From a virus: a stretch of DNA of 27,147 nucleotides. Each line of letters starts with the position of its first letter. Position 1 is the first letter of the stretch. The stretch spans positions 1 through 27,147 of the IMG/VR virus record IMGVR_UViG_3300009183_000315; one strand, 5' to 3'. Made by a program: the position numbers and the translations under genes. A model generated the notes under the pieces. That model was not told the DNA's origin. It saw nothing but the letters and a program-made list of their open reading frames with translations, and made no database searches. Of the stretch, positions 1 through 27,147 are shown in pieces.

Positions 1-1932
1 TGACCATGTATCAATTGTTGTTGCTGAAGTTGAAGCGGTAGCAAGAGCAGAACCAAGAAGAACATCTGGAAGAGCAATACTTGTCGCTGCTGCTGCACCA
101 AGAGTTGGTGTAACAAAAGTTGGACTATTAGTAAATGCTACTGTTGAAGATCCTGATTCATCAGTTAATGCTGATGCAAGGTTTGCAGAAGATGGAGTTG
201 CAAGGAATGTTGCTACTCCAGTTCCAAGACCTGAGATACCAGTTGATACTGGAAGACCAGTTGCATTTGTAAGTGTTAATGCACTTGGTGTTCCAAGGTT
301 TGGAGTTGTTAATGTTGGTGATGTAAGTGTCTTGTTTGTTAGTGTTTGAGCGGTAGAAAGATCTGCTGTAATAGTTGTATTAATGCTAAATGAATTACCA
401 GTTAGTGTTAAACCATTACCTGCAACAAATGTTCCAGCACCTGAGAACTGAGCCCAGGTATTCTGACCATTTTCAGCAATTGCTTCAGTAGCAACAAATC
501 CTTTGCCAGCATTTGTATCTCCTGCTTCTACGTATACAAATGAACCTCTAGTTAAATCATTACCTATGCTGTTGGCATCAGTTGTTCTAGTAAACACTGA
601 TGCTGCTGCTGCGCCTCTTGATCCATCAGAGCCAAGAACAGTTGTTTCATAAATACCATTTTGTGCTGTATCGGTTTGATTTTTTACAAGAAATCTTGTT
701 CCTGGCCCACCCATTTGATTATCTATATAATATAGACCAGTGGCATTTGCTGTAAAGGTTCCATCATTATAAGTTACACCAGTTAATTGTGCTGTTGTTG
801 CTGAAAGAACAGAGGCTTTAATATCTAAACCTTGAGCAACACCGTCTACATAATTCTTTGTTGCTGCATCTTGTGCAGATGTTGGATCTCCAAGACCTGT
901 AATCTTGTTTGTGCCCATTGCGATTGCGCCAGACATTGTTCCACCAGCAAGTGCTAGTTTGTTGCCAAGGTCTGTTGTCAATCCTGAAATTTTTGACTGA
1001 GCAATTGCTGCTGCTGAGTTAATGTCAGCATCTACGATTGTATCGTTAGCAATCTTTGCAGAAGTTACTGCGCCATCTACAATCTTTGCTGTTTCTACAG
1101 AGTCTGCAGCAAGTTTAGCAGCGGTTACGTTAGCATCTGTAATCTTTGCTGTTGTTACTGCGCCTGCTGCAAGTTTACCAGTAGTTACGTTTAAGTCTGT
1201 AATTTTTGCTGTAGTTACTGCATTGTTTGCAATCTCTGCTGTATCAACTGCTGAATCTGCAATCTTAGCATTTGTAACTGAGTTTGATGCAAGTTTTGCA
1301 TCTGTTACGTTAGCATCAAGAATTTTTGCTGTTGTAACTGAGTCTGCAGCCAATTTTGCTGCTGTAACATTTGAGTCAACAATTTTTGCAGTTGTAACTG
1401 AGTCTGCAGCAAGTTTTGCTGCTGTTACGTTAGCATCAACAATCTTTGCTGTCTCTACAGAGTCTGAAGCAAGTTTTGCTGCTGTTACGTTTGCATTTGT
1501 AATTTTTGCGGTAGTTACTGAATCTGAAGCAAGCATTGTTGCTGTAACTGTTCCAGTATCTCCAGTAGTAATAACTGTTCCATCTACGTTTGGAAGTGTA
1601 ATTGTACGGTCTGCTGTTGGGTCAACTACTGTAAGTGTTGTCTCATAAGCGTCTGCTGTTGCACCTTCAAATGTAATCTGTGTATCAAATACTCCAACTG
1701 CTGCTGGGGCTGACCATTCAACACCATATGTAGCAGATGAGTTTGCTGTAAGTACTTGACCATTTGTGCCAATTCCTAAACGAGCAACTGCATCGTCTGC
1801 GCTACCAACAATTAAATCACCCTTAGCATCTACTGTGCCTGCTGTGATTATGTTCTTTCCATTAACGGTCGCAGTTGATCCTTCAACTACCAGTCCCGCT
1901 TTTACTCTAAAATCTTTTGTTACGGTTGCCAT
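1..1932 (-). CDS. Long tail-fibre protein with decapeptide repeats (C-terminus beyond window)
   Basis: The frame opens at ATG 1932 behind an AAGGAG ribosome site and stays open for 644 codons to the left edge, so the gene is partial. The N-terminus reads MATVTKDFRVKAGLVVEG, typical of phage tail-fibre starts. About residues 130-300 consist of roughly sixteen 10-residue units of the type NVTAAKLAAD / SVTTAKIVDA, seen in DNA as a 30-bp periodicity. Downstream are segments of the type AGGTMSGAIAMGTNKITGL, DAATKNYVD and TLTNKTLTSPTL, which recur in fibre shafts of many phages. It is probably a trimeric elongated shaft. The receptor-binding end is not in the window. Confidence 0.85.
   Translation of the reverse strand, partial: MATVTKDFRVKAGLVVEGSTATVNGKNIITAGTVDAKGDLIVGSADDAVARLGIGTNGQVLTANSSATYGVEWSAPAAVGVFDTQITFEGATADAYETTLTVVDPTADRTITLPNVDGTVITTGDTGTVTATMLASDSVTTAKITNANVTAAKLASDSVETAKIVDANVTAAKLAADSVTTAKIVDSNVTAAKLAADSVTTAKILDANVTDAKLASNSVTNAKIADSAVDTAEIANNAVTTAKITDLNVTTGKLAAGAVTTAKITDANVTAAKLAADSVETAKIVDGAVTSAKIANDTIVDADINSAAAIAQSKISGLTTDLGNKLALAGGTMSGAIAMGTNKITGLGDPTSAQDAATKNYVDGVAQGLDIKASVLSATTAQLTGVTYNDGTFTANATGLYYIDNQMGGPGTRFLVKNQTDTAQNGIYETTVLGSDGSRGAAAASVFTRTTDANSIGNDLTRGSFVYVEAGDTNAGKGFVATEAIAENGQNTWAQFSGAGTFVAGNGLTLTGNSFSINTTITADLSTAQTLTNKTLTSPTLTTPNLGTPSALTLTNATGLPVSTGISGLGTGVATFLATPSSANLASALTDESGSSTVAFTNSPTFVTPTLGAAAATSIALPDVLLGSALATASTSATTIDTWS
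1040..1560 (-). repeat. 30-bp degenerate coding repeats (decapeptide shaft repeat)
   Basis: On the minus strand about sixteen in-frame 30-bp units encode alternating NVTAAKLAAD-like and SVTTAKI(V/T)DA-like decapeptides. Copies differ mainly at synonymous or conservative positions. The repeat explains the long open plus-strand shadow frame here. Confidence 0.8.
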
Positions 1933-1947
1933 CTTTTATCTCCTTGG

Positions 1948-2394
1948 TTAAGCCTTTAATCCCATACGCATGTAGCGTAGAGTTATAGGGGTTTGTCCGC
2001 CCACTGGAACCACAGTTAGTGAAACTGTATCCCCAGCCCTTGAAACAGAGATGGTGCCAATATTCCCATCGTTGTCTATCGTTGCATATTCTGTAACTGA
2101 AACGTCTGTTCCATCTACAAGAATATTCATCTCTGTGGCGTAAAATTTATTTGCGCCACCAGAAGTCTTTTTAATTGAGATTACATATCTCATTGATCTA
2201 AATTCGCTTGCTAAAAAGTTGTCAAATACTGTTGAATTTTCAATACCAGTTATTGTTGATTCGTTATTTCCATTACTGCCTAAATCTGTTGCTTGGGCTG
2301 ACAGGGTATCAATTAAATCAACATAGTTTTCCTGGGTTGGTCGATCTCCAGTTTGAAATAGTGCTTTAACTGCTGAAAGTGATGTTCTAGCCAT
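1948..2394 (-). CDS. Phage structural (tail-fibre associated) protein, 148 aa
   Basis: The N-terminus contains LFQTGDRPTQENYVDLIDTL, a motif I know from many phage tail-fibre or tail-associated proteins; the rest is a beta-rich domain (about residues 60-148) ending in a TPITLRYMRMG strand. The gene lies directly upstream of the long fibre gene (15-nt gap), so it may be a fibre partner or adaptor. A TATAAT box lies exactly 6 nt before the ATG, implying a leaderless or near-leaderless transcript from an internal promoter. The role is inferred from motif and position. Confidence 0.75.
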   Translation of the reverse strand: MARTSLSAVKALFQTGDRPTQENYVDLIDTLSAQATDLGSNGNNESTITGIENSTVFDNFLASEFRSMRYVISIKKTSGGANKFYATEMNILVDGTDVSVTEYATIDNDGNIGTISVSRAGDTVSLTVVPVGGQTPITLRYMRMGLKA

Positions 2395-2400
2395 ATGGAA

Positions 2401-2409
2401 ATTATATCA
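2401..2409 (-). promoter_or_regulatory. Extended -10 promoter, leaderless start for 1948-2394
   Basis: The minus strand reads TGATATAAT followed by TTCCAT and the ATG. Six bases between the -10 and the start codon place transcription start on or next to the A of ATG. No good -35 is visible. Confidence 0.5.
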
Positions 2410-2414
2410 CATTA

Positions 2415-2630
2415 TTAAAGAATATAGTTATTAATTCCGATTATTTGAAGCCCAATTCCAGGTACGGCTGTTGGTGATATTCCAATGTTTGTAAACCTTA
2501 CCCTAAAGGGCAAAACCTCTTGTATCTTTGTAAACCTTACAAAACCATTTATTTTAGTTTTAGGATAATTTATCCTAGAAATTTTTTCTGATTTATTTTT
2601 AGATAAATCTATAATTGTTGCATAAGCCAT
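2415..2630 (-). CDS. Small hypothetical structural protein, 71 aa
   Basis: A short beta-rich protein with no recognised domain: basic N-terminal third (LSKNKSEKISRINYPKTK) and hydrophobic C-terminal half (PGIGLQIIGINNYIL). The ATG overlaps the stop of the upstream gene by one base (TAATG), so it is translationally coupled inside the tail-fibre block. It is probably a small tail or baseplate accessory, based on context only. Confidence 0.6.
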   Translation of the reverse strand: MAYATIIDLSKNKSEKISRINYPKTKINGFVRFTKIQEVLPFRVRFTNIGISPTAVPGIGLQIIGINNYIL

Positions 2631-3043
2631 TACGACTCATCGCTGTTTGTAATATCTTCAATAACTGTTAATACGCCACGAGCAACTGTCCATACCCTGC
2701 TAGCATCTCTTAATTCAATATCAAAAATATCTCCAGTATTTAAACTTTTTGATTGAGTAGATGTTAAGGATACTGTGAATTCTCCATCATCATCTGCTGC
2801 TAGGGCAACAGGGGTAAGGTTTAACACTCCTGCTGGATCTGCATCATTTAAATTTCCTGCAACTGCTGGTCTTTTAATTTCCATTTCAATTGTCCATTCG
2901 GAAATATCAAGTGGATCTTTGTTATCATCTGTTACGTATACTCTAAATCCTGCACTGTCTCCTTTTACAATTGTCCAATTAACTGTAGGTGGTGCAGAGC
3001 CAATTGAATAAGAATCTTGTTGTGAAGATCTAAGTGTTGCCAT
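2630..3043 (-). CDS. Ig-like tail/baseplate protein (BppU N-domain-like), paralogue of 15791 and 16982 genes
   Basis: The chosen start (ATG 3043) overlaps the upstream stop as TAATG and gives 137 aa; ten more codons are open upstream but would lie inside that gene. Landmarks in order are VNWTIVKGDSAGFRV, DPLDISEWTIEMEIKR, LNTGDIFDIELRD and a final GVLTVIEDITNS. The same W-x-RGDS / D-xS-W / G-x-YxYD / G-xIxVxxDIT skeleton occurs in the genes at 15791-16132 and 16982-17383. The pattern resembles the N-terminal domain of phage baseplate upper proteins, so a tail-tip or fibre-attachment role is likely. Confidence 0.65.
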   Translation of the reverse strand: MATLRSSQQDSYSIGSAPPTVNWTIVKGDSAGFRVYVTDDNKDPLDISEWTIEMEIKRPAVAGNLNDADPAGVLNLTPVALAADDDGEFTVSLTSTQSKSLNTGDIFDIELRDASRVWTVARGVLTVIEDITNSDES

Positions 3044-3564
3044 TATGATAATCCTGCTTTCAATGATCCCCAACTACCGTTGCCTTTTGGCTGACCAACA
3101 ATTAATATTCCAGTAGTTGCATTAGCCTTTCCGACTATTGCCACTGCTCCAGAACCAGTTGCTGGTTGTGTTGCTGTTAATCCTCCACCATCTGCTACAT
3201 AAAGAACATTGCCAGCAGTAAATGAATTTGTATTTGCATCAAGGATTACACCAGAAACAGTAACAACGCCATCTGTGTTATTTCCAATTGCAGAACTTGT
3301 TAATCCTAATACTGGAAATGTAGCAATGTTGTCAGAGTCACATTTTCCTATTGTTGTTTTTGTATTAAATCCAGTAACAAAAACTGGTGTTGCTTTTGCA
3401 ATACTTGCACCACTTACATTTCTAACCTCTATTGTATGATTTACAAGATCAGGAAGGATTAATTCAATTTGTTCCGCTAAGTCTTGCAAATCTTCATGAA
3501 TGTTTACTGGATCGCTAGAAAGCGGAAAAGGAATATCATAATTTGCGGTTGCACCAGTAGCCAT
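3043..3564 (-). CDS. Tail-fibre / capsid-decoration type protein, 173 aa
   Basis: The N-terminal 45 residues (MATGATANYDIPFPLSSDPVNIHEDLQDLAEQ and following) resemble a fibre attachment segment. Residues 45-160 form a beta domain with VRNVSGASIAKATPVFVTG, TFPVLGLTSSAI and GVVTVSGVILDANTNSFTAGNVLYVADGGGLT, a pattern seen in many phage fibre and capsid-decoration proteins. A TGGTATAAT box lies 9 nt before the ATG, so the leader may be only about 3 nt. Confidence 0.7.
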   Translation of the reverse strand: MATGATANYDIPFPLSSDPVNIHEDLQDLAEQIELILPDLVNHTIEVRNVSGASIAKATPVFVTGFNTKTTIGKCDSDNIATFPVLGLTSSAIGNNTDGVVTVSGVILDANTNSFTAGNVLYVADGGGLTATQPATGSGAVAIVGKANATTGILIVGQPKGNGSWGSLKAGLS

Positions 3565-3573
3565 AATCTTATT

Positions 3574-3582
3574 ATTATACCA
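3574..3582 (-). promoter_or_regulatory. Extended -10 promoter for 3043-3564
   Basis: The minus strand reads TGGTATAAT, 9 nt before the ATG at 3564; a very short leader is implied. There is no clear -35. Confidence 0.4.
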
Positions 3583-3629
3583 CTTCCTAAAGCAATATTT
3601 TTAATAAATGTGCGGGTATATTGATAAAG

Positions 3630-3659
3630 TTGACTTTAATCCCTAAATCATGTTATAAT
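3630..3659 (+). promoter_or_regulatory. Promoter of the lysozyme-like gene
   Basis: TTGACT (3630-3635) and TATAAT (3654-3659) are separated by 18 nt, with an extended -10 TG. Transcription is predicted to start near 3666. It points rightward, opposite to the surrounding late genes. Confidence 0.7.
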
Positions 3660-3665
3660 TAATAC

Positions 3666-3685
3666 ACTACCGAAAGGTAGTTTTT
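3666..3685 (+). other. 5'-terminal mRNA hairpin (GAAA tetraloop) ahead of the lysozyme-like gene
   Basis: ACTACC-GAAA-GGTAGT is a perfect 6-bp stem with a GNRA loop, followed by TTTT and then GTTT. It begins at the predicted transcription start. It could protect the 5' end, or act as a weak attenuator because of the T run. Confidence 0.6.
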
Positions 3686-3706
3686 GTTTCTAAGGAGGTA
3701 ACACTA

Positions 3707-4258
3707 ATGAGAAACATTGAAAAGAAGGTTTGGTTGGGGTTACTATCTATCGTTGGCTTAGTTGCGCCTTTTAGCAATTCTGCCAATGCTTTAGATAATA
3801 ATTTATTGACTAAACAGTCTTTAGAAGTCGTTCCAGCCCCTCAAGGGGCTTTTCTGGTTTCTAAGGATAAAATATTAAAAAAATATGAAAATGCTCATAA
3901 ATTAACTGATGGGCAATTGGTTGAACTATTAAAGGCTATAGGCTTTAAAGGTAATTCATTAAGATCAGCATGTGCAATTGCTAAGGCTGAATCTAATGGA
4001 CGACCTTTTGCTTTTAATGGTAATGCAGAAACTGGCGATAGTTCTTATGGAGTATTTCAAATAAATATGATGGGAGAACTGGGTCCTGATCGAAGAGAAA
4101 AATTTGATCTAGATTCAAACGTTGAATTGTTTAATCCAGTTACTAATTCAAAAATTACATTTCACATGACTAAGGGTGGTAAAGATTGGTCAGCATGGAG
4201 TTCTGTGAACGGACCACGGTACCTAGAATGGTACAGCAAGTATCCTTGTAAGTCCTAA
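3707..4258 (+). CDS. Secreted lysozyme-like / lytic transglycosylase-like protein
   Basis: A 183-aa protein that probably cleaves peptidoglycan. Residues 1-28 are a classic signal peptide (basic MRNIEKK, hydrophobic LGLLSIVGLVAPF, cleavage after ANA). Residues 66-175 look like a lysozyme/SLT-type domain: E95 in IAKAESNGRP is the candidate catalytic glutamate, followed by DSSYGVFQINMMG and KDWSAWSSVNG, close to the GLxQIN and W-xAW motifs of this superfamily. It is preceded by a strong AAGGAGGT site. It is the only plus-strand gene within the late block, with its own promoter, 5' hairpin and terminator. It may be a Sec-dependent endolysin or a virion/host wall enzyme; a lysogeny or moron role is also possible given its independent transcription. 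Confidence 0.8.
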   Translation: MRNIEKKVWLGLLSIVGLVAPFSNSANALDNNLLTKQSLEVVPAPQGAFLVSKDKILKKYENAHKLTDGQLVELLKAIGFKGNSLRSACAIAKAESNGRPFAFNGNAETGDSSYGVFQINMMGELGPDRREKFDLDSNVELFNPVTNSKITFHMTKGGKDWSAWSSVNGPRYLEWYSKYPCKS

Positions 4259-4269
4259 AAATTATAAAC

Positions 4270-4304
4270 AATACCCCCTTGGTAATCCTTGGGGGTATTT
4301 TTAT
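4270..4304. terminator. Bidirectional intrinsic terminator
   Basis: AATACCCCC (4270-4278) pairs with GGGGGTATT (4291-4299) around a 12-nt loop, followed by a T-rich tract on the plus strand and a T-rich tract on the minus strand. It lies between the convergent lysozyme-like gene and the 85-aa gene. Confidence 0.9.
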
Positions 4305-4562
4305 TTATAAGACTAGAACGTCTGCTTCTTCAGCAGTTAAAGGTTGACCAGCAATAAGTTTTGCTTTTGCTGATGCTTTAAGTGCTGCTTTGGCTTCTGC
4401 CGCTGCATCTTCTTCTGCCTTGCGAATTGCATATGCTTCTGCATCTGTCTCACGTTGAGTAATCTCTTCCGCAGTTAGAGGTCGGATTACTTCTTTTTCA
4501 TGACCCTCAGCAGCACAGTTGCCACAGCAACATACTTCGAGGGCGGTTAGGTTTTCTGTCAT
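4305..4562 (-). CDS. Small Cys-rich/Ala-Glu-rich protein, 85 aa
   Basis: The N-terminal part has a Cys cluster (VCCCGNCAAEGH) that could bind metal. Residues 28-70 are a strongly helical, Ala/Glu/Lys-rich stretch likely to form a coiled coil, and the end is AGQPLTAEEADVLVL. It has a good AAGGAGAA ribosome site and lies last in the adhesin block. The family is not recognised; it may be a small chaperone or a scaffold for the fibre genes upstream. Confidence 0.65.
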   Translation of the reverse strand: MTENLTALEVCCCGNCAAEGHEKEVIRPLTAEEITQRETDAEAYAIRKAEEDAAAEAKAALKASAKAKLIAGQPLTAEEADVLVL

Positions 4563-4580
4563 TTTATTTCTCCTTAGTTG

Positions 4581-5105
4581 TTATGAGTTTTTGATTCCGT
4601 ATAGGTAAAAGGTTGAATCAGCAGTGTGTGAACCGTAAATAGACACAAGATTAATAGTAGTAATAGCACTTGTGCCTGTCCATATTTCTGTGGCCATTTC
4701 TACAAAACCATTACTAGCATTGTTTTCAACAACACCGTCAACAAAGGATGTTTTTTTATTACTGCCAGTATAATTTGGAATGTATATTTCCATATTAGAA
4801 AAAGTGCTTGCGGTGGTAACATTACCATTAGCATAACTAAATAAGTTGCCTGATTGACTAGTATAACTACCACTTCCAGCACTTCCAAGATTAGCAAAAA
4901 GTAAAATTCCATTGTAATTATTGCCTGTGTCAGAATTAAATTGAACCCTTAGATTTGCATAAATATCTGCTCCAGCAGTAGAGGTTGAACGAGCCGAGAA
5001 TTTGATAAGCAAATCTGTATAAGTCTGCGGTATTGAAGTAAATGTGACACTAGCAGCAGTTGTAGTAAGGGTTTTACCCTCAATTAAAGTATATGTATTT
5101 GCCAT
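4581..5105 (-). CDS. Tail-fibre head domain protein, SIPQTYTDL-LYGIK family
   Basis: A 174-aa beta-rich protein built from one domain: an N-terminal ASVTFTSIPQTYTDLLIKFSAR strand pair and a C-terminal STFYLYGIKNS. The same landmarks occur in the next gene (5105-5620) and in the C-terminal half of the fn3 protein at 5624-6487, so the three share a domain. The ATG overlaps the upstream stop (TAATG). It is probably a short adhesin or the distal domain of a fibre; the receptor is unknown. Confidence 0.7.
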   Translation of the reverse strand: MANTYTLIEGKTLTTTAASVTFTSIPQTYTDLLIKFSARSTSTAGADIYANLRVQFNSDTGNNYNGILLFANLGSAGSGSYTSQSGNLFSYANGNVTTASTFSNMEIYIPNYTGSNKKTSFVDGVVENNASNGFVEMATEIWTGTSAITTINLVSIYGSHTADSTFYLYGIKNS

Positions 5106-5620
5106 TATGCGGCCTTAATTCCGTAAAGAGTTGCTGTTGTTCCAGCGTATAAGAGGGCTACGCCATCATCACTTGCTCCGCAAAAAATAAATATTTCATT
5201 AATTGCAGCAGTTGAAGACCATAAACCAACTACTCCGTGGGTCATATAAGGAGCCTCACCACTACGAGATAGAGTATTTTTATAAATATTAGTATTTGAA
5301 TAGTTAAATATATCTATCATACTTATTATACTCAAACTATTATTACCACTGCCTACACCAGGAGTAGTTGCGAATTTAGTATCACCAGTAACACGACCAG
5401 ATACGGCGGTTGATGTTTCTCCATAAAGATATGTATAAGAGTAAATAGCAGAAGAATTGTTATTATATCTCCACCGTATATTCCACCCATTATTCGCAAT
5501 TCCACCATTAATTATTAGTCTTAAATCCGTATAAGTATTAGGAATAGAACTAAAGGTAATTGTCCCGTTGCTAGCAAGTGTGGTAGTAGCGATAGGTTCG
5601 TATGTTGCTCCTGCTGGCAT
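5105..5620 (-). CDS. Tail-fibre head domain protein, SIPQTYTDL-LYGIK family
   Basis: A 171-aa paralogue of the 4581-5105 product: GTITFSSIPNTYTDLRLIIN near the N-terminus and a final TATLYGIKAA. The central part is divergent (Ser/Asn/Tyr-rich), as expected for a receptor-contact surface. It starts 3 nt after the stop of the fn3 fusion version. It probably forms alternative or stacked receptor-binding tips; function inferred from shared domain and location. Confidence 0.7.
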   Translation of the reverse strand: MPAGATYEPIATTTLASNGTITFSSIPNTYTDLRLIINGGIANNGWNIRWRYNNNSSAIYSYTYLYGETSTAVSGRVTGDTKFATTPGVGSGNNSLSIISMIDIFNYSNTNIYKNTLSRSGEAPYMTHGVVGLWSSTAAINEIFIFCGASDDGVALLYAGTTATLYGIKAA

Positions 5621-5623
5621 TTT

Positions 5624-6487
5624 TTATGCTCCTTTGATTCCGTAGAGGGCAACTGTAGTTCCTGAAACCCAGTTTGCTGCTCCACCAAATACTATATCTA
5701 ATCTAGAAATGGCAGTTGTAGAACGATATAAACCTGACCTTAAAGCAATAGTTCCACTACCACTATTGTCTGCTCCTGAAAAAATTTTTACAGTTTTAAA
5801 CTTATTAGTATTTTTATAATCAAGAATATCTGCAATATTAGCACCAAAAGAATTAGCAATGCTAGAAGGTCCTGTGTCTATTCCCCAGTATGTACCAGCA
5901 CTAATATTTATGTCTCCAAAAGCACTTGGGCTACTACCATTACCACTTAAGCCATGGGCGGAATAAATATTTGAAGTAGTATCATTATTTATTCTAAGAT
6001 AGGCACCAGCACCTGTACCATAATCTGATCTAAACAAACCTCTTAATTGCAAATGAGTAAAAGTTTGAGGTATTGAGGTAAATGAAATAGACGAAGCCCC
6101 GCCACCACCTACTGTTACTGTTGCAATAGATTCGTAAGAAGAAAGTGGAGCACTAGTAGTAATAGAATTGCTGGCTGATGAGGCTGCTGAGGTTCCATTT
6201 GCATTACTCGCCGTTACTGAAAATGTGTATGATGTACTAGCAGTTAAACCTGTTACCGTGATTGGGGATGATCCAGTACCCGTGATTGAACTAGGACTAG
6301 ATGTTGCTGTAAAGGTAACGCCATTAGCACCTAAGACTGCAACGGTATAAGCAACAGTTGCTGCTACGTCTGATGTAGCAGTTGCAACACCAATAGTAGG
6401 GGCATTTGGAATAGCGGCAGATGAAAAACCAGTACTCATTTTTGTAGCATTGACAAGGCTATTACTTGACGTTCTTTTAATTGCCAA
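5624..6487 (-). CDS. fn3 domain plus SIPQTFTHL-LYGIK head adhesin
   Basis: A 287-aa two-domain protein. It uses a TTG start behind a GAAAGG site. Residues about 25-112 are a fibronectin type III-like domain (PNAPTIGVATA...ITVTGLTASTSYTFSVTASNANG) shared with four other proteins here. Residues about 118-287 are the SIPQTFTHLQLR...VALYGIKGA head shared with the next two genes. It therefore links the two adhesin families of the window. Probably a tail tip or side-fibre component. Confidence 0.75.
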   Translation of the reverse strand: MAIKRTSSNSLVNATKMSTGFSSAAIPNAPTIGVATATSDVAATVAYTVAVLGANGVTFTATSSPSSITGTGSSPITVTGLTASTSYTFSVTASNANGTSAASSASNSITTSAPLSSYESIATVTVGGGGASSISFTSIPQTFTHLQLRGLFRSDYGTGAGAYLRINNDTTSNIYSAHGLSGNGSSPSAFGDINISAGTYWGIDTGPSSIANSFGANIADILDYKNTNKFKTVKIFSGADNSGSGTIALRSGLYRSTTAISRLDIVFGGAANWVSGTTVALYGIKGA

Positions 6488-6517
6488 TTGTATTGCCTTT
6501 CAATAGGTATATTATGA

Positions 6518-6526
6518 ATTATACCA
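6518..6526 (-). promoter_or_regulatory. Extended -10 promoter for the 5624-6487 gene
   Basis: The minus strand reads TGGTATAAT within the 57-bp gap ahead of the TTG start. The predicted start near 6511 leaves a leader carrying GAAAGG. Confidence 0.45.
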
Positions 6527-6544
6527 TTTTTTTAATGCAAAACC

Positions 6545-6895
6545 TTACTCTACTGGTATCTCAACCCAACTTAAATCATCTTCTGACCAACGATAAAACT
6601 TACCTTCTTCTACAGGCATTGGAGTTGGTGCTTGCCAATCAAAGTTAGCATCTAATGACCAAGATGCAAAAGGTTGCGGGGAGATAAAAACATCTTCCTC
6701 TGCATTATAAGTATAACCAATACCTGCGTATTGTTTTCTTATGTTGTTGTTATAACTAGTACGTTTACAGGTTTGACCTCTAAAGTTACCGTACCATGTT
6801 TCAGGATCTAATCCTTCAATTAATTCTGTTTCATCGATACCCGTGATAACTTCGGTAACAATGTTGTTGTCATCTAAAAATGCATAATGTGCCAT
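6545..6895 (-). CDS. Conserved phage fibre-accessory protein, 116 aa
   Basis: It opens MAHYAFLDDNNIVTEVITG and contains GNFRGQTCKRTSYNNNIRKQYAGIGYTYNAEEDVFI and PFASWSLDANFDWQAPTPMP. This string of motifs matches a small protein family I know from many marine and freshwater phages, where it lies beside tail-fibre genes; its biochemical role is unknown to me. Trp/Tyr-rich repeats suggest a compact beta fold that binds a fibre or glycan. It has a GAAAGGA site and its own extended -10. Confidence 0.75.
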   Translation of the reverse strand: MAHYAFLDDNNIVTEVITGIDETELIEGLDPETWYGNFRGQTCKRTSYNNNIRKQYAGIGYTYNAEEDVFISPQPFASWSLDANFDWQAPTPMPVEEGKFYRWSEDDLSWVEIPVE

Positions 6896-6920
6896 GTTGT
6901 ATTTCCTTTCGCTATAGTAT

Positions 6921-6929
6921 ATTCTACCA
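6921..6929 (-). promoter_or_regulatory. Extended -10 promoter for 6545-6895
   Basis: The minus strand reads TGGTAGAAT in the 50-bp gap; GAAAGGA follows before the ATG at 6895. Confidence 0.4.
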
Positions 6930-6945
6930 TTATTTGTTTAATGGT

Positions 6946-8142
6946 TTATGTCCAACTTACGTTTCCAGTACCCTCTGTTATTGTGGCTCTTTTGTATCCA
7001 CCGCTTGCTCCACTTTCAGTTCCTGTAACTCCTGCGCCAAATGTAATTGTGCGTGAATCTGGGTATCTTAAAATTACGACACCTGACCCACCGCTAGCAC
7101 CATTTCCAGCAGCATTATCTGTAGCATTGTTACCACCACCGCCGCCAGAGCCTGTGTTTGCATTACCCGCAACCGCTGGTTGGGTATTACTGCCACCAAG
7201 TGAACCTGCACCACCACCGCCAGTACCACCATTTGCAGCGCCAACTCTATAACCACCGCCGCCGCCGCCAGCACGAGTAACAGAACTGCCAGTAATGCTT
7301 GAAGCAAGACCTGCGCCGCCTGTTCCTGGGTTACCAGCACCGCCAGTACCTCCAGCGCCACCAGCGCCGCCTCCGCCTGCGCCAGTTGAATCGCCAACAT
7401 TAGCACCACCATTGTTTCCTTGTACTGGGCTACTAGTTCTAGAACCACCACTACCTAAATCATTTGCACCACCACCACCAGAACCACCAGTACCACCAGT
7501 TTTATTAGAACTGCGACTACCACCGCCTCCGCCACCTGTTGATGTAATAGTTGAGAATACAGAATTAACACCACTACTACCTAACGCATTGCTGGTTGCA
7601 CCAGCACCACCACCACCAACAGTAACTGTGTAATTTGTTGCTGTATCAAGATTTAATGCTGAAGCACCACCGCCTCCACCACCTTGCGTTCCAGCGCTTG
7701 TTCTAAATCCACCTGCACCACCACCACCTCCTGCATTAAATCCGCCGCCACCGCCGCCTGCAATAACTAAATAATCAACATCAAAATAAACTATTGGTGG
7801 CGCAGTAGTAATTTGATTACTTGCTTCTGAGTTAGGAGAATTACCATTAGCATTATTTGCCTTTACTGTAAATGTATAATTTGTTGATGCTGTTAATCCT
7901 GACACTGTAATTGGTGAAGTAGAACTAGAACCAGTAATAGAACCAGGAGTAGATGTTGCTGTAAAGGTAACACCATTAGCACCTAAGACTGCAGCGGTAT
8001 AGGCAACGGTAGCAGAAACATCGTTAACTGCAGTAGCAGCACCAATAGTCGGGGTATTTGGAATAGCGGCACTAGTTGCACCTCTACCTAATTTATAAGT
8101 ATTCTTTATACTTGAGTCGTCTGAGAATCTTTTAACTGACAT
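6946..8142 (-). CDS. fn3 domain plus glycine-rich adhesin, 398 aa
   Basis: Residues about 28-115 are an fn3-like domain (PNTPTIGAATA...ITVSGLTASTNYTFTVKANNANG). The rest starts with VDYLVIAGGGGGG and is a long Gly-rich domain of GGGGxGG blocks separated by short Ser/Thr/Asn loops, closing with GGSGVVILRYPD and a short beta tail. The Gly-rich head resembles polyglycine-sandwich adhesins, in which loops between Gly blocks contact the receptor. First of three consecutive paralogues; ATG overlaps the upstream stop (TAATG). A receptor-binding role is likely but inferred. Confidence 0.8.
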   Translation of the reverse strand: MSVKRFSDDSSIKNTYKLGRGATSAAIPNTPTIGAATAVNDVSATVAYTAAVLGANGVTFTATSTPGSITGSSSTSPITVSGLTASTNYTFTVKANNANGNSPNSEASNQITTAPPIVYFDVDYLVIAGGGGGGFNAGGGGGAGGFRTSAGTQGGGGGGASALNLDTATNYTVTVGGGGAGATSNALGSSGVNSVFSTITSTGGGGGGSRSSNKTGGTGGSGGGGANDLGSGGSRTSSPVQGNNGGANVGDSTGAGGGGAGGAGGTGGAGNPGTGGAGLASSITGSSVTRAGGGGGGYRVGAANGGTGGGGAGSLGGSNTQPAVAGNANTGSGGGGGNNATDNAAGNGASGGSGVVILRYPDSRTITFGAGVTGTESGASGGYKRATITEGTGNVSWT

Positions 8143-9380
8143 TAGATAGTCACCGTTCCTGTTCCTGCTGTAAATACATAAATTTTGTAACCACCTGTTG
8201 TTGTTGTTGGCGTTGTTCCACCACCTGTTTTAACTAAACTTCCACTAATAGAAGTTAAATCAGCATAATTATCTGCATAACGCAATATAACAACACCTGA
8301 GCCGCCATTGCCTCCTGGTGTATTTGGGTAACCACCACCACCATTAGTATCACCACCAGCACCACCACCTCCGCCGCCTCGATTTACTACCGCATTGGTT
8401 GGGGTATCTGTTGAGCCTGAACTTGAACCAGCAGTTCCATTAGCGCCACCATCTTGTCCAAGTCCTGCAGTAAATACGTTATAGTATCCACCACCGCCGC
8501 CGCCGCCGCCAGCATAGGTAACAGCACTTCCTGAGTATGAATTACTTAAGCCAGATCCGCCTGTTCCACCAGCAGTTGTATCGCCATTTGTTCCAACATT
8601 TTCACCTGCGCTACCAGCACCGCCGCCGCCAGCACCTTGTTGAAATTGTCCTTCATTACCTGCATTTGCGTTTCCACCAGCATTACCTTGACCAGCAGGA
8701 GAAGCAGCACCACCACTTTCGCCAATAGTTCCTCCACCACCTGAACCACCAGATAAACCAGCACTTTGACTAGAATACGAACCACCACCACCACCACCAG
8801 TTGATGTAATGGTAGAGAAAACACTATTACCACCATTTGAACCTGGATGACTATTACCTGCGGCACCACCTGCACCGCCAGCACCAACTGTTACTGTGAA
8901 AGAGCCACTAATGGAAAAATTAGTAGAAGTTTTAAATCCTCCACCTCCGCCTCCGCCTCCACCTGCGGTTTGTCCTACTCCACCACCGCCACCGCCACCT
9001 GCAACAACAAGATAATCAACACTTGAAAGTATTGGTTGAGCATCAGTAGTAATTGAATTACTTGCAGCAGAGGCTGTTGATGTTCCATTAGAGTTTGTGG
9101 CAGTAACGGTAAAAGTATAATTTGTTGCTGGAGTTAATCCATTAATAGTAATTGGTGAAGAGCCAGTTCCTGTAATAGAACTTGGATTTGATGTAGCAGT
9201 AAAAGTTGTGCCAGTTGCACCTAAAACTGCAGCGGTATAAGTAACAGTTGCAGTTGTTATTCCTGTCTTAGTAGCAGTGCCAATAGTTGGAGCATTTGGA
9301 ATAGCGGCAGATGTATTACCTACTGCAATAGATTTACTAACAATTATTGATGATCCTGTTTTTATACTTTTATTTGCCAT
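8142..9380 (-). CDS. fn3 domain plus glycine-rich adhesin, 412 aa
   Basis: Same architecture as both neighbours: fn3-like residues about 28-112, then VDYLVVAGGGGGG and a Gly-rich head of about 240 residues ending GGSGVVILRYAD, followed by a short TTPTTTTGGYKIYVFTAGTG tail. The fn3-coding DNA shares a 62-bp identical block with the next paralogue (9100-9161 versus 10314-10375), indicating recent duplication or gene conversion. Loops between the Gly blocks differ from the paralogues, as expected if receptor contacts diversify. Confidence 0.8.
   Translation of the reverse strand: MANKSIKTGSSIIVSKSIAVGNTSAAIPNAPTIGTATKTGITTATVTYTAAVLGATGTTFTATSNPSSITGTGSSPITINGLTPATNYTFTVTATNSNGTSTASAASNSITTDAQPILSSVDYLVVAGGGGGGGVGQTAGGGGGGGGGFKTSTNFSISGSFTVTVGAGGAGGAAGNSHPGSNGGNSVFSTITSTGGGGGGSYSSQSAGLSGGSGGGGTIGESGGAASPAGQGNAGGNANAGNEGQFQQGAGGGGAGSAGENVGTNGDTTAGGTGGSGLSNSYSGSAVTYAGGGGGGGGYYNVFTAGLGQDGGANGTAGSSSGSTDTPTNAVVNRGGGGGGAGGDTNGGGGYPNTPGGNGGSGVVILRYADNYADLTSISGSLVKTGGGTTPTTTTGGYKIYVFTAGTGTVTI
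9100..9161 (-). repeat. 62-bp identical block in paralogous fn3 coding DNA (copy 1)
   Basis: Identical base for base to 10314-10375; both encode the centre of the fn3 domain (ITINGLTPATNYTFTVT). Identity stops abruptly on both sides, suggesting gene conversion or recent duplication. Confidence 0.85.
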
Positions 9381-10594
9381 TATGCAAAACTTACGTTTCC
9401 AGTACCCGCAGTAATTGTGGTTACTTTGTCTGTAGAAACTGTGTTTGTTGACATTGATAATCCTCCACCAGGATTTGAAATTGTATATGTATTTGGATAT
9501 CTAAGAATTACAACTCCTGATCCACCATTATAAGATGTAATATTGGTAGCACCTCCACCGCCAGCACCTTTATTTGATTCACCAGCAGTTCCAGCAAGAC
9601 CATCTCTTTGTTGACCTCTACCTCCACCTCCACTACCTCCAGCACCTCCTGTAGTAAAGTATCCAGCACCACCTCCGCCTCCGCCATAGGTTACTGACGA
9701 ACCAGTAATTGAATTAGAAGCCCCGCCTCCGCCTGCGCCACCAATTGAGTTATTATTTGAACCGCCTGTCCCTCCAGCACCTCCACCACCTGAACCATTG
9801 GGCTGGGGAGTTCCAATCATTACACCACCATTATAACCTTCTACTGGAGAGTATCCACCAGCATTACCAGTTCCACCTACACGACTAGCAATACCACCAT
9901 CTGCAACTCCTTGCTCTCCCTTAGATCCACCTCCAGAGCCACCAGTTGATCCAATTCTAAATGCAGCACCTCCACCATTACCAGATAAACTTTCTCCTCC
10001 GCCTCCTCCGCCACCCGTTGCAGAAATAGTAGAAAATGAAGAATTAGTTCCAGAATTTTGAGGATTTGGATATGCAGTTCCAACACCACCTCCGCCAATA
10101 GTTACAGAATAGTTAGTTGATAAAAGTAATGATAAAGATGTTCCTTCAAAATTTGTACGATATCCACCTGCTCCTCCACCTCCGCCGCCAGCGCCGCCAC
10201 CTTGTCCACCGCCGCCACCACCAGCAAGAACTAAGTAAGAAACTGATACTAGTGCATCTGTAGTAATTTCATTACTTGCAGAACTTGCTGCAGATGTTCC
10301 ATTTGAATTTGTAGCAGTAACGGTAAAAGTATAATTTGTTGCTGGAGTTAATCCATTAATAGTAATTGGTGAAGATCCAGTTCCTGTTAAAGATCCTGGA
10401 TTTGAAGTTGCTGTAAAGGAAGAAGCATTTGCTCCTAAAGTTGCAGCGGTATAAGTAACAGTAGCGCCTGTTCCACCAGTTTTTGTAGCGGTGCCAATTG
10501 TCGGGGTATCAGGTATGGCAGCACTAGACGCCCCCATACCCATTCTAAAACTATTAACTAGACTAGTTTTATCCGATAGTCTTTTGGTTGACAC
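9380..10594 (-). CDS. fn3 domain plus glycine-rich adhesin, 404 aa
   Basis: First gene of the tandem Gly-rich trio. The N-terminal 25 residues (MSTKRLSDKTSLVNSFRMG) are shared in outline with the other fn3 proteins and probably form the virion attachment segment. An fn3-like domain (about 28-112) is followed by SYLVLAGGGGGGQGGG and a Gly-rich head ending GGSGVVILRYPN. Only 19 nt separate it from the upstream 109-aa gene. Probable tail adhesin. Confidence 0.8.
   Translation of the reverse strand: MSTKRLSDKTSLVNSFRMGMGASSAAIPDTPTIGTATKTGGTGATVTYTAATLGANASSFTATSNPGSLTGTGSSPITINGLTPATNYTFTVTATNSNGTSAASSASNEITTDALVSVSYLVLAGGGGGGQGGGAGGGGGGAGGYRTNFEGTSLSLLLSTNYSVTIGGGGVGTAYPNPQNSGTNSSFSTISATGGGGGGGESLSGNGGGAAFRIGSTGGSGGGSKGEQGVADGGIASRVGGTGNAGGYSPVEGYNGGVMIGTPQPNGSGGGGAGGTGGSNNNSIGGAGGGGASNSITGSSVTYGGGGGGAGYFTTGGAGGSGGGGRGQQRDGLAGTAGESNKGAGGGGATNITSYNGGSGVVILRYPNTYTISNPGGGLSMSTNTVSTDKVTTITAGTGNVSFA
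10314..10375 (-). repeat. 62-bp identical block in paralogous fn3 coding DNA (copy 2)
   Basis: Partner of 9100-9161. Recombination between copies would fuse two adhesins in frame. Confidence 0.85.
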
Positions 10595-10613
10595 TTCGAC
10601 TACCCTCCTAAAA

Positions 10614-10943
10614 CTAGGCTATTTCGCTGCCGTATACGTTAAATGCTAGTGTTGAGGTTGAAGCGTAAATTGTAATAACATCTGTTGTTGCTAATGTTAA
10701 TCCAAGTGTTAGAGTAGTTGTATCGTTTGCACCTACAGTTACATCGTATGCAATGTAGTGCTTGTTAGCCTGACCTTCTCCAGCAGGACGAACAGAAATT
10801 CGATAAGTTGCAGCAGATCCAGCAAGGTTTGCTACAGTGATTGTCGATACTACCGTTGAGGTAGAGGACGGTACTGTATAAAGCGTAGTTGCTGTAGTTG
10901 CTGAAGGGTTGGACTGTGCCAAAACCTTGTAAGTAGTAGCCAT
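10614..10943 (-). CDS. Small beta-rich virion protein, 109 aa
   Basis: A Ser/Thr/Ala-rich all-beta protein with YKVLAQSNPSATTATTLYTVPSS, a central TYRISVRPAGE strand and a C-terminal LAFNVYGSEIA. The layout resembles small phage structural proteins found next to fibre genes. It has an AGGAGG site and its own extended -10, so it may be made in higher amounts than its neighbours. The exact role is not known. Confidence 0.7.
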   Translation of the reverse strand: MATTYKVLAQSNPSATTATTLYTVPSSTSTVVSTITVANLAGSAATYRISVRPAGEGQANKHYIAYDVTVGANDTTTLTLGLTLATTDVITIYASTSTLAFNVYGSEIA

Positions 10944-10974
10944 GGTATTGCCTCCTATAAATAGACTTAGACCT

Positions 10975-10983
10975 ATTATAGCA
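10975..10983 (-). promoter_or_regulatory. Extended -10 promoter ahead of the 109-aa gene and adhesins
   Basis: The minus strand reads TGCTATAAT; the predicted start near 10968 gives a leader with AGGAGG before ATG 10943. It would separate expression of the adhesin trio from the modification cassette upstream. Confidence 0.5.
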
Positions 10984-10992
10984 TTATTTTAT

Positions 10993-11745
10993 TTAATGTA
11001 CCCGCTTTTGGTGGTCTGGATATTTGTTACTATCGGTATGAATACCATTAAAATACCTTCTTCCAGACTGGTGTGGTTTAAGCCTGTCTACCCCACCTCT
11101 TTCTTTTGAAAGATTATTCATTTCTTCAATTTCATTAATATGTAATTGTTTATCAAATAAATTACTAACCAGTTCTACTTCAAAGTTATCTACAAAGTAT
11201 CTTGGAATAGGAATAAATGCTCCTATTGCATCACCCTTTTTTATTGTTATTTTTTGGTTTGGAATTGTGATTTTAAAGTTAAACGTAAAGTCTCTTCTTA
11301 TTTGGTCTGTTTCTATTACCCCAGTCATGGCAGAACATCCAGGTATAAAAAGGTTTGGTGGTTGTATAGTCATTATATTAATACCAATTGGAGTCTTTAA
11401 TGCAAATAGATTTTGTATTGTTACAATGCCTTTGCCAAAACCATTTTTAATTATTTGTTTTTCTTGATTATCATTATTTAAAAAATTAATCATAGCGTCT
11501 GAATCTGTACCGTCCCAAGACACCTCAAAGTCTCTAAGTGAATTAATTACAAATCCGTATTGATTTCCAATAGTAAGTGGTAAACAATAATAAAAATGAG
11601 AATTAAACCAATCTCTTTTGGTTTCACCCTTTAATGGTTTGATAACTTCTTTATACCAACCATCATTATCTAGTGAATGTGGAACTATAGCAATTTTATT
11701 TTCTGGAATTTCAAATCCAGAATTATTTAAATAATTACCAGACAT
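10993..11745 (-). CDS. DUF6065-like protein, 250 aa
   Basis: The protein carries the motif run I associate with DUF6065: DGWYKEVIKPLKGETKRDW, YGFVINSLRDFEVSWDG, GFGKGIVTIQNLFALKTPIGINI, IPGCSAMTGVIETDQIRRDFTFNF and ITIKKGDAIGAFIPIPR. The function of the family is unknown to me. Its ATG lies 11 nt inside the end of the oxygenase gene, so the two are translationally coupled. Given that coupling it may act on the same substrate as the oxygenase and glycosyltransferase; this is inference from position only. Confidence 0.65.
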   Translation of the reverse strand: MSGNYLNNSGFEIPENKIAIVPHSLDNDGWYKEVIKPLKGETKRDWFNSHFYYCLPLTIGNQYGFVINSLRDFEVSWDGTDSDAMINFLNNDNQEKQIIKNGFGKGIVTIQNLFALKTPIGINIMTIQPPNLFIPGCSAMTGVIETDQIRRDFTFNFKITIPNQKITIKKGDAIGAFIPIPRYFVDNFEVELVSNLFDKQLHINEIEEMNNLSKERGGVDRLKPHQSGRRYFNGIHTDSNKYPDHQKRVH

Positions 11746-12289
11746 AACTTAGATTTTTTTCAAATGTCCAAAATGAGGCAATAGTATATCTAATGTTATT
11801 TTTAATTTTAGTAACTCCATGCAAATGCTCTGGATCTCCTGGATGTATTGCTAATTTACCAGCCTCTGGAGTTATTTCAAAATTATAGTTTGGATAATAA
11901 GTATGTCCGCCCTCATAGTCATCATTAAGATATATAATAGATCCAAAAACCCTATGCTCAAAACCCTTTATGTCTGTATTTGTCATATCGTCTGCATGTG
12001 GAGTTTGTTCCATTTCTGGAAACCAACGAATTGCCTGCAAGGTATCAGAGTACACTGGTTTATCTATATTATATTCTTCTTTAATTTTTGCAGCACACCT
12101 TAAATTTGCATCTTTCATAATTTCTGCTGCAACTTTATCATAAGTTAATAACTTACTATAATTAATTACACGGTTGTCCCAAAATCCAGAACCTCCACTT
12201 TCCCATAAAGACGAATCTTTAATTTTATTTATTAAATATTCACAATCTTTTTTTAAAATAAAATTTTTAAACGTTTTTGCTTTATTCAT
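11735..12289 (-). CDS. Prolyl-4-hydroxylase-like 2OG-Fe(II) oxygenase
   Basis: A 184-aa double-stranded beta-helix oxygenase of the P4H type, expected to use 2-oxoglutarate, O2 and Fe(II) to hydroxylate a peptidyl side chain. The iron triad is visible: H98 and D100 in QTPHADD, and distal H157 in EHLHGV. R167 in RYTIASFW is placed to bind the 2OG carboxylate. The YLNDDYEGGHTYYP and AGKLAIHPGD strands are typical. I chose ATG 12289 (GGGGAGA site) over an ATG five codons upstream. It overlaps the GT60-like gene by 8 nt. Proline is the likeliest target because the partner resembles a hydroxyproline GlcNAc-transferase; aspartyl or lysyl substrates cannot be excluded. Confidence 0.8.
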   Translation of the reverse strand: MNKAKTFKNFILKKDCEYLINKIKDSSLWESGGSGFWDNRVINYSKLLTYDKVAAEIMKDANLRCAAKIKEEYNIDKPVYSDTLQAIRWFPEMEQTPHADDMTNTDIKGFEHRVFGSIIYLNDDYEGGHTYYPNYNFEITPEAGKLAIHPGDPEHLHGVTKIKNNIRYTIASFWTFEKNLSYVW

Positions 12290-13238
12290 TTCTCCCCTTA
12301 TCAATTAACTCTTTTCTCCAATTTCTCCAAGAATCAAATAATTCTCCTAAATTATAACCAACGTAGTTATAAAAACTTTCTATACTTCTTTCATAAAAAA
12401 TATCATTTTCTTTAATATCTTTACCTATTAGTATATCAATAATTCTGTCTGTTGTATAGTCTCTTAATAAAAAATATTTTTCTGGAAAATCTTGAACTAA
12501 TCTTGGTCTTTTTATTCTATCAGAATACAAATGATAAATTGGTACATTTTTTGGAATATAAACGTTATATCCAGCAGTAAAGGCTCTAACACCGTTTAAA
12601 ACTTCTTCTCCCCAAAATAAAACCCAGTCTGGTTGTGGAATTTTTTTAAAATAATCACTTAAAGAAAAAATAAAATGTCCAGTTAAATACCAATCAATAG
12701 CGTATTCCTTGTTTTCAAGTGTTTGTAAAACTATTCCCCTTGGAGATAGGTCGTAGGAATGCAAAATATTCTCTTTGGTTGTGTCAGTATGCACAGTAAA
12801 TGAAACTGGATAATCTTGTTGTTTTTTTTCTTCTGTGCCATCTTCTAAAATATCAAAAACTGGTAACGCACCGCTAAGTATTGCTTTATTATCACCTGTA
12901 GACTCTATAATATTAATTAATTTTGTATCCCATCCTTTATCAAATCTTGAATGAGAGTCTACTTGTAAGGTGTATTTATAAGTACTGTCAAGCCATTTTA
13001 AACAACGATTTCTACAAGCGGTAACGCTAAAAACTGTACCAGCCTGCTCAATTTCATATTTAACTTTATTGTTATATGTTTTTTTTAGGCTTAAATTTTT
13101 AATTTCATTTTTTAAAGCATGTATAAAACATCCAACTGTTATATTTTCTGGATTATCTGCTTCAAGAAAAAGTGAATCTATTGTACTTTGTAAATATGGA
13201 TCTCGATAAGATGCTATTGAAACATAAATCTTATTCAT
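12282..13238 (-). CDS. GT60 (Skp1-type) GlcNAc-transferase-like glycosyltransferase
   Basis: A 318-aa GT-A fold protein. Landmarks match the family of Skp1 hydroxyproline alpha-GlcNAc-transferases: N-terminal IYVSIASYRDPYLQSTIDSLF, then RNRCLKWL, LQVDSHSRFDKGWD (D94-S95-H96 in the place of a DXD metal site), LTGHFIFSLSDYF, WVLFWGEEVLNGVRAFTAGY (GEE at 210-212) and VPIYHLYSDRIKRPR (H236). It would transfer a sugar from a nucleotide donor to an acceptor such as a hydroxyproline or another hydroxyl. ATG 13238 is chosen because it forms a TAATG coupling with the Cys4 gene. Donor and acceptor specificity are inferred from the family. Confidence 0.8.
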   Translation of the reverse strand: MNKIYVSIASYRDPYLQSTIDSLFLEADNPENITVGCFIHALKNEIKNLSLKKTYNNKVKYEIEQAGTVFSVTACRNRCLKWLDSTYKYTLQVDSHSRFDKGWDTKLINIIESTGDNKAILSGALPVFDILEDGTEEKKQQDYPVSFTVHTDTTKENILHSYDLSPRGIVLQTLENKEYAIDWYLTGHFIFSLSDYFKKIPQPDWVLFWGEEVLNGVRAFTAGYNVYIPKNVPIYHLYSDRIKRPRLVQDFPEKYFLLRDYTTDRIIDILIGKDIKENDIFYERSIESFYNYVGYNLGELFDSWRNWRKELIDKGRNE

Positions 13239-13462
13239 TACCATTTTCCTATTGGGCATCTGGATGCTTCAATTTTTGTTTTTGCTGTCATAAAACATCT
13301 ACATTTTTTACATTGTTTTGTAATTTGTATTAATTCTGGGCAAGATATGCATATATCAAGTCTTGATTTTGCAACTTCATCACTAACACGGTTAGTTCTT
13401 GGATTTAAAAAATCCAGTGGAGTTGATCCATTTTTTTCTTTATACTCTGACCACTTACTCAT
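13238..13462 (-). CDS. Small Cys-rich (zinc-ribbon-like) protein, 74 aa
   Basis: The second half holds six cysteines: CISCPELIQ, QCKKCRCF and RCPIGKW. The CxxC plus CxxC spacing suggests a structural Zn site. The first half (MSKWSEYKEKNGSTPLDFLNP) is polar. It is coupled to the glycosyltransferase by a TAATG overlap and follows the 121-aa gene after 1 nt, so it belongs to the modification operon. Similar small proteins occur beside glycosyltransferases in other phages; the role is unknown. Confidence 0.7.
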   Translation of the reverse strand: MSKWSEYKEKNGSTPLDFLNPRTNRVSDEVAKSRLDICISCPELIQITKQCKKCRCFMTAKTKIEASRCPIGKW

Positions 13463-13463
13463 A

Positions 13464-13829
13464 TTATTCCCCTGTTTTAATAATAAATTTTACACCGTCA
13501 AAACTAGCCTTTAAATCTTCTACATATCCGCCATTTTCATATTTTGATAAATCTAATATTAATGGATTTGAAAGTAAAATTGAACCTACATACTCTGTGG
13601 TTTGCCATGTTTCTACTACTTGATCATCTATTAATATTTCTATTGTCATACCATTATGTTCTATATATTCAGATGAGACATCTCTAAATTCTGTAGCGTC
13701 TAATAATTTTTGTCCAAATGTAGCCCAGACTGGAGCAGTATACAAAACCTCTCTATCAATAACAAAGGCAACCCCTATGCCTGGAATTTCTGGGCTATAA
13801 ATATAATCAATTGAAGCATCTGTTACCAT
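13464..13829 (-). CDS. Hypothetical beta-rich protein heading the modification operon, 121 aa
   Basis: No family recognised. The sequence alternates short beta strands (VAFVIDREVLYTA, MTIEILIDDQVVETW, VKFIIKTGE) with polar loops, like a small virion or tail component. It has an AAGGAG site and a TATACT box about 20 nt upstream. It is followed after 1 nt by the Cys4 gene. It could be a structural protein or an acceptor of the modification enzymes downstream; nothing in the sequence decides this. Confidence 0.6.
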   Translation of the reverse strand: MVTDASIDYIYSPEIPGIGVAFVIDREVLYTAPVWATFGQKLLDATEFRDVSSEYIEHNGMTIEILIDDQVVETWQTTEYVGSILLSNPLILDLSKYENGGYVEDLKASFDGVKFIIKTGE

Positions 13830-13862
13830 ATATTTTTCTCCTTATTAAAAGTATATCTTATC

Positions 13863-14438
13863 TTATCCATAATTACAAGTTGTTGTATATCCACACTGTC
13901 CTCCACGAACACCACCACAACATCCGCTTGGATAGCATAGACCATTAATAACATCTTGTGTAGTACAAGATTTGTTTTGAACAGGTGGTGGCGTCGCAGG
14001 TGGTGGCGTCGCAGGTGGTGGCGTCGCAGGTGGTGGCGTCGCAGGTGGTGGCGTCGCAGGTGGCGGCGTTACAGGTGGTGGCGTTACGGGTGGTGGGGGA
14101 GGAGGAGGTGGGGGTGGTGGTGCTGCTCCTGCTGGAGAAACGTTATTGCTTGCTGATGAAAACTCAGAATCTAAAACAGTATTACTTAACTTTACTGTAA
14201 AACTATAAGATGTTCCATTTGATAATCCAGTAACTGTAATTGGTGATCCAGATCCAGTATTAGAAATTGAACTAGGAGATGAAACTACTGTATAAGTTAA
14301 AGAAGAATTTGGTTTACCTAAATATGTTGGTGCTGTAAATGTTACACTTGCTTGACCATCGCCAGCAGTTGCAGACCCAATTGTTGGTGTTCCTGGTTTA
14401 CGACCAGCAGAAGATGATACGGGTCCTAGTCTTGACAT
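13863..14438 (-). CDS. fn3 domain, (PPPAT)n stalk and Cys-rich tip protein, 191 aa
   Basis: A three-part fibre-like protein. Residues about 14-102 form an fn3-like domain (GTPTIGSATAGDGQASVTF...ITVTGLSNGTSYSF). Residues about 107-152 are a run of prolines followed by seven PPP(A/V)T units. The last 40 residues carry six cysteines (C158, C168, C173, C174, C182, C188) in a Gly-rich tip that may be disulphide-bonded. ATG 14438 is used because it gives the TAATG coupling. The stalk should form a polyproline II rod, an ideal substrate for a prolyl hydroxylase and a hydroxyproline glycosyltransferase such as those encoded just downstream; that link is inference. Confidence 0.75.
   Translation of the reverse strand: MSRLGPVSSSAGRKPGTPTIGSATAGDGQASVTFTAPTYLGKPNSSLTYTVVSSPSSISNTGSGSPITVTGLSNGTSYSFTVKLSNTVLDSEFSSASNNVSPAGAAPPPPPPPPPPPVTPPPVTPPPATPPPATPPPATPPPATPPPATPPPVQNKSCTTQDVINGLCYPSGCCGGVRGGQCGYTTTCNYG
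13984..14088 (-). repeat. 15-bp perfect tandem repeat encoding PPPAT
   Basis: Five identical 15-bp units (plus strand GGTGGTGGCGTCGCA, 13984-14058) and two variant units follow one another in frame. Near-perfect identity, including third positions, points to slippage-driven length variation of the proline stalk. Confidence 0.95.
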
Positions 14439-15166
14439 TATGCAACTAAGTCTCCAAGAACAACCCAAGAGTCAGTAGCACGTTTAATACATACGGCAGA
14501 TGACCATTGTGCTCTTAATTTTAATCCTGGAGTTCCGTTTACAGTTGTAGTTCCTGGAGTAGTTGCTGCAATAGTTACCTGTCCCGTGCTTGTTTGTAAA
14601 ATTGTAATTTGTGCACCTGTTGCAAATGCTTGGTTGGCGTTTGTTGGAATTGACAAGGTAACTGCAGAAGCACTTGACACCTCAACCATTTTTCCATTAT
14701 CGGCAAGAACAAGTTCATAGGCAACTGTTTGTGGATTAATTGAAAGATTTATAACTGGAGCAGTTAAAGTTTTATTAGTTAGTGTTGCACTATTAGTAAG
14801 TGTAACATCTGGTGTTGTCCAGGCTAAACCTGATGCTGTTGCTGAGTTGGCTGTTAAAACTGTTCCATTACTTCCAACAGATAAAATAGATAATGTGTCA
14901 TTTGCTGAAGCAGAAAGTAGATCACCTTTAGCAGCAAAGTCTGTTTTTAGTAGTGCAGTTGAAAGATCAATTGCAGTTATCTGACTTTGTAAACTATTAA
15001 TTGTATAAGCAATAGATGGATTTACAAGGTTTGCTGTATTAGAGTTTGATGTAGTATATGTATAATCTCCATAGTGATATAAACGCAGTGCTGCTTGTAT
15101 GTCGGCAGGATCTGATAATCCTGGAATTTTAGTTGGTACTAACGTACCTATTGATTCTGCTGCCAT
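14438..15166 (-). CDS. Tail-fibre protein, 242 aa
   Basis: The N-terminal 60 residues (TKIPGLSDPADIQAALRLYHYG...) resemble a baseplate-attachment segment. The middle contains KGDLLSASANDTLSILSVGSNGTVLTANSATASGLAW and TLTNSATLTNKTLTAPVINL, a repeat style common to phage fibre shafts and also present in the long fibre at 1-1932. The C-terminal 90 residues form a beta domain (NGKMVEVSSASAVTLSIP...LRAQWSSAVCIKRATDSWVVLG) widespread in phage fibre tips. Probable trimeric short tail fibre. Confidence 0.8.
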   Translation of the reverse strand: MAAESIGTLVPTKIPGLSDPADIQAALRLYHYGDYTYTTSNSNTANLVNPSIAYTINSLQSQITAIDLSTALLKTDFAAKGDLLSASANDTLSILSVGSNGTVLTANSATASGLAWTTPDVTLTNSATLTNKTLTAPVINLSINPQTVAYELVLADNGKMVEVSSASAVTLSIPTNANQAFATGAQITILQTSTGQVTIAATTPGTTTVNGTPGLKLRAQWSSAVCIKRATDSWVVLGDLVA

Positions 15167-15182
15167 ATATCACCTCATTAGA

Positions 15183-15191
15183 ATTATATCA
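15183..15191 (-). promoter_or_regulatory. Extended -10 promoter for 14438-15166
   Basis: The minus strand reads TGATATAAT, 16 nt before the ATG, leaving a short leader with AGGTGAT as ribosome site. Confidence 0.4.
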
Positions 15192-15203
15192 TAAAGATAT
15201 AGA

Positions 15204-15791
15204 CTAAGACTCCTCATCTAAAATTGTTATAAATAAATGTGTTGTTACTTCTCCCTCTAAAACCGCCCAATCTCCATATGGGCCAGAATCTACATCTGTT
15301 CTATGCTCAACTGCTTTAAAGTTTATAACTAAATTTTGATTGTTTCCAGCAAGTGCGGGTATGCTCATAGAGGCTGCAACTGGATTATCATTAACAATAC
15401 TAAATTGAACACTGAAGTTACTAGCAGTTAGTGATGTTTCAGAGGTAATATTTGAAATAGGAATCACAATCTGTGCAACTCCATTGACATAAGTTGTTGT
15501 GTGATTAACTGAATAGATTGTTGGATTTAATTCTAAAACTTCAATCCAGGTATTTCCTCCAGGTTGAGATACGTATTGATATAAATATCCATAATCTGCA
15601 CCTGGAGAGGTATTAATGTATAAATCATTTAGTAGTGGGGTTTGTCCAATTTCAATAGTGTTGGGATCTCCTATTCCAACAAATGTTTGACTTCCACGAG
15701 TTCCTGTTGGTCCAATATCTACAAGAAGTTCTACAACTTCTGGGGGACCAAGAACTGTAATGTCGTCATTGTTTAATAAAACATCAGGCAT
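15204..15791 (-). CDS. Tail-fibre protein with short collagen-like start, 195 aa
   Basis: After an acidic N-terminus comes DIGPTGTRGSQTFVGIGDP, a short collagen-like G-x-T segment that often introduces phage fibre domains, then LLNDLYINTSPGADYGYLYQYVSQPGGNTWIEVLEL, a Trp/Tyr-rich beta motif. The C-terminal half is a beta-sandwich-like region of unknown family. Coupled to the upstream Ig-like gene by TAATG. A virion fibre role is likely from composition and context. Confidence 0.7.
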   Translation of the reverse strand: MPDVLLNNDDITVLGPPEVVELLVDIGPTGTRGSQTFVGIGDPNTIEIGQTPLLNDLYINTSPGADYGYLYQYVSQPGGNTWIEVLELNPTIYSVNHTTTYVNGVAQIVIPISNITSETSLTASNFSVQFSIVNDNPVAASMSIPALAGNNQNLVINFKAVEHRTDVDSGPYGDWAVLEGEVTTHLFITILDEES

Positions 15792-16132
15792 TATACTGCA
15801 CCAGTAATATCATTGGTTACTGTAATTGATCCAGCAAGTAGTGTATAAATTTGTGTTCCGTTTGTAATTTGAACGTCATAGACATAAGTTCCTGCTGAAA
15901 GTGTTCTTCCAATTGCTGGAGTAATTGTGCATGTTACAATGTCTGTTGTTGTATTAACAACTGTAACAGCAGCAGTTTGAGTACCGCTTGGTCCTGATTG
16001 ATTTGCAATTGTAAAAGCGGCAGTATAACCTGTTAAATCAAAGGCTGAACCATCCGTTGTTTTAGGTCGAACCACAAATTGAGATGTGTCGCCACGGTAA
16101 TAACTAAAACTATAACTGCCTGGAAATGCCAT
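15791..16132 (-). CDS. Ig-like tail/baseplate protein (BppU N-domain-like), 113 aa
   Basis: Paralogue of the 2630 and 16982 gene products: YSFSYYRGDTSQFVVRPK, SAFDLTGYTAAFTIANQ, LSAGTYVYDVQITNG and a final AGSITVTNDITGAV. It is the clearest member of the trio and the shortest, close to the size of a single Ig-like domain. AGGAGGA precedes the ATG. Probably caps or anchors a fibre at the tail tip. Confidence 0.7.
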   Translation of the reverse strand: MAFPGSYSFSYYRGDTSQFVVRPKTTDGSAFDLTGYTAAFTIANQSGPSGTQTAAVTVVNTTTDIVTCTITPAIGRTLSAGTYVYDVQITNGTQIYTLLAGSITVTNDITGAV

Positions 16133-16147
16133 TAGTCCTCCTGATCC

Positions 16148-16156
16148 ATTATACCA
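16148..16156 (-). promoter_or_regulatory. Extended -10 promoter for 15791-16132
   Basis: The minus strand reads TGGTATAAT just after the stop of the collagen-like gene, with AGGAGGA between it and the ATG at 16132. Confidence 0.4.
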
Positions 16157-16888
16157 TTAACAAACAGCAATATAGATACCATTTAGAACTATATTACTTT
16201 CATTATCTGCCCTGAATTGAATTGCTCCACCTAGTGTTCTAATTCTTTGAGCATCTAGATATATGGTTTGGTTATATGACATATCGTATGAGTATTGATA
16301 TTTTAGAGTTGAAACATATCCTATTGGAGAGTTGCTATAATCTGGAACAAATAACCTAGCCCAAACCTCTGTATTATTCATATAAGTAGTTATAGTAAAG
16401 TCATATCTTACATCTACCTTTGCTCCAATTTTTAAGGCTTTAAAGTTAAAATTTTTTGATTCATTATTCCATAAAGTATTTGCACCGATTGGCATATAGA
16501 TCTCATTAGATGTTTCTTCGTCTTTCATAAAATTTATAGATACCCATCCGTCATCCCCTCTTTCTGGACCAAGCCTAACTTCACTTAAATTTTTATTCCT
16601 ATAATATGCCCATCCTGGATATTGACCAGATACGCTGTCATAGCCTTCTGCACCCTTACCTGGCTCTCCTCGCTGTCCTTGTGGACCTTCGGGACCTCTA
16701 TCCCCTTTTTCTCCTTTTAAACCTTGTATACCTTGATCACCTTTTTCACCCTTTGGTCCAGTTTCACCTTTTTCACCTTGGATTCCAGGAACAGCAATAT
16801 ACTGTGTATTTAATTCTTGGGTGCCTTGTACTGCTTCGGAGTATTTTTTCTTTTTTGAAACGTCTGGGAAGTCCATGCTTTTAGCCAT
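16157..16888 (-). CDS. Collagen-like tail-fibre protein, 243 aa
   Basis: Residues about 35-77 are an uninterrupted Gly-X-Y run (GEKGETGPKGEKGDQGIQG... to GEPGKG), rich in Lys/Glu/Asp pairs that stabilise triple helices without hydroxyproline, though it does contain X- and Y-position prolines. Next is a YDSVSGQYPGWAYYRNKNLSEVRLG segment, then a C-terminal beta domain of about 140 residues that may trimerise. There is no good ribosome site at ATG 16888, so translation is probably coupled to the genes upstream. The prolines are possible targets of the P4H-like enzyme 4 kb away. Confidence 0.85.
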   Translation of the reverse strand: MAKSMDFPDVSKKKKYSEAVQGTQELNTQYIAVPGIQGEKGETGPKGEKGDQGIQGLKGEKGDRGPEGPQGQRGEPGKGAEGYDSVSGQYPGWAYYRNKNLSEVRLGPERGDDGWVSINFMKDEETSNEIYMPIGANTLWNNESKNFNFKALKIGAKVDVRYDFTITTYMNNTEVWARLFVPDYSNSPIGYVSTLKYQYSYDMSYNQTIYLDAQRIRTLGGAIQFRADNESNIVLNGIYIAVC

Positions 16889-16895
16889 GGCAGAG

Positions 16896-16982
16896 TTATT
16901 TCTTTACTTTAAATACTTTTTTACCAATTTTAACAATTGGTGGAAGGTTATCTTTTTTTGCTGATATTTTTACTATTGGCAT
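16896..16982 (-). CDS. Basic 28-aa microprotein
   Basis: MPIVKISAKKDNLPPIVKI and nine further residues; ten of 28 residues are lysine. The ATG overlaps the stop of the Ig-like gene by one base (TAATG) and the stop lies 7 nt before the collagen-like ATG, so it exactly fills the gap. Perhaps a coupling peptide that delivers ribosomes to the collagen gene, which lacks its own site. Confidence 0.55.
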   Translation of the reverse strand: MPIVKISAKKDNLPPIVKIGKKVFKVKK

Positions 16983-17383
16983 TATAGACCTGGAGTTATA
17001 TCACCTAGTACACATATGGTTCCAATTACTGGAGTCCATACGGTGTCTGCATTTTGACCACTACCGCCCTCAATTACTATTTGTAAATCAAACTGTAGTT
17101 CGGCAACAATTGAGCGGTATTTAGTACCACCCCAATTTTCAGTAATACTTGCTGGAGCAAAAATTTCAACATACCCATCTTCGGGGGTAGTAATAAGTTC
17201 ATCTAAAACATCTCCATTGGAATCATAGGATGTAGCGCTATATGTCCAGTCTGAGGTGTCGTATGGTGTGGTTTCGTCATCTTCAAAAAACTCTACCTTT
17301 AGGGTTGCACTATCTCCACGGACTACTGTCCACTGTATGTTGGCTGGTGTTGCGCCATATTTTTCAATTGTAGATACGCACAT
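16982..17383 (-). CDS. Ig-like tail/baseplate protein (BppU N-domain-like), first late gene, 133 aa
   Basis: Third member of the trio with 2630 and 15791: NIQWTVVRGDSATLKVEFFED, PYDTSDWTYSATSYDS and a final IGTICVLGDITPGL. It opens the leftward structural block; a TGGTATAAT box is 8 nt before the ATG, so the leader would be only about 2 nt. It has two Cys residues (C2 and one near the end) that its paralogues lack. Confidence 0.7.
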   Translation of the reverse strand: MCVSTIEKYGATPANIQWTVVRGDSATLKVEFFEDDETTPYDTSDWTYSATSYDSNGDVLDELITTPEDGYVEIFAPASITENWGGTKYRSIVAELQFDLQIVIEGGSGQNADTVWTPVIGTICVLGDITPGL

Positions 17384-17391
17384 AATATTTG

Positions 17392-17400
17392 ATTATACCA
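17392..17400 (-). promoter_or_regulatory. Extended -10 promoter, near-leaderless start of 16982-17383
   Basis: The minus strand reads TGGTATAAT with 8 nt to the ATG. Confidence 0.5.
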
Positions 17401-17413
17401 TAAAATATGCTAA

Positions 17414-17450
17414 CCCCTAGGCGCAGTGGGGGGTGGGGGCAACCTAGGGG
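17414..17450. other. CCCCTAGG stem-loop with G-rich loop
   Basis: CCCCTAGG (17414-17421) and CCTAGGGG (17443-17450) are perfect 8-bp arms around a 21-nt loop containing GGGGGG-T-GGGGG. It lies between the putative late promoter (17461) and the first late gene, so it would be in the 5' leader of that transcript, C-rich on the RNA. Confidence 0.8.
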
Positions 17451-17460
17451 CAGCACTCAA

Positions 17461-17466
17461 ATTATA
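17461..17466 (-). promoter_or_regulatory. Candidate late leftward promoter (-10)
   Basis: The minus strand reads AATGTTATAAT, the same 11 bases as ahead of the holin-like gene. The predicted start near 17454 places the CCCCTAGG hairpin at the 5' end of the late mRNA. Confidence 0.4.
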
Positions 17467-17492
17467 ACATTATATATTAACACACATTATAT

Positions 17493-17511
17493 TTATAACA
17501 AATCGTTATAA
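17493..17511. repeat. TTATAAC inverted repeat (candidate operator)
   Basis: TTATAAC-AAATC-GTTATAA has perfect 7-bp arms. Further TTATAAC/GTTATAA copies are at 17462-17468 and 17541-17547. The 270-bp stretch 17384-17653 holds no gene I can support. Confidence 0.6.
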
Positions 17512-17653
17512 TCCAGATATATAAAAATTGTTATTGAACCGTTATAAAGGTTTGGCATAAAGTTCGAAAAATCCAGAAGTTATGGTGTATACTTAAAATA
17601 TATAAAGAAAAGAATATACTGTAAATAGGTTTTTAAGATATCTTTATATATAG

Positions 17654-17878
17654 TTATTTAGAATGATTTTTTAAATGTTCGATCATTAAGTCAAAAATTT
17701 TTTCAGTCTTCTCTTCTAATCTTGTAATTTGGTCCTTCATCGAGGATCCATTATTGGGCTTCATTTCGTAAACAATATCTTCTACGTATTTTTTAACAAT
17801 CCATCTTACGCCCACTCCAACAATTGCAATTATGGACAATAAAGTTAAAATCATTCCTGCCCAGTCTTGAGTTGTCAT
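17654..17878 (-). CDS. Holin-like small membrane protein with coiled coil, 74 aa
   Basis: One hydrophobic segment (residues 8-27, GMILTLLSIIAIVGVGVRWIV) is followed by a basic KKY and a charged, probably coiled-coil, C-terminus (SMKDQITRLEEKTEKIFDLMIEHLKN). The layout resembles small type III holins and DUF2746-like proteins from actinobacteriophages. It has its own promoter and no ribosome site; the ATG is 7 nt from TATAAT. It is not next to the lysozyme-like gene, so a holin role is tentative. Confidence 0.65.
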   Translation of the reverse strand: MTTQDWAGMILTLLSIIAIVGVGVRWIVKKYVEDIVYEMKPNNGSSMKDQITRLEEKTEKIFDLMIEHLKNHSK

Positions 17879-17885
17879 GAATCCA

Positions 17886-17894
17886 ATTATAACA
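17886..17894 (-). promoter_or_regulatory. Extended -10 promoter, leaderless start of the holin-like gene
   Basis: The minus strand reads TGTTATAAT with 7 nt to ATG 17878; no -35 match. Confidence 0.5.
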
Positions 17895-18027
17895 TTATTT
17901 ATTTTAAATTTCGGCGGGAATTAACGAAGCCGAAAAATAGAGATAACAAACCTTCTCCCACCTAATATGACTAATACATAGTCACTATGGTGTAGTAACT
18001 GTCAAACCTTCTATGCGGCTATAGTGA

Positions 18028-18033
18028 TATAAT
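18028..18033 (+). promoter_or_regulatory. Possible -10 for a 25-aa peptide
   Basis: TGATATAAT with exactly 6 nt to the ATG at 18040, as in other leaderless starts of this window; the -35 is poor. Confidence 0.3.
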
Positions 18034-18039
18034 TGATAT

Positions 18040-18117
18040 ATGGGAATACTGTGGTTTGGTATATGTGTGTGTATGGGGTATGGTGTAATAAGGTTGTTTA
18101 ATAAATATAATAAATAA
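18040..18117 (+). CDS. Possible 25-aa hydrophobic leaderless peptide
   Basis: MGILWFGICVCMGYGVIRLF plus five residues: a single short membrane segment with a basic end. It is the only plus-strand frame here with the window's typical TATAAT-6-nt-ATG arrangement, and it converges on the 35-aa membrane gene, their stop codons lying in opposite arms of one hairpin. It could be chance; without it the stretch 17895-18125 would be non-coding. Confidence 0.35.
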   Translation: MGILWFGICVCMGYGVIRLFNKYNK

Positions 18118-18129
18118 CCAGGTGGTTAT
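18114..18129. terminator. Hairpin between convergent small genes
   Basis: ATAACC-AGGT-GGTTAT, a 6-bp perfect stem whose arms contain the TAA stops of both flanking genes; the minus side continues into TTATTATAT. It may be a weak bidirectional terminator. Confidence 0.5.
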
Positions 18130-18233
18130 CTTTTAAAATACCAGGCGATAATTGTTATACCTGCCAAAATTGCAAGAATTAACAAACCTCTATCTAAGTG
18201 ATTGTATGGATCTGTGTGAACTAAGTAATTCAT
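18126..18233 (-). CDS. Small membrane protein, 35 aa
   Basis: MNYLVHTDPYNHLDRGLLIL followed by AILAGITIIAWYFKR: a polar start, one transmembrane helix (about 17-33) and a KR end, predicted N-out. The ATG overlaps the upstream stop (TAATG). The family is unknown. Confidence 0.6.
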   Translation of the reverse strand: MNYLVHTDPYNHLDRGLLILAILAGITIIAWYFKR

Positions 18234-18415
18234 TATTCCTCAAATGAGGTTTGGGATTCAATCATTTCATTAGTTACCGTGGTTTTGCAAGAACAATGAT
18301 CACAAACCTCTTCTTCAAAAACTTTTAATGCCAAACCATTGTTTATAACTTTTTCGTTATTGGGCATACCATCATCATCGGCTATGGAGGTTTCGAGGTT
18401 TTCTAAGAATGGCAT
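18233..18415 (-). CDS. Small acidic protein with CxxCxC, 60 aa
   Basis: A mostly acidic protein with a CDHCSCKT motif at about 38-43, a possible metal-binding cluster or partial zinc knuckle. TAATG-coupled to both neighbours, forming a three-gene run. No family recognised. Confidence 0.65.
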   Translation of the reverse strand: MPFLENLETSIADDDGMPNNEKVINNGLALKVFEEEVCDHCSCKTTVTNEMIESQTSFEE

Positions 18416-18555
18416 TACTTACAACTACCGCAATAGTTATATGCTCTGATGTTTGCTTTGGCTACCCAGAGTATTTTGCCACAGCCAAAACAGGTCTTCA
18501 TAGAGTATTGTTTTTCTCTACGATCCCGTCGAATTTCTAGTCCTAGTAAATGCAT
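18415..18555 (-). CDS. Zinc-ribbon microprotein, 46 aa
   Basis: Basic N-terminus (GLEIRRDRREKQYSMK) followed by CFGCGKILW and YCGSCK, a clean CxxC-x17-CxxC zinc ribbon. The ATG at 18555 lies 6 nt from TAGAAT (with extended -10 TGA) and has no ribosome site, so it is likely leaderless. May bind nucleic acid or a host protein. Confidence 0.65.
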   Translation of the reverse strand: MHLLGLEIRRDRREKQYSMKTCFGCGKILWVAKANIRAYNYCGSCK

Positions 18556-18561
18556 CCATAT

Positions 18562-18570
18562 ATTCTATCA
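18562..18570 (-). promoter_or_regulatory. Extended -10 promoter, leaderless start of 18415-18555
   Basis: The minus strand reads TGATAGAAT with 6 nt to the ATG. It overlaps the end of the gene upstream. Confidence 0.5.
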
Positions 18571-18726
18571 TATAGACCACCAGGTTGTCGAATTGTAGAA
18601 GTACCCGACTTTTTCTTTGTACTCTGCGTATATTTTATTTATCTTGACCCAATCAGGATCATGAGTTTCCAAACCACAATATCCGCATAGCCCAGAACCT
18701 GTGTATCTATATACGTGTTGGCACAT
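18568..18726 (-). CDS. Small Cys/His protein, 52 aa
   Basis: MCQHVYRYTGSGLCGYCGLE at the N-terminus gives a C-x-H plus CxxC set that could hold zinc; the rest is polar with aromatic residues and ends TTWWSI. I start it at 18726, 6 nt after TATAAT; a longer frame from 18771 would contain the promoter and has no ribosome site. Function unknown. Confidence 0.6.
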   Translation of the reverse strand: MCQHVYRYTGSGLCGYCGLETHDPDWVKINKIYAEYKEKVGYFYNSTTWWSI

Positions 18727-18732
18727 ATATTG

Positions 18733-18738
18733 ATTATA
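18733..18738 (-). promoter_or_regulatory. -10 box, leaderless start of 18568-18726
   Basis: TATAAT on the minus strand with 6 nt to the ATG; -35 weak. Confidence 0.5.
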
Positions 18739-18830
18739 CCCTATACCCTGGAAATCTGAAAAAATTTTCATTTTGACAAAATCTGAATATTTTTCTTAGA
18801 TGTACGATACATGTTTAAAAATAATATAAT

Positions 18831-18866
18831 AAAAAAAAATAGTGAGCACACTGCAGGCATGCTCAC
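18831..18866 (-). terminator. Intrinsic terminator of the leftward early operon
   Basis: GTGAGCA (18842-18848) pairs with TGCTCAC (18860-18866) around 11 nt; on the minus strand it is followed by TATTTTTTTT. It uses the same TGAGCA/TGCTCA arms as the hairpins ending the rightward operons. Confidence 0.85.
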
Positions 18867-18874
18867 CATATAGT

Positions 18875-19069
18875 CTATGCGTTAGCAGTAGCCTTGCGTC
18901 CTTGTATCCAACCTGAGTGAATACCAACTAGCGGTGCGTCAATGTTTACTGCTGTGCCAATTGGTAATGCGTTAGAGTATTGATCAATAAACTCTAGTAT
19001 TTTTTCTTTGCTTGTAAATGGCATGTCTGCCACCGAGCCGTTAACTGTTGTTAGTTTTACTGGTATCAC
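18875..19069 (-). CDS. Small early protein, paralogue of 21064-21249 product, 64 aa
   Basis: Starts with GTG behind AGGAGA. VKLTTVNGSVADMPFTSKEKILEFIDQYSNALPIGTAVNIDAPLVGI lines up throughout with the rightward 61-aa protein (VKLETFNGAVKNI...FINTYPNQLPVGVSVKIACDVLGV). The GTG start overlaps the TGA of the membrane gene by 4 bp (GTGA). No known function; duplicated on both sides of the divergent control region. Confidence 0.75.
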   Translation of the reverse strand: MIPVKLTTVNGSVADMPFTSKEKILEFIDQYSNALPIGTAVNIDAPLVGIHSGWIQGRKATANA

Positions 19070-19203
19070 TTGTCTCTCCTAATCAATTTAATTGAATAAA
19101 TGAACGCAATAGTGCCAACCAACAACCATGTTGGTATCTCTACTGCTAAGGCAATGCTCTCGGCATATAAACCAAAACCATCTAAGTCTAAAAATAGTTC
19201 CAT
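19066..19203 (-). CDS. Small membrane protein, 45 aa
   Basis: MELFLDLDGFGLYAESIALA then a transmembrane helix around PTWLLVGTIAFIYSIKL and a basic RRDK end. It starts 2 nt after the stop of the 51-aa gene and overlaps the next gene. Second gene of the leftward early operon. Confidence 0.65.
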   Translation of the reverse strand: MELFLDLDGFGLYAESIALAVEIPTWLLVGTIAFIYSIKLIRRDK

Positions 19204-19205
19204 AA

Positions 19206-19361
19206 CTACTTAACCTCCTCATCTAAATTGTATTGAGCAGATAGATAGGCGTTAGCCTGATTTAACGCTTCAAGGATACTCTGATCCTCTCGGTCATAGC
19301 GAGCCTGTTGGGCTTTTCTAATATCCGAAATAAGGGGATTGTTAGGGTTATTGTTTATCAT
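19206..19361 (-). CDS. First gene of the leftward early operon, 51 aa
   Basis: A soluble, helical, Asn/Gln/Asp-rich protein (MINNNPNNPLISDIRKAQQA...EALNQANAYLSAQYNLDEEVK). It has a strong GAAAGGAG site and a promoter about 40 nt upstream. No family recognised. Confidence 0.7.
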   Translation of the reverse strand: MINNNPNNPLISDIRKAQQARYDREDQSILEALNQANAYLSAQYNLDEEVK

Positions 19362-19402
19362 TTGTAGTTCTCCTTTCAAGAGACTTTCTTTCTATACCTG
19401 CA

Positions 19403-19424
19403 ATTCTAGCAGGGGGGGCTGACA
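19403..19424 (-). promoter_or_regulatory. Leftward early promoter with TGTCAG element
   Basis: On the minus strand TGTCAG (19424-19419), 10 nt, then TAGAAT (19408-19403) with extended -10 TGC. The spacer is C7. It drives 19361-18875. Confidence 0.65.
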
Positions 19425-19440
19425 ATTTAGGGGGGGTTAT

Positions 19441-19487
19441 TTGCTAGGCTCACTGTGATTTGTCTCACATTTACTTGCTAGGCTCAC
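19441..19487 (+). repeat. 13-bp direct repeat flanking the leftward operator
   Basis: TTGCTAGGCTCAC occurs at 19441-19453 and 19475-19487, bracketing the TGTGA-N6-TCACA site. Confidence 0.85.
19454..19469. promoter_or_regulatory. CRP/GlxR-type operator (perfect)
   Basis: TGTGA-TTTGTC-TCACA matches the CRP/GlxR palindrome in all ten conserved positions. Its centre is 53.5 bp upstream of the leftward -10. Confidence 0.7.
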
Positions 19488-19666
19488 GCCCCTAAATAAT
19501 TCTATATTTAATTTTCTATAATGGAATTATAGCAGGGATAACCCCAAAAGTCAACACGACACGCCGTAAATAACACGCATGTAATTAGTGATATATACCA
19601 CACGACATATCGGACATATCGGACATGCAACCCGGCTCGGTCGGGTGTGTCTGAGAGGGTTATCCA

Positions 19667-19682
19667 CATGACGTAGATCACA
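19667..19682. promoter_or_regulatory. CRP/GlxR-like operator (one good half-site)
   Basis: CATGA-CGTAGA-TCACA; overlaps the 3' end of the first DnaA box. Confidence 0.45.
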
Positions 19683-19708
19683 TACCCATTTCACGCTCAA
19701 GTTATCCA

Positions 19709-19724
19709 CATGACCTACATCACA
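19709..19724. promoter_or_regulatory. CRP/GlxR-like operator (one good half-site)
   Basis: CATGA-CCTACA-TCACA, overlapping the second DnaA box; centre 64.5 bp upstream of the rightward -10 at 19781. Confidence 0.5.
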
Positions 19725-19764
19725 AGACACAATGTCCGTTTTGTCCTACCTACTGGTCAGTAAA

Positions 19765-19786
19765 TGTCAGTGGTCGCTGTTATACT
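19765..19786 (+). promoter_or_regulatory. Rightward early promoter 1
   Basis: TGTCAG (19765-19770), 10 nt, TATACT (19781-19786) with extended -10 TGT. A TGTCCGTTTTGT motif lies at 19733. Confidence 0.65.
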
Positions 19787-19838
19787 TCTAGTATAAAGAT
19801 TGAACAATAAGTAAATCTCTTAAAGAAAGGAATTCAAA

Positions 19839-20012
19839 ATGAATTCACTACTAAACAAAGTGTGTAAGCACACCGCTAATCTATTAGCGACATCTATCGT
19901 AAATGATATGAAATATAGTTTCTGCGAAAATTGTGAGCAGAATATTTATTCTCACTATATTGAGGATAGCGAATTGCTATCTTATTGGTCTTCATGGAAG
20001 GTAGGTAAGTAA
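19839..20012 (+). CDS. Early protein with CxxC, 57 aa
   Basis: MNSLLNKVCKHTANLLATSI start, then FCENCEQNIYSHYIEDSE and a WSSWKVGK end. C9-H11 and CENC could form a zinc site. First gene of the rightward early operon, with AGAAAGG as ribosome site; stop abuts the next ATG. Confidence 0.7.
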   Translation: MNSLLNKVCKHTANLLATSIVNDMKYSFCENCEQNIYSHYIEDSELLSYWSSWKVGK

Positions 20013-20123
20013 ATGATAAACTTTGTAAAAGATTTAGAATTAACTAACTATCTTGCTGACGAGCAGATAGACCCTCTAGCAAAAATGCTAGATGAACTTA
20101 TCTTAAAAGGAGAATATAAATGA
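20013..20123 (+). CDS. Early protein, 36 aa
   Basis: An acidic helical peptide (MINFVKDLELTNYLADEQID...LDELILKGEYK). It starts directly after the previous stop and overlaps the next gene by ATGA. No family. Confidence 0.55.
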   Translation: MINFVKDLELTNYLADEQIDPLAKMLDELILKGEYK

Positions 20124-20215
20124 TAACTCTTAATTGTCGTCTATGTAATGAAAAAGTTTCTAGCGAATTTTTTGATGAGCAAGATATAATTACTTGCTCT
20201 AATTGTTGGGAATAA
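20120..20215 (+). CDS. Zinc-ribbon microprotein, 31 aa
   Basis: MITLNCRLCNEKVSSEFFDE...ITCSNCWE: two CxxC pairs (CRLC and CSNC) 16 residues apart make a minimal zinc ribbon. ATGA overlap with the gene upstream and an AAAAGGAG site inside it. Confidence 0.6.
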   Translation: MITLNCRLCNEKVSSEFFDEQDIITCSNCWE

Positions 20216-20219
20216 TAAA

Positions 20220-20342
20220 ATGTTAAAAGAAATAAAAAACAAAATTATTCGTATTCAAGAATTGCGCCGTAGTAATGCGGCAACACCAATTCCAAATAAA
20301 AAAAAATATAGTAGAAAGGTAAAACATAAAAATGCAAAATAA
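20220..20342 (+). CDS. Very basic early protein, 40 aa
   Basis: MLKEIKNKIIRIQELRRSNA then a KKKYSRKVKHKNAK tail; about 17 Lys/Arg of 40. Probably nucleic-acid binding. There is no clear ribosome site; it follows the previous stop by 4 nt. Confidence 0.5.
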   Translation: MLKEIKNKIIRIQELRRSNAATPIPNKKKYSRKVKHKNAK

Positions 20343-20448
20343 TACAGAAAGCATAACTAAGCAATTTGAAAACGCAGTTGAATTAACTAATTTAACCGAA
20401 GCGCAATTAGAAATTGTTAAACAAATTTTATTAGATAAATTTAACTAA
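20332..20448 (+). CDS. Early protein, 38 aa
   Basis: A short helical acidic protein (MQNNTESITKQFENAVELTN...KQILLDKFN) with an AGAAAGG site inside the previous gene, overlapping its end by 11 nt. Last gene before the first operon-end hairpin. Confidence 0.55.
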   Translation: MQNNTESITKQFENAVELTNLTEAQLEIVKQILLDKFN

Positions 20449-20455
20449 TAAAAAA

Positions 20456-20484
20456 TTTTTGCAGAAATAAAAACTCTGCAAAAA
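20456..20484. terminator. Operon-end hairpin 1
   Basis: TTTTTGCAGA and TCTGCAAAAA form a perfect 10-bp stem around AATAAAAAC. It is followed by AACCCGGC. The minus strand also has flanking T runs. Confidence 0.75.
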
Positions 20485-20515
20485 ACCCGGCACGCATGGC
20501 GTGTCGTCCACAGCC

Positions 20516-20524
20516 TGTGGATAA
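20516..20524 (-). promoter_or_regulatory. DnaA box (perfect, reverse)
   Basis: TGTGGATAA, the complement of TTATCCACA; a near-match TCGTCCACA faces it at 20504-20512. Confidence 0.5.
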
Positions 20525-20535
20525 CTTACGTACGA

Positions 20536-20551
20536 TGTGATTTTTCTCACA
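20536..20551. promoter_or_regulatory. CRP/GlxR-type operator (perfect)
   Basis: TGTGA-TTTTTC-TCACA; centre 72.5 bp upstream of the -10 at 20616. Confidence 0.7.
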
Positions 20552-20592
20552 CAGTTTGAGCGTCTTATTATTTGGGATTACTGGCTAGTAGG

Positions 20593-20621
20593 TTGTAAAT
20601 GTCTGTTAATTCTGATAGACT
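20593..20621 (+). promoter_or_regulatory. Rightward early promoter 2
   Basis: TTGTAA, 17 nt, TAGACT (20616-20621) with extended -10 TGA; the spacer holds TGTCTG (20600-20605), 10 nt before the -10, and a TGTCTG-N6-CTGATA dyad. Confidence 0.7.
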
Positions 20622-20658
20622 TACGGAGTAAGAAAATAACGAAAGGAAGTGGCTAACA

Positions 20659-20859
20659 ATGGCTAACTTATACACAATAGAAGATTTGCTAATTGGTAAA
20701 TCTTATTCATCTAAATCCTTAACTGACGGAACAATTATTTCCGCAGAAAAATCTAAGGGTGCTCTTTGGTATGGTGATAATACTGAAGCCTATTTTGTAG
20801 AAATAGATGAAGGTCGCATTAACAATACTTTCCGCACCGTAGCGGTTCAGGTAGGTTAA
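20659..20859 (+). CDS. Early protein, 66 aa
   Basis: MANLYTIEDLLIGKSYSSKS...TIISAEKSKGALWYGDN and a beta-rich end (NNTFRTVAVQVG). The pattern resembles a small SH3-like barrel. Good GAAAGGA site. First of two genes in its unit; function unknown. Confidence 0.65.
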   Translation: MANLYTIEDLLIGKSYSSKSLTDGTIISAEKSKGALWYGDNTEAYFVEIDEGRINNTFRTVAVQVG

Positions 20860-20861
20860 TA

Positions 20862-20969
20862 ATGTCTGATTACCTTAACTATCTAGATGAGGTCTATGCC
20901 GACCTAGTAGCCGAGTATGGCGAGGAGATAACCCTTGCTTATCATCAGGCTAATATAAAGGAGATGTGA
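20862..20969 (+). CDS. Early acidic protein, 35 aa
   Basis: MSDYLNYLDEVYADLVAEYG...HQANIKEM, strongly acidic and helical. Its TGA stop is the TGTGA half of the operator for the next operon, so coding and control sequence overlap. Confidence 0.55.
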   Translation: MSDYLNYLDEVYADLVAEYGEEITLAYHQANIKEM

Positions 20970-20980
20970 GGCAACTCACA
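20965..20980. promoter_or_regulatory. CRP/GlxR-type operator (perfect)
   Basis: TGTGA-GGCAAC-TCACA; centre 52.5 bp upstream of the -10 at 21025. Confidence 0.7.
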
Positions 20981-21000
20981 CTCCAACACACCCCCTATAA

Positions 21001-21030
21001 TTGGAAAATGTCAGCGATAATTGATAGAAT
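21001..21030 (+). promoter_or_regulatory. Rightward early promoter 3
   Basis: TTGGAA then TAGAAT (21025-21030) with extended -10 TGA; TGTCAG at 21009-21014 is 10 nt before the -10 and forms TGTCAG-N6-TTGATA. Confidence 0.7.
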
Positions 21031-21063
21031 AATAACTCAAACAAAAACGAAAGGTGGTCAGAA

Positions 21064-21249
21064 ATGACTTATACTGTAAAACTAGAAACCTTTAATGGTG
21101 CTGTAAAAAATATCAACCTACCTTCTCAGGGTGCGGTTGCTCAATTCATAAACACTTACCCAAACCAATTACCTGTTGGCGTATCTGTAAAAATTGCTTG
21201 TGATGTGTTGGGTGTTCGTGGCACACTTAGAGGAAAGGCGTTAGCATAA
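21064..21249 (+). CDS. Small early protein, paralogue of 18875-19069 product, 61 aa
   Basis: YTVKLETFNGAVKNINLPS...FINTYPNQLPVGVSVKIACDVLGVRGTLRGKALA; the alignment with the leftward 64-aa protein covers the whole length. The mixed beta/alpha pattern suggests a compact fold. The ATG follows GAAAGGTGG; its TAA overlaps the next ATG. Confidence 0.7.
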   Translation: MTYTVKLETFNGAVKNINLPSQGAVAQFINTYPNQLPVGVSVKIACDVLGVRGTLRGKALA

Positions 21250-21398
21250 TGATTAGTAGCGTAATGACTTTTAAGTGTGATGAATGTAATGGCGCAGGTT
21301 ATATTTTTTGGGGAGATAATCTTGCCTATGATGTAGAAAAGTGCGAATGTAAAAACTTTGCACTAGGCACTTTATTTACTACGAAAGAGGCTGACTAA
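21249..21398 (+). CDS. Zinc-binding early protein, DnaJ-type CxxCxGxGY, 49 aa
   Basis: FKCDECNGAGYIFW is a DnaJ-type half zinc site and EKCECKNF the second Cys pair. TAATG overlaps at both ends. Probably a structural zinc protein; partner unknown. Confidence 0.65.
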   Translation: MISSVMTFKCDECNGAGYIFWGDNLAYDVEKCECKNFALGTLFTTKEAD

Positions 21399-21607
21399 TG
21401 ACTAGAAAAGACTACATCAAAACCGCAAACATTCTAAAAAGTTTTGTAGATGAAATTCCACAAAATACTTATGAAGATTTAATTCAAGAATTTGCGGATT
21501 GGTTTCAATCAGATAATGAAAACTTTGATTTTGCAAGATTTGAAAAGGCTTGCGGAATTGATGAAATTGGTTTAATTCCTGTTGGCTCTGAAATGTGGAA
21601 GGGGTAA
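21398..21607 (+). CDS. Conserved actinophage small protein (MTRKDY family), 69 aa
   Basis: MTRKDYIKTANILKSFVDEI...LIQEFADWFQSDNENFDFARFEKACGI. This MTRKDY / DNxxFDxxRFxxACG layout is one I recognise from many actinobacteriophage genomes, where its role is unknown. Mostly helical. TAATG-coupled to the zinc gene. Confidence 0.7.
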   Translation: MTRKDYIKTANILKSFVDEIPQNTYEDLIQEFADWFQSDNENFDFARFEKACGIDEIGLIPVGSEMWKG

Positions 21608-21612
21608 AACAA

Positions 21613-21759
21613 ATGATAACTAATTTAGATGTGATTGCAATAATAATTGCGCTACTTGGTTGCTTAACTGTTATGGGTTTATTTTGGAAACAAAATATTG
21701 CACAACAAAAAGAAATTCGCAGATTGCGAAATGAATTGCGTAAAGCATTTAAAGTATAA
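21613..21759 (+). CDS. Small membrane protein with coiled coil, 48 aa
   Basis: MITNLDVIAIIIALLGCLTV then MGLFWKQ: one transmembrane helix (about 6-25), then a basic, coiled-coil-like QQKEIRRLRNELRKAFKV. Last gene of its operon, just before hairpin 21771. Confidence 0.6.
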   Translation: MITNLDVIAIIIALLGCLTVMGLFWKQNIAQQKEIRRLRNELRKAFKV

Positions 21760-21768
21760 ATAAAAATT

Positions 21769-21793
21769 CCTGAGCAAGAATAAAAACTGCTCA
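21769..21793. terminator. Operon-end hairpin, TCCTGAGCA family, copy 1
   Basis: TGAGCA and TGCTCA arms around an 11-nt loop that begins AGA and ends AAAC. No T tract follows on the plus strand; AACCCGGC follows at 21810. Confidence 0.65.
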
Positions 21794-21853
21794 AACATTT
21801 GTTCGAAAAACCCGGCGCAGGCGGCGTGTCGCAATCTATACATGACCTTTACG

Positions 21854-21869
21854 TGTGGTTAAGATCACA
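21854..21869. promoter_or_regulatory. CRP/GlxR-type operator (one mismatch)
   Basis: TGTGG-TTAAGA-TCACA; centre 61.5 bp upstream of the -10 at 21923. Confidence 0.6.
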
Positions 21870-21898
21870 CCCTAAATTCCCCAGATTAAGGCGTCTAA

Positions 21899-21928
21899 TT
21901 GGATTTTGTCAGTTGTATCTGATAGGAT
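21899..21928 (+). promoter_or_regulatory. Rightward early promoter 4
   Basis: TTGGAT then TAGGAT (21923-21928) with extended -10 TGA; TGTCAG at 21907-21912 is 10 nt before the -10, giving the best TGTCAG-N6-CTGATA dyad. Confidence 0.65.
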
Positions 21929-21953
21929 AAAGATATAAAGAAAGAAGGAACAA

Positions 21954-22118
21954 ATGGGTAAAGTAAAAGAAGCACTAATGGATATACTAGAGCACGAATA
22001 CTGCTACGGCTATGGTTGGATATATCAAGGAAATAATGTAGACTTTGATAGTGAGCCTTGCGAGTGTAATCCTTACGCTATATCTGCTGACGAACTAATG
22101 GATTGGAAACTAAACTAA
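21954..22118 (+). CDS. Early protein with CxC, 54 aa
   Basis: MGKVKEALMDILEHEYCYGY...SEPCECNPYAISADELMDWKLN. Helical ends with a Tyr/Cys-rich centre; C17 with CEC could bind metal. Good GAAGGA site. Overlaps the next ATG as TAATG. Confidence 0.65.
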   Translation: MGKVKEALMDILEHEYCYGYGWIYQGNNVDFDSEPCECNPYAISADELMDWKLN

Positions 22119-22327
22119 TGGAATATACTTATTCACTTACTACTTCATATGATGGAGAGTTAATTCATACCCTGCGAGTTAGCGATATGCTAGAAGCAGT
22201 TAGGGCTTGGGATAAATGCGTGGACTATGGCTTTGCTAAAGAATACGCAACCTATAATTTGTCTGACCCAACAGGTAAGATGTATACTAAAACCTTCTAC
22301 ACTAACGGAGAGGTCGTAATTAAATAA
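22118..22327 (+). CDS. Early protein, 69 aa
   Basis: MEYTYSLTTSYDGELIHTLR...MLEAVRAWDKCVDYGFAKEYATYNL and a beta end (TKTFYTNGEVVIK). A TTG start 15 nt upstream is rejected because ATG 22118 gives the TAATG coupling. Function unknown. Confidence 0.65.
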   Translation: MEYTYSLTTSYDGELIHTLRVSDMLEAVRAWDKCVDYGFAKEYATYNLSDPTGKMYTKTFYTNGEVVIK

Positions 22328-22623
22328 TGGGAAGCATAACAGCAATAGGTTTAGCAGATACAACGCTAGACCTAGAAACACAATTAAAGTATCACTTACA
22401 AGGTAATCATTATCCACCAATACCAACAGTAATGGTTCAGCCATGTATTGAGGCTATTGACGCATACTATGAGGAGGATTATTCTCGTAGAATAGAATTA
22501 CCAGTTGTTGATGGCTTTCAAATTAGTTGGAAGGGCAACACTTGGACTACCGCCAGCGCATTGGTATCACACGCACACCTAGAGTGGTTCATTGAGCCAG
22601 CAGATGAGGACTTATATGAGTAA
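22327..22623 (+). CDS. Conserved actinophage protein, 98 aa
   Basis: LETQLKYHLQGNHYPPIPTV, EAIDAYYEEDYSRRIELP and WKGNTWTTASALVSHAHLEWFI reproduce a protein pattern common in actinobacteriophages (LxYHL, YPPVP, then a Trp-rich middle and a helical end). Biochemical role not known. TAATG-coupled upstream and overlapping the next gene. Confidence 0.7.
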   Translation: MGSITAIGLADTTLDLETQLKYHLQGNHYPPIPTVMVQPCIEAIDAYYEEDYSRRIELPVVDGFQISWKGNTWTTASALVSHAHLEWFIEPADEDLYE

Positions 22624-22708
22624 AGACTTGCAAGATAAATTAGATCAGGTTGCAAAAATTCTAGAACCTATTCTATGGGAAACCCTAGCAGAAATTGAGG
22701 CTGAATAA
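22616..22708 (+). CDS. Early acidic helical peptide, 30 aa
   Basis: MSKDLQDKLDQVAKILEPIL plus WETLAEIEAE, an amphipathic helix. It overlaps the end of the 98-aa gene by 8 nt and abuts the next ATG, filling the gap exactly. Confidence 0.5.
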   Translation: MSKDLQDKLDQVAKILEPILWETLAEIEAE

Positions 22709-22942
22709 ATGGCTGCTACAATGATGAACATGGAATTAAAGAAAATAGATATTCTCAAACCTTCTATGATGATGGTTGGAGATTTTATTGGATACAATGA
22801 TGAGGTAGTTGAAATACTTTCTATTGAATCTGATCCTGACCAATACTTTTGGTATGCAGAGTATCAAAATGAGTTTGGTGAAAAAGATACCGCTCAGTTA
22901 GTTGATAATGAATACTATGATTGGTATGTTCACTTAGAATAA
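22709..22942 (+). CDS. Early acidic protein, 77 aa
   Basis: Met-rich start (MAATMMNMELKKIDILKPSM) then VGDFIGYNDEVVEILSIESD and a Tyr/Trp-rich acidic end. The GDFI-x9-VxxI pattern fits a small SH3-like barrel. Last gene before hairpin 22943. Confidence 0.6.
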   Translation: MAATMMNMELKKIDILKPSMMMVGDFIGYNDEVVEILSIESDPDQYFWYAEYQNEFGEKDTAQLVDNEYYDWYVHLE

Positions 22943-22968
22943 TTTTTCTGCACTTCCCCGCAGAAAAA
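22943..22968. terminator. Operon-end hairpin
   Basis: TTTTTCTGC and GCAGAAAAA, a 9-bp perfect stem with 8-nt loop, then AACCCGGC. Confidence 0.75.
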
Positions 22969-23010
22969 CCCGGCCCTGCCCGATTTGTCCGTTTTGTACC
23001 TTACGTACAC

Positions 23011-23039
23011 TTGATATTTTCTCCACATTCTGCTAAAAT
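23011..23039 (+). promoter_or_regulatory. Promoter of the gp88-like gene, leaderless
   Basis: TTGATA, 17 nt, TAAAAT (23034-23039), then 6 nt to ATG 23046. TGTCCGTTTTGTAC lies 48 bp upstream of the -10. No CRP-type site is present. Confidence 0.65.
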
Positions 23040-23045
23040 ATTTAT

Positions 23046-23774
23046 ATGACAACACCACAATTAAAAAGATCATTTGACAGAAAGGTTGCTAATCTTGTTA
23101 CAAAAAATGGAAAGCAAGCCGCAATTGCAAACACGTTCGGTCTTCCCGCTGGAAAGAATTATTCATGCCCTGGTGCCACTAGTGTTTGTGAAAGTGTTTG
23201 CTACGCAGGAAAACTTGAAAAACTTTACAAAGCCGTAAAGGCAAACCTAATACATAATTGGGAATTATTAAAAGACGCTGACGAATCGACTATGATTGAT
23301 CTATTGCAGAATATGATTAATGATTTTAAAAAAGATTGTGAAAAGAAAAATGCGTCATTGTTATTTCGTATTCATTGGGACGGTGATTTCTTTAATGACA
23401 CGTACACCAAAGCATGGAAACAAATCATCCTTAACAATACAGATATAAAATTCTGGGTATATACAAGGGTACAGCCTGCAGCGGTAATGCTAAAGGATAT
23501 TCCTAATCTATCCTTATACTATTCAACAGACAGCGAGAATAAGCAGATAGGCGTTAATTTAAAGAAAGATCATGGGATACGCCTTGCATACCTTGCACAG
23601 AATTTTGCAATAGGTCAGGCAGATATGAAGGAGTTATTTAATCGACCTGGTGCTAAGTGCCCTGAAAACCTAAAAGCCATTCCACTTATCTCAAGCGCTG
23701 GCTCGGCTTGCGTATCTTGCGGTTTGTGTGTATACTCTAAGAGCGACATAGTCTTTTCATCATCTAAGAAATAA
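23046..23774 (+). CDS. gp88-like Cys-rich phage protein, 242 aa
   Basis: Resembles the phage gene product 88 family from actinobacteriophages. Near the N-terminus NYSCPGATSVCESVCYAGK gives C41-x6-C48-x3-C52; near the C-terminus C205 and ACVSCGLC (C222, C225, C228) give a CxxCxxC set. The clusters could ligate Fe-S or zinc. The middle holds DWDGDFF-like (HWDGDFFND), FWVYTRVQ and LSLYYSTDS motifs, an alpha/beta pattern somewhat like a radical-SAM barrel; that comparison is tentative and the activity is unknown. No ribosome site; leaderless promoter. Confidence 0.7.
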   Translation: MTTPQLKRSFDRKVANLVTKNGKQAAIANTFGLPAGKNYSCPGATSVCESVCYAGKLEKLYKAVKANLIHNWELLKDADESTMIDLLQNMINDFKKDCEKKNASLLFRIHWDGDFFNDTYTKAWKQIILNNTDIKFWVYTRVQPAAVMLKDIPNLSLYYSTDSENKQIGVNLKKDHGIRLAYLAQNFAIGQADMKELFNRPGAKCPENLKAIPLISSAGSACVSCGLCVYSKSDIVFSSSKK

Positions 23775-23781
23775 GGGGCAT

Positions 23782-23847
23782 ATGGAGATACTAATAGTAT
23801 TATCACTTATATTCTTATATATCCTATTCTCAGGCATGGGGCATTAA
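23782..23847 (+). CDS. 21-aa hydrophobic peptide
   Basis: A single transmembrane stretch (MEILIVLSLIFLYILFSGMG then H) with an AAGGGG ribosome site 7 nt after the stop of the gp88-like gene. Its TAA lies 1 nt before the next operator. Confidence 0.45.
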   Translation: MEILIVLSLIFLYILFSGMGH

Positions 23848-23848
23848 G

Positions 23849-23864
23849 TGTGATATATCTCACA
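23849..23864. promoter_or_regulatory. CRP/GlxR-type operator (perfect)
   Basis: TGTGA-TATATC-TCACA; centre 62.5 bp upstream of the -10 at 23919. Confidence 0.7.
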
Positions 23865-23895
23865 TCTCAATATATGAGATTATCCATGAGATAAT

Positions 23896-23924
23896 TTGTA
23901 TTTTTGACCAAAAAATGTTAGACT
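23896..23924 (+). promoter_or_regulatory. Rightward early promoter 5
   Basis: TTGTAT, 17 nt, TAGACT with extended -10 TGT. TGTCAG is absent; TTTGAC sits in its place. Confidence 0.65.
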
Positions 23925-23959
23925 TATACAGTAAGCAAAAACCAACAAGAAGGAGAACC

Positions 23960-24130
23960 ATGTCCGTAGCAAACGCAACATACAAGGTAGGCGACACCTA
24001 CACATCACAAAAATCAAAGGTAGTAGGAACTATTACCGAAATTGTGCCAACTAACAAGAACACAGTTAGAGTTAAGTTAGATGTTAATGGCTCAACTCGC
24101 TGGACAACTTGGACAGCAAAGAACGCTTAA
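23960..24130 (+). CDS. SH3-like small early protein, paralogue of 24729-24899, 56 aa
   Basis: MSVANATYKVGDTYTSQKSK then VVGTITEIVPTNKNTVRVKL and NGSTRWTTW. Five predicted strands suggest an SH3-like barrel. Start chosen at 23960 behind AAGGAG; the longer frame begins inside the promoter. It aligns along its whole length with the 24729 product (YxxGDxxTxxKxxxxGxIxxxxPxNxxTxRVxLxxxNG). Confidence 0.7.
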   Translation: MSVANATYKVGDTYTSQKSKVVGTITEIVPTNKNTVRVKLDVNGSTRWTTWTAKNA

Positions 24131-24132
24131 TC

Positions 24133-24148
24133 TTAGCCTAGTGGCTAA
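24133..24148 (+). terminator. Hairpin after the SH3-like gene
   Basis: TTAGCC-TAGT-GGCTAA, perfect 6-bp stem 3 nt after the stop codon. Confidence 0.55.
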
Positions 24149-24151
24149 AGT

Positions 24152-24176
24152 CCTGAGCATGACGAGAAACTGCTCA
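24152..24176. terminator. Operon-end hairpin, TCCTGAGCA family, copy 2
   Basis: TGAGCA and TGCTCA with an 11-nt loop (TGA...AAAC); no following T tract. Confidence 0.65.
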
Positions 24177-24223
24177 ACTTAATACCCCCATCAAACTCAC
24201 CAACAGAAACGGAAACAAACCAA

Positions 24224-24646
24224 ATGGCAAGAAGCAAACCCATCAGCGTAAAAATCGCTACTGCTAAGGTTATCAAAGCCTTAGAAACAAAGTTAGCACA
24301 AGTAAATGCTGACTACACAAATCAAGATGAACTGGAAGCAAAGTTCCAAAAGCAAGTAGATAAATGGCGCAAAGAAGTTGCTAAGTTTGCTACTGCTAAC
24401 ATCTCAAAGGCTGAAAACCTACGCACTAACTATCGTTCTTGGAACAAAACCCTTAATGTTGATTTTGATTTAATCACAGATGAGGCAGACTTTCCCAAAG
24501 AGCCTGAGCGTAATTTTGAGCAAATCCATGCTCATACTTATCGTGAAATGAAAGAGGAACTTGAGAACGCTATCCGTATCCTTAAAATGACGGACGAGGA
24601 AACAGTTAGCACTAGCACATATAACGCTATTGCTCGTTATCTCTAA
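24224..24646 (+). CDS. Helical coiled-coil early protein, 140 aa
   Basis: Residues 1-75 are a long charged helix pair (KVIKALETKLAQVNADY, ELEAKFQKQVDKWRKEVAKF), then DVDFD-like acidic segment and a second helical region (REMKEELENAIRILKMTDEE). No catalytic motif. The upstream gap (24177-24223) shows no convincing promoter or ribosome site, so it may be read through from promoter 5. Confidence 0.65.
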   Translation: MARSKPISVKIATAKVIKALETKLAQVNADYTNQDELEAKFQKQVDKWRKEVAKFATANISKAENLRTNYRSWNKTLNVDFDLITDEADFPKEPERNFEQIHAHTYREMKEELENAIRILKMTDEETVSTSTYNAIARYL

Positions 24647-24653
24647 TAGTATT

Positions 24654-24678
24654 GGGGGGGTTCTTGACTTGCCCCCCC
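24654..24678. terminator. G7/C7 hairpin with the next promoter's -35 in its loop
   Basis: GGGGGGG and CCCCCCC pair around TTCTTGACTTG; TTGACT in the loop is the -35 of the promoter at 24664-24692. Confidence 0.7.
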
Positions 24679-24692
24679 AAAAATGTTATACT
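24664..24692 (+). promoter_or_regulatory. Promoter of 24729-24899
   Basis: TTGACT, 17 nt, TATACT (24687-24692) with extended -10 TGT; predicted start near 24699. Confidence 0.7.
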
Positions 24693-24728
24693 TAATATAA
24701 CAAACCACCACAACAGAAAAGGAAAATC

Positions 24729-24899
24729 ATGACACTAGGCGGATACACATACCAACTAGGTGATTTATTCACCACAAGCAAAACAGGTATCACAGGTAGA
24801 ATTGTAAAGTTCTCACCTATCAACTCTAAGACCACTAGAGTATCCTTACAATTAGCAAATGGCGCAAGACGCCTTGCTATGGTAAGCACAACTAAATAA
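24729..24899 (+). CDS. SH3-like small early protein, paralogue of 23960-24130, 56 aa
   Basis: YQLGDLFTTSKTGITGRIVK, FSPINSKTTRVSLQLANGAR and a LAMVSTTK end. Same length as its paralogue (56 aa), with conserved Gly, Asp, Thr and Pro landmarks. AAAGGAAA ribosome site. The separate promoter suggests different timing from the 23960 copy. Confidence 0.7.
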   Translation: MTLGGYTYQLGDLFTTSKTGITGRIVKFSPINSKTTRVSLQLANGARRLAMVSTTK

Positions 24900-24900
24900 T

Positions 24901-24949
24901 TTATCTCTGATAAGCACTTGGCTTAATTGCTAAGTTATTCCTGAGATAA
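24901..24949. other. Nested hairpin after 24729-24899
   Basis: TTATCTC (24901-24907) pairs with GAGATAA (24943-24949), and inside it CTTGGC pairs with GCTAAG with one G-U. It starts 1 nt after the stop codon. Confidence 0.5.
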
Positions 24950-24953
24950 GACT

Positions 24954-24979
24954 CCTGAGCATGAGTTCTAAACTGCTCA
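24954..24979. terminator. Operon-end hairpin, TCCTGAGCA family, copy 3
   Basis: TGAGCA and TGCTCA with a 12-nt loop (TGA...AAAC). A GCCCC-CCGCAAAAATCC-GGGGC stem follows. Confidence 0.65.
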
Positions 24980-25012
24980 TCTTTAATTGCCCCCCGCAAA
25001 AATCCGGGGCAG

Positions 25013-25028
25013 CGTGATCTAAATCACA
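25013..25028. promoter_or_regulatory. CRP/GlxR-type operator (one mismatch)
   Basis: CGTGA-TCTAAA-TCACA; centre 63.5 bp upstream of the -10 at 25084. An additional CTCA/TGAG dyad follows at 25030-25042. Confidence 0.6.
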
Positions 25029-25060
25029 TCTCATTATGTGAGACTAATTAAGAACTGAAC

Positions 25061-25089
25061 TTGCATTCCCACAATCTTGATGATATTAT
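25061..25089 (+). promoter_or_regulatory. Rightward early promoter 6
   Basis: TTGCAT, 17 nt, TATTAT (25084-25089), with AAAAGGAA and ATG 25115 downstream. Confidence 0.55.
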
Positions 25090-25114
25090 TGTATTAACAG
25101 AAAAGGAACCCCTA

Positions 25115-25579
25115 ATGAGCGAAGTAATGACACAGGAGCAGTTATCTGTTCCATACAATCCTAACCTACTTGTAACCTACAAGGCTATACCTGACACCTA
25201 TGCAGCACCTGAAAGCCCTACATTCATGACTGATAAAGTTACTGATCTTGAATGGGAACTACATCAAGGCAGAACTAATGCCAATCTAGCAGCAGAGCGT
25301 CGTTTAGACATCTCATGGCTTGAAGATCAAATTCCTGAATGGTATGACCCAAACTATTCTAAAGAAGAAGTTTTAAAAGCGCTAACACAACACTTTAATC
25401 TTAATCCTGTAAAGCAAATGAGTGTATACGGCACCGTTACATTCAGTGGAACTATTAACATCCCATTGGATGAGATTGAAGACTTTGATCTAAGCAGTGT
25501 AACCATTGATGCAGAATTAAGTTCATATGACTATGACGCTGACTTAACTGTAGACGATGTGTCACTTGAGGAGAACTAA
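25115..25579 (+). CDS. Early protein, 154 aa
   Basis: ATG 25115 behind AAAAGGAA is used; a TTG frame from 25061 begins in the promoter -35. The N-terminal half is helical and polar (ELHQGRTNANLAAERRLDIS). The C-terminal half (VKQMSVYGTVTFSGTINIPL...VTIDAELSSYDYDADLTVDDVSLEEN) looks like a beta domain with a very acidic end, a layout seen in small actinophage proteins of unknown function. Confidence 0.65.
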   Translation: MSEVMTQEQLSVPYNPNLLVTYKAIPDTYAAPESPTFMTDKVTDLEWELHQGRTNANLAAERRLDISWLEDQIPEWYDPNYSKEEVLKALTQHFNLNPVKQMSVYGTVTFSGTINIPLDEIEDFDLSSVTIDAELSSYDYDADLTVDDVSLEEN

Positions 25580-25618
25580 TAAGAGATCTGTAGCATCCGC
25601 TGCAGGGACCGCTTAAAT

Positions 25619-25636
25619 TTGATAGGGGGCTATCAA
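25619..25636. other. Hairpin 1 of tandem structured element
   Basis: TTGATAG-GGGG-CTATCAA, a perfect 7-bp stem with G4 loop, 40 nt after the 154-aa gene. Confidence 0.6.
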
Positions 25637-25642
25637 CGTCGT

Positions 25643-25665
25643 GGGCCAAGACGTAAAACTGGCCC
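25643..25665. other. Hairpin 2 of tandem structured element
   Basis: GGGCCA and TGGCCC with 11-nt loop ending AAAAC; followed by AACCCGGC at 25674. Confidence 0.6.
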
Positions 25666-25741
25666 TAACAAAAACCCGGCCCCGCCCGAAATGTCCGATT
25701 TATACCAATTAAGAAGATTAAACCATTTTCCCCAATCCTAT

Positions 25742-25770
25742 TTGACATTGGCTGTCATGACTGCTAAACT
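25742..25770 (+). promoter_or_regulatory. Promoter of the DUF932 gene
   Basis: TTGACA, 17 nt, TAAACT (25765-25770) with extended -10 TGC: the best consensus promoter of the window. A TGTCCGATTTATAC motif is at 25692. No CRP-type site. Confidence 0.75.
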
Positions 25771-25796
25771 TAGTTAAAACAACCGAAAGGATAAAA

Positions 25797-26813
25797 ATGG
25801 CTCATGATTTAGAAACTCAAAATGGCGTAGCAAGTTTTGCTTCATTTAGAGAGCCTGCATGGCACAATCTTGGCACAGTATTTGATACTGAAAAAAATAC
25901 AAGTGAAATGCTTGTTGCTGCTAACTTAAATAATTGGAATGTTAGACTAGAGGATTTAGAAATCCCATCTAGTTTAGTATCTGACAAACAATATCAATAT
26001 GTTGTTCGTACAAACCCAACTGATAAATCTCAAACTGATGTTTTGGGAATTGTTGGTGAGCGATACACACCACTACAAAATGAAGAGTTATTTGCATTTG
26101 GCGATAACATTCTTGATGGTGGAGGTCGTTGGGAAACTGCTGGCTCTCTTAAGGGTGGTCGTGTAGTATTTGGCTCTCTTGCTTTAGAGCGTGAAACTGT
26201 ATTAGACCCAAATGGTGTTGCGGATAAGGTTAAAACTTATTTGCTTATTAACACTAGCCATGATGGCTCTATTGCAATTCAGGCTTCTATCACTCCCGTT
26301 CGTGTTGTGTGCGCTAACACTCTTAATGTTGCACTCAATCGTACTAAGAAAAAAGATGGCGTCAAGCAATCTTTCAAAATCCGTCATACACAAACTGCCA
26401 ATGGCAAGGTTGCTGTTGCTCGTCAAGCACTAGGTATGGCTAACTCATACATGGACGAATTCGACAAGATGGCTCATGCTATGATACAAAAAGAAATATC
26501 AGCGAAAGATTTCAATGATATTATTCTTGCTGCTTATCCAAAACCTGAATTAGATACTAAGGGTGCAATCAAGAAATGGGAAAACAAGGTAAATATGATT
26601 AACGATATTTATACTGGTGATTTTAATGGCATGATTGCTGGTAATGCTTGGGGCGCATTTAATGCACTTACTGAGCGTTTAGACTGGTATCGTTCATCTC
26701 GTAGTGCAAATGGCGAAAGCATGTTTGCTGCTGCTTCTGGATTTGACCCTGCAACTAATGCAGAAAAAAATCGTTTGCTAACTGTTGTGCAAAAAACTTT
26801 GCAACTAGTTTAG
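25797..26813 (+). CDS. DUF932 phage/plasmid-like protein (TIGR03299 type)
   Basis: A 338-aa protein typical in length for the family. Landmarks: MAHDLETQNGVASFASFREP then AWHNLGTVF at the N-terminus, DVLGIVGERYTPLQNEELFAFGD, ETAGSLKGGRVVFGSLAL, YLLINTSHDGSIAIQASITPVRVVCANTLNVAL and WENKVNMINDIYTG near the end. The family is widespread in phages, plasmids and integrative elements; its function is not established. Strong promoter and GAAAGGA site suggest high early expression. Ends with a TCCTGAGCA hairpin. Confidence 0.85.
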   Translation: MAHDLETQNGVASFASFREPAWHNLGTVFDTEKNTSEMLVAANLNNWNVRLEDLEIPSSLVSDKQYQYVVRTNPTDKSQTDVLGIVGERYTPLQNEELFAFGDNILDGGGRWETAGSLKGGRVVFGSLALERETVLDPNGVADKVKTYLLINTSHDGSIAIQASITPVRVVCANTLNVALNRTKKKDGVKQSFKIRHTQTANGKVAVARQALGMANSYMDEFDKMAHAMIQKEISAKDFNDIILAAYPKPELDTKGAIKKWENKVNMINDIYTGDFNGMIAGNAWGAFNALTERLDWYRSSRSANGESMFAAASGFDPATNAEKNRLLTVVQKTLQLV

Positions 26814-26821
26814 TAAAAAAT

Positions 26822-26846
26822 CCTGAGCATGATTTAAAACTGCTCA
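26822..26846. terminator. Operon-end hairpin, TCCTGAGCA family, copy 4
   Basis: TGAGCA and TGCTCA with an 11-nt loop (TGA...AAAC), 5 nt before the tRNA; it may also be a processing signal between DUF932 mRNA and tRNA. Confidence 0.65.
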
Positions 26847-26851
26847 CCATT

Positions 26852-26925
26852 GGTTCTGTAGCATAGTTGGTTAATGCGCTACCCTGTCACGGTAGAGATC
26901 GTGGGTTCAAGTCCCATCAGAGCCG
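26852..26925 (+). tRNA. tRNA-Asp (anticodon GTC)
   Basis: Full cloverleaf by eye: acceptor GGTTCTG/CAGAGCC with one G-T pair, D-stem GCAT/ATGC, anticodon stem CTACC/GGTAG with loop CTGTCAC (anticodon GTC), T-arm GTGGG/CCCAT with TTCAAGT, discriminator G. No encoded CCA. It probably is co-transcribed with DUF932. Confidence 0.95.
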
Positions 26926-26978
26926 CTCCGGGTTTTCTTTCTTTAAATAATAACACATGATTGTTTCATTAAGAAAGA

Positions 26979-27007
26979 TTGACTTTTTCCCCAGTTTCCT
27001 GTAAAAT
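26979..27007 (+). promoter_or_regulatory. Promoter of the right-edge gene, leaderless
   Basis: TTGACT, 17 nt, TAAAAT (27002-27007), then 6 nt to ATG 27014. Confidence 0.65.
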
Positions 27008-27013
27008 ATTAAC

Positions 27014-27147
27014 ATGACCACAATTAACAAACCACTAACCATAGACGGCCTAATAATGAATATATATGAGGACAACTCTGAACATTTTGACTTTATATAT
27101 AGCATGAATAATGGAGACTGCGATTGTTGTCTTCACTTTGCGATGAA
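27014..27147 (+). CDS. Partial early gene with CxCC motif (runs off right edge)
   Basis: Forty-four codons are visible: MTTINKPLTIDGLIMNIYED then a NGDCDCCLHF cluster. Leaderless start as for the gp88-like gene. The C-terminus lies outside the window. Possibly metal-binding; no family recognised. Confidence 0.6.
   Translation, partial: MTTINKPLTIDGLIMNIYEDNSEHFDFIYSMNNGDCDCCLHFAM

Follow-up and report, generated by a model that had tools for sequence, protein, structure and literature searches.

What is modified by a prolyl-hydroxylase-like oxygenase and a glycosyltransferase that are encoded side by side in the tail region of a phage? Our window, the whole stretch of viral DNA analysed here, spans 27,147 nucleotides (IMG/VR record IMGVR_UViG_3300009183_000315), and in it the gene of the oxygenase, termed OXY (11735..12289, minus strand), overlaps that of the glycosyltransferase (12282..13238, minus strand) by 8 nt. 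The initial annotation had proposed that the two enzymes hydroxylate and glycosylate the phage's own stalk or collagen-like fibre. On re-checking the sequence, every landmark that it had listed was found at the coordinates given, and the motifs, repeat counts, 8-nt overlap and gene distances were all correct. The stalk gene ends ~0.6 kb before the glycosyltransferase gene starts, and a collagen-like ORF lies ~3 kb off. Within the window the pair does form a tight operon beside a proline-rich virion-type protein, as had been claimed.

A near-identical copy of the locus (99.99% over 20,975 bases) occurs in a 109,757-base phage contig. In contig G001, DnaE matches Streptomyces phages at 55%, and ribonucleotide reductase matches mycobacteriophage Gaia and the lake Actinomycetia phage DSL-LC01 at 60%. 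These matches indicate an actinobacterial host, and by sequence the phage of the window is probably a phage of actinobacteria. DSL-LC01 is absent from the 105 matches of the OXY search against GenBank phages; collagen genes are annotated in its record, viewed outside 50-80 kb. A profile search of genome contigs with the OXY alignment returned no relative that would point to a bacterial home of OXY.

OXY contains H98, D100, H157 and R167. This H-x-D...H...R site is kept in 80 of 80 aligned relatives; we take H-x-D...H to be the metal triad and the basic residue R to contact 2-oxoglutarate. OXY matches PF13640 (3e-7, 31.8 bits against a cut-off of 27), and a profile of OXY and its relatives matches Bacillus P4H (5.7e-19), vCPH of chlorella virus PBCV-1 (5.7e-14) and P3H1 (7.3e-10), as well as algal and animal P4Hs. 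The predicted model (pLDDT 92.9) has P3H1 (Z 19.4) and vCPH (Z 17.9) among its fold matches, and among its top 29 VIA-align rows all but row 22, an unassigned 2OG oxygenase, belong to prolyl hydroxylases. In agreement with its earlier description as P4H-like, sequence profile and predicted fold place OXY in the prolyl hydroxylase branch of the 2OG-Fe(II) oxygenases, with a predicted peptidyl-proline activity.

The glycosyltransferase matches PF11397 (6.4e-38, 131.6 bits against a cut-off of 21), a family that we equate with CAZy GT60. Its DSH motif, a D-x-H that we presume to be the metal motif, is invariant in 10 aligned members. A sequence search found no solved relative of this GT60 enzyme. 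Its model, of moderate quality (pLDDT 74.8), has a GT-A fold closest to polypeptide GalNAc-transferases (Z ~19). The GT60-like assignment thus stands on PF11397 membership, with a model nearest to peptide O-glycosyltransferases: the enzyme is of PF11397/GT60 type and is predicted to be a peptide HexNAc-transferase, with UDP-GlcNAc as putative donor and hydroxyproline or Thr/Ser as putative acceptor. Xanthomonas phage XacN1 is the sole GenBank phage record that it matches (28% identity over 75% of the query), and just 1 of 38 loci of bacterial GT60 relatives has an OXY-like neighbour.

The stalk protein (191 aa; 13863..14438, minus strand; start ATG at 14438, with TTG at 14468 as an alternative) comprises, in order, an fn3-like domain (Pfam match 8.6e-4, below cut-off), a proline-rich stalk and a Cys-rich C-terminal tip. 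Directly upstream of its gene is that of a tail-fibre-like protein (14438..15166, minus strand; phrog_8780 minor tail, 3.6e-14). The array itself (13983..14120, minus strand) reads P11 then VT, PPPVT, five times PPPAT and PPP, which gives seven PPP(V/A)T units in all, the first of them overlapping the 11-proline run; a 15-nt DNA array underlies it (TRF score 188). At least three Cys in the last 60 aa are found in 26 of 30 complete proline-rich proteins from dereplicated OXY loci, versus 5 of 298 other ORFs. The stalk repeats in these loci vary from (PPPxT)n to Thr-free (PPVV)n and pure polyproline, and because the latter two are among them, proline is the feature common to the stalks.

Proline-rich stalks accompany OXY well beyond the window. 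At a strict threshold of at least 20 P in 40 aa, a proline-rich ORF lies upstream of OXY in 25 of 34 OXY-selected dereplicated loci with at least 2.5 kb of upstream sequence, and downstream in 0 of 27; the other 9 of the 34 have none upstream at this threshold. Random viral loci contain such an ORF, on either strand, in 5 of 120 cases. The link also holds in 49 dereplicated loci picked by a neutral tail gene, that of a 113-aa tail-region protein (15791..16132, minus strand in the window). With clusters at 95-97% identity taken as independent in all these tests, a proline-rich ORF of at least 16 is present in 14 of 15 neutral-anchor loci with OXY-type matches versus 7 of 34 without (p 2e-6). 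Counting a further family, OXY-B, the numbers become 15 of 16 versus 6 of 33, and those six are all (PFF) repeats. At threshold 20 the link in this sample is weaker (6/15 versus 2/34, p 0.007), largely owing to the (PFF)n repeats, whose scores are 15-20. OXY-B is a second oxygenase family, a probable 2OG enzyme by its H-x-D...H pattern; it matches PF13532 weakly (best 0.0019, 2 of 7 members), and a search of structures found no solved relative. The expected co-occurrence across phages was recovered as a tracking of proline-rich stalks by OXY, but it has an exception in L244, where the pair is present with 5 kb of upstream sequence and no proline-rich ORF (no more than 5 P in 40). A proline-rich ORF is also missing from L177 and three near-copies, which have a weak OXY-like match and a 25% GT60.

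These genes recur in a strand- and side-specific arrangement, stalk-Cys4-(cargo)-OXY-DUF6065, with OXYs down to 52% identity and a variable cargo that includes radical SAM, sulfotransferase-like, epimerase and UDP-glucose dehydrogenase genes. The Cys4 protein (13238..13462, minus strand; phrog_13558, 3.4e-16) is zinc-ribbon-like, has six invariant Cys in nine relatives and scores 22.7 against DUF6171 (below the cut-off of 27); its gene lies upstream of the OXY gene in 29 of 34 loci. The DUF6065 protein (10993..11745, minus strand; 2.5e-35) follows OXY in many cassettes: a scripted count, which omits genes overlapping OXY by >50 nt, finds it in 16 of 29, and locus maps show more. DUF6065 has no solved relative (best E 0.42) and no GenBank phage match at 1e-3, and we found no paper naming it in open-licence PMC. 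A 121-aa protein encoded between the stalk and Cys4 genes (13464..13829, minus strand) has relatives in several other cassettes. The suggestion that Cys4 and DUF6065 belong with the system is supported as to co-occurrence, since both travel with the cassette. We conclude that OXY is a member of a phage cassette of proline-rich stalk, Cys4, OXY and DUF6065 with exchangeable glycosyltransferases, described here for the first time.

This exchange was missed in the initial annotation: GT60 does lie beside OXY, but as one of several transferases that can occupy the place. GT60 is found in 12 and GT61 in 13 of 44 OXY records and both together in none (chance 0.007); among random virus records either was found in 0 of 50. 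Three well-supported, deeply separate GT60 clades adjoin OXY, with differing gene orders. Conversely, among 24 loci picked by the glycosyltransferase alone, OXY is clear in 12, a weak OXY-like match is present in 4, and 8 have none; several of the loci in the last two groups are fragments, and absence refers to the available stretch. The two enzymes are thus tightly linked in the window but separable elsewhere, with 32 of the 44 OXY records also lacking GT60. GT60-type genes are themselves associated with the threonine-containing repeat. Among 49 virus records whose (PPPxT) arrays mostly have at least 4 units, 14 carry such a gene; three of these had come up earlier in the glycosyltransferase search, and the pattern search recovers them as well. 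Of 50 records with mostly 3-unit arrays one has a GT60-type gene, and of 50 random virus records none. PF13640 is present in 10 of 50 GT60-negative array records (of 84 such records, 50 were searched).

The gene content, families, fold, catalytic residues and statistical OXY-stalk linkage are established directly. From genes and models, we consider it reasonably probable that OXY hydroxylates stalk prolines and that the co-encoded glycosyltransferase glycosylates the stalk. The phage would produce a virion protein whose polyproline stalk bears a Cys-rich tip, and would supply its own enzymes, presumably acting in the cytosol, to modify this stalk during infection. OXY would hydroxylate the prolines, and the GT60-type transferase may add a sugar, most likely HexNAc, either to hydroxyproline, which is slightly favoured, or to the Thr of PPPxT. 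The stalk may thereby be stiffened, shielded from proteases or changed in its surface recognition. In related phages the hydroxylase would be retained while the sugar enzyme (GT60, GT61 or others) and the repeat sequence change. Virion glycoproteins in XacN1 speak for this reading; against it weigh the separability of OXY and GT60, the loci that lack a proline-rich ORF, the weaker neutral-anchor link at threshold 20, the rarity of OXY-like neighbours among bacterial GT60 relatives, the PF13640 matches in GT60-negative array records and the moderate glycosyltransferase model.

The choice of acceptor bears on a rival that we regard as rather unlikely, in which the two marks are separate: OXY acts on prolines, and GT60 is a mucin-type peptide GlcNAc-transferase that modifies the Thr of PPPxT independently of hydroxyproline. 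According to an excerpt of PMC8724618, GT60 also covers mucin-type Thr/Ser transferases (pp-alphaGlcNAcTs), and the nearest folds to our model are the ppGalNAc-Ts. PPPxT is the main unit in all 6 OXY-selected clusters that combine a close GT60 with a visible array, and in just 1 (L221) of 24 other visible-array clusters. Moreover, wherever a GT60 locus without OXY has a visible proline-rich array, that array contains Thr (PPPTT in L002/L003, PPPPT in L150, PTPPAPT in L435). However, L435 and L002 have another probable 2OG oxygenase, and in L229-type phages OXY and a distant GT60 occur together with P13-P24 runs devoid of inner Thr, which point to a proline-derived acceptor, though Thr precedes some of these runs.

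Other targets appear far less probable. That OXY acts on the collagen-like fibre, as is thought for vCPH, with the proline-rich stalk a bystander, is highly improbable, even though vCPH ranks high among the fold matches of OXY and a collagen-like ORF is found nearby, as it is in some other cassettes. The 6 kb upstream of OXY contain a Gly-X-Y run of at least 8 units in 4 of 34 loci, against 25 of 34 for proline-rich ORFs, and the fibre protein of the window (16157..16888, minus strand) has 14 Gly-X-Y units with three X-position and a single Y-position Pro. Collagen was rejected on these grounds as the main substrate, which by sequence it is unlikely to be, and the fibre is the weaker of the two substrates originally suggested; the link to proline-rich stalks supports the other. 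There is also little chance that the pair modifies phage DNA, in the style of TET/JBP with a glucosyltransferase, host LPS or wall, or a small molecule. OXY relatives bear the PHROGs label 'DNA endonuclease', but the Tet_JBP match of OXY (0.064, 12.9 bits) is below the cut-off of 34.9, for which DNA modification by OXY was rejected, and PADLOC matches OXY to a generic 2OG model only. Profile and fold instead lead to protein prolyl hydroxylases, the glycosyltransferase family is one of protein GlcNAc-transferases, and the pair sits in a tail operon linked to proline-rich stalks. A similarly slight probability attaches to the absence of any functional link, with hypervariable tail-gene regions gathering hitch-hiking sugar and oxygenase genes. 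The highly variable cargo fits such gathering; the recurrent, strand- and side-specific gene order across divergent OXYs and the link in the neutral-anchor sample argue against it.

Modification of the stalk by the pair has parallels in known systems. In Dictyostelium and its relatives, a cytosolic P4H (PhyA) and a PF11397/GT60-type transferase (Gnt1) likewise form a pair, but there a single Skp1 proline is modified and serves oxygen sensing, whereas here the target would be the repeat stalk of a virion-type protein. PBCV-1 vCPH is also a viral prolyl hydroxylase, although its virus infects a eukaryotic alga and its substrates are of collagen type; we know of no GT60 paired with it in an operon. 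If the reading is true, the combination of extended polyproline repeats, a P4H and subsequent glycosylation of a rod-like surface protein would recall plant and algal extensins and arabinogalactan-proteins, except that the phage enzymes would work in the cytosol of a bacterium and not along a secretory pathway. Plant and algal hydroxyproline transferases belong to other families (GT95, GT77 and others). Virion-protein glycosylation encoded by the phage has been studied in actinobacteriophages. XacN1, which has a related glycosyltransferase, contains virion glycoproteins, at least two by proteomics (PMC5852040); its annotations name no oxygenase or proline-rich protein in 16.8 kb around the glycosyltransferase gene. 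In protists, the odd and even enzymes of the Skp1 pathway are often fused, according to passages of PMC8724618.

To our knowledge, hydroxyproline glycosylation has no precedent in a phage or its bacterial host, and we found no paper on it for phages in open-licence PMC. More tentatively, the cassette may constitute an extensin-like system, in which a fast-evolving polyproline stalk with its Cys-rich tip, a conserved prolyl hydroxylase, Cys4 and DUF6065 helpers and a slot exchanging glycosyltransferases and further modifying enzymes yield a phage-specific hydroxyproline-linked glycan coat. Transferase swapping would then indicate selection on the glycan itself. In Baltic Sea water-column viruses, prolyl hydroxylase is among the abundant auxiliary genes and its viral use 'remains cryptic', as an extract of PMC9301287 puts it. 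The OXY-stalk linkage provides a concrete candidate substrate for viral prolyl hydroxylases, namely the phage's own proline-rich stalk. If true, plant-style hydroxyproline glycosylation would extend to phages, the oxygenase and sugar genes in these tail regions would be explained, and small enzyme pairs would become available for glycosylated polyproline rods in bacteria. The retention of OXY beside a proline-rich stalk in many related contigs, where the sugar enzyme varies, suggests that these phages modify their own fibres in a manner resembling the protein decoration of plants and amoebae.

The glycosyltransferase (GT, GT60-type, 12282-13238) and the prolyl-hydroxylase-like 2OG-Fe(II) oxygenase (OXY, 11735-12289) lie in a tight minus-strand series: a tail-fibre-like protein, the stalk protein (13863-14438), a 121-aa protein, a Cys4 protein (13238-13462), GT, OXY and a DUF6065 protein (10993-11745). 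The stalk repeats (13983-14120) comprise P11 and seven PPP(V/A)T units. The coordinates, the catalytic residues and the 8-nt GT/OXY overlap all agree with the initial annotation. A 109,757-base phage contig, G001, contains a stretch 99.99% identical to the window, itself from an IMG/VR virus record. Elsewhere in the window, 60-nt tandem repeats (1074-1545) probably fall within a minus-strand tail gene, of which a plus-strand ORF (1022-1648) is likely the antisense.

OXY matched PF13640, and its profile, made with nine relatives, reached Bacillus P4H (5.7e-19), PBCV-1 vCPH (5.7e-14) and P3H1 (7.3e-10). Its structural model (pLDDT 92.9) aligned with P3H1 (Z 19.4, rmsd 2.5, 175 aligned) and vCPH (Z 17.9, rmsd 3.1, 163 aligned), and H98, D100, H157 and R167 were invariant among the 80 relatives kept. 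Four PHROGs, phrog_2297, phrog_274, phrog_2954 and phrog_3531, also match these oxygenases; their labels, 'DNA endonuclease' or 'ferrochelatase', look wrong. GT scored 131.6 bits to PF11397, and the structures closest to its model (pLDDT 74.8) were polypeptide GalNAc-transferases (Z ~19); a sequence search found no solved structure of any GT60 relative.

An OXY alignment search returned 114 relatives, of which 80 were kept, forming 44 clusters at 95%. Among clusters whose upstream sequence reached 2.5 kb or more, 25 of 34 had a same-strand ORF there with at least 20 Pro per 40 residues; where the downstream sequence reached that length, 0 of 27 had a Pro-rich ORF on that side. These counts treat clusters that share kinship as independent, and many contigs are fragments, several beginning within repeats. 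At thresholds of 14-18 Pro the values were 25-27/34 upstream and 0/27 downstream. Random viral loci, drawn with one 14-mer and scored on either strand, had such an ORF in 5/120 cases at threshold 20 and 14/120 at 14. The stalk repeats vary widely (PPPxT, PPVT, PPPIIAT, PPIIAVT, PPVV and pure polyproline of 24 to ~40 or more), and a Cys-rich tip terminates 26/30 such proteins. Nine of the 34 OXY loci lack a strict Pro-rich ORF; L244 has the OXY-GT60 pair without one, and the L177 group is a counterexample to the link.

A second family, OXY-B, has an H-x-D...H motif invariant in seven members and almost no Pfam signal; judged by sequence, it is probably a 2OG oxygenase family. It occurs in 30/80 OXY loci vs 3/120 random loci, its members including L002:4037-4732 (minus), L435:8068-8625 (plus) and L190:2759-3307 (plus).

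We also started from a neutral anchor, a conserved 113-aa tail-region protein (15791-16132, minus strand) picked irrespective of OXY or proline. Its 589 relatives, 80 of them kept and some at already-known loci, gave 50 dereplicated clusters, 49 with at least 3.5 kb downstream. Among these 49, Pro-rich ORFs (at least 16) accompanied 14/15 loci with an OXY-type match vs 7/34 without (p 2e-6); the narrow OXY model gave 9/10 vs 12/39 (p 0.001), and threshold 20 gave 6/15 vs 2/34 (p 0.007). With OXY-B included, the split was 15/16 vs 6/33, L457 being the sole oxygenase locus without a Pro-rich ORF. All six oxygenase-less Pro-rich loci were (PFF)n arrays; in a split made post hoc, an oxygenase was present at 9/9 other arrays vs 1/28 array-less loci. 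A separate (PPFF)n/(PFF)n stalk class was seen in related phage tail regions (L444, L464, L487, L484, L420, L429, L421, L485, L489); at threshold 16, 6/12 such loci have an oxygenase nearby.

From the opposite direction, a DNA pattern of three PPPxT units, neighbours ignored, matched at least 119 stretches. Together with previously collected loci, the units were encoded in frame at 122 loci, and at one match, L114, they were not. Across the 99 array records searched, PF11397 was found in 14/49 with mostly at least four units (three of the 14 first found via GT itself), 1/50 with mostly three, and 0/50 random virus records. PF13640 occurred in 11/16 GT60-positive records (the window and its copy G001 counted separately), 10/50 GT60-negative array records (50 of 84 covered; G045, outside the 50, has OXY) and 3/50 random records. 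Two virus records with (PPPPT) arrays, G011 and G030 (loci L020, L056), have seven PF13640 matches apiece.

The transferase appears exchangeable. GT60 was present in 12/44 OXY records (11/43 plus G001) and GT61, another transferase family, in 13/44, never together (0/44, chance 0.007, many records being fragments); each was absent from 50 random records. Among the ORFs tested, further cargo comprised APS kinase, radical SAM/SPASM, GDP-mannose dehydratase-like, UDP-glucose dehydrogenase and JmjC/cupin proteins, a sulfotransferase-like protein scoring below cut-off, and a GT4-type transferase. A single cassette, L186:808-2610, carries both an APS kinase and a below-cut-off sulfotransferase-like gene, hinting at sulfated glycans. 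OXY-adjacent GT60s form three well-supported deep clades with differing gene orders, plus single long branches (backbone unresolved). Bacterial GT60 loci had an OXY-like neighbour in 1/38; in an uncultured SAR86 assembly, possibly a viral contig, an OXY-like gene (7.8e-24) adjoins a GT60-type gene (L402:3453-5122).

PMC3515798 and PMC8724618 describe the P4H-Gnt1 scheme and both GT60 acceptor types. That GT60 modifies Thr rather than hydroxyproline is slightly less favoured. OXY is absent from 6/22 dereplicated GT60 loci (a partly OXY-chosen set leaving out XacN1, a Xanthomonas phage with a GT relative) and from 8/24 GT-selected loci, four more having only a weak match; arrays at GT60 loci without OXY, where visible, contain Thr, and PPPxT accompanies close GT60s in 6/6 OXY-selected clusters with a visible array. 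However, L435 and L002 have OXY-B in place of OXY. A hydroxyproline acceptor is supported because stalks paired with OXY can be Thr-free and because L229-type phages combine OXY, a distant GT60 and P13-P24 runs. A sugar on hydroxyproline made by the paired OXY is the slightly favoured candidate linkage.

Related papers call viral use of P4H cryptic (PMC9301287), describe EGLN3-like folds as widespread in phages of marine bacteria (PMC12774648), report at least two glycoproteins in XacN1 (PMC5852040) and state that prolyl hydroxylases for collagen are absent from bacteria and viruses (PMC3368898).

The initial proposal, that a P4H and a GT60 glycosylate hydroxyproline on a stalk or collagen-like fibre, is strengthened at its core, with the hydroxyproline linkage as a candidate; the likely substrate is the stalk, not collagen, and GT is one option among several. 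A nucleotide-sugar epimerase (phrog_540, 2.8e-92) encoded in a region of the same phage (G001 60517-66207; L377:517-6207) could provide sugar donors.
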